This document shows positions 1 through 62,731 of a DNA stretch of 62,731 nucleotides, piece after piece (position 1 is the stretch's first letter; each line of letters opens with the position of its first letter). The notes beneath the pieces are model-generated. The model had not been told where the DNA came from and made no database searches. It saw nothing but the letters and a program-made list of their open reading frames with translations. Where the stretch lies: positions 1 through 62,731 of the forward strand of contig NZ_QXIL01000013.1 in assembly GCF_004115745.1 (NCBI RefSeq), given 5' to 3'. A program made the position numbers and the translations under genes. This stretch comes from Levilactobacillus suantsaii (GTDB lineage Bacteria > Bacillota > Bacilli > Lactobacillales > Lactobacillaceae).

Positions 1-2
1 AG

Positions 3-119
<117 letters not shown>

Positions 120-125
120 AATGTT

Positions 126-151
126 AGGAACCCAATCGGGTTCCTTTTTTT
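126..151 (+). terminator. rRNA operon terminator
   Basis: An 8-bp stem (AGGAACCC/GGGTTCCT) with loop AATC is followed by a run of T. It sits six bases after the 5S rRNA. Confidence 0.93.
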
Positions 152-294
152 GTGCCCTAAATTGGGTCACGCAAGGCTTCCCTAGGCTAGCCACAGAAGC
201 GGTGGACCAACAACCTACCAAAGCGGGATTATGAGGGCAAGCCTGCTGGAGGCTGGAGGTAGCTAGCTGCATGATTTTTTTCTAGCAATGTTGT

Positions 295-308
295 GGAAAA
301 CGGTTACA
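295..308 (+). promoter_or_regulatory. cre-like CcpA site upstream of alpha-galactosidase
   Basis: GGAAAACGGTTACA fits the cre consensus TGNAANCGNTNNCA at all fixed positions but the first. It lies about 50 bases before the alpha-galactosidase start, where a repressing CcpA site is expected. Catabolite repression of the gene is inferred. Confidence 0.55.
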
Positions 309-355
309 GAAGCACGATTATTCGGTATCCTAGGAAGTAGAAAGGACTGAATAAG

Positions 356-2581
356 ATGGCAATTTATAGCCAACAAGGTCAATTTCATCTTCAAACTGAT
401 CATAGTAGTTACCTCTTTCACGTCATGCCCAATGGTGAGTTGGGGCAACTCTATTACGGACCTCGGATACATAACCGTACCACTTACCCGGAACTGACTC
501 ACCGAGAAATCCACGGCGCAATGCCGGCGTGGCGGCTTGATGCGCCGGACGTTCAACCCGAAGCCCTCAAACAAGAATACGCCAGCTTCGGCAAAGGAGA
601 TTTTCGGGAGCCGGCCTATCAGGTCACGGCTCCAGATGGCAGTCGCATCAGTGAATTACAGTACCAAAGTAACCAAATCAGCGCGGGAAAGCAGCGCTTA
701 GTCGATTTACCGGCAACTTTCGATGATGATGACGACGGGGCGCAAACGCTTAACGTGACACTCAAGGACATGGTCACTCACTTGGTCGTACGGTTAAACT
801 ATACCGTTTTTCCCCACCAAGACGTGATTGTGCGTAGTACCACGTTTGACAACCAAGGAGCGGCCCACCTCACACTGAATCGCGCGTTGAGTAGCCAATT
901 AGATTTACCCGATGCGAATTATCAGCTGTTACAATTTTCCGGGAGTTGGGCGCGCGAACGGCAACTCAAACGAACCCCGCTGCGCCCTGGTAGTCAAAGT
1001 ATCGGCAGTTTGCGCGGGGCGTCCAGCCATCAAGAAAATCCGGGATTTATTTTAGCGCGGCCACAGACTAACGAGGACCAGGGAGCGGCTTACGGCTTTA
1101 ACCTGGTGTATTCCGGTAACTTTTTAGATCAAATCGAAGTCGACCAGTTCGACACCACGCGCATCCTCGTGGGTATCAATCCCGAGGAATTCGGGTGGCA
1201 ACTCGCGCCCGGACAATGCTTCCAGACGCCCGAGGCCATTTTGAGTTATACCGACCGGGGGTTGAATCAGCTCAGCCAACAAATGGGACGCTTTTACCAA
1301 CAACACCTGGTCAATCCCCGGTTTGCGAAGCAACCACGGCCCATCCTCTTGAACAATTGGGAGGGGACCTACTTTGACTTTGATGAGACTAAGTTAGTGG
1401 CGATGGCCCAGCAAGCTAAGGCGTTGGGCATCGAACTATTCGTCCTCGATGACGGGTGGTTTGGCCACCGCAATGACGATACCACCTCGCTTGGCGATTG
1501 GGACGTGAATCCCCAAAAGCTCCCACAAGGCATGGCCCACCTCGTTCAGCAAGTGCACCAGCTCGGCCTTCAATTTGGTTTGTGGTACGAACCCGAAATG
1601 ATTTCACTAGCCAGTGACCTGTACCGTAATCACCCAGAGTGGGTCGTGCGCACCCCCAAGCGGCAGATGACACCTGGACGCAACCAATTCGTCCTCGACA
1701 TGACCAACCCAGCAGTCGTGGATTTCCTATACCAAAAAATGAGTACCATGATCAAGGATGCCCACCTCGACTACATCAAGTGGGATATGAACCGCAACAT
1801 TACCGAGGCCTACAGTCCCACCTTACGTGCCGACCAACAGTTGGAATTCAACCACCGTTATATTTTGGGCGTTTATCGACTATACGCTCGGTTGACGTCC
1901 GCCTTCCCGCAGGTCCTCTTTGAATCCTGCGCTTCGGGCGGGGGCCGGTTTGATCTGGGCATGATGTATTACGCACCGCAGGCCTGGACCAGTGATGACA
2001 CCGACGCCATTGAACGGTTGAAAATTCAATTTGGGACCTCCTACGCTTATCCGCAGGCGATGATGGGCGCGCACGTGTCGGCGGTGCCGAATGACCAGAC
2101 CGGTCGCATCACGCCACTCGAGACGCGCGGCGCCGTGGCGTTTTTTGGTGACCTGGGGTATGAGCTGGATGTGACACGGTGTTCCGATGCCGAAAAGGCC
2201 CAAATTAAACGGCAAGTCGCCTTTTACAAGCAACACCGGCAGTTATTGCAATTTGGGACCCTTTACCGACTTGATAGCCCGTTTACGGGGGACCGTAACG
2301 TGGGGAGTTGGCTCGTCGTGAGTGTTGACCAGCGCCACGCGATTGTGGCTCGCTATCAACTCTTGAACCGGCCCAATCCGGGCTATACTCAGTTGCGTCT
2401 ATGGGGATTATTACCCGACCAACGCTATACTGTCAGTGGGCGGAAACAAGCCCTTTACGGCGATGAACTCATGCACGCCGGTGTCTTTATCCCATCGCTT
2501 TTACATACCACGATGGGAGTCGAAGCGTCCGCGGACTTTAGCGCTCAGATCTTAGTTATCGATGCCGTTAGCGAACACTAA
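356..2581 (+). CDS. alpha-galactosidase, GH36 family
   Basis: Cytoplasmic retaining alpha-galactosidase that releases galactose from melibiose, raffinose and related plant oligosaccharides. The 741-residue length is normal for bacterial GH36 enzymes. The N-terminal beta-sandwich is followed by the TIM barrel with LDDGWFG near residue 365, the nucleophile motif IKWDMNR near residue 476 and the acid/base region SDDTDAIERL near residue 545, after ESCASGGGRFD. There is no signal peptide, so the substrate must be imported, but no sugar transporter adjoins it. AGAAAGGA precedes the ATG and a cre-like site lies in the leader, consistent with carbon catabolite control. It could be called melA, aga or rafA depending on nomenclature. 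Confidence 0.95.
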   Translation: MAIYSQQGQFHLQTDHSSYLFHVMPNGELGQLYYGPRIHNRTTYPELTHREIHGAMPAWRLDAPDVQPEALKQEYASFGKGDFREPAYQVTAPDGSRISELQYQSNQISAGKQRLVDLPATFDDDDDGAQTLNVTLKDMVTHLVVRLNYTVFPHQDVIVRSTTFDNQGAAHLTLNRALSSQLDLPDANYQLLQFSGSWARERQLKRTPLRPGSQSIGSLRGASSHQENPGFILARPQTNEDQGAAYGFNLVYSGNFLDQIEVDQFDTTRILVGINPEEFGWQLAPGQCFQTPEAILSYTDRGLNQLSQQMGRFYQQHLVNPRFAKQPRPILLNNWEGTYFDFDETKLVAMAQQAKALGIELFVLDDGWFGHRNDDTTSLGDWDVNPQKLPQGMAHLVQQVHQLGLQFGLWYEPEMISLASDLYRNHPEWVVRTPKRQMTPGRNQFVLDMTNPAVVDFLYQKMSTMIKDAHLDYIKWDMNRNITEAYSPTLRADQQLEFNHRYILGVYRLYARLTSAFPQVLFESCASGGGRFDLGMMYYAPQAWTSDDTDAIERLKIQFGTSYAYPQAMMGAHVSAVPNDQTGRITPLETRGAVAFFGDLGYELDVTRCSDAEKAQIKRQVAFYKQHRQLLQFGTLYRLDSPFTGDRNVGSWLVVSVDQRHAIVARYQLLNRPNPGYTQLRLWGLLPDQRYTVSGRKQALYGDELMHAGVFIPSLLHTTMGVEASADFSAQILVIDAVSEH

Positions 2582-2642
2582 CGTCGGTTGACGGTAATTC
2601 GCGGTAAACTAAAGGTGACTTAACTGTGAAAGGACTGAGAAC

Positions 2643-3524
2643 ATGGCGATGTTTACCCTTCCAAACAACCCCGGGAAGGTTCAATTGGGGTTAAAGGCGG
2701 GTGCTGAACCGCAACAATTATTGGACCGGTTGAAGTATCGGCCCACGGTCTTTGAATTTTTCACGGCCGTGACGGATTTTGAACCGACCGCTTTTCAAAC
2801 ATTGAAACAGTCAGTCAGATTCGTTCGGGACACCGTGACACCTAAAATTGTGATTCATCACCCGATGGCTTACGGTGATTGGCACTTGGATCAATTATTG
2901 GACCCGCACCGGGAAGCTGCGGCTTATCACTTTTTGCAACGCTCAACGGCCCAATTATTGGACTTGGCCAACGACCTCAACGTCCGGGTCTTGATTCATG
3001 GGGGCTATGGTGGCGCAGAAAGCCGGACATTGATTGCCGAATACCCGTCGTTAGCGGTTGCCCGGCATACGGTCGCGACGCGCTTAGACCACCTGGTCGC
3101 CCAGGCCAACGGACACGTGATCATCGAAAACGGGATCACACCAAGTTTTATGTACGGCGACCCGGAGTTGGACCGCACGATTTTACAGCACGGTTGGCCA
3201 CTGGTCTGCGACTTGAGTCATGTCTTTATCGGCCTTAATGGCGATATGGACCGGACCATGGCGGCGCTGACCCGGTTGAAACCCTTGATTCAACACTACC
3301 ATCTCGTGGATTCGTTGGGGCGACGACACGATAGTCTGCCACTCGGTCGCGGGTTGATTGATTGGCGCCGAGTCTTACCGGCATTGAACCCGGCCGCAAC
3401 CATGATCTACGAGGTACCGGACGAAACCGATGCGACCTGCGCCAATATGCTCCAAAGTTACCATTACCTGCGACGGCTAGAAGTGCAGCAGTTGGAGAAT
3501 CAGGTTGATGCTGGTGACGCTTAG
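2643..3524 (+). CDS. sugar phosphate isomerase/epimerase-like TIM-barrel protein
   Basis: A 293-residue protein that looks like the AP-endonuclease-2/xylose-isomerase-like TIM-barrel superfamily. Metal-binding-type motifs occur at barrel strand ends: IHHP near residue 77, LIHGGYGG near 118, IIENG near 160, CDLSHVF near 190, HYHLVDS near 219 and YEVPDE near 262. The reaction is not predictable. It starts 61 bases after the alpha-galactosidase with its own ribosome binding site (AAAGGACTGAGAAC), so the two may be cotranscribed, which would suggest a role in sugar metabolism (inference). The terminator at 3561-3614 closes the unit. Confidence 0.75.
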   Translation: MAMFTLPNNPGKVQLGLKAGAEPQQLLDRLKYRPTVFEFFTAVTDFEPTAFQTLKQSVRFVRDTVTPKIVIHHPMAYGDWHLDQLLDPHREAAAYHFLQRSTAQLLDLANDLNVRVLIHGGYGGAESRTLIAEYPSLAVARHTVATRLDHLVAQANGHVIIENGITPSFMYGDPELDRTILQHGWPLVCDLSHVFIGLNGDMDRTMAALTRLKPLIQHYHLVDSLGRRHDSLPLGRGLIDWRRVLPALNPAATMIYEVPDETDATCANMLQSYHYLRRLEVQQLENQVDAGDA

Positions 3525-3560
3525 TTAGTAGGTTAAGTCTAAAGATAGTTGAGTATTCCT

Positions 3561-3614
3561 AAACAAAAGGTCCCAAGTTCCTCATTATTGAGAAATTTGG
3601 GACCTTTTGTTTAG
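3561..3614. terminator. bidirectional rho-independent terminator
   Basis: A long stem (AAACAAAAGGTCCCAA pairing with TTGGGACCTTTTGTTT) has A-runs on one side and T-runs on the other. It can end both the rightward gene upstream and the leftward two-component operon. Confidence 0.9.
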
Positions 3615-3626
3615 GTTAGGGTGAAA

Positions 3627-4460
3627 CTAGATTTCCTGGGTCAACCCATCAAAAAAGTGCTGAAGGGAAACCTTGCCACCAGTGGTTCGTTTTCCCTGGT
3701 GATATGCCATTTCGTTACGGACATTTTTATATTCATACAGAGAATTAGCGTACTCCACTAGAATTTCGTCGCCATGGTCGTCGAGCGTTAAATTGGCAAG
3801 ATTGCTGAGGCCAGCTTTGATGGCTCGTCGAATACGTTGAAACAAAATCTTTTTTTCATGGTCATCAATGGCAAAGGCCTGGTTGAAATCAATTTGTTTA
3901 AAACCAATATTTTGGTCGATCATCAATTGGCAAACAGAAAGAATATCCGAAGAGCCGGATTCTGAGGTGATGCCTAGATAACGTAAAATCGATAGAATCT
4001 TTTCCTTTTCCGCGGCATGTTCGTTTACGGCAGGGTCGCTATTCGTCACGCCGCTACCCACCAAAGCTTGAATGTTGGAGAGCTTAGCGGCCATTTGAAT
4101 ATTTTGTACCACTTTTTGGATAACCGTTTTGACTTCGATAAGGTTGATGGGTTTATCAATAAAGAATTCAATTCCTGCTTGGTATGCTTCAGCCCGTAAG
4201 TCGCTGTCGCGTACCTGTGAAATCATCACAAAGGTTAAATTAGGCTTGGCGGCCTTAAGCTGTTTTACGAGATCGATACCCGAAACTACAGGCATAAGTA
4301 AATCAACCAAAACAATGTCGACATCGTTCAGCATCAAATCGGCTAAGGCAATTTTGGCGTCGGTTGCTGTTCCCACCACATCATTGTGGGGATTCTGTTC
4401 CAGAATCCGTTGGAGAATCATGGGAACGCTAGGGTCATCGTCTACAATATAGAATTTCAT
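3627..4460 (-). CDS. response regulator, GlnL (YcbB) type
   Basis: A 277-residue response regulator. The N-terminal receiver domain (about 1-120) has the acidic pocket DDD near residues 8-10, the phosphoacceptor in LVDLLMP near residue 52 and the conserved lysine in DKPIN near 103. The C-terminal half resembles the YcbB/GlnL output domain rather than OmpR or NarL helices. In Bacillus the GlnK-GlnL pair controls glutamine utilisation. Here the kinase gene overlaps it by 4 bases (ATGA), and the pair diverges from arcB-arcC-transporter, suggesting control of ornithine/citrulline catabolism or amino-acid transport. The target is inferred from position only. Confidence 0.85.
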   Translation of the reverse strand: MKFYIVDDDPSVPMILQRILEQNPHNDVVGTATDAKIALADLMLNDVDIVLVDLLMPVVSGIDLVKQLKAAKPNLTFVMISQVRDSDLRAEAYQAGIEFFIDKPINLIEVKTVIQKVVQNIQMAAKLSNIQALVGSGVTNSDPAVNEHAAEKEKILSILRYLGITSESGSSDILSVCQLMIDQNIGFKQIDFNQAFAIDDHEKKILFQRIRRAIKAGLSNLANLTLDDHGDEILVEYANSLYEYKNVRNEMAYHQGKRTTGGKVSLQHFFDGLTQEI

Positions 4461-5758
4461 GAGTGCGCCTCCTGAATGAGTCGTGATTTAGCTAAACGAA
4501 CTTGAAAATTGGTTCCGTGACCGGGCTGAGATTCCACACGCAGCTCCCCGTCAAATTGTTCCTGAACAATGATTTTAACGTGAGACAGACCAATGCCCCG
4601 ATAGACATCACCAGTTTCCTCGTGGAATTTGGTGGTGAAGCCGGGTCGAAAAATCATGGCTTGCGTCTGTTGGTCCATGCCACTGCCATTGTCACTGACG
4701 TTGAGCAAGATATGGTCGCCAGCATCCGCCACCGTGACTCGAATGAGACCATTTAATTTATCCGGAGAAATAGCGTCAACGCTGTTAAAGATGAGGTTGG
4801 ATAGAATCGTAACCACGTAATAGTGATTGGGAACCACTAAGTCAACTTGATTATGGACTTCGATGACGATGTTGTGGTGATCGGACTTAATGGCTTCTCG
4901 AATATAATCTACGGTGACTTTGAGGATGTCTGCTAATTGCATTGGAGATTCCTGGTCGTCGGAGAAATAATCGTTAAGGCCCAACGCCACGTTACGGTAG
5001 TCTTTCTTAATTTCGTGGACGTCCCGTGCAATTGTGAGGGCGCGGTCTTGGTATTCTTGCGGAACGTTGGCCTTTTGTAAATCCTTATTGAGGAGATAAG
5101 CGTTTTTCATCACGTTCTCAATATCCCCCAGGCTCTTTTGCATGAAGTAAACCTCACTCTTTACAGCAGCCGCAATCCAGACAAAATGGTAATACCGTTG
5201 TTCGTGGCTTTCTGTTCGGAGTAATAACGTGAAGTAATGATAGGCAAAGGCACATAAGCAACTGGCGAGGCTCCTAACCAACGCAGCTATGAATAGAATT
5301 TGAAAGATTCGATAGCTGTAATGGGAGAAATCAGTCAGGAGACTGACCTCTAGGAGATTGGATAGGTAGACGCACAAAACGATAGTCAAAAAGAAAGAAC
5401 TGTTATTGCGTTGTCCACGTCGCCAATAGATGAAGTAATAAAGAAAACCATAGCAGAGGTAAAAAGCAATATCAGTAACAACATACTCTAAAATTATTTG
5501 TTGACTTGAAGCATGACCAATAAATAGAAGAATGCCTTGGAAAATGGGGGAAGCCAGTGCAATGGCTCCGGTTAAAAGTAATGGATTGAGATCGCGATTA
5601 AAATATAAAAAAGTAGGTAGCAAGAGCGCTGATAGGGCCAAGATAAATCCAGGAGCGTAGATGGGAATGTTGACTTGAGAGGACAACGCGATACAGGTTG
5701 CAGCAATCAAAATTCGTTGCCAACGACCATGACTGATAAAACGGGATTGTTTAAACAT
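4457..5758 (-). CDS. sensor histidine kinase, GlnK (YcbA)-like
   Basis: A 433-residue membrane histidine kinase. The N-terminal half has about six hydrophobic segments (residues roughly 15-190). A dimerisation helix follows, with the likely phosphoaccepting His in ARDVHEIKKDYRN near residue 250, and then an ATPase domain with the N-box NLIFNSVDAI, the G1 box DNGSGMD and the G2 box RGIGLSHV. A GAGGAG ribosome binding site lies 8 bases before the ATG. The stop overlaps the response regulator start, so the pair is translationally coupled. No periplasmic sensor domain is visible, so the signal is probably sensed within or near the membrane (inference). Confidence 0.87.
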   Translation of the reverse strand: MFKQSRFISHGRWQRILIAATCIALSSQVNIPIYAPGFILALSALLLPTFLYFNRDLNPLLLTGAIALASPIFQGILLFIGHASSQQIILEYVVTDIAFYLCYGFLYYFIYWRRGQRNNSSFFLTIVLCVYLSNLLEVSLLTDFSHYSYRIFQILFIAALVRSLASCLCAFAYHYFTLLLRTESHEQRYYHFVWIAAAVKSEVYFMQKSLGDIENVMKNAYLLNKDLQKANVPQEYQDRALTIARDVHEIKKDYRNVALGLNDYFSDDQESPMQLADILKVTVDYIREAIKSDHHNIVIEVHNQVDLVVPNHYYVVTILSNLIFNSVDAISPDKLNGLIRVTVADAGDHILLNVSDNGSGMDQQTQAMIFRPGFTTKFHEETGDVYRGIGLSHVKIIVQEQFDGELRVESQPGHGTNFQVRLAKSRLIQEAHS

Positions 5759-5835
5759 TACTAAAACTCCTCAAGTAAAGGCGATTGAAAAGTAATGATA
5801 CTGAAATAATCGATTGCCAATACTTAAATTTTTTG

Positions 5836-5855
5836 TCATAAATGAAGCTTTATGA
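5836..5855. promoter_or_regulatory. inverted repeat in the arc divergent intergenic region
   Basis: TCATAAA-(6)-TTTATGA is a perfect 7-bp dyad lying between the divergent kinase and arcB genes and abutting the cre box. It is a candidate operator for the adjacent response regulator or for an ArgR/ArcR-type regulator. No protein assignment can be made from sequence. Confidence 0.4.
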
Positions 5856-5866
5856 AACCGCTTACT
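5853..5866 (+). promoter_or_regulatory. cre box upstream of arcB
   Basis: TGAAACCGCTTACT matches TGNAANCGNTNNCA at all fixed positions except the last. It lies 40 bases before arcB. Arginine deiminase pathway operons of lactic acid bacteria are known CcpA targets. Confidence 0.65.
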
Positions 5867-5905
5867 AAATTAAGACTTGTAAATATCAATTAGGAGGAAT
5901 CAAAC

Positions 5906-6904
5906 ATGTTTAATTTACGTAATCGGAGTTTCTTGACCCTAGCTGACTTTAGTACCCGTGAGATGAGCTACATGCTCGATTTAGCTGAAGATCTGAAAAA
6001 AGCCAAGTATGCGGGGACGGAACAAAAGAAATTACTCGACAAAAACATTGCACTGATTTTTGAAAAGGATTCCACAAGAACGCGTTGTGCTTTCGAAGTC
6101 GCCGCTAAGGATCAAGGAGCTCACGTCACCTACTTAGGCCCATCCGGTTCCCACATGGGTAAGAAGGAAACTGCTAAGGATACGGCCCGCGTTTTAGGCG
6201 GGATGTTCGATGGCATCGAGTATCGGGGCTTCTCCCAAAAGACTGTGGAGACCCTGGCGGACTACTCTGGTGTCCCAGTTTGGAATGGTTTGACCGATGA
6301 AGACCACCCAACCCAAGTTTTAGCGGACTTCTTGACGGCCCACGAAGTTCTCAAGAAGAATTACGCTGACATTAAGTTCACATTTGTGGGTGACGGGCAA
6401 GATAACGTGTCTAACGCGTTGATGTTAGGGGCCGCTGTGATGGGCATGACCTACCACGTGGTTTGCCCAAAGGAATTGCGGCCGGACGCAGACCTCTTGA
6501 AGAAGGCTCGGGCTATTGCGGACAAGACGGGGGCCGACATTGAAGTCTTCCATGACATTGCTGAAGGTGTAAAGGGTTCTGACGTCATCTACGCTGATGT
6601 TTGGGTCTCCATGGGTGAACCCGACAGTGTCTGGGCTGACCGGATTAAGTTACTCAAGCCTTACCAAGTGACTCAAGCTGTGATGGATCAAGCTGAAAAC
6701 CCTGGCGTGATTTTCGAACACTGCTTGCCAGCCTTCCACAACACAGATACCAAGGTTGGGGCTGAAATCCAAAAGAAGTTTGGTATTAGCGAAATGGAAG
6801 TAACGGATGAGGTCTTCGAAAGTGATGCTTCGGTAGTCTTCCAAGAAGCTGAAAACCGGATGCACACGATTAAGTCCGTTATGGTAGCAACCTTAGGTGA
6901 CTAA
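5906..6904 (+). CDS. arcB: ornithine carbamoyltransferase, catabolic
   Basis: Converts citrulline plus phosphate to ornithine plus carbamoyl phosphate in the arginine deiminase pathway. The carbamoyl-phosphate motif STRTRCAFE is near residue 57, and the ornithine-binding DVWVSMGEP and [11 protein letters not shown] motifs are near residues 231 and 274. These separate it from putrescine and aspartate carbamoyltransferases. The 332-residue length is typical. TAGGAGGA precedes the ATG. arcC follows after 17 bases in the same operon, and a divergent two-component system lies upstream. No arginine deiminase (arcA) is present in the window. Confidence 0.95.
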
Positions 6905-6921
6905 TCAGGGAGGTTTTATGT

Positions 6922-7872
6922 ATGGCAAAAATCGTTGTCGCTCTCGGGGGGAATGCTCTGGGGAAGTCTCCTGAAGAGCAGCTTAAACTCGTCAAACACA
7001 CGGCGGCCTCACTCGTGGGGTTAGTTGCCGCCGGACATAAGGTCGTCATCAGTCACGGGAATGGTCCACAAGTGGGAGCCATCAACCTGGGGATGAACTT
7101 TGCGGCTGAAAATGGAAAAACTGCTGCCTTTCCATTTCCGGAATGTGGGGCCATGAGTCAAGGCTACATTGGCTATCACTTACAACAAAGTTTACAAAAC
7201 GAATTGCACCGACAAGGTATCCAAAAAGATGTCGCAACGGTGGTTACCCAGGTTGAGGTTGACCCGAGTGATTCTGCATTTCAGAATCCATCGAAGCCCG
7301 TTGGTGATTTCTATTCGCAAGCAGATGCTGCTAAGATTCAAGCCGAGAAGGGCTACACCTTTAAGGAAGACGCAGGGCGAGGTTATCGACAAGTCGTGCC
7401 ATCGCCACAACCTAAGACCATCGTTGAACTCAACAGCATCAATCACCTGATTGAGGCAGGAAGTTTAGTCATTGCTGGCGGTGGCGGTGGCGTTCCCGTT
7501 GTCAAAACGACAACTGGGTTACGTGGAGTCCCAGCCGTCATCGATAAGGACCGCTCAAGTGCCTTGCTGGCTGATAAAATTGCGGCTGACCAGCTGATTA
7601 TTTTGACGGCGGTTGACGATGTCTTCGTGAACTATGGTCAAACTAATCAACGGGCCTTGCGCCACCTTTCAGCGGCCGATGCGCATCGGTATATTGATGA
7701 TGGGCAGTTTGCCCCTGGCAGTATGTTGCCAAAAATTGAAGCGTGCCTAGACTTCGTGACTTCTGGGGACCAACGTTCGGCGCTCATTACGTCACTCGAT
7801 CACTTAGACGATGCCCTGGCCGGTAAGGTGGGGACGTTGATTACGGCGACCGCGGTTAACGCAACAGTGTAA
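6922..7872 (+). CDS. arcC: carbamate kinase
   Basis: Makes ATP from carbamoyl phosphate and ADP, releasing ammonia and CO2, the energy-yielding last step of arginine/citrulline fermentation. Amino-acid-kinase-fold motifs are clear: [15 protein letters not shown] at the N terminus, SHGNGPQVG near residue 44, GGGGGVPVV near 182, and [15 protein letters not shown] after that. The 316-residue length is usual. AGGGAGGT lies before the start, and the 17-base gap from arcB indicates cotranscription. A large inverted repeat follows it before the transporter gene, so expression of enzymes and transporter may be uncoupled at that point. Confidence 0.95.
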
Positions 7873-7877
7873 AACTA

Positions 7878-7979
7878 AAAACGTGGTCCAACGGTCGTTG
7901 GTGGATAATTTTCCTGACTGGTCCCGATTTCTTACCGGGAGGGTGATAGGGAGACCCCGACAGCCGGGGACCACGTTTT
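7878..7979 (+). ncRNA. structured intergenic RNA element between arcC and the arcD-like gene
   Basis: A perfect 12-bp outer stem (AAAACGTGGTCC at 7878-7889 with GGACCACGTTTT at 7968-7979) encloses at least three internal hairpins: CCAAC/GTTGG, TCCCG/CGGGA and a GC-rich one around 7955-7969. The 78-base interior is too long for a simple terminator, so it looks like a multibranched RNA domain. I cannot match it to a known riboswitch. It could be an attenuator, a processing site or a new regulatory RNA. Confidence 0.45.
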
Positions 7980-8004
7980 CGGTATTCCCATAGTTGAGTG
8001 TAAC

Positions 8005-8018
8005 AGAAAACGCTCTCA
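8005..8018 (+). promoter_or_regulatory. cre box upstream of the YfcC/ArcD-type transporter
   Basis: AGAAAACGCTCTCA matches the cre consensus except for the first base. It lies 17 bases before the transporter start, in a position to block transcription or an internal promoter. Confidence 0.6.
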
Positions 8019-8034
8019 TATTTTAGGGGGAATT

Positions 8035-9594
8035 ATGATGACAGATAATCCAACAGCAAAAAAACGGCATTTCAAGCTAAAAATGCCCGGCGCCTTCTTC
8101 ATCCTGTTTATCCTCACCGTCGTGGCGGTGATGGCAACGTGGATGATTCCAGCCGGGAGTTATTCCAAACTATCGTATAACAGTGCATCTTCAGAATTAG
8201 AGGTGAAAAATCCGCAAGGGCACGTTAAAAAATTACCAGCAACACAAAAAGAACTAGATAAATTGGATGTTAAGATTAAAATTGGTCAATTCAAATCGGG
8301 GGGAATTAGCGAAGCGGTCTCGGTCCCGAATACTTATGAACGATTACCACAACATCCCGCTTCGTTGGGAGACATTACCGGTAGTATGGTCAACGGGACT
8401 ATTCAAGCCGTTGATATTATGGTCTTCATCTTCGTCTTAGGGGGACTAATCGGGGTAGTTAAGGCCAGTGGGGCCTTTGAGACTGGTCTGTTAGCCCTGA
8501 CGAGGAAGACCAAGGGGCATGAATTTATGCTGATCTTCTTAGTCTCCGTACTCTTGGTTTTAGGGGGAACCTTATGTGGGATTGAAGAAGAGGCGGTAGC
8601 CTTTTACCCCATCCTGGTGCCTATCTTCATTGCCATGGGGTACGACTCAATCGTGAGTGTCGGGGCAATTTTCCTGGCCAGTTCGGTTGGGACTGCATTT
8701 TCCACTATTAACCCCTTCTCGGTTGTTATTGCATCTAACGCGGCCGGAATTAACTTTACAGAAGGGATTGTATGGCGGGCTGGTGGCCTGGCCATCGCCA
8801 CGATTTTCTTACTGATTTACCTCCATTGGTACAGTAAAAAAGTTAAAGCCCATCCAGAAGTATCGTACACCTGGGACGACCATAAAGAATTCAACAAGAT
8901 GTGGTCAGTAGAATCATCTGCTGAAAATCAAGAGACTGGGTTTACCTTCCGCAAAAAGTTGATTTTAATTTTATTTGTGGTTACTTTCCCAATCATGGTC
9001 TGGGGTGTTATGTCAAAAGGCTGGTGGTTCCCAACCATGGCTTCTTCATTCCTAGTCTTTGCCATTATCATTATGTTCATCGCTGCAACTGGGAAATACG
9101 GTCTCGGTGAAACCGGCGTGGTTGACGCCTTCGTGGCGGGTTCTTCTAGTTTAGTCGGTGTTTCGTTAATTATTGGTTTAGCTCGAGGCATCAACTTAGT
9201 TCTAAATAACGGCCTGATTTCCGACACGATTTTGCAATTTGCGTCTGCTCTTGTGCAACACATGAACGGGCCGGTCTTCATTTTGGTCATGTTGATGATC
9301 TTCTTCGTACTGGGTTTCATCGTGCCATCGTCATCCGGATTGGCCGTGCTGTCGATGCCAATCTTGGCACCATTAGCCGATACGGTTAACATTCCCCGGT
9401 TTGTCGTGGTTACCGCTTATCAATTTGGGCAGTACGCGATGCTGTTCCTGGCACCGACCGGTTTGGTTATGGCAACCTTACAGATGTTGCACATGCGGTA
9501 CTCGCATTGGTTCCGGTTCGTCTGGCCAGTGGTCGTTTTCCTGCTCGTCTTTGGTGGCGGAATCCTGGTCACTCAAGTTTTGGTTTACAAATAG
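8035..9594 (+). CDS. YfcC-family transporter, probable arginine(citrulline)/ornithine exchanger
   Basis: A 519-residue membrane protein of the YfcC/C4-dicarboxylate-carrier superfamily, the family that includes streptococcal-type ArcD. Its N terminus is a single membrane helix followed by an extracytoplasmic loop of about 90 residues and then roughly ten more membrane helices. Conserved glycine- and proline-rich segments such as GGTLCGIEEEAVAFYP and FIVPSSSGLAVLSMP are visible. Placement after arcBC suggests amino-acid/ornithine exchange. There are two ATGs, at 8035 and 8038. TAGGGGG at 8024-8030 is spaced better for the second, so the true length may be 518. A cre box and a structured RNA precede it. 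Confidence 0.8.
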   Translation: MMTDNPTAKKRHFKLKMPGAFFILFILTVVAVMATWMIPAGSYSKLSYNSASSELEVKNPQGHVKKLPATQKELDKLDVKIKIGQFKSGGISEAVSVPNTYERLPQHPASLGDITGSMVNGTIQAVDIMVFIFVLGGLIGVVKASGAFETGLLALTRKTKGHEFMLIFLVSVLLVLGGTLCGIEEEAVAFYPILVPIFIAMGYDSIVSVGAIFLASSVGTAFSTINPFSVVIASNAAGINFTEGIVWRAGGLAIATIFLLIYLHWYSKKVKAHPEVSYTWDDHKEFNKMWSVESSAENQETGFTFRKKLILILFVVTFPIMVWGVMSKGWWFPTMASSFLVFAIIIMFIAATGKYGLGETGVVDAFVAGSSSLVGVSLIIGLARGINLVLNNGLISDTILQFASALVQHMNGPVFILVMLMIFFVLGFIVPSSSGLAVLSMPILAPLADTVNIPRFVVVTAYQFGQYAMLFLAPTGLVMATLQMLHMRYSHWFRFVWPVVVFLLVFGGGILVTQVLVYK

Positions 9595-9615
9595 GCTAAT
9601 AAAAAATGGAACGTT

Positions 9616-9662
9616 AAAACGCACCTCCGACCGAATTGACACTGGTCGGGGGTGCGTTTTTA
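9616..9662 (+). terminator. rho-independent terminator of the arc operon
   Basis: AAAACGCACCTCCGACC pairs with GGTCGGGGGTGCGTTTT, followed by T residues. It ends the arc transporter transcript and may also serve the leftward crcB genes. Confidence 0.9.
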
Positions 9663-9678
9663 AGTGGCTGATTTGAAA

Positions 9679-10035
9679 TCAATGGGCCAGCAACCAATAC
9701 CCGCCGCCAGCGCAAAGTAACCCCAGGCCCACGGACAAGACGAGATAGCCGCTAGCCACCCGGGGAAACCGGTGAAAAAGGCCGGCGAATTCATTAGTGA
9801 ACGTCGAGAATGTTGAGAAGCCGCCTAAAAATCCACTGGTGGCTTGAAAAGCCAGGGTGCTAGCGGGAAAGGCCGCCGCGGCCAGGCCCAAGAGAAAGGC
9901 CGCAATCAAGTTAATGACTAACGTGGGTAAGGGCAAATAAGTATCGTAAAAGAGATAGTTGCCGAGAAAGGTCATGCCGTAGCGGGCTAATGCGCCCCCA
10001 GCACCAGCTAGACTAACTAGGAGTAAAGTCATCAT
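9679..10035 (-). CDS. crcB: fluoride ion channel subunit CrcB/FluC
   Basis: A small four-helix fluoride channel protein of about 118 residues. It has the family signatures GGALARYG at the N terminus, the TLVINLIAAFLLG helix and the GFLGGFSTFSTFTNE motif that lines the fluoride pore. The ATG at 10035 overlaps the stop of the upstream crcB as ATGA and has AGGGGG 5' of it, so I prefer it to the GTG at 10044. It is coupled with a second crcB. In Gram-positives such pairs form obligate heterodimers in dual-topology fashion (established for the family). Confidence 0.93.
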   Translation of the reverse strand: MMTLLLVSLAGAGGALARYGMTFLGNYLFYDTYLPLPTLVINLIAAFLLGLAAAAFPASTLAFQATSGFLGGFSTFSTFTNEFAGLFHRFPRVASGYLVLSVGLGLLCAGGGYWLLAH

Positions 10036-10415
10036 TGGTGCCACCCCCTGGTCACGAATTTACGGGCTAGGCGAATACCGAGCGCCGCGGCTAATCCCCC
10101 CAACAGAAGGCTGGCACTCAAATAAAGGCTGAACGTCCCCCAGGCGCCTTGTTGCGCCAGGTGTAAAGCGTCGACGATGAAGGTGGAAAATGTCGTGAAA
10201 CTGCCCACCAGGCCGACACTGAGTCCGGTGATCGTGGCCAGGGAGACTGGCACGACCAGTGGTAAGGCCCCAGTAATCAGGGGTAATAAAAACGAGCCCG
10301 CCACGTTGATGGCTAGCACCGTGAGCAGGTGGTGGTTGGCCCCCGCGGGCGTTAAGAGGTATCGAAGGGCACTGCCGATAAACGCGCACCCGAAAATGGC
10401 TAAAATCTTTTTCAA
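10032..10415 (-). CDS. crcB: fluoride ion channel subunit CrcB/FluC, paralogue
   Basis: The first of two tandem fluoride channel genes, 127 residues with four hydrophobic helices. It has GCAFIGSALRYLLTP at the N terminus, AINVAGSFLLPL in helix 2 and the pore motif GLVGSFTTFSTFIVDA. The start is TTG, preceded by a GGGAG about 9 bases upstream on the minus strand. It overlaps the following crcB by 4 bases. Together they should protect cytoplasmic enzymes from fluoride. I looked for a fluoride riboswitch in the 85 bases upstream and saw none. Confidence 0.93.
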   Translation of the reverse strand: MKKILAIFGCAFIGSALRYLLTPAGANHHLLTVLAINVAGSFLLPLITGALPLVVPVSLATITGLSVGLVGSFTTFSTFIVDALHLAQQGAWGTFSLYLSASLLLGGLAAALGIRLARKFVTRGWHQ

Positions 10416-10502
10416 AAAATCGCTCCCTGCGCGTTGAAATCGGGCCCGACTGGGGATGGACCGCGGATTCTATTTTAGGGAAGTGGGGACCGTTTGGCAA
10501 TC

Positions 10503-10541
10503 AAAAATCGCCCCCGCGCCTAAAAATTAGGTTAGGGGCGA
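10503..10541 (-). terminator. terminator of the deformylase gene
   Basis: On the minus strand TCGCCCC/GGGGCGA forms the outer stem around an inner CCTAA/TTAGG helix, followed by TTTTTG. It lies just after the def-like gene and before crcB. Confidence 0.75.
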
Positions 10542-10545
10542 CTGG

Positions 10546-10956
10546 TTAAATGAGAATGCCATTGCAGTGGTCGACTTCGTGTTGGATGATCTGGGCCACG
10601 AAGCCGGTAAACTCCTGGTGGTGCGGGATGAATTGTTGGTCTAAATAGTCGACGGTGATGGTCTGGTAACGGGTCGTCGGCCGTTGTCCATCTAGGGACA
10701 AGCACCCTTCTTCCGTTTGGAAGGCGTCGCGCTGTTGGCGAATCTGTGGGTTGACCAGTGCGATGGGAAAGGCGCCTACGAGTATGACGATGATGCGTTT
10801 GTTTTGGCCGATCATGTTAGCGGCCATGCCCACGCAGTTATCCTGGTGAGCTTTCAAAGTGTCTAACAGGTCGGTGATGACCCCGGCATCAGCGCGAGTG
10901 GCCGGGGTGGCCGAAGTTTGCAGTTGTTGTGGGTCGTGAACGATGGGTCTAATCAT
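10546..10956 (-). CDS. peptide deformylase-like protein with altered motif 1
   Basis: A 136-residue member of the peptide deformylase family, which removes the formyl group from nascent proteins. Motif 2 (EEGCLSL, metal Cys85) and motif 3 (QHEVDH, metal His126 and His130 with catalytic Glu127) are intact. In motif 1 (CVGMAANMIGQ, residues 41-51) the catalytic glutamine of the canonical GxGxAAxQ is methionine 48. The protein ends soon after motif 3 and lacks a C-terminal helix. It is most likely a secondary, possibly inactive or specialised homologue next to a canonical def elsewhere (inference). It stands alone, with its own terminator. Confidence 0.82.
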   Translation of the reverse strand: MIRPIVHDPQQLQTSATPATRADAGVITDLLDTLKAHQDNCVGMAANMIGQNKRIIVILVGAFPIALVNPQIRQQRDAFQTEEGCLSLDGQRPTTRYQTITVDYLDQQFIPHHQEFTGFVAQIIQHEVDHCNGILI

Positions 10957-11008
10957 GGGGAACCTCCGAAATTAAATTTAAGTCTGTTGAGTAGTATACC
11001 ACGGGTGG

Positions 11009-11890
11009 TTAGTGGGTGAGTGCTTCAAGTAACCGTGTCACGGCCGGCGCCCGTTGTCCACGCGGAGCCACTAATTGGAGGCGACTGATTTGCGTTGGCA
11101 AGAGCGGTCGGGTGACAAAGTCGGCGGATAAAAACGGGGCCGCCGCCTGAGCGTATAGGCAGGTGACCCACTGCGTGTGGGCAATCATCCCCAGTAACGT
11201 TTCGATGTGCGGGGTACTGAAACGAATGTTGGGCGTGATGCCGGCGCGCTGAAACAGGGTGTCCAACTGTTCGTACACGCCGGAACCAGGGCTTAAAGTG
11301 ACCAGGTCGACGTCTTGTAAATCGAGGATGCGCACAGTTTCTTGACGGGCCAATGGGTGCGTGGCGGGTAAGATGACCCGCAAGTCGTCGGTCAACAGGT
11401 CTCGACTCTCGAACTGTGAACGGTTGAGTTGGCGGGTCTGCACGTCGAGTAGGATGGCCAGGTCGATTTGGTGGTCTTGCAGTTGGGCCAGTAAGTCAGC
11501 ACCTTCCAGCTCGTCGAGACGCAGGTTGATCTGCGGGTAGGTCTGCATGAACTGACTGAGTTTAGCGGTGAGACCGTACTGGGCCATGACCGGGACACTA
11601 CCGATGTGTAAGGTCCCCCGGCGTAGGTCGCGGTAAGCTTGGAGTTCGTCTTGCAACAACCCGTACTGGGTCATCAAGGTCTGGGCGTAGCGAAAAAAGA
11701 CTTCGCCACTCTCCGTGATGACCAGGCGACGTTTGTTACGAGTGGAAATCAGGGTGCTGTTCAATTCCGTTTGCAGGGCTTGCAGGCGTTTAGAAAGCGC
11801 GGATTGGGTGATATTGAGTTCAACGGCGGCGTCCGAGACGCTGCGTAATTGATAAACCACGATGAAACTATGGAGGTCGGTAAAGGTCAT
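11009..11890 (-). CDS. LysR-family regulator, probable TanR-type
   Basis: A 293-residue LysR-type transcriptional regulator: an N-terminal winged helix (LNITQSALSKRLQALQTEL near residues 24-42) followed by a two-lobe effector domain. It is divergent from lpdC with 116 bases between, the normal arrangement for a LysR activator and its target. By position it should respond to gallate or related hydroxybenzoates. In L. plantarum the gallate decarboxylase genes are controlled by a LysR regulator called TanR. Orthology is inferred from position. Confidence 0.87.
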   Translation of the reverse strand: MTFTDLHSFIVVYQLRSVSDAAVELNITQSALSKRLQALQTELNSTLISTRNKRRLVITESGEVFFRYAQTLMTQYGLLQDELQAYRDLRRGTLHIGSVPVMAQYGLTAKLSQFMQTYPQINLRLDELEGADLLAQLQDHQIDLAILLDVQTRQLNRSQFESRDLLTDDLRVILPATHPLARQETVRILDLQDVDLVTLSPGSGVYEQLDTLFQRAGITPNIRFSTPHIETLLGMIAHTQWVTCLYAQAAAPFLSADFVTRPLLPTQISRLQLVAPRGQRAPAVTRLLEALTH

Positions 11891-11905
11891 AGGGCGGGCT
11901 CCTTT

Positions 11906-11923
11906 CTATTAGTCCTATTAGGA
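11906..11923. promoter_or_regulatory. candidate LysR operator between the regulator and lpdC
   Basis: CTATTAG occurs twice in direct repeat (11906-11912 and 11915-11921), and TCCTA-T-TAGGA at 11913-11923 is a perfect dyad. The site lies 30 bases upstream of the lpdC promoter, as expected for a LysR recognition site. Confidence 0.5.
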
Positions 11924-11949
11924 ATAACGTTAAGCGTAAGTTGAATTGT

Positions 11950-11979
11950 TTGCAAGCGTTAACCAGTGTAACCTATGAT
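11950..11979 (+). promoter_or_regulatory. lpdC promoter with overlapping cre
   Basis: TTGCAA and TATGAT are spaced 18 bases apart. TGCAAGCGTTAACC at 11951-11964 matches the cre consensus at all but the last base and overlaps the -35 element. CcpA binding there would block RNA polymerase, so gallate metabolism would be catabolite-repressed as well as LysR-activated (inference). Confidence 0.6.
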
Positions 11980-12006
11980 TTAGATATTAATAAGGAGGTC
12001 AATGTG

Positions 12007-13479
12007 ATGACAAATGAACCTTACGATTTACGCCGGGTCTTAGCGGAATTAAAGACGCACCCGGGACAGTACCACGAAACTGATGTGGCAGTCGATCCAG
12101 ACGCCGAACTCTCCGGTGTCTACCGCTACATTGGGGCTGGCGGAACGGTCCAGCGGCCGACGCAAGAGGGGCCCGCGATGATGTTCAACAACGTCACCGG
12201 TTTCCCGGACACCCGCGTATTGATGGGCTTGATGGCGAGCCGCAAGCGTGTTGGCTTGATGTTCCATCACGACTACCAGACCCTGGGTCAATTCTTAAAT
12301 GACTCGGTCGATCACCCGATTCCACCGGTAGAAGTCTCAGAGGACCAGGCCCCGGCCCACGAGGTCGTGCATAAGGCCACCGACCCGGATTTTGATATTC
12401 GGAAATTAGTCGCTGCGCCAACTAACACGCCGGAAGACGCCGGCCCCTACATCACGGTCGGCGTGGTCTTAGGCTCGAACAAGGCTAAGACCATGAGTGA
12501 TGTCACGATTCACCGGATGGTCTTAGAAGGCAAAGATAAGTTGGGCATCTACATCATGCCTGGTGGCCGGCACATCGGGAAGTTTGCCAGCGAATATGAA
12601 GCCGCTAACGAACCGATGCCGGTTACTATCAGCATTGGTCTCGACCCGGCTATCACGATTGGGGCCACCTTCGAGCCGCCGACCACGCCACTCGGTTACA
12701 ACGAACTGGGCGTCGCGGGCGCTATTCGCCAAGAAGCCGTTGGGTTAGTACCGGGCTTGACCGTCGACGAACGGGCGATTGCGCGTTCCGAGTACACGCT
12801 GGAAGGCTACATCATGCCCAACGAACGGATTCAAGAAGACATCAACACCCATACCGGTAAGGCCATGCCCGAATTTCCAGGGTACGATGGCGACGCCAAC
12901 CCGGCCTTACAAGTCATCAAGGTCACGGCGGTCACCCACCGCAAGTCACCGATCATGCAAAGCGTAATCGGGCCATCCGAAGAACACGTCAGCATGGCCG
13001 GCATCCCGACCGAAGCCAGCATTTTAGAGCTGACCAACCGGGCGATTCCGGGGAAGGTCTTAAACGTCTACAATCCGCCAGCAGGTGGTGGGAAGCTGAT
13101 GACCATCATGCAGATTCACAAGGACGACGAAGCCGACGAAGGGATTCAACGGCAAGCGGCGTTACTGGCGTTCTCGGCCTTTAAGGAACTCAAGACCGTG
13201 ATCTTAGTGGATGAAGACGTCGACATCTTTGATATGAACGACGTGATGTGGACCGTCAACACGCGCTTCCAGGCCGACCAGGACATCATGGTCTTGCCGG
13301 GGATGCGTAACCACCCACTAGACCCTTCTGAACGGCCAGGGTACGACCCGAAGTCGATTCGGGTCCGGGGCATGTCGTCGAAATTGATCATAGATGGCAC
13401 CGTGCCGTTTGACATGAAAGACCAGTTCGAACGGGCCCACTTCAAGGAAGTCCCTGACTGGAAAAAGTATTTAGACTAA
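12007..13479 (+). CDS. lpdC: gallate decarboxylase, UbiD-type catalytic subunit
   Basis: Non-oxidative decarboxylase converting gallate (and protocatechuate) to pyrogallol (catechol) with a prenylated FMN cofactor. From memory the sequence aligns almost end to end with L. plantarum LpdC. Shared features include the opening YDLRRVL and blocks such as GAGGTVQRPTQEGPAMMFNN, VTIHRMVL, YIMPGGRHIG and NEADEGIQRQ-like stretches. The start is the ATG at 12007, 7 bases after AAGGAGGT, giving 490 residues, the length of LpdC. It is followed by lpdB and lpdD. In L. plantarum lpdC lies apart from lpdB-lpdD, whereas here all three form one operon. Confidence 0.95.
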   Translation: MTNEPYDLRRVLAELKTHPGQYHETDVAVDPDAELSGVYRYIGAGGTVQRPTQEGPAMMFNNVTGFPDTRVLMGLMASRKRVGLMFHHDYQTLGQFLNDSVDHPIPPVEVSEDQAPAHEVVHKATDPDFDIRKLVAAPTNTPEDAGPYITVGVVLGSNKAKTMSDVTIHRMVLEGKDKLGIYIMPGGRHIGKFASEYEAANEPMPVTISIGLDPAITIGATFEPPTTPLGYNELGVAGAIRQEAVGLVPGLTVDERAIARSEYTLEGYIMPNERIQEDINTHTGKAMPEFPGYDGDANPALQVIKVTAVTHRKSPIMQSVIGPSEEHVSMAGIPTEASILELTNRAIPGKVLNVYNPPAGGGKLMTIMQIHKDDEADEGIQRQAALLAFSAFKELKTVILVDEDVDIFDMNDVMWTVNTRFQADQDIMVLPGMRNHPLDPSERPGYDPKSIRVRGMSSKLIIDGTVPFDMKDQFERAHFKEVPDWKKYLD

Positions 13480-13498
13480 TGAAGGAGGTCCACCGTTG

Positions 13499-14062
13499 AT
13501 GAAGAAGATTATTGTGGGGGTCACGGGTGCCTCCGGGACGATTTATGCCGTCGATTTATTGCGGCGACTGCAAGCCATCCCGGACGTGGAGACGCACCTG
13601 GTGATGAGTCCCTGGGCCACCAAGAACCTTTCCTTAGAAAAGGACTACACGCTAGCTGAAGTCCAAGATTTGGCCGACGTGACCTATAGTGACCGCGACC
13701 AGGGCGCCCGTATCGCCAGTGGATCGTTTCTGAACGCAGGAATGGTCATCGTCCCGGCCAGCATGAAGACGGTCGCTAGCGTGGCCTATGGTTTCGGCGA
13801 CAACCTGATTAGTCGGGCGGCTGACGTCACCATCAAGGAACGTCGTAACCTGGTCATCGTGCCCCGCGAAACGCCCCTCAGTGTGATTCACCTGGAAAAC
13901 TTAACCAAGTTAGCTAAGCTGGGTGCCCAGATTATCCCACCGATTCCCGCCTTTTATCATCGGCCGCAGACCATTCAAGATTTAGTCGATCACCAGACCA
14001 TGAAGATTCTGGACGCCTTCGGGATTCAAAACGAGACGGACCGGCGTTGGGAGGGAGACTAA
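13499..14062 (+). CDS. lpdB: UbiX-type flavin prenyltransferase, gallate decarboxylase subunit B
   Basis: A 187-residue flavoprotein of the UbiX/Pad1 family that makes prenyl-FMN for the UbiD-type LpdC. The FMN-binding GVTGASGTIYAVDLL is at the N terminus, SGSFLNAGMVIVPAS near residue 75, and the VPRETPLSVIHLENL prenyl-binding stretch and PPIPAFY follow. An AAGGAGGT site at 13482-13489 is 9 bases before the ATG at 13499; a TTG at 13496 is an alternative. It lies 19 bases after lpdC and its stop overlaps lpdD as TAATG, so the operon is tightly coupled. Confidence 0.94.
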   Translation: MKKIIVGVTGASGTIYAVDLLRRLQAIPDVETHLVMSPWATKNLSLEKDYTLAEVQDLADVTYSDRDQGARIASGSFLNAGMVIVPASMKTVASVAYGFGDNLISRAADVTIKERRNLVIVPRETPLSVIHLENLTKLAKLGAQIIPPIPAFYHRPQTIQDLVDHQTMKILDAFGIQNETDRRWEGD

Positions 14063-14478
14063 TGCCACGATTTCAAGTTACTCAGACTGGGTATACGATT
14101 CAGGATGACTTGCAGGTGGTGGGGCGCGACCTCTTGATCGTCGTCACCGGCGGGACCACGCCGCATATCGGTGACGTGACCACGTTAACGGCGACCACAC
14201 CACTGCAGACCGTGAAGTTTCCTAGCCACGACGGTCGGTTTCACAAGGACAACTTTGTGAGCGAACGTATCGCGCGGGTCATCCAACCGGTGCTTGAGGG
14301 CACCTGTACGATTACCGCGGGGATTCACGTCGACCAGATCACCCAAGCCCAAATCGCGGCCAGTGCGCCGATGGGCGATGAGTTGGGCCGCCAGATTGCC
14401 GCCTGGCTTAAAGATCACCCGGCAACGGCGCCGAAACCGCAGTATTATCGTGATGACCAGACACCACCACGCAATTAA
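14062..14478 (+). CDS. lpdD: gallate decarboxylase subunit D
   Basis: A 138-residue small protein of the LpdD/VdcD-like family found next to UbiD/UbiX genes in aromatic acid decarboxylase operons. Recognisable segments are DLLIVVTGGTTPHIGDV and FPSHDGRFHKDNFVSERIA. Its biochemical role is not well defined. The ATG at 14062 overlaps the lpdB stop by one base, with GGGAGGGA just upstream. A strong terminator follows, so the operon is lpdC-lpdB-lpdD. Confidence 0.88.
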   Translation: MPRFQVTQTGYTIQDDLQVVGRDLLIVVTGGTTPHIGDVTTLTATTPLQTVKFPSHDGRFHKDNFVSERIARVIQPVLEGTCTITAGIHVDQITQAQIAASAPMGDELGRQIAAWLKDHPATAPKPQYYRDDQTPPRN

Positions 14479-14497
14479 AGATTAAGCACACAAACGA

Positions 14498-14527
14498 ACG
14501 CCGCGGGGCCAGTCCCCGCGGTGTTTT
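14498..14527 (+). terminator. terminator of the lpdCBD operon
   Basis: ACGCCGCGGGG pairs with CCCCGCGGTGT around a short loop and is followed by TTTT. Confidence 0.92.
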
Positions 14528-14653
14528 TAGCTGTTTGGGTCGAGAAGAGCGGGGTTCCTATTTTGATAGAAAACCGGTAGAGTGGAGACAGGAGCCGTCG
14601 CAGCCCGGAAAAGATGGGCGCGCGACGAGACTAGAGTTAGAGGAGAGTTGACT

Positions 14654-15835
14654 GTGAGTAAGTATCAAGTTCAGGCCGCGGCTTTCGTGCTGGTCTCGTT
14701 TATGCTGGGCTGTAACGAATTTATCGTAGTGGGGATTATTTCCGACATTGCCCAGTCGTTGCGGGTCAGTGTCGCGACGGTGGGATATCTGGTGACGGTC
14801 TTTGCCATCGTCTATGCAGTCAGCACGCCGTTGGTGACGGTGCTGACCAACCGGTTCAACCGGTACCATACTTTTATGGTCTTAATGGTCATCTTTTTAC
14901 TGGGCAATACGCTGACCGGGTTTGCGACGACTTTTCCCATGATGGTGGCCGCGCGGATGATTACCGCGGTGGTCGCTGGAACCATCGAGTCGCTCAGTAT
15001 TGCCATCTGTAGCGTTATTGCGCCGCGTAACAAACGCGCCGTCTTGATTTCCTGGTTGGCCGCCGGTTTTAGTATCGCCTCGGTCATCGGGGTGCCAATC
15101 GGGACGGCCATCAGTACCCACTGGGGCTGGCAGGACGCCTTTCACGTGATTTCCGTCTTGAGCCTGGTCGTTTGTGTGATTTTAGGGCTTCTGGTACCGC
15201 GTGACCTGCCGCAATCTGCCAGTGGCATCAAGTCCCAACTGATTTTGTTGACCGACCGGCGCATCTATTTGGGCGCCGCGTTGATTCTGTTTACGGCCGC
15301 GGCATCGTACGCTTACTACACCTATGTGCGCCCCCTGATTACCGATACGCTGGGCTTTATCACCACCAGTCTCAACTGGTTACTGATGGTTATCGGAATC
15401 GTCAGCATTATCAGTAACCGGTTATCGGGGACCTTGGCCGAACATCACGGACTCCGCCAGTTGCCGAAATTTTACGTGCTTGATATCATACTGTTGCTCT
15501 TATTCCCGTTAGCAATGCAATCGGCGTGGCTCGGCTATGGGTTGTTGCTGATTTTGACGTTAGTCGTTTTGATTGGGGGCTCGCCGATTCAGGTCCACTT
15601 CCTCGACGTGGCCGAAGACAGCTATCCGCAAGCGGTGGCCTTAGCTTCTGCGTTGAACGCCATCTTCTTTAATATCGGAATTTCCCTGGGGTCGGCGACG
15701 GCTTCGGGTGTCCTACAGGCGGCTGGGTTGACCAGTTTAGGCTGGGGCGCCGCAGTGTTTGCGGCTATCTCGTTGGGGCTGGCCGTGTTGCTCAATCGGG
15801 CCAACGGGCAGTCGCAAGGGGTGACGGCTAAATAA
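14654..15835 (+). CDS. MFS transporter, DHA1 family (AraJ/Cmr-like)
   Basis: A major facilitator with twelve predicted membrane segments over 393 residues. The N-terminal helix has GCNEFIVVGI, typical of DHA1 drug/sugar efflux proteins (AraJ, YdhP), and loop 2/3 has LTNRFNRYHTF. The GTG at 14654 lies 9 bases after GAGGAG, so I prefer it to upstream frames. It follows the gallate decarboxylase operon but behind a terminator and in a separate unit. It is not similar to known gallate permeases (GacP), so export of pyrogallol or of toxic phenolics is only a guess. Confidence 0.83.
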   Translation: MSKYQVQAAAFVLVSFMLGCNEFIVVGIISDIAQSLRVSVATVGYLVTVFAIVYAVSTPLVTVLTNRFNRYHTFMVLMVIFLLGNTLTGFATTFPMMVAARMITAVVAGTIESLSIAICSVIAPRNKRAVLISWLAAGFSIASVIGVPIGTAISTHWGWQDAFHVISVLSLVVCVILGLLVPRDLPQSASGIKSQLILLTDRRIYLGAALILFTAAASYAYYTYVRPLITDTLGFITTSLNWLLMVIGIVSIISNRLSGTLAEHHGLRQLPKFYVLDIILLLLFPLAMQSAWLGYGLLLILTLVVLIGGSPIQVHFLDVAEDSYPQAVALASALNAIFFNIGISLGSATASGVLQAAGLTSLGWGAAVFAAISLGLAVLLNRANGQSQGVTAK

Positions 15836-15893
15836 TTCACAATTGAGCTGGGTTGCGGTAAGCTAAAAGCATTGATGAAGAAAGGATGAGTCG

Positions 15894-16733
15894 ATGCAAG
15901 TACCAGAACTAACCTTAAATGATGGCTACCAGATGCCAGCCGTGGGACTGGGCACTTACCAGGTCCGTGGGGGCCAAGGCGTTAACCAGATTCTCGCCGC
16001 CATTCGCGACGGGTACCGCAGTTTAGATACCGCCACGAATTACGATAATGAAGGGGCCGTGGGTGAAGCGATTCGCCGCTCAGGTCTGCCCCGTTCGGCA
16101 TTTTTCGTGACGTCTAAGTTACCTGGCAAGTACCACCAGTATGATGACGCGACCATCTCGATTCAAGAATCCTTGTACCGGATGGGTCTCGACTATTTCG
16201 ACCTGTTTTTGATTCACTGGCCACTGCCGAAGCGTGACCATTACGTGGAAGCTTGGCGCGCCATGATTGACGCTCAAAAGCGGGGCTTGATTCGATCGAT
16301 TGGGGTCTCCAACTTCGAACCGGAACACTTGGACCGGATCATCAAGGAGACCGGCGTGACGCCGGCCGTCAACCAAATTGAAGTGCACCCGTACTGGGTC
16401 CAAGAACGGATGCGCAAGGCCGATTTGGAACGGGGCATCGTGACGGAAGCTTGGAGTCCACTTGGCCGGGGCAGTGCTGCGTTGCAAGAACCAATGATTA
16501 AGCAATTGGCCGAGAAATACCAGAAGAACGTGGGCCAAATCATCTTGCGTTGGCACACCCAACGGGGTATCGTGCCAATCCCGAAGGCCCAACACCTCCA
16601 ACACCAACGGGCGAACATCGATATCTTCGACTTTAGCCTGACCAAAGACGAAATCGAAGCCATCAACGCCTTGAGTAAACCGGATGGTCGGGTTGACGGG
16701 CAAGATCCTAACGTTTACGAAGAATTTGAATAA
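15894..16733 (+). CDS. aldo/keto reductase
   Basis: A 279-residue NADPH-type aldo/keto reductase of the 2,5-diketogluconate-reductase-like group. The catalytic tetrad is visible: Asp in YRSLDTATNY, Tyr in ATNYDNE, Lys in VTSKLPG, and His in LIHWPLP. The coenzyme-binding IPKAQH segment is near residue 220. AAAGGATG precedes the start. It has its own terminator. It probably reduces small aldehydes or ketones; the physiological substrate is unknown. Confidence 0.92.
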   Translation: MQVPELTLNDGYQMPAVGLGTYQVRGGQGVNQILAAIRDGYRSLDTATNYDNEGAVGEAIRRSGLPRSAFFVTSKLPGKYHQYDDATISIQESLYRMGLDYFDLFLIHWPLPKRDHYVEAWRAMIDAQKRGLIRSIGVSNFEPEHLDRIIKETGVTPAVNQIEVHPYWVQERMRKADLERGIVTEAWSPLGRGSAALQEPMIKQLAEKYQKNVGQIILRWHTQRGIVPIPKAQHLQHQRANIDIFDFSLTKDEIEAINALSKPDGRVDGQDPNVYEEFE

Positions 16734-16742
16734 GTAATGAGC

Positions 16743-16774
16743 AAGTGACCGGACCTGGTGCCGGTCACTTTTTT
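16743..16774 (+). terminator. terminator after the aldo/keto reductase
   Basis: AAGTGACCGG pairs with CCGGTCACTT, followed by T residues. Confidence 0.92.
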
Positions 16775-16918
16775 GTAGAGAAAATAAATAAGCCTCCGTA
16801 AGACTAGTAACCGTAACGATATGTTCGGGGTGAACTCTTTTCTGTGGTTGCTTAATTTTAGTAAGTGTCGTAAACTCACGTGTGATACTAATCACAAAAA
16901 AGAAGGAAGTTGATCGTT

Positions 16919-17662
16919 ATGACGGATCGTTTACAGGACAAAGTGGCAATTATTACTGGCGGCGTCGCCGGTATTGGTTTGGGTATCGCGGAATGCTACG
17001 TGCGTGAAGGTGCCAAGGTCGTCTTGACTGCCAACCATAACGTGGACGGTGGTAAGGCCGCCGTGGCTAAGTTTGGTGATGACGTCAGTCTGTTCATCCA
17101 ACAGGATGTCGCCGTTGAAGCCGATTGGCAACGGGTCATCAAAGAGACCCTGGACAAATTTGGTCGGCTTGATATCGTGGTCAATAACGCGGGGATTGCG
17201 CCGGAAGTTAAGCCCGTCGACCAGGAAAGCTATGCGGACTGGAAAAAGGTCATCAACGTTAATTTAAACGGCAACTTCCTGGGTGTGAAGTATGGAATGC
17301 AGACCATGAAGGGCAAGGGCGGTTCCATCATCAACGTGTCCTCCATCGAAGGTTTTGTCGGCACGGTCAACGCCGCACCCTACAATGCCAGCAAGGGTGG
17401 TACTCGGTTATTGACCAAGGCTGCAGCCCTAGATTCGGCTGCTAATCAATACAATGTCCGGGTCAACTCGGTGCACCCGGGCTTTATCCAAACGCCAATC
17501 TTGACCCCAGAAGTTGTGGATGTGGCAACGAAGTTAACGCCAGTTGGTCACATTGGTCAACCGAAGGATATCGGTGAAATCTGTGTCTACTTGGGGTCTG
17601 ACGAATCCTCATTTGCGACCGGCTCCGAGTTTGTCGTTGACGGCGGCTTCATCGCCCAATAA
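16919..17662 (+). CDS. short-chain dehydrogenase resembling L. brevis R-specific alcohol dehydrogenase
   Basis: A 247-residue classical SDR. Motifs are [12 protein letters not shown] (nucleotide), NNAG, the catalytic Ser in VSSIEGFVG and YNASKG. It resembles the Mg-dependent R-specific ADH of L. brevis, including the C-terminal VDGGFIAQ in which the last Gln ligates Mg. At the position where the L. brevis enzyme has TGRHSD with the NADP-binding arginine, this protein has TANHNV, so coenzyme preference is uncertain. The ATG is 9 bases after AAGGAAG. It lies downstream of the aldo/keto reductase but in a separate transcript. Confidence 0.92.
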
Positions 17663-17781
17663 GTTTCGAATGAATCAGTTTTGACGGTCAGCGAAATTGC
17701 TAAGCCGCTTAGTTGGCCTTCCTTGTAGAACCTGTCATACTAAACGTAACGTTGGGGCGTTATGGTGATGGGGGCGAAGAA

Positions 17782-18516
17782 ATGCGGACGTGGCGACGGG
17801 TTTATCAAATTAGTGTCATCAGCTTAGCGGTGGTGTCGATTGCGCTCGTCTTGCTCGACTTAGTCAACGTGGTCGACCTCTCGAAGGGCGTCTGGTCCTG
17901 GGTGGACGATGCCATTTTGGGCTTCTTTACGGTCGATTACGTAGTGCGATTCTGGCAAGCGCCCAACAAGAAGGCCTTCTTCAAGACCAATTTTTTCGAC
18001 CTGCTGGCGATTATTCCGTTCAGCTCGTTGTTCAACTTCTTCCGGTTGGCCCGGTTGATGCGGTTGTTAAAGCTGGTCCAACTGTTTCAGTTGATTCGAT
18101 TAGTCGGGTTCATCAATAAGTTGCGCCGCCATTTGCGGCAGTTCTTTCGGACCAATGGGTTCGGCTACTTGGTCTGGGCTAGCCTGATCATTTTGATTTT
18201 AGCGTCCTCGTTGTACGCTTACGCCGAGCGCGTCTCGTGGGGGGAAGCCTTTTGGTGGGCGATTACCACCACTACGACCGTCGGCTATGGCGACGTGGCG
18301 CCCCACACTGTTGCGGGAAAATGGGCGGCCACGGTCTTGATGATTGTGGGCATCGGGTTCATCGGGGCGTTGACCAGTACCATCACGACTTACTTTGCCC
18401 AACGCCACGGGACCTCGGATACTCAACGGCTCTTACAGGAACTGGCGCAAATCAAGCAACAAAATAAGGAACTTCAACGTCAAATTGCGGCGCTTGTTAA
18501 GCAGCAACGGCCGTAA
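17782..18516 (+). CDS. voltage-gated-type potassium channel
   Basis: A 244-residue six-helix ion channel. Helices S1-S3 occupy about residues 8-100, and an S4-like helix follows with repeated basic residues spaced by three (RLARLMRLLKLVQLFQLIRL). The pore has the K+ selectivity filter TTTTTVGYGD near residue 182. The C terminus (about residues 212-244) is a Gln/Lys-rich coiled coil that could tetramerise. The ATG at 17782 starts the protein just before S1; earlier in-frame codons lack a good ribosome binding site. It may contribute to pH or osmotic homeostasis. Confidence 0.9.
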   Translation: MRTWRRVYQISVISLAVVSIALVLLDLVNVVDLSKGVWSWVDDAILGFFTVDYVVRFWQAPNKKAFFKTNFFDLLAIIPFSSLFNFFRLARLMRLLKLVQLFQLIRLVGFINKLRRHLRQFFRTNGFGYLVWASLIILILASSLYAYAERVSWGEAFWWAITTTTTVGYGDVAPHTVAGKWAATVLMIVGIGFIGALTSTITTYFAQRHGTSDTQRLLQELAQIKQQNKELQRQIAALVKQQRP

Positions 18517-18530
18517 AACTCAAACTAAAT

Positions 18531-18577
18531 AAAATGCTCGATCGTCAAAGATTGTCTTTGAGGGTCGAGCATTTTTT
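18531..18577. terminator. bidirectional terminator between the K+ channel and the beta-lactamase-like pseudogene
   Basis: AAAATGCTCGA pairs with TCGAGCATTTT and an inner TCAAAGA/TCTTTGA helix. A-runs and T-runs on the two sides suit both convergent genes. Confidence 0.9.
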
Positions 18578-18582
18578 GTTGA

Positions 18583-19572
18583 TCAGTGTGGGGCTGGCGT
18601 ATCCAGGGTCTTGACCCAATGGGGGTCGTAGACCAATCGCTGGATGTGCGTGGTAATTTTGGCGATGCGAGGAAAACCGCTGAAGCCGGTTTGACCGTGG
18701 CCGTGGGTGAGAATCACCAGGATATAGCGTTAACCGTTAGGGAGGGTGACGATACCGGCATCGTTGTTGGTATCGGCGAACCACCCGACCTTATCGGCCA
18801 CGGTGGTGCCTCGTTGGGCCGTCTGTGCGCCGGCCGGGATTCCAGTCCGGTAGTCTTGGTGGCGCATCAGCTTGAGTAACCATTGCTGGTCGGCCGCGTG
18901 GTCAAACGGTGCCCGTTGGGTGGCAAGCTGGCGGAGGACCAAAGTCAGACTGGCAGCCGTCGTCTGGGCTGCTTCACCGGAAATGAAGACCGGTGTGGTC
19001 CAGTGCTCACTATGGATAAATTGGTTGAGCGCGGATAGTCCGCTTTGGGCGAGGGTGGCCTCTGAAAAATCGTTGGCACTATGGAGAATCATGTTTTCGA
19101 AGCCAGCCTGGTCGGTGGGGGTCCAGGCCGTGTGGGTCTGGCGGTGGACTGTGAAGAGGTAGGCGGCAATGTAGAGTTTATAGGTGCTGGCGGAAACTTC
19201 GGCTGTATGGGCGTGGGCACTAACGGCGAGTTGACCGGGTTGGTAGAAAGTCTTGGTGAGGTGGTCCTTAGCCGCCGCAGATTTGGGCAACGCGCCCAAA
19301 TTATAGAAGCTGATGCTAGTGGTGCCATCGGCGGTCTGCTGGTGTAAGTACCGCTTGAGCTCAGCCTTGACTTGGCGTTGTTGGTGGCGAATCTGAGTGG
19401 TCGTCACGGGCGCTGGGGTCGCCGGTGACGTCACCTTTTGGGCTGAGACGGCGCGGTGAGTGTGAACACTCCAGATACCACCTAAGCAGATGAGCAAACA
19501 GCCGGTGAGTATGAGCAAACGGCGATAGCGCTTCCATAAAGGCGATACCGGTTTGAGATGTTTTGGTTGCAT
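18583..19572 (-). pseudogene. beta-lactamase-like serine hydrolase with an internal stop codon
   Basis: An extracytoplasmic serine hydrolase of the class A beta-lactamase/penicillin-recognising fold. It has an N-terminal membrane anchor (about residues 18-36), the nucleophile motif S129-T-Y-K132, S165-A-N and K261-V-G. The reading frame stops with TAA at 18730-18732 after TLPNG, but the same frame continues for another 48 codons (RYILVILTHGHGQTGFSGF and on) to a TGA at 18583-18585. That continuation is the expected last strand and C-terminal helix of the fold. One nonsense change therefore removes the C terminus. The truncated 280-residue form lacks the final beta strand and is probably inactive, unless the stop is read through or is a sequencing error. 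The shared terminator lies at its 3' end. Confidence 0.85.
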
Positions 19573-20091
19573 ACGCGAATCCCCTTAATAAATAATGGCA
19601 ATGATGTTTTATGAATATAATTATACGCCCAATTACAACGGTGCGGCTGATAAATTAATTAAGGGGAAAATTATTAAACTTAGGAATGTCATTCTGGGGG
19701 CTAATCAGCGCCGCAAACCGACTTGAGCAAAAAAATTAAATCTAGTTAATGCGAACGGTGATTGGAAATATAAGGGCTGAGTCATTTAAACGCTGGCGTG
19801 AGGCGGGGAAGATTATGGGACTATTTTAAAAATAGTTTTACATTCTAGTGTGGTAAAGGTGGGACGCCAATGGGAACCGTGGTGGAGTGGTCAGAACGTA
19901 ATTTAACGTGACCTTCACGTGATGTACTAGCGACTAAAACGGCCGAGTTCCGAACAATAAACAGACTTGTTACACCGGTTATTTGGTTACTGGTCGACTA
20001 GCTTAGTCTCAAAAGCGTAGGTGATTTCGGCTAGGCTTGGTAAGCTAAGACCGTAACATCATATAAGAGAGTCTAGGGAGGAATTGAGAGA
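19573..20091 (+). other. 519-base intergenic region before the 5'-nucleotidase
   Basis: No gene, repeat or RNA was recognised. It must hold the divergent promoters of the beta-lactamase-like gene and of the nucleotidase, but I could not pick convincing -35/-10 pairs. The left 200 bases are AT-rich. The right end has AGGGAGGA before the nucleotidase ATG. Confidence 0.5.
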
Positions 20092-21963
20092 ATGAAGTCT
20101 ACACCGAACGGGTTACGTAAGCTGGTCGTCAGCTTAATGATTCCCATGATGGTCACCAGTGGGGTTGCCACCTTGCCAGAGTTAGCTTTGGCCAAGGCAG
20201 GGACGGGATCCACTGAGGTCGATAATTATCGCACGCCATTGAAACAACCGGAGTACCAACACCGCACCAAGCAAGATAAGCGGGATATCCCGGTTCAAGT
20301 GTTGGGCATCAATGATTTGCACGGGGGCCTGAGCACGACCGGGACGGCATACATTGGCTCCCATCAGTACCAGAATACGGGGACCGTGGGTCGATTAGCG
20401 GCATACTTAGACCAGGCGCAGAACCAATTCAAACGGGTGCACCACTCCAAGAACACTTTTCGGGTCGAAGCCGGGGACATGGTGGGAGCTGCGCCAGCAG
20501 ATTCCTCCTTATTGGCTCATGAATCCACCATGCACGCGTTACGAGGGATGAAATTCCAAATTGGAACTCTGGGGAACCACGAATTTGACCGCGGTCTGCC
20601 CGAGTTCAACCGGATCCTCCACGGGAAAAAGGCGGGGGCCGGCGCGGATGCCCTGGTGCAACACTACCCGAATGAACCCACGAACATGAAGATTGTGGTG
20701 GCTAACGTGGTTAAGAAGTCCACGAATAAGGCCCCTTATGGCTACAAGCCTTACCTTATACGCAAGGTAAAAGCCCACGGCAAAACGGCGAAGATTGGCT
20801 TTATTGGCCTCGAACTGGGGAGTCTCAGTGACATTCCCCCGGCTAAGAACGTGAAGGACTACAAGATTTTGGACGAAGCCGAATCGATTGCCAAGTATGA
20901 CCGGATCTTAAATAAGAAGGGCGTTAAGGCGGTCGTCGTCATGGCCCACACCGCGGTCCAAACGCGCTTTGGTGAGACGGCGGGTCCAACCGTGGATATC
21001 TTACACAAGTTGAATAAGCTCGACCCGAAGAATAACGTTGGTCTCTACGTGGCGGCGCACTCGCACCAATACGCGAACGGCATGGTAGGCAAGACCCGGG
21101 TCGTCCAAGCGCTGTCCTCTGGTAAAGCGTATGATGATGCGCAAGGCTACGTCAGCCCTAAAACGGGCAAATTCGTGGGCTTGAAAGCGCACGTCTACCC
21201 AGTGCTTTCCGCTAAGGACGATGCCAAAGTGAAGACCAACGCTAAGGTTGCCGCGATTGCCAAGGATGCGGACAAGCGGGTCGGTCCCAAGGTCAACGTG
21301 GTTATCGGGAAGACAGCGGGTGGCCAGTCGATCACCAAGAGCACGACGAAATCTTTGGAAAACGCCATTGGTGAAACCGTGGTCGACGGGCAACTGTACG
21401 AAGCCAACAAGCCCGGTGGTCTCAAGGCTGACTTTGCGATGACCAATAATGGTGGGGTCCGGTCGGATTTGATTCCTAACGCGCAGGGTCAAATCACCTG
21501 GGGCGCCGCGATGGCCGTTCAACCCTTTGGGGATGTCCTTCAAGTCGTCGAGATGACGGGACAACAGATTCAAGATGCGTTGAACCAACAGTATTACAAT
21601 CCGGCCTTCTTCATGCAGGTGGCGGGTCTCAAATACACCTACACTAATACGCCTGGTGGCAAGCAACACGCTAAGGTGCTGAAGATGACCAAGACGGACG
21701 GCACGCCAATTGACTTGGCAACTAAATACCGGGTCGTCATCAGCGATTACATCCACACGGGTGGGGATCGGTTCTACGCCTTCAAGAACACGCCAACCTT
21801 GGGATCGTTGGGGACGGATAGCGATGTCTTTGTTCAGTACATTAAGGACATGGCCACGGCTAACCAGCCATTGACGGCGCCTAAGCCTGACCGTAAGATC
21901 TACCAAGCAACCGGCACGACCTTGACGTTGCCAACGTCAGCGGCACCTGTCGCGGTTAAATAA
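20092..21963 (+). CDS. secreted bifunctional metallophosphatase/5'-nucleotidase
   Basis: A 623-residue exported enzyme that hydrolyses nucleotides or other phosphomonoesters outside the cell. An N-terminal signal peptide of about 35 residues (cleavage near ALAKA) is followed by the calcineurin-like metallophosphatase domain (GINDLHGG near residue 73, EAGDMVG, GNHEFDRG near 160, AHSHQY near 325). The 5'-nucleotidase C-terminal domain (about 400-590) has TNNGGVRSD and GDRFYAF-like substrate-binding segments. No LPxTG or other wall anchor is visible at the C terminus, so it is probably released or held non-covalently. It is transcribed alone and ends at a terminator. Confidence 0.93.
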   Translation: MKSTPNGLRKLVVSLMIPMMVTSGVATLPELALAKAGTGSTEVDNYRTPLKQPEYQHRTKQDKRDIPVQVLGINDLHGGLSTTGTAYIGSHQYQNTGTVGRLAAYLDQAQNQFKRVHHSKNTFRVEAGDMVGAAPADSSLLAHESTMHALRGMKFQIGTLGNHEFDRGLPEFNRILHGKKAGAGADALVQHYPNEPTNMKIVVANVVKKSTNKAPYGYKPYLIRKVKAHGKTAKIGFIGLELGSLSDIPPAKNVKDYKILDEAESIAKYDRILNKKGVKAVVVMAHTAVQTRFGETAGPTVDILHKLNKLDPKNNVGLYVAAHSHQYANGMVGKTRVVQALSSGKAYDDAQGYVSPKTGKFVGLKAHVYPVLSAKDDAKVKTNAKVAAIAKDADKRVGPKVNVVIGKTAGGQSITKSTTKSLENAIGETVVDGQLYEANKPGGLKADFAMTNNGGVRSDLIPNAQGQITWGAAMAVQPFGDVLQVVEMTGQQIQDALNQQYYNPAFFMQVAGLKYTYTNTPGGKQHAKVLKMTKTDGTPIDLATKYRVVISDYIHTGGDRFYAFKNTPTLGSLGTDSDVFVQYIKDMATANQPLTAPKPDRKIYQATGTTLTLPTSAAPVAVK

Positions 21964-21983
21964 CGAGCTTAAAATGGTGACTA

Positions 21984-22017
21984 AAAATGACTCTGGAAAA
22001 TTTCCAGAGCCATTTTT
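21984..22017. terminator. bidirectional terminator between nucleotidase and Nudix genes
   Basis: AAAATGACTCTGGAAA pairs with TTTCCAGAGCCATTTT with one mismatch, with A-runs and T-runs on the two sides. Confidence 0.85.
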
Positions 22018-22553
22018 TAGACAACTGTTGTCGTAGGGCGCAGGCGGTGCAGGTGGGTCCAAGCTTGATGGAGTTCTAAGCGGTAAGAATTAAAGCCGGG
22101 TTGCTGCAGTTGCGTGACGGCCTGAGGCACGTCAAAGTACGCCACCCGTTGGAGTTCTGCTTTTTGGAGGGTAAAGTCGGTAACTTGATGGGTCGTTTTG
22201 AGCGCAAACCAAGCATCAATCCAGTGACTATGGGGAACGATGCGGTAGTTGGCCGATGGCGTTAGCCGATAGTGAACGCCCAATTCCTCAGCTAGTTCAC
22301 GCTGCATGGCCTGCTCAATCGTTTCGCCGGTCCGAACCGACCCACCTGCATTGGTATCCCAGTAACCAGGAAAATAGAGCTTGTTGGGGGACCGTTGTTG
22401 GAGCAGGACTTGCCCTGCAGGATTGAAGAGAAAGGCGTTGACCACTAGATGATAGCGCCCCGGCTTCACGGGACTGGCGCGGCGTTGATGGCCGACCAGT
22501 TGGAGTTGATAGTTATACAGGTCCCAAATTTCATTGAGTTGGTCGGCGGGCAT
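22017..22553 (-). CDS. Nudix hydrolase
   Basis: A 178-residue Nudix protein. The Nudix box GGSVRTGETIEQAMQRELAE continues to ELGV (consensus GX5EX7REUXEEXGU), near residues 71-94. Flanking sequence (LLQQRSPNKLYFPGYWD before it) resembles the IDI-like/YfcD branch, which act on isopentenyl-type or nucleotide diphosphates, but the substrate cannot be set from sequence. A 12-base gap separates it from the DUF421 gene upstream, with AGGAGG in front of the ATG, so it is probably the last gene of the DUF3290-DUF421-Nudix operon. Confidence 0.9.
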   Translation of the reverse strand: MPADQLNEIWDLYNYQLQLVGHQRRASPVKPGRYHLVVNAFLFNPAGQVLLQQRSPNKLYFPGYWDTNAGGSVRTGETIEQAMQRELAEELGVHYRLTPSANYRIVPHSHWIDAWFALKTTHQVTDFTLQKAELQRVAYFDVPQAVTQLQQPGFNSYRLELHQAWTHLHRLRPTTTVV

Positions 22554-22565
22554 GTGAAGACCTCC

Positions 22566-23204
22566 TTAGTCGCGGTCGTAACGGGTGATTTTTAAGACAT
22601 TATTTTCGAATTTGGCCATGTACACGTCACGAATATTGGTGACGCCCTGTTCCTTCAATTGGGCTAATAACCAGTCCTCATCGTGAGACATTAATTCCAA
22701 GACGTCCTGGTCGATTTGACCATCGATGATGATGGGGTAGCGAATCGAGCCTTCTCCCTGACGCAAGATGGTGATGCCCCCGTTTTGTTCCACGATGGCG
22801 CGCTTGACATCGGTCACGTCGTAGACCCCAGCTGTCCGGAGTTTGAAGTCAATCTCTTTGGCGGAGAGGTTGGCTTTGAGACAATTGTGCACCAATAGCT
22901 TCCCGTTACGCACGATGGTGATGGGACCGCCGTCGATGAATTTTCCGATGGCCCGAATGTGAATCTTCAAGTAGCGCATGACTAGAATCAGGAGTGACCA
23001 AACCAGCAGGACGATGACAAACTGAATCAGGGTGATGGAGGAGTTATAGATGACGCCCCCGATAATGCCACCTAAAACGTAGTTCTGAACCTGGTCAATG
23101 GCCGAAGTCGGCGCGAGGTTACCTTTCCCGGTAAAGTTGATCAGTAAGGTCATAAAAATGAAACCAACGATAAGTTTTAACGCAACGTCTGAATAAGCAA
23201 ACAT
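22566..23204 (-). CDS. DUF421 (YetF-like) membrane protein
   Basis: A 212-residue protein with three N-terminal membrane helices (about residues 5-80) followed by a cytoplasmic YetF/DUF421 alpha-beta domain. It includes GPITIVRNGKLL and the LRTAGVYDVTDVKRAIVEQNG stretch typical of the family. The function is unknown. It is in an operon with a DUF3290 protein immediately upstream (3-base gap); the two families recur as a pair in Lactobacillaceae, suggesting a complex. Confidence 0.88.
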   Translation of the reverse strand: MFAYSDVALKLIVGFIFMTLLINFTGKGNLAPTSAIDQVQNYVLGGIIGGVIYNSSITLIQFVIVLLVWSLLILVMRYLKIHIRAIGKFIDGGPITIVRNGKLLVHNCLKANLSAKEIDFKLRTAGVYDVTDVKRAIVEQNGGITILRQGEGSIRYPIIIDGQIDQDVLELMSHDEDWLLAQLKEQGVTNIRDVYMAKFENNVLKITRYDRD

Positions 23205-23207
23205 AGG

Positions 23208-23654
23208 CTACTCCTTTGTAATCGTAATCTTAGGGTCGTGCAACGTGAGTTTTTCCAGGACGAACTCGGAACCGTCCGAGTTATAGTCGGTGCGGTAATA
23301 TCCCTTAGGGGTCTTGAACAGCAAGTTATCCGTGGAAGATGTTTCGTTCACGTAAATCTTCTGGGGTTTGACGTCGAGTCGCTTGGCCACTTCCTTCACG
23401 GTCGAGGTGATGGCGCTAGTTTGTTCACTACTGGAGTGCATGTTCGCCAGGTCATTGATCTGAAAGCCAATGAAGAGCAAGATAATGGCCCCGGTGATGA
23501 CGGTGAGATCCTTATATTTAACGTTCCACCGGTGCTGTAGATAGTAGGCCAGAAAGCCGATGAAGACGACAATCAATACCGCGATTAAGATAAACCGAAG
23601 ATATTGCCAGCCTTGGTTTTGGTCCTTGAGGTAGTCATAAGTGTAAAAAGTCAT
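23208..23654 (-). CDS. DUF3290 membrane protein
   Basis: A 148-residue protein with two N-terminal membrane helices (about residues 18-38 and 50-68) and a C-terminal extracytoplasmic or cytoplasmic domain. It matches the DUF3290 family by its YTYDYLKDQNQ start, the hydrophobic pair and the VKEVAKRLDVKP segment. The function is unknown. It is the first gene of a three-gene leftward operon with DUF421 and Nudix genes. An AGGAAGGT-like site precedes the ATG. Confidence 0.86.
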   Translation of the reverse strand: MTFYTYDYLKDQNQGWQYLRFILIAVLIVVFIGFLAYYLQHRWNVKYKDLTVITGAIILLFIGFQINDLANMHSSSEQTSAITSTVKEVAKRLDVKPQKIYVNETSSTDNLLFKTPKGYYRTDYNSDGSEFVLEKLTLHDPKITITKE

Positions 23655-23980
23655 GCAGACCTTCCTTTCTCTAATAAAATTGGCAGGGGGATGGCATAAC
23701 GGTCAGATCGAACCAACAGCAAACTGACCTGAGTAAAAGGGCCCCAGAGGTGGTCATTGGTTGAAAAATAGTGAGCAAAAGGGCCCCTGAATGGTAGCGG
23801 TTTATGACCATTGATAGTGAAAATGAGTCGGATGGTTATCTACAGCCTACTGTACACCATTCAGCCCCGAAACTGGGATTAGATGGCTTAGCAATTTGTA
23901 GTGTGAGTCAAATCCTTAGCAATCGCTTTCAAGCGTGTTAGAATCAAAGGTGGACTTACTTTGGAAAGGGTGATAGGGTC
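23655..23980. promoter_or_regulatory. divergent promoter region with direct repeats
   Basis: The region holds an imperfect 15-base direct repeat (GAGTAAAAGGGCCCC at 23731-23745, GAGCAAAAGGGCCCC at 23773-23787) and a TGGTCAT/ATGACCA dyad (23751-23757, 23804-23810). Rightwards, TTAGCA (23916) and TAGAAT (23939) spaced 17 bases form a likely promoter for the flavoprotein. The repeats could bind a regulator of either operon. Confidence 0.45.
23918..23931 (+). promoter_or_regulatory. cre box in the flavoprotein promoter
   Basis: AGCAATCGCTTTCA matches the palindromic cre consensus except at one terminal base. It overlaps the proposed -35 element and spacer. Confidence 0.6.
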
Positions 23981-25318
23981 ATGCAACAGTTTGATACGGT
24001 AATCCTCGGGGGTGGCCCGGGTGGCTTAGCAGTGGCTTACGGGTTACATGCACAAGGACAACGTGTCGCCGTAGTGGAGAAGGATCTTTGGGGTGGCACC
24101 TGCCCGAACCGCGGGTGTGATCCCAAGAAGATTTTGATGGCCGCCGTGGAAGCGCAAGCGCGGAGTGCAACGCTACAAAGTCACGGCTTGAATGGGGTTC
24201 CCCAGTTAGATTGGCCGGCTTTGATGGCGAAAAAGCGGGCCTATACGAGTATGATTCCTGGCGGGACTGAATCAGGGCTGAAGTCTGCGGAAATTGCCCA
24301 TTTTCACGCTGCAGCCCGGTTCAATGCCGATGGGAGTGTGCAAGCTGGCAAGGACCAACTGAAAGCGACCAACGTGGTGATTGCGACAGGGCAAGCACCG
24401 CGGTTACCACACATTGCGGGGCAGGAGTGGCTCCGGACCAGCAACGACTTCTTGGACTTGGACCATCTGCCCGATGACGTGACCTTCATGGGGGCCGGTT
24501 ACGTTGGCGTTGAGCTGGCTACCATTGCGAACGCCGCGGGGCGACAGGTCCACTTAGTCCACCATAGCGACCGGCCGTTACGGGCGTTTGACGCTGACTT
24601 GGTTCAAGACCTGATGTCCCGGTTAAAGGCGGCCGGTATCGACGTGCAGTTGATGACCGACATCGTTAAGGTAGAACCGGATGGTGATGAGTACCGGGTC
24701 ACGACCAAGAGTGGTGCCAGTTGGACGACCGGCATGGTCTTTGCCTCGGCGGGACGCTTACCCGTCATCGCCGACTTAGGCTTAGATCAGGTCAACGTGG
24801 CGACAACGACCCATGGCATCACCGTCAACGACCATTTACAGACGACGAATCCCCATATCTTTGCGATTGGGGATGTGGTCGATCGGCCACAACCGAAGTT
24901 GACGCCCGTGGCAGGATACGAAGGCCGCTACGTGGTCACGGCTTTGACGGCGACCGATGCGGTCGACCCGATTCATTACCCGGCGATTCCATCGGTGGTT
25001 TACGGTAAGAGCCAATTAGCCCAAATTGGCGTGACACCGGAACAGGCCCAACGTGACTCGCAGACCTATCGAGTCAATGACTTGGACCTGACCCATTGGT
25101 TTAGCTATCAACGGATTGAAGATCCCAAAGCCCGCATCAAAGTAGTCATTGAACGGGCCAGTGGACGCATTGTGGGCGCGGCTGTCTTGAGTATGGAGGC
25201 GGAACAGGTCATTAATTACCTGGCGTTCGTCATCCAACAGAAGCTCGACTCAGTGGCTATCAACCAGAGTATTCTGGCGTACCCAACGTTAGCGTCTGAT
25301 CTGACCTACTTCAATTAG
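23981..25318 (+). CDS. FAD-dependent pyridine nucleotide-disulfide oxidoreductase, glutathione-reductase-like
   Basis: A 445-residue class I flavoprotein disulfide reductase. An N-terminal FAD site (ILGGGPGGLAVAYG) is followed by the redox disulfide C41-PNRG-C46 in GGTCPNRGCDPKK. The NAD(P) domain has GAGYVGVELATIA near residue 174, the second FAD motif FAIGDV is near residue 290, and a dimerisation domain ends the protein. At the C terminus the active-site HPTxxE of glutathione reductases reads Y434-PTLASD, so the catalytic His is Tyr and the Glu is absent. It may reduce glutathione or another low-molecular-weight disulfide; lactobacilli often annotate this family as glutathione reductase. 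It stands alone behind a cre-overlapped promoter. Confidence 0.85.
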   Translation: MQQFDTVILGGGPGGLAVAYGLHAQGQRVAVVEKDLWGGTCPNRGCDPKKILMAAVEAQARSATLQSHGLNGVPQLDWPALMAKKRAYTSMIPGGTESGLKSAEIAHFHAAARFNADGSVQAGKDQLKATNVVIATGQAPRLPHIAGQEWLRTSNDFLDLDHLPDDVTFMGAGYVGVELATIANAAGRQVHLVHHSDRPLRAFDADLVQDLMSRLKAAGIDVQLMTDIVKVEPDGDEYRVTTKSGASWTTGMVFASAGRLPVIADLGLDQVNVATTTHGITVNDHLQTTNPHIFAIGDVVDRPQPKLTPVAGYEGRYVVTALTATDAVDPIHYPAIPSVVYGKSQLAQIGVTPEQAQRDSQTYRVNDLDLTHWFSYQRIEDPKARIKVVIERASGRIVGAAVLSMEAEQVINYLAFVIQQKLDSVAINQSILAYPTLASDLTYFN

Positions 25319-25429
25319 ATTGGTCCCACTTTAGCGGTACAGTGGTGACTAGTCTCACAATCAAAATGTTTCCCGGCGGTCCTTCCAGCCTAGAAAAGAG
25401 TCGGCGGCGAAACTCATAATTTGATGATT

Positions 25430-25464
25430 AAAAGAGTTTAGGCAACCCACCTAAACTCTTTTTT
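25430..25464 (+). terminator. terminator between flavoprotein and antiporter genes
   Basis: AAAAGAGTTTAGG pairs with CCTAAACTCTTTT around a 7-base loop, with further T residues. Confidence 0.9.
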
Positions 25465-25566
25465 ATGGCTTGAAGGGCGGGAATTCTTCACGGGACCCCA
25501 CTTTTGTCGCGGCTGAAAATAGCGTATCATGGGGATTAATTACGATAAAGTAAGGAAGGTGGGTTC

Positions 25567-26745
25567 GTGGCATTTTTAGGAACCTTGTGTTTGATCTTGG
25601 TGTTAACGACGCTAGCCGGTAATTTTGGGAACCGCCTCGGGGTTCCCGCGGTCATTGGTGAATTACTGGTTGGAATCGTGATTGGGCCAGCGATGTTGAA
25701 CTGGGTCCAATTGAATGGCTTGGTGTCGTTATTTGCCGACATCGGGGTCGTCGTGTTGATGTTTTTGGGCGGCCTGGAAAGCGATTTGAAATTATTAATG
25801 AAGTATCTGCGGCCAGCCATCGTTGTGGCGACGTCCGGGGTCATCTTTCCGGTGGCCGTTATGGGCGCCGTCTCCTGGTGGTGGGGATTCACCGCGTTAG
25901 AATCCCTGTTTATCGGGGTCATCTTTTCGGCAACTTCGGTCTCGATTTCCGTGGCCGTGTTAAAAGAATACCACGCGCTCGGCACACGGGAAGGCGCCAC
26001 TATCCTGGGCGCCGCCGTCGCCGACGACATCATCGGGGTGATTCTGCTATCGTTAATGATTAGCTTACTGGCCAGTCAGGGAATCCATGCGGCGGGGAGT
26101 CAACCCGCACTCGGACTGGTTCTGCTGGAACAGGTGGCCTTCTTCGGGGGCACTTATCTGCTGGTCAAATGGATTGCGCCATACTTGATGCATTTGAGTG
26201 AACGACTAGTGGTCGCGTCGAGTGTGACTATCATGTCCATGGTGATTTGTCTGGGGATGGCCTGGTTGGCCGATATTGTCGGGTTAAGCGGTGCGATTGG
26301 CGCCTTCTTCGCGGGAATCGCCGTGTCGAATACGCCGTACCGGAGTACCTTAGCGGATCACGTCGAACCGTTGGGCAACGCCGTCTTCATTCCGGTCTTC
26401 TTCGTGAGTGTGGGGCTAAACATGACCCTGGCGCACTTAGGGGGGAACGTGACCCTGATCGTCGTATTGACGATTCTGGCTTGCTTAACCAAACTTCTGG
26501 GTTGTGGCCTAGGGGCGCGGGTCAGTGGTTTCTCCTGGACTAGTGGTACCGTGATTGGCACGGGGATGATTGCCCGGGGTGAAATGGGATTGATTACCGC
26601 ACAAATCGGGCACCAAGCGGGGCTGATGAGCAACACCAGCTATTCCGCGATGATTTTAGTCATCATTCTGGCAACGGTCTTAGCACCGTTGTTCTTGAAG
26701 CCGGCATTACGCCGCATGGCGGCCACCCCGGCATCAACCGATTAA
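25567..26745 (+). CDS. monovalent cation:proton antiporter, CPA2 family
   Basis: A 392-residue membrane protein with about 12 helices. It has the CPA2/NapA signature: an N-terminal PAVIGELLVGIVIGP, a middle unwound helix with FSATSVSIS, and the paired ion-binding aspartates in GAAVADDIIGVI near residue 156. No C-terminal TrkA-N domain is attached. It starts at GTG, with AAGGAAGGTGGG upstream. It should exchange Na+ or K+ for H+ and aid pH homeostasis. The ion is not predictable. Confidence 0.91.
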   Translation: MAFLGTLCLILVLTTLAGNFGNRLGVPAVIGELLVGIVIGPAMLNWVQLNGLVSLFADIGVVVLMFLGGLESDLKLLMKYLRPAIVVATSGVIFPVAVMGAVSWWWGFTALESLFIGVIFSATSVSISVAVLKEYHALGTREGATILGAAVADDIIGVILLSLMISLLASQGIHAAGSQPALGLVLLEQVAFFGGTYLLVKWIAPYLMHLSERLVVASSVTIMSMVICLGMAWLADIVGLSGAIGAFFAGIAVSNTPYRSTLADHVEPLGNAVFIPVFFVSVGLNMTLAHLGGNVTLIVVLTILACLTKLLGCGLGARVSGFSWTSGTVIGTGMIARGEMGLITAQIGHQAGLMSNTSYSAMILVIILATVLAPLFLKPALRRMAATPASTD

Positions 26746-26754
26746 ACCAAACTA

Positions 26755-26796
26755 AAAATGGTCCCCGGAAACTATCTGGTTTCCGGGGACCATTTT
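26755..26796. terminator. bidirectional terminator
   Basis: AAAATGGTCCCCGGAAAC pairs with GTTTCCGGGGACCATTTT. It serves the antiporter and the convergent phosphatase gene. Confidence 0.92.
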
Positions 26797-26818
26797 GATT
26801 CAGTCAAGCCAACACGAC

Positions 26819-27793
26819 TTACTTAGTCTTCGCTGAGGTTAAGTAGTTGTGTTGCAGTTGCTTCAATTGGGCATTGGATAAGCCTAAGCCCTTGTGCAGG
26901 AATTTCTTCATGCTGCCATACTTGTGGTTGATAGCTTTGTACATTGCGTTGAGGTAAGCCATCCGGACACCGTTTTGAGCTTTGAAGTTAGAAACAACGG
27001 TTGGGGTTAAGGTCTTGCCTTGCGCCTTCCAACTGGCTTCTTGATGCTTCAAATTTTCTTTGTTAGTTTGAACCAAGTATTGGTTGGACTTCAGGTAATC
27101 TTTAGCAATCATTTTCTTGTCAAAGTTTAAAGCAGAGAGCACGAAAACGGTCCCCATACCAGCCCGGTCCTTACCAGCAGAGCAGTGCCACAGCACAGCT
27201 TTGTTCTTAGGGTTCTTCAGGAGTTCGTGGAAGAGAGTCTTATAGGCCTTGCGTCCTTGAGCCGATGTGATGGCTAGTCGATAGGATTTTTCCATCATCT
27301 TGACACCGGCGTTCTTCTTAGAAAAATCTGGGAAGGCGCCGAAGGACTTGTAGACAGGATCCTTAATTAATTTGACGCCTTTCATTTTGACGTCGGGGCT
27401 CTGCTTTTGTTCCTTGATAGTCCGTAAATCAATATCAGTGGCAACGTGGTAAGTCTTGACCAGTTTCTTTTGGTCGGCTTTAGTTAAATGCGATAAACTG
27501 TTGGAGCGAATCAAACGGTGAACCTTAATCTTCTGGCCGTCCTTGTTGATGTAACCACCTAAGTCGCGGGCGTTGGAAGCGCCTTGAAGTTTGATGTGTT
27601 TGGAAGCCGATTTAGCGACTTTCGCCTTGACGGTCTTAATCTTGGCGCCCTTAGCCTTTTTCGCCTTCTTGGCCTTGACCGTTTGACTGGTCTTAGCGTG
27701 AGTGGCGGCTTCCACGTTCATTAAGGGTTGTTGCCAACCTAAAGTGGTCGCCAAAAGCAACGCAGAGACTAAGGTGCTGACACGTTTATTCAT
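26819..27793 (-). CDS. secreted tyrosine-protein phosphatase
   Basis: A 324-residue exported protein. A signal peptide (about residues 1-30, cleavage near VEAATHA) is followed by a Lys/Ala/Thr-rich basic segment (about 34-65), then a protein tyrosine/serine phosphatase domain. The domain has SNARDLGGY near residue 73, RSNSLSHLT, and the P-loop HCSAGKDRAGMG near 203 (consensus HCxxGKxR). The type is the Y_phosphatase3/LipA-like family, whose members act on phosphotyrosine or phosphoinositides. The basic linker may tether it to wall polymers or membranes (inference). A GAGGAGG site precedes the ATG. It is monocistronic. Confidence 0.92.
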   Translation of the reverse strand: MNKRVSTLVSALLLATTLGWQQPLMNVEAATHAKTSQTVKAKKAKKAKGAKIKTVKAKVAKSASKHIKLQGASNARDLGGYINKDGQKIKVHRLIRSNSLSHLTKADQKKLVKTYHVATDIDLRTIKEQKQSPDVKMKGVKLIKDPVYKSFGAFPDFSKKNAGVKMMEKSYRLAITSAQGRKAYKTLFHELLKNPKNKAVLWHCSAGKDRAGMGTVFVLSALNFDKKMIAKDYLKSNQYLVQTNKENLKHQEASWKAQGKTLTPTVVSNFKAQNGVRMAYLNAMYKAINHKYGSMKKFLHKGLGLSNAQLKQLQHNYLTSAKTK

Positions 27794-28056
27794 GAATAAC
27801 TCCTCCTCTTCTTATGGTACAGTGCTAGGATACCAACGGTGTGTAACGAAACCGTGTTAGTCGTGTAAAGATAGCGGGCAAGTTGGCTAATTTGCCACAA
27901 TGATATTAATAGGGACCATCTTTTCGGGATTAGGAGCAAGTTAATCAGCAGCTTAGCAAGTATATCAGCCACGCTATAAGTCCAAATAAGTGGCGGCCAG
28001 CTGGGGGTTAGTCTTAAAATAATCACCGATAACAATTTACTTTAGGAGGTTACGAG

Positions 28057-28809
28057 ATGGACGTGCAGATTTTACGCGACCAGTTGACGTTACGCGGGAC
28101 ACTGAAAAAACCGGACAGGGCATCGTTTGATTTAGTGGTGTTGATGCATGGGTTCACGGCTAACCGGGGCATCGCGCCCGACCAATTGCTGTATCAGCTG
28201 GCGGAACGGTTTGAAGCGAAGGACCTGGCCACCTTGCGGTTTGATTTTAACGGCCACGGCACTAGTGATGGTCAATTCAAGGACATGACGGTCTTAAACG
28301 AAATCAGTGATGGCAAGGCCATTTTGGATTACGCTCGCCAGCTAAAGGGCGTGCGCCGGATTTACTTGTTAGGCCACTCGCAGGGCGGGGTGGTCGCCAG
28401 CATGTTGGCCGGGTACTACCACGAAAAAATCGACAAACTTGTGTTGATGGCCCCCGCGGCAACGTTGAAGGACGATGCCTTAAAGGGAGACACCCAGGGC
28501 TTTACCTATGATCCGCAGAATATCCCCGACGAACTACCGATTAAAAAGGGGTTAACGTTGGGCGGCTTTTACTTACGCACTGCTCAAACTTTGCCCATCT
28601 ACGAGGTGGCACAGCAATACCAAGGTCCAGTTTGTCTGATTCACGGGTTGGCCGACCGAGTCGTCGACCACGTGGCGTCGACTCGTTACGACGAAGTCTA
28701 TCAACATGATGAATTGAACCTGTTGCCCCACGCCGACCATAAGTTTACGATGGGCGATTCGCGGCAAAAGGCATTAGACATTGCAACGCGGTTTTTGCTG
28801 AGTGATTAA
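28057..28809 (+). CDS. cinnamoyl/feruloyl esterase, alpha/beta hydrolase
   Basis: A 250-residue cytoplasmic esterase that closely resembles the L. johnsonii cinnamoyl esterase LJ0536. It shares the GHSQGGVVASMLAG elbow (Ser108), the APAATLKDDALKGDTQG and LTLGGFYLR insertion that binds the phenolic ring, Asp200 in HGLADRVV, and His228 in HADHKF. It should cleave esters of ferulic, caffeic or p-coumaric acid. TAGGAGG lies before the ATG. It has its own terminator. With lpdCBD in the same window it supports a plant-phenolic niche. Other carboxyl esters are possible substrates. Confidence 0.9.
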   Translation: MDVQILRDQLTLRGTLKKPDRASFDLVVLMHGFTANRGIAPDQLLYQLAERFEAKDLATLRFDFNGHGTSDGQFKDMTVLNEISDGKAILDYARQLKGVRRIYLLGHSQGGVVASMLAGYYHEKIDKLVLMAPAATLKDDALKGDTQGFTYDPQNIPDELPIKKGLTLGGFYLRTAQTLPIYEVAQQYQGPVCLIHGLADRVVDHVASTRYDEVYQHDELNLLPHADHKFTMGDSRQKALDIATRFLLSD

Positions 28810-28835
28810 GGTGATTAACTAAATCGATGCCAAAT

Positions 28836-28870
28836 AAAAAGGACCTGGGCATGCCGCCCAAGTCCTTTTT
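28836..28870. terminator. bidirectional terminator between the esterase and helD
   Basis: AAAAAGGACCTGGGC pairs with GCCCAAGTCCTTTTT, with one internal mismatch, A-runs and T-runs. Confidence 0.9.
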
Positions 28871-28884
28871 AGCGCTGTGACAAG

Positions 28885-31191
28885 TTAATTCGATAATTCA
28901 TGTTCAATCCGCAAATCACTCTGCGGGATTTTTTCCGACGCAATCAACGGGGAAACCGGTCCGATGCTCAGCAAGGTCAAATGATGCATGGCCCGTGATG
29001 CAATCGTATAGAGGGTTCCGGTGAACTGTTGGTCAGGGTAGTTTTCTGCCGAGACGTTGTAGGCGATGACGCTATCAAACTCTAAGCCCTTGGCCAGATA
29101 AATCGGCAGGACTACCACGCCGGTCGGCAAGGTCCGATCGGTATCGGTCAAGCGGGTCAAATCAAAGTCCATATGGAGTTCTTGATAAACGTACTTGGCT
29201 TCGGCGGTGTTCTTAGTCAGAATCGCCACCGTGCCGTTGGTCGCTAGTTCACTCCGCAGTTCATGGGCCAACGCCTTGAAGGCGGACGCCGTATCGTAGC
29301 GAATGACCACTTTAGGCAGGTCACCATCGCGGTTGAAGGCTTCGATTTTATCGCCATCCGGCAAGAGCGCCTTGGCGAAGGTTGTGATCGGTAACGTCGA
29401 ACGGTAAGACCGCCGCAGCGTGATCAGGCGCGACTTCTTGGCGTGGAGGGCCACCCCCAGATTCTTTAAGAGGTCTTCCGGAGATTCGACGGCCTTGAAG
29501 AGGGCCTGTTCGCTATCGCCTAATAACGTGAGCTTGGCGCGCGGAAAGGCGTGTTGCAAGTAAACCAGTTGGGCGATTGAATAGTCCTGCATCTCATCGA
29601 CGAAGAGGTGTTGCATCTGGTGGTTTTGGCCGCCACCGATTAACAGGTCGCGCATGTAAAGTAACGGTGCGGCGTCAGTCAACGCCAGCTTGTGGAACTC
29701 GATGTCGTGCTGGTAGCGGTCGATGATGGCCTGCCATTGGTCGGTCGTGACGTTTTCGGGCAGCGGACACTGCTTCAAAAAGGCGGTGTACTGGCTGTAA
29801 ACGTCTAAGAAGTAACCGTTATAAATGGCGTCATCGACCTGCCGTAAGCGCCGGCGGACGATTTGGCGGGCGAGAAAGTCAATCTCGTCATCGAGTTGTT
29901 CGAACTGGCCAAGGTGCTTACTGCCCAGTAAGTTATGGTAGTCTTCGTCACTTAACTGGTCGATAGTGTCGCGGACCCAGTCGGCCTTGGCTTCTTCGGC
30001 GATCCGTTGGCGCAATCGCTTTTCCAGGGCGTTCTTGGTCTTTAAGAAGCGTTCGGCCGCCGGAAAAGTAGTCGGGAAGCTATCGTAGATGTCCTGGATT
30101 TCTTGATGGCCAAAGAAGACCCGGCCCTTGAACCGAATATCAGTGAACTTCAGGTCGGTCGCGGTCTGGTGGGTGCAGTAGTCAGCCACGGCCGTCATCA
30201 TTGCGGCGCTTTCTTGGAAGTTGCGGACTGCTTGATTGACGGGGTGTTGCTGGTCGCTTTCGTAGCGGTCGAATTGCGTTTGCACGTTGAGCCCTTGGAA
30301 CCGTTGGGTCAAAAATTCGGCTAACGTGACCTGGCGCATGTTGCGTTCCCCTAAACTAGGCAAGACGTCACTGATGTAGTGGCTGAACAGCCGGTTGGGC
30401 GAGAAGAGGACGATTTGGTCGGCTTCGAGGTCGCGACGACTGTGGTAAAGCAGAAAGGCGATCCGTTGCAGAATTGCAGAGGTCTTGCCGGAACCGGCGA
30501 CTCCCTGGACTACCAACAAGTCGCTATGCACGTCACGAATGATGTCGTTTTGCTCGCGTTGAATCGTGGCCACGATGTTTTGCATGGTGGTGTCGTTTTG
30601 TTCGCCTAAGACGTGCTGGAGCATCTCGTCACCCACAGTCTCATTGGTGTCGAACATGCTTTGAATCTGGCCGTCTTGAATCAGGAACTGGCGCTTCTTG
30701 AGTAGGTCAGTCTGTTGCCGGCCAGCCGGCGTGTCGTAGGCGACCTGGCCTAAGACCCCGTTGTAGTAGATACTGGAAATCGGGGCCCGCCAGTCGTAGA
30801 CCAGAAAGTTCTCATCATCATCGACGAACGAGGCCGTCCCAATATAGAGGGATTCGGGTTTCGTTTCGTCAGGATCTTGGATATCGATGCGACCAAAGTA
30901 GGGGGACTTTTGGAGTTCCCGATAGGTCGCTAACTGGTCTTGGATAATGTTTTGGTTTTCAGTCAGCCGCGAGACTAAGGCCCGTTGCTGTTGAAGTTCG
31001 GCACTGGTTTCGATTCGGTCATCGACTTCAAACCAGTTCACGGACGTGTTTTCGCTATAGTTTTTCAACACGTTACGCAACTCGTGGTGGGCGTCGTTAT
31101 ATTCGGCCGTGGTCCGGTCGAGGCGCTGACCAATCTGGTGGACCACGTCGTCCACGCGGTGTTGCTCGTGTGCTTGTTCGTTGGTGGTCAA
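28885..31191 (-). CDS. helD: RNA polymerase recycling motor HelD (UvrD/Rep-like ATPase)
   Basis: A 768-residue superfamily 1 ATPase that in Gram-positive bacteria releases stalled RNA polymerase from DNA. A long N-terminal coiled coil (about residues 1-90) fits the arm that inserts into the secondary channel. The Walker A motif VVQGVAGSGKTSAILQRI is near residue 230, the Walker B region FVDEMQDYS near 520, and the C-terminal helicase motifs include LRRSYRST and GLEFDSVI. The TTG at 31191 is 8 bases after AAAGGAGG, so I prefer it to longer frames. It is monocistronic and convergent with the esterase. Confidence 0.9.
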   Translation of the reverse strand: MTTNEQAHEQHRVDDVVHQIGQRLDRTTAEYNDAHHELRNVLKNYSENTSVNWFEVDDRIETSAELQQQRALVSRLTENQNIIQDQLATYRELQKSPYFGRIDIQDPDETKPESLYIGTASFVDDDENFLVYDWRAPISSIYYNGVLGQVAYDTPAGRQQTDLLKKRQFLIQDGQIQSMFDTNETVGDEMLQHVLGEQNDTTMQNIVATIQREQNDIIRDVHSDLLVVQGVAGSGKTSAILQRIAFLLYHSRRDLEADQIVLFSPNRLFSHYISDVLPSLGERNMRQVTLAEFLTQRFQGLNVQTQFDRYESDQQHPVNQAVRNFQESAAMMTAVADYCTHQTATDLKFTDIRFKGRVFFGHQEIQDIYDSFPTTFPAAERFLKTKNALEKRLRQRIAEEAKADWVRDTIDQLSDEDYHNLLGSKHLGQFEQLDDEIDFLARQIVRRRLRQVDDAIYNGYFLDVYSQYTAFLKQCPLPENVTTDQWQAIIDRYQHDIEFHKLALTDAAPLLYMRDLLIGGGQNHQMQHLFVDEMQDYSIAQLVYLQHAFPRAKLTLLGDSEQALFKAVESPEDLLKNLGVALHAKKSRLITLRRSYRSTLPITTFAKALLPDGDKIEAFNRDGDLPKVVIRYDTASAFKALAHELRSELATNGTVAILTKNTAEAKYVYQELHMDFDLTRLTDTDRTLPTGVVVLPIYLAKGLEFDSVIAYNVSAENYPDQQFTGTLYTIASRAMHHLTLLSIGPVSPLIASEKIPQSDLRIEHELSN

Positions 31192-31323
31192 GATGACCGC
31201 CTCCTTTATAGAGTTCGCTAAATTGCTTAACAAGTTTAGTCACATTTGGGGGCAGTGTCAATGAAAGACCGTTGTGGAAATGACTTGGGCCCCGAATTTC
31301 TAAACGACCGGCTGGAATTTCAG

Positions 31324-31352
31324 TTTACTTTCGCCCTTAAATCCACTAAACT
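31324..31352 (+). promoter_or_regulatory. promoter of the T-box-trpS unit
   Basis: TTTACT and TAAACT are separated by 17 bases, and the T-box stem I begins 11 bases after the -10. Confidence 0.7.
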
Positions 31353-31362
31353 GTAGGCATAT

Positions 31363-31565
31363 GTTTCAATGAAGTAGGTCCATTTTAGAGAAGTGCTCCC
31401 CGGCTGCAAGGGCGCTATGACCGAAGTGGGTTGAAACGACACTAAACGACGATAAAACTCGCGGGGGCCCCGTTAACGGCTAAAAGTGATGGTCAATTGG
31501 ACCATAAATTAGGTGGTACCGCGCATTAGCGTCCTATTGGAGCAATCCAGTAGGGCGCTTTTTCA
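31363..31565 (+). ncRNA. T-box leader, tryptophan-specific
   Basis: Stem I closes with GTTTCAA (31363-31369) and TTGAAAC (31431-31437). The specifier loop GAAGTGGG contains TGG (31427-31429), the Trp codon. The T-box AGGTGGTACCGCG is at 31511-31523. A terminator stem follows (AGCGTCCTATTGG with CCAGTAGGGCGCT, then T residues). Uncharged tRNA-Trp should stabilise the antiterminator and turn on trpS. Confidence 0.95.
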
Positions 31566-31581
31566 GAAAGGAAGATTTTCA

Positions 31582-32601
31582 ATGACTCAAAAACACGTCT
31601 TTTTAACTGGTGACCGACCAACCGGTAAACTGCACATCGGCCACTACGTCGGGTCCCTCAAGAACCGGGTCCAACTCCAAAATTCCGGGGACTATGAGCC
31701 CTACATCATGATTGCGGATACGCAAGCGTTGACCGATAACGCCCGCGACCCCGAAAAGATTCAACACAGCTTACTTCAAGTGGCTTTAGACTACCTGGCA
31801 GTGGGACTCGACCCACAAAAGTCGACGCTGTTGGTGCAATCCCAGATTCCCGCCCTGAGCGAACTGACCATGGTCTACTTGAATTTGATCACGGTGGCGC
31901 GGTTGAACCGGAACCCAACGGTCAAGACCGAAATCAAGCAAAAGGCCTTTGGCGAAAGTGTCCCGGCTGGTTTCTTCATCTACCCGGTCAGCCAAGCTGC
32001 TGACATCACTGCGTTCAAGGCAGACACGGTGCCCGTGGGTGACGACCAGGAACCGATGCTGGAGCAGACCCGCGAAATCGTGCGGAGCTTCAACAACATT
32101 TATGGGCAAAAAATCTTGGTGGAACCCGAAGGCTACTTCCCACCGAAGGGCCAAGGTCGGATTCCCGGTCTAGATGGCAACGCCAAGATGAGTAAGTCAC
32201 TGAACAACGCCATCTATCTGGGTGACGATGCCGACACCATCCAAAAGAAGGTCATGTCGATGTACACCGACCCGACCCACGTCCACGTCGAAGACCCCGG
32301 TCACATCGAAGGAAACACGGTCTTCACTTACCTAGACATCTTTGGTACGGATCAGGCCAAAATCGCCGACTTAAAGGCGCAATATCAACACGGTGGTCTG
32401 GGAGATGTTAAAATTAAACGGTACCTAAACGAGGTGCTCCAAGCCGAATTGAAGCCGATTCGCGAGCGGCGCGAACAGTTTGCGGCCGACCCAGCTAGCG
32501 TTTACGCTATCTTGAAAAAAGGCAGTGAGAAGGCTAACCAAGTGGCAGCTCAGACCCTGCACGAGGTTCGGCACGCGGTTGGGGTGGATTACTTCGGTTA
32601 G
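31582..32601 (+). CDS. trpS: tryptophanyl-tRNA synthetase
   Basis: Charges tRNA-Trp. A class I synthetase of 339 residues with the HIGH variant [11 protein letters not shown] near residue 15 and KMSKS in [11 protein letters not shown] near residue 203. It is the longer Gram-positive type (TrpRS-II-like). The ATG at 31582 follows GAAAGGAAG. Expression is controlled by the upstream T-box. The Ppx/GppA gene follows after 18 bases. Confidence 0.96.
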
Positions 32602-32619
32602 AAAAACGGGGGGACGGCC

Positions 32620-33540
32620 ATGCAGAATTTAGCCATTGTGGATTTAGGATCCAATTCAGTGCGGTTAGCCATTAACGAGTTGCGCGCCGACGGGACTTAT
32701 CGGGAAGTTAACCGGATTAAGGCCGATAGTCGCTTGTCCGAGGGGATGGGGCCGGAGAAGATTCTCCAGCCCAAAGCCATGGCCCGGACGATTACCGCGT
32801 TACGCTCGTTTCGACCTTACTATGAACACTTGCCTAACTTAATTGTGCGCGGCATCGCCACGGCGGCGGTCCGCCAAGCGCGGAACCGTAAGGAATTCTT
32901 GGCCCAGGTCAAAACGGCCACGGCTATCGATTTAGAAGTCCTATCCGGTGACCAGGAAGCCTATTACGATTATTTAGGTGCCGTCAATCGGTTGAAGGTC
33001 AAGGATTGCTTGTTATTGGATACCGGTGGCGCCAGTTGTGAATTGGTCCACGTCAAGGATGGTCACGACGCCAATCTGATCAGTGTGCCGTTTGGGGCGG
33101 TCAACCTCTCCGAACAGTTTCACCTCGACGACCAGGTCAGTGCCGTCGACCTCTTTTCCGCCCAGGTGTTTTTACGCGAACGCTTGCGTGACATCTGGTG
33201 GCTAAATGATGCCAAACACCTCCCCTTGGTGCTTCTGGGCGGGGCCAACCGGACGTTAGCCCGGATGAACCGCCAACAACAAAAAATCCTGCACGTGGAA
33301 AACATCCACGGTTACCGGCTCACGACTGATCAGGTGCTCTACACCTTCGAGCGGCTTTTACGGGTCCCACTGGCGGAACGCAAGTGGATCTCGGGCCTGG
33401 AACCGGAACGCGCTGACATCATCTTAGGTGGCATGTTACCGCTGGTCACGTTACTGCAAATGCTAGATTCGGACCGGGTGGTATTCTCCGAAAGTGGCGT
33501 GCGGGAAGGGATTATTTCAGAGTATCTCAGTCAACGTTAG
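32620..33540 (+). CDS. Ppx/GppA family phosphatase
   Basis: A 306-residue ASKHA-fold phosphatase related to exopolyphosphatase and guanosine pentaphosphate phosphatase. The N-terminal phosphate-1 motif VDLGSNSVRLAI, the middle IATAAVRQARNR and LLLDTGGASCELVHV near residue 131 are clear. It lacks the C-terminal HD domain of the longer Ppx proteins. It may hydrolyse polyphosphate or pppGpp. The short gaps on both sides (18 and 11 bases) suggest an operon with trpS and mvaA. Confidence 0.9.
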   Translation: MQNLAIVDLGSNSVRLAINELRADGTYREVNRIKADSRLSEGMGPEKILQPKAMARTITALRSFRPYYEHLPNLIVRGIATAAVRQARNRKEFLAQVKTATAIDLEVLSGDQEAYYDYLGAVNRLKVKDCLLLDTGGASCELVHVKDGHDANLISVPFGAVNLSEQFHLDDQVSAVDLFSAQVFLRERLRDIWWLNDAKHLPLVLLGGANRTLARMNRQQQKILHVENIHGYRLTTDQVLYTFERLLRVPLAERKWISGLEPERADIILGGMLPLVTLLQMLDSDRVVFSESGVREGIISEYLSQR

Positions 33541-33551
33541 GAGGGACCGCT

Positions 33552-34820
33552 ATGGCAACGTCCTTTTACCGGTTGCCCTACGCTAAGCGGCGTGACCGCT
33601 TGGCCCGCATTGCTAAGTGGCCGGTGGCGCAACTGGCGACCATCGCCCAATCGCGCCGGTCACAAGATGAAGAACTGATTGAAAACTACCTGACGACTTA
33701 CGGCTTGCCCGAAGGCGTGGCGGTCAATCTCCACGTCGATGGTCAGACCGTCGCCGTTCCGATGGTCACCGAGGAACCCTCGGTCATTGCGGCGGCCAGC
33801 AATGGTGGCCGGTTGTTAAACGATGGGCACCTGGGCATTACGACCGAGGTGACCCAGCGCGAGCTGATGGGGCAGATCGTCTGTCAACACGTGACGGATT
33901 CCGCGGCCTTGCAACAGTGGGTCACGACGCACACCGCGCACTTGTTGGCGGTGGCCAATGCCGCGCACCCGACGTTGCAAAACCATGGTGGCGGGGCTCG
34001 GTCGCTACGGGTACGCAAACTCCCACCCGACTGGGTGTCCATCGATTTGTTCGTCGACGTGGGTGAAGCCATGGGGGCTAACCTGGTCAACACCATGGCC
34101 GAAGCCGTCGTCCACGACATCCAAGTCAACACTGATGCAGACGTGTTGATGAGTATCTTAAGCAACTATGCCACGCACAGTTTGGCGACGGCTCGGTGCG
34201 CGATTCCGGTAACCAATTTACGGACCAAGACGCTGGCGGGAGCCACCGTGGCTAAACGGCTGTGTGCCGCCAGTGAGTTTGCTCAAGTCGACCCGTACCG
34301 AGCGGCCACTCACAACAAGGGCATCATGAACGGCATCGATGCCGTGGTGCTCGCGATGGGCAACGATTGGCGCGCCGTGGAGAGTGGGGCGCATGCTTAT
34401 GCTAGCCGCGACGGTCATTACCGCGGGCTTAGCCGCTGGTGGGTCGATGGTGACACGCTTCACGGTGAGCTGACGTTACCGCTGGCGTTAGGTACGGTCG
34501 GCGGTGCCACCAAGGTTTTTCCTTTGGTCGCCGTCAACCAACAATTAGCCCAGATCAAAGACGCCCGGCACTTGATGCGCGTGACCGCGGCTTTGGGCTT
34601 AGCCCAAAACGTCGCGGCGTTACGTGCGTTGGTCTTGGACGGCATCCAAAAAGGGCACATGCACTTACAACGTAAATCCTTAGCCCTATCGGTGGGGGCG
34701 ACCCCGGCAGAAGTGCCGGCGGTTCTTCTGCGGCTAACGGCAACGCAACCAACCACCGAACAGGCGCAAGCCGCGTTACGCGCGGTCCGCGCCGCCAATT
34801 CACAGAAAACGGGGGACTAA
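33552..34820 (+). CDS. mvaA: hydroxymethylglutaryl-CoA reductase, class II
   Basis: Makes mevalonate from HMG-CoA for isoprenoid synthesis by the mevalonate pathway, the route used by lactobacilli. Motifs are TEEPSVIAAASNG near residue 77 (catalytic Glu), DVGEAMGANLVNTM near residue 168, the Lys/Asp-containing THNKGIMNGIDAV near 258 and ALGTVGGAT near 311. A catalytic-type His is near the C-terminal HMHLQRKSLAL. The 422-residue length fits class II enzymes. Neighbours are a Ppx/GppA gene (11-base gap) and an HExxH protein (7-base gap). Confidence 0.95.
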   Translation: MATSFYRLPYAKRRDRLARIAKWPVAQLATIAQSRRSQDEELIENYLTTYGLPEGVAVNLHVDGQTVAVPMVTEEPSVIAAASNGGRLLNDGHLGITTEVTQRELMGQIVCQHVTDSAALQQWVTTHTAHLLAVANAAHPTLQNHGGGARSLRVRKLPPDWVSIDLFVDVGEAMGANLVNTMAEAVVHDIQVNTDADVLMSILSNYATHSLATARCAIPVTNLRTKTLAGATVAKRLCAASEFAQVDPYRAATHNKGIMNGIDAVVLAMGNDWRAVESGAHAYASRDGHYRGLSRWWVDGDTLHGELTLPLALGTVGGATKVFPLVAVNQQLAQIKDARHLMRVTAALGLAQNVAALRALVLDGIQKGHMHLQRKSLALSVGATPAEVPAVLLRLTATQPTTEQAQAALRAVRAANSQKTGD

Positions 34821-34827
34821 ACTTATT

Positions 34828-35793
34828 ATGGAAGCAAAAGATGTTCAATTATCGCCAGTGGTTCAAGGGTTAATCAATGAAGTTAACGGCAAGTTCCCAG
34901 GGAAAGTCGAAGTTCAATTCATTGGTCAGCTCCAGTCGGGTTACGTCCGGCACGACCAGGCGCAACAGGTCCAAGATGGCAATAATATCGTCATCCAGGT
35001 GGCCGATTTAACGGCGCCGAACTACACGGCGTCTCACGAATTATTACATTTGCTGATGATTTTATCGGGTTTTCCACAGGTCTTCTTCAGTCTGACCACG
35101 GGCAACACCCAACTCGACGAACAACTGATGATCATGGGGACTGAACTCTACGATATCGTTAGCCACATCGTCGTGGTCAGCGAACAGCGTAAGCACGAGT
35201 TGATTACGCCGGAAATCGAGGAGATGTACTTGAAGGGGGTTCGGGCCACTATCAAGCCGGAACCGACCCCGGTCGACGACGAGATGACGTTGCGGACCTT
35301 GACCTTGTTAGACGCGCTGGTCTTCTTCGGTGACGGTCACGACGACATCATCGCCCAATTCAAGCGCGATTACCCGATCAGCTTAGAAGCTGCTCAGAAG
35401 TTATACGCGTTGATCACGGCTAAACCGATTGACTCACCGTTTACGCTACGGCGCAACGTGGTCAAGTTGTTCCGGGCCTTTGACGAACAATTGGAGGCTT
35501 GGCACTTACCCGCGTTGCATAATGCGGAGTTCACGACTTTGACCAGTGTCGTCTCCAAGCGGCAGTTGGGCTTACAAGTACGGCAAATGTTTGAACTGTA
35601 CCATTCGGACATGCACGACAAACACAGCCAACGGCGGGCATACGTGGGCTTCAACCGGGCGGACAACCAGAACGCCTTCGTCTTGTCAGCACCAAAGCCC
35701 AGCGAAGACACCCCGGATTACTACACCAAGATTTACGACATGACCGTCGCGGACCTCTTCAAGATGTTGAAAATGCCGTACATTTTACGGTAG
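34828..35793 (+). CDS. uncharacterised HExxH protein (IpaB/EvcA-annotated family)
   Basis: A 321-residue cytoplasmic protein of a lactobacillar family usually labelled IpaB/EvcA, a name with no functional support. It contains a zincin-type helix, SHELLHLLMILSG near residue 70, with HExxH. A downstream acidic candidate for the third metal ligand is not obvious. The C-terminal half (about 150-321) is helical with no signature I recognise. There are no signal peptide or membrane segments. It starts 7 bases after mvaA, so it is cotranscribed with it; this neighbourhood is common in lactobacilli. It could be an intracellular metallopeptidase or an inactive relative. Confidence 0.75.
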   Translation: MEAKDVQLSPVVQGLINEVNGKFPGKVEVQFIGQLQSGYVRHDQAQQVQDGNNIVIQVADLTAPNYTASHELLHLLMILSGFPQVFFSLTTGNTQLDEQLMIMGTELYDIVSHIVVVSEQRKHELITPEIEEMYLKGVRATIKPEPTPVDDEMTLRTLTLLDALVFFGDGHDDIIAQFKRDYPISLEAAQKLYALITAKPIDSPFTLRRNVVKLFRAFDEQLEAWHLPALHNAEFTTLTSVVSKRQLGLQVRQMFELYHSDMHDKHSQRRAYVGFNRADNQNAFVLSAPKPSEDTPDYYTKIYDMTVADLFKMLKMPYILR

Positions 35794-35872
35794 TCTAGAA
35801 GAGACGGGACCCTTAAACGAGTGGGCCCCCACTTGGGAAGTTGTCCCAAGCGTAATGTTAGGGGGATTTTAG

Positions 35873-36571
35873 ATGGAAGCACGATTACAAAAATTATTTG
35901 ATGACGCCACGCACATCGTCTTTTTGACGGGGGCGGGGGTCTCCACGCCATCGGGGATTCCGGATTATCGGTCGAAAAACGGCCTGTACACCGGGCACCA
36001 TAACGCGGAGTATTACTTGAGCCACGCTTGTTTGGCCAAGGAACCGGAAACCTTTTACCAGTACGTCAAGCAGAATCTCTACTATCCCGACGCCAAACCT
36101 AACGTCATTCACCAAAAACAAGCGGCGTTGACCCAACAAAATCGCGCCACGGTGGTGACCCAAAACATCGACAACTTGTACCGCGAGGCGGGGTGTCAAC
36201 ACCTAGTCGAATTTCACGGGAACCTCTACAAGGTCTATTGCCAGGTCTGTGGTCAACCCGCAGACTGGCACGACTACTTGAAGGACCCACACCACGAGGT
36301 GGATGGTGGCTGGTTACGGCCCGACGTTGTTTTGTACGACGAGGGCTTGAACGCCACCAATATCCAACGCGCGGTCGGCGCCATGGCAGCCGCTGATTTA
36401 GTCGTCATCGTGGGCACGTCGATGCGGGTCTACCTGTTCGCCGGCCTGCTGAACTACCGCAACGCTAAGGCGCCCGTGGTCGTTATCAACCAGGAAAAAT
36501 TAGACCTGGGGGTACCAATCGAAATGGTACAAGCGGATGCCACGAGTTTCTTTAACGAACTTCAGGTTTGA
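35873..36571 (+). CDS. Sir2-family NAD-dependent protein deacylase
   Basis: A 232-residue sirtuin. The NAD site is intact: GAGVSTPSGIPDYRS (20-34), TQNID (96-100) and the catalytic His115 in FHGN. The zinc module is unusual: one CxxC (C123, C126) is present, but the second Cys pair is missing and the corresponding stretch reads HHEVDGGWLRP (140-150). A zinc-binding role for these His and Asp residues, or loss of zinc, is possible. The GTSMRVYLFAGLL segment closes the Rossmann domain. TAGGGGG precedes the ATG. It probably removes acyl groups from protein lysines. Confidence 0.88.
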   Translation: MEARLQKLFDDATHIVFLTGAGVSTPSGIPDYRSKNGLYTGHHNAEYYLSHACLAKEPETFYQYVKQNLYYPDAKPNVIHQKQAALTQQNRATVVTQNIDNLYREAGCQHLVEFHGNLYKVYCQVCGQPADWHDYLKDPHHEVDGGWLRPDVVLYDEGLNATNIQRAVGAMAAADLVVIVGTSMRVYLFAGLLNYRNAKAPVVVINQEKLDLGVPIEMVQADATSFFNELQV

Positions 36572-36581
36572 GGGTGAAAGC

Positions 36582-36908
36582 ATGACCCATCAAGAGATCA
36601 TTGCCCAGTTACGGCGCTTAGTCCGACGCTTACGGTGGCTCAACGTGTTACAGTTGATTCCCGATACGTTAGTGATCTACGGCATTTTGCAACTGGGATT
36701 CAGTCAGGATTTTGTCACGTTGTTCAATACCACGTTTACGCGTCAAAAAGCGAGCCTGGTCACGATTATGTTCGCGCTCATCGACTTGTGTGTGACCGGG
36801 ATCCGCCACAATGATCGCTTAGAGGGTCGCAAGCTGATCAGCCAGTTACGCGGCAAGTTGAGTGCCGCGGAAGCCGAACTTATCAAACAATTTCAACGGC
36901 TGAAGTAA
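36582..36908 (+). CDS. small membrane protein of unknown function
   Basis: A 108-residue protein with a basic N terminus, two hydrophobic stretches (about residues 20-42 and 52-68) and a charged C-terminal helix. I recognise no family. The ATG at 36582 follows GAGGGTGAAAGC and lies 10 bases after the sirtuin gene, so it is cotranscribed with it. Confidence 0.65.
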   Translation: MTHQEIIAQLRRLVRRLRWLNVLQLIPDTLVIYGILQLGFSQDFVTLFNTTFTRQKASLVTIMFALIDLCVTGIRHNDRLEGRKLISQLRGKLSAAEAELIKQFQRLK

Positions 36909-36962
36909 CCCGGCGCCCGCCCCCTGGTGGGGCAACACGGGAATTCGAAGGGAGTGACAGGG

Positions 36963-39981
<3,019 letters not shown>

Positions 39982-39997
39982 TCTCAAGGTCAAGCAC

Positions 39998-40037
39998 AAC
40001 GCGGGCGGCGAATCGAAAGACGCCAGCTCGCGTTTTT
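39998..40037 (+). terminator. probable terminator after metG
   Basis: AACGCG pairs with CGCGTT, with an inner GGCG/CGCC helix, followed by TTTA. Confidence 0.6.
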
Positions 40038-40085
40038 ATGGTACCGGGCAGTTCTCGGCGCCAAGGCGAGAAGGGAACGGATAGC

Positions 40086-40862
40086 ATGCAAATTTACGAT
40101 TCACACACGCATTTGAATAGCGAGGAGTTCATCACCGACGTGCCGCGGTACTTGAAGCGCGCCGCGGATTTGGGCGTGACTAAGATGACCATCGTGGGCT
40201 CGAACACGGCACTGAACACCAGTGCCATCGACCTGGCGCACAAGTACCCCGAATTAGTGGCGGCCGTGGGCTGGCACCCGGAAGATTCCAAGGACTACAC
40301 CCCGGAAAAGGAAGCCGAGTTGGAAGCCCAGTTGGCCGACGACCAGGTCCGGGCGCTGGGTGAAATTGGCTTGGACTACCACTGGGATTCCTCGCCGCAA
40401 GACACGCAACGGAAGGTCTTTGCCCGGCAGATTGCCATCGCTAAGGAAGTCCACAAGCCTATCGTGGTCCACAACCGTGATGCCTTTGAGGACACCTACC
40501 GCATCATCAAGGACGCCGGGATTCAAGACATTGGCGGCGTGATGCACAGCTTCAACGGCGATCCGGAGTGGTTGAAGAAGTTCCTCGACTTGGGGATGCA
40601 CATCTCGTATTCCGGGGTGGCCAGTTTCAAGAACGCCCACGAGGTCCACGATTCGGTCCGGGCAACACCGCTCGATTGGATGATGGTCGAGACCGATGCA
40701 CCGTATTTGACGCCGGAACCGTACCGTGGCAAGCAGAATGAACCCGGTTTTACCCGCTACACGGTCGAAGCCATCGCCAAGGAGCGCGAGACCACGCCAG
40801 CGGCCATTGCTGAAGCGACTTACCAAAACGCAGAGGAGTTTTACCATATTGAAAAAGATTAA
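40086..40862 (+). CDS. tatD: TatD-family metal-dependent deoxyribonuclease
   Basis: A 258-residue amidohydrolase-fold nuclease. Metal ligands are visible in YDSHTHLN (residues 4-11), [10 protein letters not shown] near residue 95, PIVVHNRDA near 127, MHSFNG near 153 and ETDAPYL near 204. The ATG at 40086 follows AAGGGAACGG. The 3' end overlaps rnmV by 14 bases. The tatD-rnmV-rsmA order is conserved in Firmicutes. Confidence 0.95.
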
Positions 40863-41421
40863 AGAAGTCCTGGTGGTGGAGGGGAAAGACGACACCAAAG
40901 CCATCAACCGGGCGGTCAATGCCGACACCATCGAGACACGCGGGTCCGCTATCAATGACGAGACCTTAGCGTTGATTGAGAAATTGGCCGACCAACGGGG
41001 CGTTATCATCTTCACCGACCCGGATTTTTCGGGGGAGAAGATTCGTAAGATCGTGGCCGAAGCCGTGCCGAACGCCAAACACGCCTTCTTACCGAAAAAG
41101 GCCGGGCGTCCGGGCAAGGCAGGGGGGTCGTTAGGCGTGGAACACGCCACGCCCGAAGCGATTCGTGACGCCCTGAGCCACGTGTACACCGAAACGGAGG
41201 CCGCCCCAGAACTCATCAGCCATGCCGACTTAGTGGCGGCGGGACTGATTGGGGGCGCCGGGGCCAAACGCCGGCGCGAAGAGTTAGGTGAACAACTACA
41301 GATTGGTTACGTTAACGGCAAGCAACTGGAGAAACGGTTACGGATGTTCGGCATTCAACCGGACACGTTTGCAGCCGCAGTGGCGCAGTTAACACCAGCA
41401 AAGGGGGATTTTCGTGAATAA
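40849..41421 (+). CDS. rnmV: ribonuclease M5
   Basis: A Toprim-domain nuclease of 190 residues that makes the final cut of 5S rRNA precursor. The Toprim motifs are [14 protein letters not shown] near residue 5 and [15 protein letters not shown] near 52. The TTG at 40849 is 11 bases after AGAGGAG and gives the canonical [14 protein letters not shown] start. It overlaps tatD and is overlapped by rsmA (8 bases), so all three are translationally coupled. The 5S gene it would process is at the left end of this window. Confidence 0.93.
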
Positions 41422-42304
41422 CAGTGTACCAGAAATTGGCTCACCGGCCCGGACGAAGGCCATCTTGAACCGTTACCGCTTAGTCGCGAAGAAGAGTTTG
41501 GGTCAGAACTTTTTATCGGATTTAAACATTTTACGCAACATCGTGAGTGCGGCCGACGTCACGGACCAGGACAACGTCATTGAGATTGGTCCCGGTATTG
41601 GGGCTTTGACCGAGCAGTTGGCGCAACGGGCTAAGCGCGTCGTGGCCTTTGAAATCGACGAGAATCTGTTGCCGGTCTTAGACGAGACCTTACTGCCCTA
41701 CGACAACGTGAAGATTATCAACCAGGACATTTTGAAGGCCAACTTGCCCGAAGTCATCAAGGCTGAGTTCGAGGCGGGGCATCCCTTGAAGTTGGTGGCG
41801 AACTTGCCGTACTACATCACGACACCAATCCTGATGGGCGTGTTGCAAAGCAACGTGACCTTCGACCAAATCGTAGTCATGATGCAAAATGAGGTAGCGG
41901 ACCGCTTGGCGGCCGAACCCGGCATCAAGGCCTACGGGTCGTTATCCGTGGTGATGCAATACCGTGCTCACATCGAAGTGGCCTTCCGGGTCCCGCGCAC
42001 GGCGTTCATCCCGCAACCCAACGTCGATTCAGCCATCATTCGTTTGACGCCACGGACGGATTTACCCGTCAAGCCATATGAGGATAAGGCCCTTTTTGGC
42101 TTCGTCAAGGGATGTTTTGCCCACCGACGGAAATCGCTGTGGAACAATTTACAGGGAATCTTTGGCAAACAACCGGAGGTCCGGGAACGTATCGCGGCGG
42201 TACTCGAACAAGTTGGGATTTCGCGGCAATTGCGCCCCGAACGCTTGACGTTGGTTAATTTTATTGAATTAGTGAACGCTTTTCATGCGGATGGCTTGAT
42301 GTAA
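41414..42304 (+). CDS. rsmA: 16S rRNA (adenine1518/1519-N6) dimethyltransferase
   Basis: The KsgA enzyme, which dimethylates two adjacent adenines in the 16S 3' hairpin. The Rossmann methyltransferase domain has KKSLGQNFL near residue 30, [16 protein letters not shown] near 57 and the catalytic NLPYYI near 131. [12 protein letters not shown] and the C-terminal helical domain follow. It is 296 residues and starts at GTG, 8 bases inside rnmV. Confidence 0.96.
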
Positions 42305-42324
42305 CCCTTACCATTGGCTGATAA

Positions 42325-42353
42325 TTGCGCTAGAGTAGGTGTTGTGGTATAAT
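42325..42353 (+). promoter_or_regulatory. veg promoter P1
   Basis: TTGCGC and a perfect TATAAT are spaced 17 bases. A second weaker candidate, TTGCAT-(16)-TATCAT, is at 42355-42382. Confidence 0.7.
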
Positions 42354-42363
42354 TTGCATTTTT

Positions 42364-42390
42364 TGTGAAACTATGGTATCATGTTTCACA
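42364..42390. promoter_or_regulatory. inverted repeat at the veg promoter/leader
   Basis: TGTGAAAC and GTTTCACA form a perfect 8-bp dyad with an 11-base centre that includes the second -10 candidate. It ends just before the ribosome binding site GAGGTGA. It could be an operator for a repressor or an RNA hairpin next to the ribosome binding site. Confidence 0.5.
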
Positions 42391-42402
42391 GAGGTGAAGT
42401 GC

Positions 42403-42639
42403 ATGCCAACAAGTTTAGCGAACATTAAGAACAAACTGGATGGGCGAATTGGCGACAAACTGATGGTCATCGCTCAAGCCGGCCGCAAGAAAACAACCGA
42501 ACGGCATGGAATTCTGCGAGAAACCTACCCAGCGGTATTTGTGGTAGATCTCGACCAGAACGAAAATTCATTCGAACGCGTTTCTTATAGCTATACCGAT
42601 ATTTTAACCAAAAACATCGAAGTCGACTTCGATGAATAA
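42403..42639 (+). CDS. veg: Veg protein
   Basis: A 78-residue conserved Firmicutes protein that in B. subtilis stimulates biofilm formation. The family core NIKNKLDGRIGDKLMVIAQA and the RRK-like GRKKTTERHGILRETYPAVF are present. GAGGTGA precedes the ATG at 42403. It is located between rsmA and ispE, as in many Firmicutes, under its own strong promoter. Confidence 0.94.
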   Translation: MPTSLANIKNKLDGRIGDKLMVIAQAGRKKTTERHGILRETYPAVFVVDLDQNENSFERVSYSYTDILTKNIEVDFDE

Positions 42640-42684
42640 ATAATTGGGCCAGATAAGGCCTTTTTATTTTGCACTTTTCCATAG

Positions 42685-42690
42685 TATAAT
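42685..42690 (+). promoter_or_regulatory. ispE -10 element
   Basis: TATAAT lies 63 bases before the ispE start. The -35 is poor (TTTTAT at 17 bases). A weak GGCC hairpin with a T-run (42645-42668) just before it may end veg transcription. Confidence 0.45.
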
Positions 42691-42752
42691 GGGCTTAATT
42701 ACATTCAGAACAACGGTAGAGCAGCCAGCCTACCAGGAATTCAGGTGAGCTC

Positions 42753-43607
42753 ATGCAACTGATTGAAAAGGCACCGGCCAAGATAAATCTGGGGCTCGAC
42801 ACGCCGTACCATCATCGGGATGGCATGGAGGAGTGGAACATGGTCATGACTTCGGTCGACTTAGCAGACTACGTCGAGATTCAGGCCTTGCCCCACCACC
42901 GGCGGATTCGGGTCGCCTCAAACAGTGGTTTTTTACCCAATGATCAGCGTAACTTGGCCTTTCAAGCGGCCCACTTGCTCCAGACACGTTTTCGACTCAA
43001 GCAAGGGGTCAACATTCGATTGAAGAAAAATATTCCGGTCGCGGCCGGCTTGGGCGGCGGCTCATCCGATGCGGCCGCGGTGCTCCGGGGGCTGAATCAG
43101 CTCTGGGGGTTGGGATTGTCGTGGCGTGAATTAGCCGAACTGGGCCTGCAGATTGACTCGGACGTGCCGTACTGTGTTTACGGTCGCCCGGCGCACGTGC
43201 GTGGGCGCGGAGAACGGATTACGCCGTTACCCAAGCTCCCCGCGACCTGGGTAGTTCTGGCCAAACCCAAGGTCAGCGTGTCCACCCCCAGCATTCTGCA
43301 GAAGATTCACTACGATGATCTGGACCATCCGGACATTGACGCGCTGGTTAGAGCGATTCGCAACCAGGATATCGCGGCGATGTGTGCTGTGATGGGGAAC
43401 GTCTTGGAACCGTTGACGGCAGCTAAACACCCGGAGATTACCCAGTTGAAACGCCAAATGGTCAAGTTTGGCGCCGAGGTGGCCCAGATGAGTGGGACCG
43501 GTCCCACCGTTTTTGGCCTGTGTAGTAAGCAATCGCGCGCTCAGCGGGTCTTTAACGGCATGAAGGGATTCTGCCGCGAAGTCTATTTGGTGCGACCATT
43601 ACCGTAA
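42753..43607 (+). CDS. ispE: 4-diphosphocytidyl-2-C-methyl-D-erythritol kinase homologue
   Basis: A 284-residue GHMP kinase with KAPAKINLGLD at the N terminus and the ATP loop PVAAGLGGGSSDAAA near residue 93. QIDSDVPYC and the C-terminal MSGTGPTVFGLC follow. By sequence it is IspE, an enzyme of the methylerythritol phosphate pathway. The window also carries the mevalonate-pathway mvaA, and lactobacilli lack the rest of the methylerythritol route, so its real substrate is in doubt. CAGGTGAG precedes the ATG. It ends at a strong terminator. Confidence 0.92.
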   Translation: MQLIEKAPAKINLGLDTPYHHRDGMEEWNMVMTSVDLADYVEIQALPHHRRIRVASNSGFLPNDQRNLAFQAAHLLQTRFRLKQGVNIRLKKNIPVAAGLGGGSSDAAAVLRGLNQLWGLGLSWRELAELGLQIDSDVPYCVYGRPAHVRGRGERITPLPKLPATWVVLAKPKVSVSTPSILQKIHYDDLDHPDIDALVRAIRNQDIAAMCAVMGNVLEPLTAAKHPEITQLKRQMVKFGAEVAQMSGTGPTVFGLCSKQSRAQRVFNGMKGFCREVYLVRPLP

Positions 43608-43629
43608 AAATTAACGCTCAAACGAGATG

Positions 43630-43676
43630 CGAAAGCCTGGTAAGGTGAAATGACTTGCCGGGCTTTCGTTTTTTAA
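43630..43676 (+). terminator. terminator after ispE
   Basis: CGAAAGCCTGGTAAG pairs with CTTGCCGGGCTTTCG (including G-U pairs), followed by TTTTTT. Confidence 0.92.
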
Positions 43677-43788
43677 ATTGGAGGATTTGCTGGTTTTACG
43701 GGTAAAATTACCGATAAAAATTGGCAACCGGTCCCAATTTCGAGTAAGGTAAAAGGGTAATTGATGACGATAAAGGAGTGGAAGATGG

Positions 43789-44739
43789 ATGACGAAAAAG
43801 AAGAAAATTGGGATTGCCACAGCGCTAGCGGCGACCAGTCTGGTTAGCTTGTTTGGAAGCTCACTGGCGGTCTATCGGTTGGGGATGAAGTCCTTTAGTA
43901 GTAGCCGGAAGAAGTCCAAGGAGCGCTCGATTGCGGAGAATACGTCGGATGACAATGCCTGGTACCTCCAACAACCCATTCAAGAATGGACGCAGGTCAG
44001 CCAAGATGGCTTGACGCTGCGGGCGTCGTTTATCCCGGCAGAATCACCAAAGAGCGACAAAGTAGCCATCTTGGCCCACGGGTTGGGACACTCCCGCGAA
44101 CAAATGATTCCCTACGCGCGGGTCTTTCGCAAGTGGGGGTACAGCTTGCTGATGCCGGATGCCCGGGCCCACGGTGAAAGCGAAGGCAACACCATTGGCT
44201 ACGGGTGGTTAGACCGCCACGACTACCAGGGGTGGATTGCCCAGTTACTCGAGCGGTGTGGCCAGCAGATTCAGATCGTTTTGATGGGGGTTTCCATGGG
44301 GGCCTCAACGGTCCTGGCCACGGCGGGCGAAGACTTACCGGCCAACGTCAAGGCCGTGGTGGCCGATTCTGGCTACGCTTCCGTCTTTTCGGAAGGTGGC
44401 TACCGATTGTGGCACAAGTACCACATCCCCACGGTCCCAGCTATGACGCTGGCAAATCAGTATTCCCGCGTCGATGCCGGTTACCGGTTGCGTGACGGTA
44501 ACATCGCGGCGCAACTGCACCACACGAAGTTGCCGATTCTCTTCATTCAAGGGGCGCACGACCAAACGGTGCCGATTGAGAACCTGGATATCCTCTATCA
44601 AGCGGCCGCGGGACCTAAGCAAAAGTACCGGCATCCTAGTGCCGCGCACATTGCGACCCGGGCGGCTGACCCGGCGACGTATGACCAAAAGGTCGCGGCT
44701 TTCTTGGCACCGTACGTGGATTCTGCAAAAAAGGATTGA
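43789..44739 (+). CDS. membrane-anchored alpha/beta hydrolase
   Basis: A 316-residue hydrolase with an uncleaved-looking N-terminal membrane anchor (about residues 7-30) and a basic/serine-rich linker. The alpha/beta hydrolase domain (about 60-310) has the oxyanion segment LAHGLGHSRE near residue 98, the nucleophile elbow GVSMGAS near 167, IQGAHDQTVP (Asp) near 252 and a C-terminal His in SAAHIAT. The family is annotated as DUF1749/peptidase S9-like or FrsA-like serine hydrolase in lactobacilli; the substrate is unknown. AAAGGAG is 10 bases before the ATG. Its last codons overlap the -35 of the metal transporter promoter. Confidence 0.86.
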   Translation: MTKKKKIGIATALAATSLVSLFGSSLAVYRLGMKSFSSSRKKSKERSIAENTSDDNAWYLQQPIQEWTQVSQDGLTLRASFIPAESPKSDKVAILAHGLGHSREQMIPYARVFRKWGYSLLMPDARAHGESEGNTIGYGWLDRHDYQGWIAQLLERCGQQIQIVLMGVSMGASTVLATAGEDLPANVKAVVADSGYASVFSEGGYRLWHKYHIPTVPAMTLANQYSRVDAGYRLRDGNIAAQLHHTKLPILFIQGAHDQTVPIENLDILYQAAAGPKQKYRHPSAAHIATRAADPATYDQKVAAFLAPYVDSAKKD

Positions 44740-44763
44740 CAGGCTTACATTTTCTGGTAAACT
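44736..44763 (+). promoter_or_regulatory. promoter of the metal ABC transporter operon
   Basis: A consensus TTGACA (overlapping the stop codon of the preceding gene) and TAAACT are 16 bases apart. Confidence 0.7.
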
Positions 44764-44764
44764 G

Positions 44765-44789
44765 GTAAACAGTAACAGTTACCATTTAC
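44765..44789. promoter_or_regulatory. operator-like dyad, candidate Zur/AdcR/MntR site
   Basis: A 25-bp imperfect palindrome: GTAAA/TTTAC outer arms and GTAAC-A-GTTAC centre, with 10 of 12 base pairs matching. It lies immediately after the -10, over the likely transcription start. A metal-responsive repressor is the obvious candidate because the downstream operon imports metal. The core resembles but does not equal the AdcR consensus TTAACYRGTTAA. Confidence 0.55.
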
Positions 44790-44820
44790 AGAAATTACGG
44801 CAAGGAAAGTAGGGAAGCTT

Positions 44821-45732
44821 GTGCAACGGAAGCGATGGCTGGTTGGCCTGCTGGTCGTCTTAATGGTGGTGCTCAGCGGTTGTCAGACCAAGAGTACCTC
44901 CCAGACGACTAAGGCACCGGAAAAGATCCACGTGGTGGCCTCATTGAACTTTTATGGTGAAGCGGCCAAGCGAATTTTAGGCACCGCCGGGACCGTGACC
45001 ACGGTCATCAACAGTCCCAGCGTTGATGCGGAGAGCTTTGAACCCGATATTGCCACGGCAGAAAAGGTCGCCAAGGCCGACGTGGTGATTCAAAACGGGT
45101 TGGGGTACGATAGTTGGATGAGCCGGCTGGTGGCCGCTAATGACAGCAGTCACATCAAGACCTTGAACTTAGGTAAGCTACTGGGCCGCAAAACGGGAGC
45201 TAACCCGCATCTGTGGAGTGACCCGCAACTGATGATCGAGATGACCCAAAAGTTGGTTCAGCAATTCAGCCGCATCTCACCACAACACGCGGCGGCGTTC
45301 AAACGCCGTGGTAATGCGTACGTCAAGGAGTTACGTGCGTTACCGCGACTGGCACGCACAATCAAACAGCACGCTAATAACCAGCAGGTGGCGGTCAGTG
45401 AACCGGTCTTTGACCTGGCCTTAACGGCGATGGGGTACCGCGTGAGTGATAGCCACTTTGCCCAGGCGATTGAAGAAGACAGTGACCCGACGCCAGCCGA
45501 CATCACGCACTTGGAAACGCAGATTCGCCAGCATAAAATCGCCTTTTTTGTGGAAAACACCCAAAATTCCAGTAAGAATGTGACGTCGATGGTCAAGTTA
45601 GCGCACAAGTACGATGTGCCGGTGGTTCAAGTGACTGAAGCCAAGCCGGTCAATGAAAGCTATGTGACCTGGATGAGTAGTCAATACCAGCAGGTCCGGC
45701 GAATCCAACAGAAAGCGGGGGCGCAGTCATGA
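44821..45732 (+). CDS. metal ABC transporter substrate-binding lipoprotein
   Basis: A 303-residue cluster A-1 (ZnuA/AdcA/MntA-like) solute-binding protein. A signal peptide with the lipobox LSGC (Cys21) anchors it outside. ASLNFYGEAAKRILG and GANPHLWSDP (metal His) mark the first lobe, and FFVENTQNSSKN and VVQVTEAKP the second. There is no His-rich loop, so zinc versus manganese cannot be decided. It starts at GTG. It is the first gene of a three-gene operon with a 4-base overlap to the ATPase. Confidence 0.9.
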   Translation: MQRKRWLVGLLVVLMVVLSGCQTKSTSQTTKAPEKIHVVASLNFYGEAAKRILGTAGTVTTVINSPSVDAESFEPDIATAEKVAKADVVIQNGLGYDSWMSRLVAANDSSHIKTLNLGKLLGRKTGANPHLWSDPQLMIEMTQKLVQQFSRISPQHAAAFKRRGNAYVKELRALPRLARTIKQHANNQQVAVSEPVFDLALTAMGYRVSDSHFAQAIEEDSDPTPADITHLETQIRQHKIAFFVENTQNSSKNVTSMVKLAHKYDVPVVQVTEAKPVNESYVTWMSSQYQQVRRIQQKAGAQS

Positions 45733-46436
45733 CAACGACAGCACCGATTTTAAAACTTGATCATTTGGGGATGACCTTTCCGGGTCACCCCGTTTTTAAC
45801 GATTTGAACCTGACGATTCACCGCGGCGAGTTCTGGAGCATCGTGGGCGAGAACGGGGTCGGTAAGACCACTTTGATGCGCACGATTTTGCACCAACTCC
45901 GGCCGACTACCGGGAGGGTCCACTATCTACCCACTAGTTCGACTGTACGAATTGGCTATGTGCCACAGTTTCGCAACATCGATGCGGATTACCCGCTGTC
46001 CATCCGCGACTTCGTGGGGTTGAACCTGACCGGGTGGAAGTTACCGTGGCTGAGTCGCCGCGAACGCGCCCGGGTCACCGATATCCTGGCGCAGACCGGG
46101 TTAGCCCAGTTGGTCCACCGGCCGATTGGCCAGGCCTCCGGGGGCGAGAAGCAGAAGGCCTATTTGGCCCAAGCCCTAGTCGAACGGCCCAACCTCTTGA
46201 TTCTTGACGAATCAACGGCTAGTCTGGATCCGGTCACCAAGACCGAGTTGTTGGACTTGGTGCAAAAAATCAACCAGCAGATGGCGTTGACCGTGTTGTT
46301 CGTGACCCACGACATCCCGATGGCCCGGCGCTACGCCGAGCAGTTCTTGATGTTGACGCCGCAAGGCAGCGAACAGGGGCCGATTGCCCAGTTGACCGAC
46401 CAAAAAGTTTGGCACGAGGAGGCGCAACATGTTTGA
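45729..46436 (+). CDS. metal ABC transporter ATP-binding protein
   Basis: A 235-residue ABC ATPase of the ZnuC/MntB type. Walker A is GENGVGKTTLMR near residue 40, the Q-loop is in GYVPQFRNID, the signature reads ASGGEKQKAYLAQAL near 138, and Walker B is LLILDESTASLD near 158. It overlaps both neighbours by a few bases (ATGA at the start), so it is translationally coupled with the lipoprotein and permease. Confidence 0.93.
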   Translation: MTTTAPILKLDHLGMTFPGHPVFNDLNLTIHRGEFWSIVGENGVGKTTLMRTILHQLRPTTGRVHYLPTSSTVRIGYVPQFRNIDADYPLSIRDFVGLNLTGWKLPWLSRRERARVTDILAQTGLAQLVHRPIGQASGGEKQKAYLAQALVERPNLLILDESTASLDPVTKTELLDLVQKINQQMALTVLFVTHDIPMARRYAEQFLMLTPQGSEQGPIAQLTDQKVWHEEAQHV

Positions 46437-47232
46437 GTATGAATTTATGCGTAACGCCTTTGCGGCTGGCACCATCATTGCCATTATCTGTGGCATCATG
46501 GGCGTCTTCGTGATTGCCCGTAACATGTCATTTCTGACGCACACGCTCTCCGAAATCGGCTTTTCCGGGGCGGCCTTCGGGATTTTTGCCGGTTGGACGC
46601 CGTTGAGCGGGATGCTACTGTTTACCGTGATCAGTTCGGTCATCGTGGGCCGCTTGAGTGTCCGGGCCGAACGGCGGGAAGCAGCCATCAGTGCCATTTC
46701 GGCTTTATTTATCGGCCTGGGGATTTTATTTCTGTCGCTAGCCAACACCAATGCCAGTTACGCCACCAATATCTTATTTGGGAGCGTGATTGGGATTAGC
46801 AGTAGCGATGTGACCCAGATGCTGACCCTGTCGATTCTGGTGTTGATCGTGATTTTAGCCATCTATCGGTTCTTGAAGTTTGATTCGTTCGACCACACCG
46901 GCGCTTTGGTCAAGGGATTGTGGACCAACACGTTATCCGTCGTGTTTTTGGTCTTATTGGCGTTGAGTGTCAGTGTGGCCGCTCAAATCGTCGGCTCGCT
47001 ACTGATTTTTATTCTGTTGACGCTCCCCGCGGCGACAGCCAAGTACTTCGCCCATTCTGTGGGCCGTATGATGGGATTGGCCATCGTGTTAGCGCTGGTC
47101 GGGGTCTGGAGTGGCCTCACGTTGAGTTATTTAACGAATTACCCGGTCTCGTTCTTCATCGCCGCTATCGAAGCGCTCTTTTACTTCCTGGCGCTGGGGT
47201 GGCAAACGACGCGCACGGCCGCGAAAGGGTAA
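46429..47232 (+). CDS. metal ABC transporter permease
   Basis: A 267-residue permease of the ZnuB/MntC family with about eight membrane helices. Family blocks are GIMGVFVIARNMSFLTHTLSEIGFSGAAFG (continuing past residue 50), LFGSVIGISSSDV near residue 117 and the LLIFILLTLPAATAKYFA helix near 190. It starts 8 bases inside the ATPase gene, and a terminator follows. Together the three genes make a high-affinity zinc or manganese importer. Confidence 0.93.
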   Translation: MFEYEFMRNAFAAGTIIAIICGIMGVFVIARNMSFLTHTLSEIGFSGAAFGIFAGWTPLSGMLLFTVISSVIVGRLSVRAERREAAISAISALFIGLGILFLSLANTNASYATNILFGSVIGISSSDVTQMLTLSILVLIVILAIYRFLKFDSFDHTGALVKGLWTNTLSVVFLVLLALSVSVAAQIVGSLLIFILLTLPAATAKYFAHSVGRMMGLAIVLALVGVWSGLTLSYLTNYPVSFFIAAIEALFYFLALGWQTTRTAAKG

Positions 47233-47258
47233 GTTTGTATCAGATTACTGTAAAATCC

Positions 47259-47300
47259 AACGGGCTTTTCGGGAGAACCTTCTCGAGAAGCCCGTTTTAA
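47259..47300 (+). terminator. terminator of the metal transporter operon
   Basis: AACGGGCTT pairs with AAGCCCGTT, with an inner CGGGAGA/TCTCG helix, followed by TTT. Confidence 0.85.
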
Positions 47301-47369
47301 GGTAGTGGGTATAAAATGTTTAATAAAAAAGAGCGAAGCGCTACCATTACTAGCCGTTGGCGGCTGCTG

Positions 47370-47457
47370 ACGTTCGGCCCTGCCTGAATAAACCAGAAAA
47401 AGAGGGGGCGTCGGTGGATTTCTCACGGAAATATCACGAAAAACCCGAACGTTTATG
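47370..47457. promoter_or_regulatory. PurBox pair upstream of purR
   Basis: A reverse-oriented box (CGTTCGGCCC around 47370-47380) and a forward box (AAACCCGAACGTT around 47441-47453) match the PurR consensus AWWWCCGAACWWT. The forward box lies just before a TAAAAT -10 at 47459. Autoregulation by PurR is likely. The boxes are farther apart than the 16-17 bases usual in B. subtilis. Confidence 0.6.
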
Positions 47458-47508
47458 CTAAAATAAAGCATACAATTAGTCCTAAAGAAAATAATTGAGG
47501 TGAATAAC

Positions 47509-48339
47509 TTGAAAGTCAGAAGAAGTGATCGCTTAGTCGACATGACGCGCTACCTGCTGGAGCGCCCGCACGAACTGGTTTCCTTGACGTTCTTTGCGGC
47601 CCGTTACGAGTCGGCCAAGTCTTCCATCAGTGAAGACCTAACGATTCTGAAACGGACCTTTCAAGCGCGGGGCACGGGGTTACTCGAAACCGTACCCGGT
47701 GCTGCGGGGGGTGCCCGCTTCATTCCCTATATTTTACGGGAAGAGGCCGAGCAATTTGTCGGCGAGCTGATTGACGAGCTTTCTTCGGCAGACCGGTACC
47801 TACCGGGCGGGTATGTGTATATGTCCGATATCTTAGGCCGACCTTCAGCGTTACGCCAAATTGGGCGAATTCTGGCGACCCAGTATTTGAACCAAAACGT
47901 GGACGTCGTGGTGACGGTCGCTACCAAGGGGATTTCCCTTGCCGAAAGTGTGGCCTATTACCTAAACGTGCCGTTCGTTATCGTTCGTCATGACTCGCAA
48001 ATTACCGAAGGGTCCACGGTCAGCGTGAACTACGTGTCTGGCTCGACCAAGCGTATCGAACGCATGGCGTTATCGAAACGCAGTGTGAAACCCGGTTCAC
48101 GGGTCCTCTTAGTCGATGACTACATGAAGGGCGGTGGCACGGTCGGTGGCTTACGGTCATTGGTTGACGAATTCGATTCGCAACTAGCCGGGGTCGCGGT
48201 CTTAGCCGAAGGCGACTTTGACGGGCAACGTCCCGTTAGCAAGTACACGTCGCTGTTGAAGGTGCAGACGCAAAATAACGAGATTCACGTGACGCCAGGG
48301 AATTATCTCACCCAGATCTTTGGCGAAGAAACAAATTAA
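47509..48339 (+). CDS. purR: pur operon regulator PurR
   Basis: A 276-residue PRPP-responsive regulator of purine genes. An N-terminal winged helix (RRSDRLVDMTRYLLERP, aligned with RRSGRLVDLTNYLL in B. subtilis PurR) is followed by a phosphoribosyltransferase-like domain. The PRPP loop is VLLVDDYMKGGGTVGG near residue 200. The TTG at 47509 is chosen because the GTG at 47500 lies inside the ribosome binding site TTGAGGTG. glmU follows after 22 bases, the usual Firmicutes order, and prs is next. Confidence 0.95.
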   Translation: MKVRRSDRLVDMTRYLLERPHELVSLTFFAARYESAKSSISEDLTILKRTFQARGTGLLETVPGAAGGARFIPYILREEAEQFVGELIDELSSADRYLPGGYVYMSDILGRPSALRQIGRILATQYLNQNVDVVVTVATKGISLAESVAYYLNVPFVIVRHDSQITEGSTVSVNYVSGSTKRIERMALSKRSVKPGSRVLLVDDYMKGGGTVGGLRSLVDEFDSQLAGVAVLAEGDFDGQRPVSKYTSLLKVQTQNNEIHVTPGNYLTQIFGEETN

Positions 48340-48361
48340 CTAATACTAGGAGATATTTGGC

Positions 48362-49738
48362 ATGAGTACTAGAAATACGATCATTCTGGCAGCCGGTAAG
48401 GGTACCCGGATGAAGTCGAAGTTGTATAAGGTCCTCCATCAAGTTTGCGGTAAGGCCATGGTCGACCATGTCTTGACGCAAGTGGAAAAGACGCATATGG
48501 ATAAGATTGTCACGGTCGTGGGTTACGGGGCCGATGAAGTCAAATCTGCCCTGGGCGACCGGACTCGCTACGTCTTGCAGGCCAAACAACTGGGGACGGG
48601 GCACGCGGTCTTACAAACGGAGCCCCTCTTAAAAGATGAAGAGGGGACGACGCTGATTGTCAGCGGCGACACCCCGTTATTCGAAGCCAAGACTTTCGAA
48701 GAACTCTTTGCTTACCATGAAGCTAAGCACGCAGCGGCCACGATTTTGACCTCGCAAGCGCCTGACCCCACTGGCTACGGGCGCATCGTGCGCAACAACA
48801 TTGGTATCGTGGAAAAGATTGTGGAACAAAAGGACGCCACCTCGGAAGAACAAGAGATTCACGAAATCAACACCGGGGTCTACGTGTTTGATAACCAGAA
48901 GTTGTTCCAAGCGCTCCACGAAACGTCCAACGACAACGCCCAAGGCGAGTACTACTTAACCGACGTTATCGAAATCTTGAAGCAACGCGGGGACATCGTC
49001 GGCGCTTACCGGATGAGTAACTTCGACGAATCCATGGGCGTTAACGACCGGGTGGCGTTGGCCGCGGCCACTAAAATCATGCGCGCACGCATCAACAAGC
49101 AACACATGCAAGATGGCGTCACCCTGATTGACCCGGAGACCACCTACATCGATGCCGGCGTCAAGATTGGCCCCGACACCATCATCGAACCCGGCGTCTT
49201 GCTCAAGGGCAAGACGGTGATTGGCTCGGATTGCTATATCGGGGCACACTCCGAATTGCGCAACGCGACCTTAGCGGACCACGTGACGGTGACGTCATCC
49301 GTGTTGGAAGACTCCGACATGGCCAGCGGGTCCAACATTGGCCCGAACAGCCACTTGCGTCCAGAATCCCACATCGGCCCCAAGGTCCATCTGGGGAACT
49401 TCGTGGAAGTGAAGAAGGCTACGATTGGTGAAGGCACCAAGGTGGGTCACTTAACTTACGTGGGGAACGCCAAATTAGGACGGCATATCAACGTCGGTTG
49501 CGGTGTGGTCTTCGTGAACTACGATGGCAAGAACAAGCATGAAACGGTCGTGGGCGACGATGCCTTTATCGGGTCGAACTCCAACTTAGTTGCGCCGTTG
49601 AACGTGGCGGACCACAGTTTCATTGCGGCGGGCTCGACGATTACCGATGCCGTCAACCAGTATGACATGGCGATTGCCCGGCAACGGCAGACCAACAAAC
49701 CGAACTATTATCAAAAATTACCATACCGCGGGGAATAA
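48362..49738 (+). CDS. glmU: bifunctional UDP-GlcNAc pyrophosphorylase/glucosamine-1-phosphate acetyltransferase
   Basis: Makes UDP-GlcNAc for peptidoglycan and wall polymers. The N-terminal nucleotidyltransferase (about 1-230) has [18 protein letters not shown]. The C-terminal left-handed beta-helix acetyltransferase (about 250-458) has hexapeptide repeats and the [12 protein letters not shown] and VNYDGKNKH motifs. The 458-residue length is normal. AGGAGA precedes the ATG. It is probably cotranscribed with purR. Confidence 0.97.
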
Positions 49739-49824
49739 TCGCCGGGGGAAAATCTTGTGTTTTTGCCCCGGATAACCTAAACTTATGGTAGTAATTCAGG
49801 CAGCTTTTGCTATTGGAGGAAATT

Positions 49825-50805
49825 ATGGCTACGCAATATTTCGATCCTAAATTAAAGATCTTTGCGTTAAATTCCAACAAACCGTTAGCCGAGAAGATCG
49901 CTAGCGAGGTTGGGGTGGAACTAGGAAAAACTTCAGTGGACCGGTTCAGTGATGGTGAAATTCGTATCAACATTGAACAAAGTGTCCGGGGATGCCACGT
50001 CTACGTGATCCAATCGACGTCGGCACCAGTAAATGACAATTTGATGGAACTCTTGATTATGATCGATGCGTTGCGGCGGGCCAGTGCGGCCACCATCAAC
50101 GTGGTCATCCCGTATTACGGGTATGCGCGGCAAGACCGGAAGGCCCGTTCACGGGAACCCATTACGGCTAAGCTCGTGGCCAATATGCTCCAAACGGCAG
50201 GGGTCACGCGGGTGTTGGCCTTAGACCTGCACGCCGCCCAAATCCAAGGGTTCTTCGACGTACCGGTAGACCACTTGATGGGGGCACCGTTACTGGCAGA
50301 TTACTTCTTGCGTAACGGCTTAGCCGAAGACGCCGTCGTTGTTTCCCCCGATCACGGTGGGGTGACTAGAGCGCGGGCCTTGGCTGAGTTCTTAAAGGCG
50401 CCGATTGCAATTATCGACAAACGGCGGCCACGGGCCAACGTGGCCGAAATCATGAACATCATCGGGGATGTCAAGGGTAAACGTTGTATCATGATCGATG
50501 ACATGATTGATACGGCTGGGACCATTACCTTAGGGGCACGAGCCTTGATGGATGCGGGGGCCGCTGAGGTCTACGCTAGTTGTACCCATCCCGTCTTGTC
50601 CGGACCAGCCATTGACCGCATCCAGGAATCACCCATCAAGAAGTTAGTGGTGACGGATTCGATTCAATTGACTGCCGATAAGCAAATTGATAAGATTGAA
50701 CAGATTTCGGTCGGTCCGCTGATTGGTCAAGCTATCAAGCGGATTAATGAAAATCGGCCGGTCAGTCCGTTGTTCAAGAACCGTTTCCGGAGTCACCAGC
50801 AGTAA
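49825..50805 (+). CDS. prs: ribose-phosphate pyrophosphokinase
   Basis: Makes PRPP from ribose 5-phosphate and ATP, the ligand of PurR encoded two genes upstream. The 326-residue class I enzyme has [16 protein letters not shown] near residue 36, [17 protein letters not shown] near 100, and the PRPP loop [14 protein letters not shown] near 221. The ATG at 49825 follows TTGGAGGA. A possible weak hairpin (CCGGGG/CCCCGG at 49742-49771) separates it from glmU. Confidence 0.96.
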
Positions 50806-50836
50806 AAGCGACCGGAGCGGACACGATAAATCTAGA

Positions 50837-50879
50837 TAAGATAAGGGGTCTGGGAGCTTGTCTCCGGGCCTCTTTTTTC
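50837..50879 (+). terminator. probable terminator after prs
   Basis: GGTCTGGGAG pairs with CTCCGGGCC using G-U pairs, followed by TTTTTT. Confidence 0.75.
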
Positions 50880-50898
50880 GATAAGGAGCGGATGGTAG

Positions 50899-51252
50899 AT
50901 GCAGAAAAATTGGCAACGGTGGGCCACGGGCGTCATCGCGGCGGGCATCCTGGTGGGCTTGGTCGCCCATATTTTAGGCCAACCTCTAATGGTGATCGGT
51001 AACCTCCTGTTCATGCTGGGACTTGCACTCATCGTGGTGGGGGCCGTGTTGATTCTAGCGCGCGGGCACCTTTTCACGGGGTGGCGACACCGGCGCAAAA
51101 AGGGCGAAGACCCCTTACCAGGTGAGCGGGTCGACGTGCACGACGTGGCTACGGTCAAGAATTCCCCGATTCAATTTAGTCCGGGGGCACGGTTCAGCTT
51201 TTTGGCGGGGTTGGGTTTGATTGTTGTGGGTATCATTTTGACGCTCTTATAG
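50899..51252 (+). CDS. DUF3899 membrane protein
   Basis: A 117-residue protein with three predicted membrane helices (about residues 8-26, 30-55 and 96-116) and a basic cytoplasmic loop between the second and third (WRHRRKKGEDPLPGE). It fits the DUF3899 family of small Firmicutes membrane proteins. The function is unknown. AAGGAGCGG lies before the ATG, and it sits just after the prs terminator. Confidence 0.78.
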   Translation: MQKNWQRWATGVIAAGILVGLVAHILGQPLMVIGNLLFMLGLALIVVGAVLILARGHLFTGWRHRRKKGEDPLPGERVDVHDVATVKNSPIQFSPGARFSFLAGLGLIVVGIILTLL

Positions 51253-51353
51253 CGTTTGCCAGCGCCCGCTTGGACAAAGAACTGCCGGAAACGCCCAAAC
51301 TCTGGTATACTAGCAAGATTGTAACGTGATAAATTGGGCTTTGAGGGGAGTAA

Positions 51354-52085
51354 ATGATGACAGAATTAGTCTACCGCCGGGTGATGCGGGACCTTAAAAA
51401 ACGGATTTTAAACGGGGAATTTACCACCAAAAAACTCCCAGATGAGCGCAGCTTGAGTGCGACCTATCAGGTGAGTCGCAGTACCATGAAACGCGCAATG
51501 GAGATTTTAGTCGACCAGGGCATCATCTTTAAGAAGCGGGGCGCGGGGACCTTTATTAATCCACTATACTTGAAGGATCGTTCGGCTTTTCGCTACGAAG
51601 GCAAAAACTTGGGAATTACGGATAGCTTCCAGGCCAACGGCAAACCGACCAAAAGTCGCTTGCTGGATTACCGGGTCATCCCGGCAACGGCGGAGCTCCA
51701 GCAAGAACTTTTCTTGACGGAATCGGACTTCGTGTACGAAATCAAGCGCCTACGGTTGGTGGCTGATAAGCCCGTAATTATCGAAACGGGATACATCCCG
51801 ATTAAGATTTTGCCCACGTTAACGCCCGCGGTGGCCCAAAGCTCGATTTTTAGCTACGTCCAAGACGTGCAGGGACAAACGGTCAACCGCGCCTTCTTGT
51901 CGATTCACGTTCAACCGTCGACAGCGGAGGATCAAGACCTCTTGCATCTCAAGCCAATCGAACCGGTCGGAGTGATGAGTGGAATCTTCTTCTTGGACGA
52001 TGGCACCCCCTTTGAAGTGTCGACTATGCGGTTACATTACCGCGACTTGAAGTACGGCACTTTCGTGAATTTGAATGAAGATTAG
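51354..52085 (+). CDS. GntR-family regulator with UTRA domain (HutC subfamily)
   Basis: A 243-residue regulator. The N-terminal winged helix (LPDERSLSATYQVSRSTMKR near residues 27-46) and KKRGAGTFIN wing are followed by a UTRA ligand-binding domain (about 80-240) with RLRLVADKPVIIETGYIP. The HutC subfamily usually senses sugar phosphates or amino-acid derivatives. Two ATGs (51354 and 51357) follow GAGGGGAG. It precedes the phosphoketolase gene in the same direction but with its own terminator and a 442-base gap; control of phosphoketolase is possible but unproven. Confidence 0.9.
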   Translation: MMTELVYRRVMRDLKKRILNGEFTTKKLPDERSLSATYQVSRSTMKRAMEILVDQGIIFKKRGAGTFINPLYLKDRSAFRYEGKNLGITDSFQANGKPTKSRLLDYRVIPATAELQQELFLTESDFVYEIKRLRLVADKPVIIETGYIPIKILPTLTPAVAQSSIFSYVQDVQGQTVNRAFLSIHVQPSTAEDQDLLHLKPIEPVGVMSGIFFLDDGTPFEVSTMRLHYRDLKYGTFVNLNED

Positions 52086-52088
52086 TCC

Positions 52089-52124
52089 AAACGGGACTCC
52101 TGGTGAGCAGGGGTTCCGTTTTTT
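52089..52124 (+). terminator. terminator after the GntR gene
   Basis: AACGGGACTCCT pairs with AGGGGTTCCGTT with one or two mismatches, followed by TTTTTT. Confidence 0.85.
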
Positions 52125-52140
52125 GGGTAATGGTAAAAAC

Positions 52141-52179
52141 GAACATTCAGTTAGTTGGATAGGTGGCCGAACATTCAGT
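52141..52179. repeat. GAACATTCAGT direct repeats, PurBox-like
   Basis: GAACATTCAGT occurs at 52141-52151 and 52169-52179, 28 bases apart. The second copy is preceded by CC, making CCGAACATT, the core of the PurR box. GAACATTC occurs a third time inverted (GAATGTTC, 52447-52454) just after the phosphoketolase -10. The 442-base gap otherwise has no gene. Confidence 0.55.
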
Positions 52180-52414
52180 GGGGGAGCAGTAAACGGAGTG
52201 GGATGGGCTTAAGCTGGTGTGCCCCGAACCTAAAATAAATTTAATTTTTAACCGTTTTCGCGTTTGTGCAACATCTTCGCGAAACAGGGCGTAAACTCAG
52301 CGTTGGGGCGAACGCGGGCTTGTAACCGATTGCGTCTAACGGCCGGGGAGACCGTGACCAATAAAATTTGGATCGTTAAATCCAAAAATTGGACCGTATC
52401 AATTTTAAAAATAG

Positions 52415-52442
52415 TTGACTTTTTCGCAAAAGTCCGTATGAT
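52415..52442 (+). promoter_or_regulatory. phosphoketolase promoter
   Basis: TTGACT and TATGAT are 16 bases apart. The roughly 80-base leader contains the potential hairpin GAAAGAAT (52443-52450) with ATTCTTTC (52471-52478). Confidence 0.7.
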
Positions 52443-52527
52443 GAAAGAATGTTCAATTAATGTCGGCGGATTCTTTCGACGACATTGTAATATTGATGCT
52501 AGTTAGTCAACGAAGGAGTGTAAATTC

Positions 52528-54987
52528 ATGGCAGTAGATTTCGATTCCAAGTCCTACTTGGAAAAAGTTGACGCTTGGTGGCGTGCAACGACCTATCTTT
52601 CTGGTGGGATGATTTTCTTGAAAGACAACCCACTGTTTTCTGTTACCAACACACCAATCAAAAAAGAGGACGTTAAGGTTAAGCCTATCGGACACTGGGG
52701 AACCATTTCCGGTCAAACGTTCTTATACGCACATGCGAACCGTCTGATCAACAAGTACGGTTTGAACATGTTCTATATCGGTGGCCCAGGTCACGGTGGC
52801 CAAGTTATGGTCACGAACTCTTACTTGGATGGCACTTACACGGATGCTTTCCCAGAAATCACCCAGGACCTTGCCGGGATGGCAAAATTATACAAGCGGT
52901 TCTCCTTCCCAGGTGGAATTGGCTCGCATATGACGGCCCAAACCCCAGGTTCCTTGCATGAAGGTGGGGAATTAGGTTACTCCCTGTCCCACGCTACGGG
53001 TGCCGTTTTAGATAACCCAGACCAAATCGCCTTTACGGTTGTTGGTGATGGGGAAATGGAAACTGGCCCGGCCATGACGGCGTGGAACTCCATCAAGTTC
53101 TTGAACCCTAAGAACGACGGTGCTGTTTTACCAATCTTAGATTTGAACGGGTTCAAGATTTCCAACCCAACGCTCTTCTCCCGGATGGACGATGAACACA
53201 TCACGAAGTTCTTTGAAGGCTTAGGCTGGTCACCACGGTTCATCGAAAACGATGATATCCATGACTACATGACTTATCACGAAAAGGCAGCGGCCGTCTT
53301 CGACCAAGCCATCGCTGATATTCAACAAATCCAAAAAGACGCCCGTGAAAACGGTAAGTACGAAGACGGCGAAATCGCCCCGTGGCCAGTTGTTGTGGCC
53401 CGCTTACCAAAGGGTTGGGGTGGCCCAACGCACAACCCAGCCGGCGAACCAATCGAAAACTCATTCCGGGCCCACCAAGTTCCGCTTGGCTTATCCCAGA
53501 ACAACTTCGACGAATTACCAGAATTCGAAGCTTGGATGAACTCATACAAGCCTGCTGAATTATTCAACACCGATGGAACCTTGAAGGCTGAAGTCGCTGA
53601 CTTTGCGCCTAAGGGTGACAAGCGGATGGCTGCTAACCCAATCGCCAATGGTGGTCGGCGTCGTGGCGAAAAGCCAACGTTGTTAGACTTACCAGACTGG
53701 AAGAGCTACGCCAACGACATTACCGCTGATAACCGTGGGACGAACTTGCCAGATGGCAACCAAAACATGGATATGAACGTCTTGTCGAAATTCTTCGCTG
53801 GCGTGGCCACGAAGAACCCATCATCCTTCCGGGTATTTGGCCCAGATGAAACCATGTCCAACCGGCTTTGGGAAATGTTCAAGATTACCAACCGTCAGTG
53901 GGAAAGCAAGGTCAAGGAACCAAATGACCAATACGAAGCCCCTGAAGGCCGGATCTTGGATGCTCAATTGTCCGAACACCAAGCAGAAGGCTGGTTAGAA
54001 GCTTACACCTTGACTGGTCGTCAAGGGATCTTCGCTTCTTACGAATCCTTCTTGCGGGTCGTGGACTCCATGATCACCCAACACTTCAAGTGGATCCGTC
54101 AGGCTGCTGACGAACCATGGCACAATGATTACCCATCATTGAACCTGATTTCCACTTCGACTGTGTTCCAACAAGACCACAACGGTTACACCCACCAAGA
54201 TCCAGGTATCTTGACCCACTTAGCCGAAAAGAAATCCGACTTCGTGCGTCAATACCTGCCAGCCGATGCCAACTCATTATTGGCTGTCTTTGACCGGGCC
54301 TTCAAGGACCGGCAAAAGGTTAACCACATCGTGGCTTCCAAGCAACCACGGCAACAATGGTTCTCCGTTGATGAAGCCGAAGAATTGGCCACTGAAGGTA
54401 TCAAGACGATCGACTGGGCTTCCACCGTTGCTGAAGGCGAAGATGCTGATATCGTCTTTGCTTCCGCTGGTGTTGAACCAACGATCGAAACCTTGGCTGC
54501 CGTTGACTTGATCAACGACGCCTTCCCAGCCGTTAAGATGCGTTACGTCAACGTGGTTGAATTAGGTCGTCTGCAAAGCAAGAACGGTCAATTGAACTCC
54601 GAACGGGCCTTGTCTGATGCCAAGTTCAGCGCATTGTTCGGTGCTTCTGGCACGCCAGTTGTCTTTGGCTTCCACGGCTACGAAGACTTAATCGAATCCA
54701 TGTTCTACGAACGTCAACACTTAGGTTTACACGTGCATGGTTACCGTGAAGATGGTGACATCACCACGGCTTACGACATGCGGGTATACTCCGAGCTTGA
54801 CCGGTTCCACCAAGCTAAGGATGCTGTTAGCGTCTTAGTGAACAAGGGTGTGATTGACGAAGCCGCTGCGAAGGCCTTCGACAAGAAGATGGATGACATC
54901 TTAGCTAAGCACTTTAAGGTTACGCGTGACGAAGGTCATGATATTGAAGAATTCACGAAGTGGCAATGGACGCCATTGAAGAAGTAG
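52528..54987 (+). CDS. xpkA: xylulose-5-phosphate/fructose-6-phosphate phosphoketolase
   Basis: Thiamine-diphosphate enzyme that splits xylulose 5-phosphate with phosphate into acetyl phosphate and glyceraldehyde 3-phosphate, the key step of heterolactic fermentation. The 819-residue length is typical. Signatures include [20 protein letters not shown] near residue 145, the ThDP-binding [17 protein letters not shown] near 172 and the [10 protein letters not shown] segment. [15 protein letters not shown] near 430 and [12 protein letters not shown] near 550 follow. Codon use is strongly biased, as in highly expressed genes. GAAGGAG precedes the ATG. It is monocistronic, with two terminators behind it. 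Confidence 0.97.
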
Positions 54988-55051
54988 TCTTCAATCAAAA
55001 ACTAAAGTACCGTAATGCGGACAGCTTGCTGTCATAGGTTGCGGTCATTGG

Positions 55052-55085
55052 ACCAGGACTCCCAATGGGGGTCCTGGTTTTTGTG
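55052..55085 (+). terminator. phosphoketolase terminator 1
   Basis: ACCAGGAC pairs with GTCCTGGT around a CCC/GGG inner helix, followed by TTTT. Confidence 0.92.
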
Positions 55086-55102
55086 TCATGAAGTGACTAT
55101 AG

Positions 55103-55147
55103 AAAAGGTGCGTCGAAAATCGAATGATCTTCGGCGCACCTTTTTGA
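55103..55147 (+). terminator. phosphoketolase terminator 2
   Basis: AAAAGGTGCG pairs with CGCACCTTTT around an inner TCGA/TCGG helix, followed by T residues. It marks the left edge of the AT-rich island. Confidence 0.9.
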
Positions 55148-55158
55148 TTTGTAGCTGA

Positions 55159-55180
55159 GGCTCTTTGTCAATCAGTGTTG
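55159..55180 (+). repeat. ISL3-type terminal inverted repeat remnant
   Basis: GGCTCTTTGTCAATCAGTGTTG closely matches the terminal repeat at 56073-56100 (AGCTCTTTGTCAACCAGTGTTG) in the same orientation, and the inverted end at 56463-56490. No transposase adjoins this copy. Confidence 0.7.
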
Positions 55181-55194
55181 CTAAGCTTTAATTA

Positions 55195-55252
55195 AGTATT
55201 CGCGTCAACCAATCCCGTGATTTCAATCATGGGATTGGTTGACGCGAATACT
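55195..55252. repeat. 58-base near-perfect palindrome
   Basis: AGTATTCGCGTCAACCAATC continues to a 26-bp arm (55195-55220), pairs with 55227-55252 (ending GACGCGAATACT) with one G-U pair, and has loop TTTCAA. An outer imperfect repeat flanks it: TGTCAATCAGTGT (55166-55178) against ACAGTGATTGACA (55256-55268). There is no T-run, so it is not a plain terminator. Confidence 0.85.
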
Positions 55253-55289
55253 AATACAGTGATTGACATTTACTAAGCTAGCGTGTAGT

Positions 55290-55317
55290 TTGACAGATGG
55301 TTGATTTTTTCTAATAC
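55290..55317 (+). promoter_or_regulatory. promoter of the secreted-protein gene
   Basis: A consensus TTGACA and TAATAC are 16 bases apart, 20 bases before the start codon region. GAGGAG at 55326-55331 is a strong ribosome binding site. Confidence 0.7.
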
Positions 55318-55337
55318 ATAAACGCGAGGAGCTTTAC

Positions 55338-55853
55338 ATGACAAAACATAGCAAGATTATTACTTTGTTGGCAACTGGCGCAGTGGCTTTATCAATTAGT
55401 GGTACAGCATCATACGCGCTTGGACCAATAGTAGCAAATGCGGATACTGTTGAAAATACAGCGGCCAATACCGTGAACAAAGAGTTGAGTATGGCTATTT
55501 CGCGGGTTACTCCTATTGACGTAAATGTGGCGCAAGTCGATATGGATAATGCAGAAATGTTACAACGATACAAACTTATCGATCCAATTGGCTACAGTAA
55601 AATTCCACAACCGTATATTAAAAGCCTGCTTATGGAAAATTTACTTGACCAAGGTACAACTAAATATATTAAGGAGAAACACGGTCACTATCGAATTTAT
55701 ATAAATAGTGCAATTGTTAAGGGGATTAAAGCTGGCTACTTGGCTGTTGCTGTTGGTTCAGCAATTGCCAGTGCAATTAGTTCTGTTCCGTCTAATCGTG
55801 GGGCATGGTTTGAGTTTAGCAAATCAGGACTAGTTAAAATGGGTAAGCAATGA
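55338..55853 (+). CDS. secreted protein of unknown function, bacteriocin-like architecture
   Basis: A 171-residue protein with a clear Sec signal peptide: basic MTKHSK, a hydrophobic core and a cleavage site after ALGPIVANA (about residue 35). The mature part is about 136 residues: an N-terminal polar helical segment, the HGHYRIYINSAIVKGIKAG strand-helix region near residue 118, and a small-residue-rich hydrophobic helix (YLAVAVGSAIASAISSV). It ends with NRGAWFEFSKSG and KMGKQ. That C-terminal layout is like several Gram-positive secreted bacteriocin-type peptides. I recognise no named family. The base composition is AT-rich, unlike neighbours. It is followed by an overlapping small membrane gene, and IS remnants lie on both sides. 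Confidence 0.7.
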   Translation: MTKHSKIITLLATGAVALSISGTASYALGPIVANADTVENTAANTVNKELSMAISRVTPIDVNVAQVDMDNAEMLQRYKLIDPIGYSKIPQPYIKSLLMENLLDQGTTKYIKEKHGHYRIYINSAIVKGIKAGYLAVAVGSAIASAISSVPSNRGAWFEFSKSGLVKMGKQ

Positions 55854-55999
55854 ATATGTCAATCAAAAGATGGATTATCTTACTGAGCATATGGTGTGTT
55901 TTATCTGCGATTTTTTTATATTGGCATGTTACGTCTATCGTTATTGGATGTACCATAGGCTGTGGACTGTATATCTACAAAGTTATCTCAAGAAAGTAA
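55850..55999 (+). CDS. 49-residue membrane protein coupled to the secreted protein
   Basis: The ATG overlaps the upstream stop as ATGA, so translation is coupled. The protein starts MNMSIKRWIILLSIWCVLSA, has two hydrophobic segments (about residues 8-24 and 27-44) and ends YKVISRK. Basic residues at both ends favour a hairpin with both termini inside. Small two-helix proteins beside secreted toxins often act as immunity or export-accessory proteins. That role is inferred. The gene is AT-rich like its partner. Confidence 0.65.
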   Translation: MNMSIKRWIILLSIWCVLSAIFLYWHVTSIVIGCTIGCGLYIYKVISRK

Positions 56000-56072
56000 G
56001 CTATTTGAGACTTTAGGCTTCAATCCCATGTAGGGTGAGAGACCAATCCCTGATTGCTTGTCTTATTTTCAT
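56000..56072 (+). other. short spacer before the IS remnant
   Basis: It contains CAATCCCATG and CCAATCCCTGATTG, echoing the CCAATCCC unit of the large palindrome upstream. No gene is visible. Confidence 0.3.
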
Positions 56073-56490
56073 TAGCTCTTTGTCAACCAGTGTTGATGAG
56101 GAGTGCTACTGGAATCCAATTCACTTTCGAGTTGGGTTCCTTTTCTTTAGTCTGATTTTGAATTCAAGTTGAATGTGGTAACTAAAACTTTGCCAATTAC
56201 GATAACCATCTGCTGTTCGCTTAATCTGTTTTATGTTGCGATTTATCCCTTCAATTGGGCCATTTGAGAGTGAACTATTAGGCATATTCTTGATTAACTG
56301 ACGGTTCCTGATAAGCATTTTAAGCATCGACTCAAGCTGAGGACTGATGTTTTAAGTGTTCTTAAGACTAGGGTTTAAAGCAGTATCATCCCGTTTGTTT
56401 GTAGTACACGGGCAGTGGCCTTTTTTTCGCCTCGCAACTAAAAATGGTGTTGATGACTTTTGTCCATCAACACCAAATATCAAAGAGCCG
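56073..56490 (-). mobile_element. ISL3-family insertion sequence remnant
   Basis: Inverted ends AGCTCTTTG...GTGTTGATGAG (56073-56100) and CCATCAACACC...CAAAGAGCC (56463-56490) bound a 418-base element. Inside is only a C-terminal transposase fragment on the minus strand. ISL3 elements are normally about 1.5 kb, so most of the interior has been deleted. Confidence 0.8.
56121..56327 (-). pseudogene. ISL3-family transposase, C-terminal fragment
   Basis: A 68-residue piece with the family signature SNGPIEGINRNIKQIKRTADG followed by YRNW, the region around the last catalytic Glu of the DDE domain. The frame is closed by a stop 10 codons upstream of the first ATG, so the N-terminal 350 or so residues are missing. 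It cannot be active. Confidence 0.85.
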
Positions 56491-56514
56491 CAATTGTTCT
56501 AACGGTTTAAATGA

Positions 56515-57468
56515 TTAATCAGCATTCTTTTCGGGGTCAACATCAATGACCAGTTTGCCAGCACTATGGCTAGTCTCACTGTGGCGGTGGGCGTCCCGTA
56601 GGCCTGCCGTGGTGAACGGAAAGACCTGATCGATGATGACGCGTAATTGACCGGCGACGACCATGTCACCTAAAATGGCCAACTCGCGACCGTTCGGTAG
56701 GAGCCACCAACTCGACACGTCTGGGCCCTGAGCCTTTTGAGCGTCGGTGGGGGCGCCGTCGATGGTGACCAAACGACCGGTGGGTTTCAACACGGCGATG
56801 CCGTCGTCAATGGCGTTAATGGTGTCGAACACCGCGTCGTAGTCGTGGAGCACGTCGGTAATCTTGGTGTCGTGGTAGTCAATGATGTGGTCGGCGCCAA
56901 TCGACTTTAACAGATCGTGGTGGTCGGCACTGGCCGTCGTGGTGACCTCAGCGCCAAGCGCCTTGGCAATTTGAATGGCGTTGAGGCCGACACCACCAGC
57001 GCCGGCCTGAATCAAGACCTTTTCACCGGCTTGGACCTTCAAACGGTCATGGATAACTTGGTAGGCAGTTAGGCCGGCTAGTGGCATGGCAGCCGCTTGT
57101 TCGAAGGAGAGTTCGGCGGGCTTATGGGCCAGCTTGTCTTCCTTCACCGCGGCAAACTCGGCGTAGGTGCCGCGCCGGCCATCGGCATAGATGTCGGGGC
57201 GCGCAAATACGTCGTCGCCGACCTTAAAGTCGTGAATCTTCGCGCCGACTTTGACAATGGTTCCGGCAAGGTCCCAACCCAGGACCACGGGAAAATCCCA
57301 ATCGAATTGAGACTTTAACAACCCTTGACGCGCTTTCCAGTCGATCGGGTTAATGCTGGTGGCGGCTACCGCGACCAAGACCTCGTCATCGGCAATCTCG
57401 GGTTGCGGTAAGGTCGTCATGTGTAACTCGTCGGGACTACCGTATTGATCAATAATTACTGCTTGCAT
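56515..57468 (-). CDS. NADP-dependent quinone/zinc-type alcohol dehydrogenase (MDR family)
   Basis: A 317-residue medium-chain dehydrogenase/reductase of the quinone oxidoreductase branch. A GroES-like N-terminal domain (ATSINPIDWKARQG near residue 36, VLGWDLAGTI, KVGDDVFA) is followed by a Rossmann domain with VLIQAGAGGVGLNAIQIAKALGA near residue 150. The zinc-binding cysteines are absent, so it is zinc-free. The ATG at 57468 is 10 bases after AAGGAGG. It probably reduces quinones or alpha,beta-unsaturated carbonyls. It borders the IS island. Confidence 0.9.
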   Translation of the reverse strand: MQAVIIDQYGSPDELHMTTLPQPEIADDEVLVAVAATSINPIDWKARQGLLKSQFDWDFPVVLGWDLAGTIVKVGAKIHDFKVGDDVFARPDIYADGRRGTYAEFAAVKEDKLAHKPAELSFEQAAAMPLAGLTAYQVIHDRLKVQAGEKVLIQAGAGGVGLNAIQIAKALGAEVTTTASADHHDLLKSIGADHIIDYHDTKITDVLHDYDAVFDTINAIDDGIAVLKPTGRLVTIDGAPTDAQKAQGPDVSSWWLLPNGRELAILGDMVVAGQLRVIIDQVFPFTTAGLRDAHRHSETSHSAGKLVIDVDPEKNAD

Positions 57469-58157
57469 GCTCAGCAGACCTCCTTGAAATCGATACCTCA
57501 GCTTAGCATTTTGGGTGGGGGAAACCAATTATTTGGTTTGTGACTCGGCTGTGAGTCGTTAACGGATTAATTAAATGCGATGGTGTGTGAGAGAGTGAGA
57601 TAAAGGTTGCGGGCACATCGGACCTCGTGATTCGACAAGTTAGCGGGCTGATTAGTTGCTTTTTGAAATCGTTTCCCGTAGACTACGCTGTGACCAATCA
57701 ATTACCGTATAAATAATTGTGCGGCACCATATTGTTCGCCGGACCTAGGGGCCAGTGAATTACAAATAATCGCTCGAAAGTCGACTATGAAAGCGATTTT
57801 AAGCGCTGACTGATTTAAATTAGGCCAGCAAGTTTATCTGTTATTTTTTGTAAGGGGGTCATTTATCACGAAGTGTAACTATTTTGGGCCAACTTTTCCC
57901 CAGCTTACTTGCGGTAACCAGTGAATTGGGGCAAAAGTGCGCACGCAACTTTAAAAAAACTTGAGAAATTTGTTTATGAGAATATGAGAGCAACCACATG
58001 TTAAAACAAAACCGTTGTCCTGACAGTCTTTATAAAGATAATATAAAAAACATTTATGTTATATAAGCTAATTGACTATAAATTTCTTTAGCGCGTACAG
58101 TAGCATTTGTCGTTAATTAAACCTTATAAAAAATAAGTAATTGGAGGTCATTTCAAA
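57469..58157 (+). promoter_or_regulatory. long regulatory region upstream of the malolactic genes
   Basis: There is no gene. It holds two cre-like boxes, TGAAATCGTTTCCC (57664-57677) and TGAAAGCGATTTTA (57788-57801), each one mismatch from consensus. It also holds an AT-rich stretch with a TTATA-(13)-TATAA dyad at 58059-58081 of LysR-site type. TTGACT (58072) and TACAGT (58096), 18 bases apart, form a plausible promoter. TTGGAGGT precedes the ATG. No mleR-type regulator gene lies in the window. Confidence 0.55.
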
Positions 58158-59801
58158 ATGAACCAACATGCAGATCACATTCTGAACAATCCATTTCTTA
58201 ACAAAGGAACAGCCTTTACTAAGGAAGAACGGCAACAGTTAGGCTTGACCGGGACCTTACCCGCTCATGTCCAAACCATTGACGAACAAACTGACCAAGC
58301 TTACGCACAATTCCAAAGCAAGACCAGCGATTTAGAAAAGCGTCTCTTCTTGATGACGCTCTTCAACGAAAACCGGACGTTATTCTTCCACTTGATGGAT
58401 GAACACGTCGTGGAATTCATGCCAATCGTGTACGACCCAACGGTTGCTGATTCCATCGAACAATACAGTGAGTTATTCACGGACCCGCAAGGCACGGCCT
58501 ACGTTTCTGTTGATGACCCAGACAGCATCGAAGATACTTTACGTAACGCCGCTAACGGCCGCGATATTCGCTTGCTGGTTGTGACTGACGCCGAAGGAAT
58601 CCTCGGTATGGGTGACTGGGGTGTCAACGGGGCCGACATCGCCGTCGGGAAACTGATGGTCTACACGGCTGCGGCTGGAATCGACCCAGCTCAAGTCTTG
58701 CCTGTCAGCATCGACGCTGGGACCAACAACCAAAAACTACTCGATGACCCGTTGTACTTGGGGAACCGTCACGAACGTGTTTACGGTGACAAGTACTACG
58801 CCGCTATCGACAAGTTCGTTGAAGCGGAACAAAAGTTGTTCCCGAAGGCCTTACTCCACTGGGAAGACTTCGGTCGTTCCAACGCCAAGGTCATCTTGGA
58901 CAAGTACCAAGACAAACTCCCAACCTTCAACGATGATATCCAGGGGACTGGGATGGTCGTTCTGGCCGGTATCTTAGGTGGCTTGAACATCACCAACGAA
59001 GATATCAAGGACCAGAAGTTCGTGATCTTCGGTTCCGGGACTGCCGGCATGGGAATCGCGAGCCAAATCTTAGACGAACTCAAGCGTTCGGGCTTAGATG
59101 ACGCCGATGCGCGCAAGCACTTCTACCCAGTCGACAAGCAAGGCTTGCTCTTCACCGACACGCCGGACTTGACCGCTGCACAAAAGGAATTTGCCCGTGA
59201 CCGGGCCGACTTTGACAACCCTGATGACTTGACCACGTTAGCGGCCGTTGTTAAAGCTGTCCACCCAACGGTCATGATTGGGACTTCCACGCAACCAGGC
59301 GCCTTCAGCGAAGACCTGGTCAAGGACATGGCGGCCCACACCGAGCGGCCAATGATCTTCCCATTGTCGAACCCAACCAAGTTGGCTGAAGCGAAAGCCG
59401 AAGACCTCTTGAAGTGGACTGACGGCAAGGCCTTGATTGCCACTGGGATTCCAGTTAAGGACATCGACTACAACGGCACGACCTATCACATCGGCCAAGG
59501 CAACAATGCCTTGATGTACCCTGGGTTAGGCTTTGGGTTGATTGCCTCAACGGCTAAGGTCTTAAACGGTGAAACCTTGTCGGCGGCTTGCCATGCCTTA
59601 GGTGGCTTGGTCGATGCCAGCCAACCAGGTGCGGCCGTCTTACCACCAGTTGATGACCTGACGGACTTCTCCCAGCACATCGCGGAAGTTGTCGCCCAAA
59701 GTGTTGTCGATCAAAAGTTAAACCAAGAACCAATTGAAGACGTCAAGCAAGCCGTTGCTGACTTGAAATGGATGCCAGAGTACCACTCACTGACTGACTA
59801 G
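58158..59801 (+). CDS. mleA: malolactic enzyme
   Basis: NAD- and Mn-dependent enzyme that decarboxylates L-malate directly to L-lactate and CO2, raising pH and generating proton motive force. The 547-residue length equals malolactic enzymes of lactobacilli. It carries the malic-enzyme core [20 protein letters not shown] near residue 87, [16 protein letters not shown] near 143, the metal/substrate region [13 protein letters not shown] near 258 and [12 protein letters not shown] near 285. FPLSNPT follows near 398. Best separation from NAD malic enzyme is its gene neighbour, a malate carrier. It also goes by mleS. Confidence 0.94.
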
Positions 59802-59863
59802 GCAAGCCGGTCGGCGATAAGAGAGAGAACAAGAGAATAGATTAGAAAAGAGGGACATCACCT

Positions 59864-60835
59864 GTGGCTGTTTTGTGGAACTCCATTCAAAGTGTCTTAG
59901 TCGTCGTCCTCATTATGATTTTAGGCTACGTCCTACGACGACAAGGCTGGTTTGATGATAAGTTTGGAGGTACCATCTCCAAATTCATTAAAAATATCGC
60001 ACTGCCCGCATCGATTTTCGTCTCGGTGCTGAGCCGCTTAACGCGGGGCCAATTGGCTTCATTTTCCGGGTACCTGGTTTACGGGTTCCTGTCCGTCATC
60101 ATTGGTTACCTGATTGCGTTCCTCTTGGTCCGGATCTTAAAGGTTCGGCCCGGACGGAAGGGTATCTTTATCAACGCCTTGGTCAACGCCAACACGATTT
60201 TCATCGGGTTACCGTTGAACATCGCGTTGTTCGGGAACAAGAGTATGACGTACTTCCTGGTTTACTATATCGTGAACACGGTCTCGACTTGGGCCTTTGG
60301 GGTCTTCTTGATTTCCAACGACGACCCAACCAAGCCCAAGCATTCCGGGAATAATAAGATTGATTGGAAGAAATTGCTACCAATGCCGTTAGTTGGGTTC
60401 TTGGTTGCGTTGGTCTTCCTGTTACTCAACATTCCGATCCTGAATGTCAGCTTCATTGATTCGACGCTGACTTACGTGGGGGACTTGGTTACGCCATTGT
60501 CCTTGATTTATATCGGGATTGTCTTAGCCGATGCTGGTCTGAAGAGTATCCACTTCGACCGGGATACGATTGTGGCCCTCTTGGGTCGGTTCATCTTAGC
60601 ACCAGCGATCATGGTGGGAATCATCATTGCCGCCAAGAACTTTGGCGCAACGATTCCTTCCTTAGCTTCGCAAACCTTGATTGTGCAAGCCGCAACGCCA
60701 ATGTTGGCCGTGCTGCCAATCTTAGCTAACGAAGCCCACGGTGACGTGGAATACGCCACGAACATTGTGACGACCAGTACGGTACTGTTCATCGTGGTCG
60801 TACCAATCTTGATGAGTTTGATTCAATTTATGTAA
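59864..60835 (+). CDS. mleP: malate permease, auxin efflux carrier family
   Basis: A 323-residue membrane protein with about ten helices of the AEC family, the family of MleP, which exchanges malate for lactate or takes up malate. Blocks include LILGYVLRRQGWFDD-like N terminus, the central NANTIFIGLPLNIALFG near residue 108, and ILANEAHGDVEYATNIVTTST near 285. It starts at GTG, with AGAGGGA upstream, 62 bases after mleA, so the two form the malolactic operon. Confidence 0.92.
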   Translation: MAVLWNSIQSVLVVVLIMILGYVLRRQGWFDDKFGGTISKFIKNIALPASIFVSVLSRLTRGQLASFSGYLVYGFLSVIIGYLIAFLLVRILKVRPGRKGIFINALVNANTIFIGLPLNIALFGNKSMTYFLVYYIVNTVSTWAFGVFLISNDDPTKPKHSGNNKIDWKKLLPMPLVGFLVALVFLLLNIPILNVSFIDSTLTYVGDLVTPLSLIYIGIVLADAGLKSIHFDRDTIVALLGRFILAPAIMVGIIIAAKNFGATIPSLASQTLIVQAATPMLAVLPILANEAHGDVEYATNIVTTSTVLFIVVVPILMSLIQFM

Positions 60836-60952
60836 GACGCCCAGCTTAGTTTCGGTGTGAGCTTAACCAATTTATTGGACCGGCAAAACTCCTAAATCGT
60901 CTCATGACCGAAACTAGACCATGATGGGTAACCACATCTAAATGATAACCAC

Positions 60953-61001
60953 ACAACGCCCCGGCGACTTCAGTGTCAGACTGAAGTCGCCGGGGCGTTG
61001 T
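60953..61001. terminator. 20-bp perfect hairpin after mleP
   Basis: CAACGCCCCGGCGACTTCAG pairs perfectly with its complement across a 7-base loop (TGTCAGA), followed by a short TTT. It probably terminates mleAP; the short T-run leaves some doubt. The rest of the 390-base gap holds only the IS30 remnant. Confidence 0.75.
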
Positions 61002-61008
61002 TTAGGTC

Positions 61009-61108
61009 TAATCGACATTCCTTGCTTATGAAGTACTTCAATCTGGCCTCGTTCATCAAAGGGGAGTTATTGATAGTGGGTAGGCGTAGTATTCTTAAAT
61101 TGGGTCAT
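61009..61108 (-). pseudogene. IS30-family transposase, N-terminal remnant
   Basis: On the minus strand an AAAGGAATTTTC ribosome binding site and ATG start MTQFKNTTPTHYQ. A stop then follows, and the same frame continues LPFDERGQIEVLHKQGMSI, a typical IS30 transposase N-terminal helix. The rest of the gene is missing and the frame runs into the hairpin at 60953. It is a broken piece of a mobile element. Confidence 0.7.
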
Positions 61109-61226
61109 GAAAATTCCTTTCTTACTTTGTTTAGTCGCTTATAAGAAGAGGTCTTCATAACCTTTTTGCTAGATCTTGTGGTCTAGTTGACTAGTGTTGC
61201 ACTTCGATTTTAAATCGGGGCCCATG

Positions 61227-62555
61227 TCAAAAAATCTGAATAATTAAATATATATTTAAGAGAATTAGGATACTTGTTACCGTCCATGCAGAAATTTTTA
61301 CCCAAGTGGGATTGACAAATCTCTTACCCATTAACCCTGTACTATTAGTCAATTTGACAAGTGGAATAACGGCGAAAGGAAGTGCAATACTCAGAAAGAC
61401 TTGGGAAAAGGTCAATAGTGATTCAAGCTTAGCTTCATTTCCATGAAAGTAAATGGCGAACGCCAATACTGGCGTTACTGATAGTAAGCGTGTTATTAAC
61501 CTTTGTGCCCATAAAGGCATCTTTAATCTAATAAAGCCCTCCATGATAACCTGGCCTGCCAAAGTTCCAGTAATTGTTGAACTTTGACCTGACGATAATA
61601 GAGCAACCGCAAACAACATACTTAAAAATGGGCTAGCTATTGAGCCAACAACTTGTTTGTCGCTCAATGCATTAAATAGATCAACAAAATGCCCTAGATT
61701 ACTGTCTTTACCATAGAAAAGGGCAGCGCCCAAAATTAATAATAAGCAGTTTACAATAAATGCAATTATTAATTGGGTATTGGAGTCAATCGTACTAAAT
61801 TTCAATGCCTTTGCTATGTCGTTATCATTTTTCCGATCAACTTTTCGAGTTTGTGAAATGGAAGACCCTAAATATAAATCATGTGGCATAACCGTTGCCC
61901 CCACGATTCCTAATGACAGATACAACATGGAATGATTTTTTAAAATTTTCATTTGTGGAACTAAGCCTGTCAATACACCTAAGGGATCTGGTTTTGAAAG
62001 AAAAACTTCATACATGAACACTAATAATATGACTAATACAAGCGTGGCAACTATTACTTCAATCTTCCGAAAACCAAGCTTCATTAGAATTAAAAGGAGC
62101 AAAACATCTGTAGCAGTTATTAAAATACCGACAACTAATGGAATTCTAAACAACAACTCTAACGCTATTCCGGATCCGATTATTTCCGCAACATCAGTTG
62201 CCATAATAGCCAGCTCAGCAATAATCCACAAAATGATTCCAGCTGACTTAGATGTCTTCTCTCGTGTCAGCTGCGCCAGGTCCTTGCCAGTCACAATTCC
62301 AAGTTTTGCAGACATAACTTGCAGTAACATGGCAATCAAACTTGACAATAATACTACAGACAATAATGCATATTTATATTTCGCTCCTCCAGCAATGGAC
62401 GTGATCCAATTACCGGGGTCCATGTATCCGACCGTTATCAACGTACCTGGGCCCATATATGCAGCCATTGTCTTCCAAAAACCTGCGTTTTTTGGTACAT
62501 GGATGCTACCATTTATTTCATCTAAGCTTTTATTTTCCTTATTTACGAAGTTCAT
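61227..62555 (-). CDS. mntH: Nramp-family divalent metal transporter
   Basis: A 442-residue proton-coupled Mn2+/Fe2+ importer with eleven predicted helices. Metal-site motifs are DPGNW in [11 protein letters not shown] near residue 45 and [10 protein letters not shown] near 210. The ATG at 62555 is 7 bases after AGAGGA; longer frames lack such a site. The gene is strikingly AT-rich and its codons (ATA, TTA, AGA) differ from the rest of the window, so it was probably acquired recently, consistent with the IS30 piece beside its 3' end. No clear terminator follows. Confidence 0.92.
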
Positions 62556-62731
62556 ATCTATGTCCTCTTTTCTTTGTACAGAAATTTGGCTTTTCGCATA
62601 GAAATTCCCCAACCCAAATTGCAAGAACAAATTAGCCACACGACAAATCCTATTAAATCAGTATTTTCATTAATATTCATATTTTATGGACTTAACTTAA
62701 CCGGCGGAAGCAGCGGAGAAAAGCTCTTTGG
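62556..62731. other. upstream region of mntH, window end
   Basis: AT-rich up to about 62690, where the mntH promoter should lie. Composition then changes abruptly (CGGCGGAAGCAGCGG), ending at AAAGCTCTTTGG. No gene or named element can be called. Confidence 0.4.

Follow-up and report, generated by a model that had tools for sequence, protein, structure and literature searches.

A secreted toxin-like protein and an overlapping membrane gene in Levilactobacillus suantsaii: a candidate bacteriocin/immunity pair of an unnamed family

The gene pair and its surroundings

The window analysed here is the whole stretch of 62,731 nucleotides from contig NZ_QXIL01000013.1 of Levilactobacillus suantsaii. 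It carries two overlapping genes for a secreted toxin-like protein and a small membrane protein (Table 1), and both frames, together with the ATGA overlap that joins them, are present as the original prediction had described them. The 171-aa protein begins with a signal peptide that is typical by eye, with a basic start, a hydrophobic core and Ala-Asn-Ala ahead of Asp36, and the 49-aa protein has the two hydrophobic segments expected of a two-helix protein by the hydropathy rule. The GAGGAG site was also found, six bases from the ATG of the large gene, and both genes are AT-rich as claimed (GC 39.4% for the 171-aa gene and 33.3% for the 49-aa gene, against 51.6% in the window). The promoter had been called strong, which overstates it: the −35 element TTGACA (55290-55295) is perfect, but the −10 element TAATAC (55312-55317) agrees with TATAAT at three of six positions, and a consensus scan of the region does not list the site. 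Promoter-like sites in the region number 5, against a mean of 4.7 (sd 2.3) in shuffled sequences, and are thus not in excess.

Both genes of the pair are real. They are not a product of chance, as relatives carry both genes and their coupling, and pN is lower than pS in the 171-aa ORF. One database protein, P0001, is a 206-aa version of the window protein; its sequence fits TGA stops read as Trp, followed by another frame through the stretch of the 49-aa gene, and it looks like a gene-calling artefact.

Table 1. Features of the gene pair and its flanks in the window.
Feature	Position	Strand	Basis
Single ISL3-type end, upstream flank	55160..55185		Repeat search
Promoter-like sequence: TTGACA, 16-base spacer, TAATAC (weak −10)	55290..55317	+	Sequence; unlisted in consensus scan
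Ribosome-binding site GAGGAG	55326..55331	+	Sequence
Secreted toxin-like protein, 171 aa	55338..55853	+	ORF list, relatives, alignment
Signal peptide, residues 1-35	55338..55442	+	By eye
Conserved C-terminal domain, residues 106-171	55653..55850	+	Alignment; structure from model of relative P0002
About 16 residues missing relative to relatives	55746..55751	+	Placement uncertain by a few residues
49-aa membrane protein with two hydrophobic segments, candidate immunity protein	55850..55999	+	ORF, hydropathy
ISL3-type element, internally deleted, both ends retained (56075-56100 and 56465-56488)	56075..56488		Repeat and profile search

ISL3 terminal repeats had been reported on both sides of the pair. 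Such ends do occur on either side, but they belong to remnants and not to intact elements. The ends at 55160-55185 and 56075-56100 are 88% alike, the opposite end at 56465-56488 is less similar, and a C-terminal fragment of an ISL3 transposase was detected by profile search inside the downstream element (56121-56327, minus strand). A near-perfect inverted repeat (55195-55252) with 28-nt arms, 96% complementary and 2 nt apart, separates the upstream ISL3 end from the promoter region; it matches no Rfam family at gathering score and has no further copy in the window.

The neighbouring large ORFs are an upstream gene of 819 aa (52528-54987), which from its sequence is presumably a phosphoketolase, and a zinc-type dehydrogenase gene. 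The two adjoin only across the ISL3 remnants (54987-56515), and in genome G1120 their matches are found on different contigs; an IS-linked rearrangement may have taken place between them. The nearest upstream regulator (GntR/UTRA, 51354-52085) is separated from the pair by the 819-aa gene. The 3′ end of this gene has a match in at least 32 of the 34 other genus genomes searched, and among those matches listed none continues into the gene pair. In genome G234, the copy of the pair (L002) lies about 245 kb away from the match to the upstream gene, and its large protein is the same as that of L. brevis CD0817 (L031).

The toxin-like family and its C-terminal domain

The toxin-like family has no credible sequence match in Pfam, NCBIfam, PADLOC or PDB. 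The window protein finds no Pfam family at E ≤ 10, and Pfam searches with 12 and 11 aligned sequences return chance-level matches only, with no LXG domain among them. The profile searches connect the large protein neither to any known toxin nor to a family with a clear non-toxin role, an outcome that leaves the original prediction standing on this point. Where its database matches are named, they are hypothetical or uncharacterized and in one case a “Secreted protein.”

The distribution of the family is sparse. In the genus, the toxin-like protein is present in 4 of 35 genomes at E ≤ 0.01, the window's own included, two of these matches being weak. The single sequence used as query in the sample of the taxonomic family reaches 13 of 397 genomes at E ≤ 1e-3, own genome included, and 56 at E ≤ 1, mostly weakly, while the L054 protein matches 12 of 301 genomes of the taxonomic family at E ≤ 1e-3. 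A profile search of the order sample, in which the best candidates of a first pass were scored, gives at least 12 of 395 genomes, own included; in the phylum sample of 398 genomes, no credible match was obtained besides the own genome. Presence in so few genus genomes fits an accessory weapon better than a surface or structural protein.

Conservation is concentrated in a C-terminal stretch of about 80 residues, which ends in a near-invariant Gln. In alignment A2 (21 sequences), Gly106, Asn123, Ser124, Ala125, Gly155, Trp157, Gly169, and Gln171 are invariant. Of 38 distinct tails, 36 terminate with Gln (5.1% of residues overall are Gln), and the two exceptions are one sequence with Lys after the Gln and one without the tail; P0001 and P0015 were excluded from this count beforehand and similar tails were collapsed. 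Among 43 uncurated family ORFs, fragments included, 35 end in Gln. Profile comparisons with two distant groups, A8 (probability 98.7, E 2e-16) and A7 (probability 96.5, E 8.7e-10), serve as consistency checks, since both groups were found via searches starting from the toxin-like family.

The domain is ordered as hairpin, hydrophobic segment, hairpin, and terminal Gln. For the full-length relative P0002, AF2 predicts a beta-hairpin, three helices across the hydrophobic segment and a second beta-hairpin (mean pLDDT 70.9), with block values of 67-92 over residues 101-187 and the lowest confidence (67) at 141-150; the helices of this model fall within 71-102 and 124-165 and are accompanied by strands. 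Glycine zippers are not enriched among 38 sequences (strict form in 5 against 3.6 expected, relaxed form in 18 against 14.1); the strict form is present in P0002 and P0003, and the window copy has the relaxed form only. At locus L042, the domain forms the C-terminal end of a protein that is rich in repeats and measures 628 aa or more, an architecture that points to a modular build in the style of polymorphic toxins.

The original prediction tacitly assumed an ordinary intact toxin, and here it has to be revised. The interval from Lys128 to Gly155 counts 26 residues in the window copy versus 42-59 in the 16 other distinct A2 segments; its hydrophobic segment lacks, in frame, about 16 residues kept by the others. 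Placed on the P0002 model, the missing stretch would comprise part of one helix, a turn and the beginning of the helix after it. The frame of 171 codons is open and the A2-invariant residues are kept. Compared with the L. brevis copy, the ORF has a purifying-type pattern (pN 0.28, pS 0.69, the latter near saturation), and the aligned codons from 61 to the end give pN 0.18 and pS 0.77; most of this history may predate the loss of the 16 residues. The shortening has probably weakened or altered the window toxin, and protection may now be the main use of the locus.

Small membrane genes beside intact and decayed relatives

Coupling of the two genes recurs in other genomes, as the original prediction would have it: a small multi-helix membrane ORF directly follows 29 of 43 distinct family ORFs but only 2 of 123 control ORFs, so that a secreted gene followed by a small immunity-type gene occurs at a frequency above chance. 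A partner was counted when it lay on the same strand, measured 35-130 aa, had at least two hydrophobic segments and started between −40 and +120 nt from the ORF end. The family ORFs were of at least 60 aa with no flank requirement, fragments and doubtful ones being included, and as relatives they are not independent; the controls were mechanically called ORFs, no shorter than 150 aa and followed by 300 nt or more of sequence, and some of them are surely not genes.

The 14 family ORFs that miss the rule are of several kinds. L008 and L042 have small hydrophobic partners by eye, the partner at L045 has one segment, and that at L087 (66 aa, three segments) lies about 140 nt away. L044 has an open large gene with only a doubtful multi-helix partner at 213 nt, and at L038 and L041 the large gene is open with no multi-helix partner inside 250 nt. 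The remainder are L039, which is short and without partner, L004, whose gene is in two frames and is counted twice, the front pieces of L007, L086, and L088, and L051, which is probably unrelated to the family.

Most partners measure 40-130 aa, and those of distant loci are scarcely alike. The 49-aa protein and the L002 partner (L. brevis-type) are 32% identical (pairwise E 9e-9; E 1.1e-4 in the genome search). Constraint on the 49-aa gene is not readable from this comparison, as synonymous changes are saturated (pS 0.84, pN 0.44). At L005 (78-443), the downstream gene of 121 aa resembles, by eye, a tandem fusion of two L008-type partners.

At several loci an open membrane gene accompanies a large gene that is broken or of which a tip of about 20-30 codons is left; an immunity-type gene thus persists without an intact toxin. 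The large gene is frameshifted at L007, interrupted by three stops at L090 and by one at L091, and shorter, apparently through internal deletion, at L011 (compared with P0004) and L046 (compared with L040). L115 retains a toxin remnant in two frames (E 5.9e-23) about 700 nt ahead of the open membrane gene, and L114 a toxin tip only (weak, E 0.004). The window's own genome provides a further case on contig 5 (L096), where a tip that is 75% identical to the end of the L054 toxin (E 2.1e-4) stands beside an open membrane gene related to the L054 partner (pairwise E 4e-9). This eroded second locus (L096/L112, about 16687-17091) also has a 62-aa two-helix ORF after the membrane gene. At L053, a toxin and its membrane gene are followed by a toxin tip and then by another membrane gene. 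L104 has a gene related to that of the 49-aa protein (E 0.0028), and no toxin was found adjacent to it or elsewhere in genome G337.

This asymmetry, with the large gene broken and the small one open, is expected of a toxin gene paired with an immunity gene; L038 and L041, with an open large gene and no recognised partner, represent the converse. The L096 membrane gene has relatives in 23 of 35 genomes. In a motif search of 15 loci with such a gene, a tip was recovered only beside that of the window genome and beside none of the 14 others, and a tblastn re-look at three of these 14 revealed remnants beside L114 and L115 and none beside L113. Some membrane genes of this type may have another role.

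Interpretation and comparison with known systems

Taken together, the comparison of genomes establishes the family, the coupling and the open membrane genes beside decayed toxin genes, and the pair is probably a bacteriocin-type toxin with its immunity protein, Sec-secreted and membrane-active, of a family that has no name. Killing, the membrane target and the mode of immunity are extrapolated from toxins that depolarise membranes and from the membrane proteins that confer immunity to them (PMC12744356; PMC10434224). The large protein would be exported by the Sec route and its signal peptide then removed; the hydrophobic part of the C-terminal domain would insert into the membrane of nearby bacteria, making it leaky, and the two-helix small protein in the membrane of the producer would block insertion or assembly. 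The toxin/immunity reading of the original prediction is partly supported: the coupling and the damaged large genes beside open small ones favour it, but its promoter claim and its assumption of an intact toxin are not borne out.

A secreted surface or structural protein, such as an adhesin, with the small membrane protein as its anchor or export helper, would agree with the membrane nature of the partners, with the repeat-rich protein that the domain ends at L042 and with the intact large genes at L038 and L041 that have no recognised partner. A helper should vanish with its client, yet small genes are still open beside large ones that are damaged or almost lost; this and the sparse distribution in the genus make such a protein unlikely. 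Still less probable, in our estimate a slim chance, is an exported precursor from which a signalling peptide is made, with the small membrane protein as receptor or processing partner. The signal peptide, the small membrane partner and the conserved extreme C terminus would suit it, but conservation spans about 80 residues and not a short peptide, the pair has no receptor gene coupled to it, the nearest regulator lies beyond the 819-aa gene, and a partner kept after loss of the precursor would be unexpected.

A different question is whether the toxin of the window still acts. The large gene could be a dead relic, with only the 49-aa immunity gene at work against related producers, a reading compatible with the bacteriocin/immunity interpretation and one to which we give slightly less than an even chance. 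The shortened hydrophobic segment speaks for it, as does the second locus of the same genome with its toxin tip and open membrane gene; the open frame, the retained invariant residues and the purifying-type pattern speak against it, the last perhaps reflecting mostly the time before the loss. The toxin may have been blunted and the immunity gene may be the part now kept, and a weakened toxin with kept immunity appears somewhat more likely than a working variant.

On the wider scale, it is about an even chance that these loci represent an unnamed Lactobacillales family of Sec-delivered antibacterial toxins, having a C-terminal domain of about 80 residues with a near-invariant final Gln and changeable small membrane immunity proteins, and being spread in addition in the form of orphan immunity genes and short toxin-tip arrays. 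If so, a class of antibacterial proteins exported by the Sec route, called hypothetical where they have a name, has been overlooked in lactic acid bacteria together with the matching immunity genes that accompany it. Its recognition would help to predict the coexistence of food and gut strains, and the near-invariant C-terminal Gln combined with changing partners would offer a handle on how specificity is set.

Among known systems, Sec-dependent class II bacteriocins and closticin 574 are exported by the Sec route, as predicted for the window protein, and the C-terminal active part of closticin 574 is cut from a longer precursor. The present family differs from them in matching no bacteriocin-family profile. 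A double-glycine-leader class II bacteriocin was rejected on the absence of a Gly-Gly leader, the protein having instead a 35-residue Sec-type signal peptide with an Ala-Asn-Ala end (by eye). A dedicated ABC exporter is another mark of that class; the look for one covered the two large ORFs next to the pair, which are the phosphoketolase and zinc-type dehydrogenase genes. With the lactococcin 972 family, the window protein would share a signal peptide, secretion by a Gram-positive bacterium as a bacteriocin and a proposed membrane immunity protein (PMC12345188). For mediterrocin, a member of that family, the same paper gives predicted beta strands and a cluster with a seven-helix DUF1430 protein, whereas the AF2 model of P0002 suggests a mixture of helices and strands and the partners here are mostly of 40-130 aa; membership was rejected, there being no such match in Pfam or NCBIfam. 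The Cdz system of Caulobacter likewise pairs secreted proteins resembling bacteriocins with a small immunity protein that spans the membrane, but it is Gram-negative and has type I secretion and two toxin proteins (PMC5380434).

EsxX of S. aureus and TelE of S. gallolyticus are membrane-depolarising LXG toxins with immunity proteins (PMC12744356; PMC10434224), and a glycine zipper is a feature of some toxins of this kind. They differ from the window protein in their type VII secretion and LXG domain, in place of which it has a Sec-type signal peptide (by eye) and no Pfam match, and in their glycine zipper, which is not enriched across the present family; membership among the LXG or type VII glycine-zipper toxins was rejected, since Pfam found no N-terminal LXG domain. 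They resemble what is proposed for the window protein in being secreted antibacterial proteins with a membrane-active C-terminal part. The membrane immunity proteins of EsxX, ExiCD, also occur as orphans in toxin-less strains (PMC12744356). The orphan immunity genes and short tip arrays proposed for the present family would recall the immunity islands of type VII toxins, but in a setting that lacks the type VII machine.
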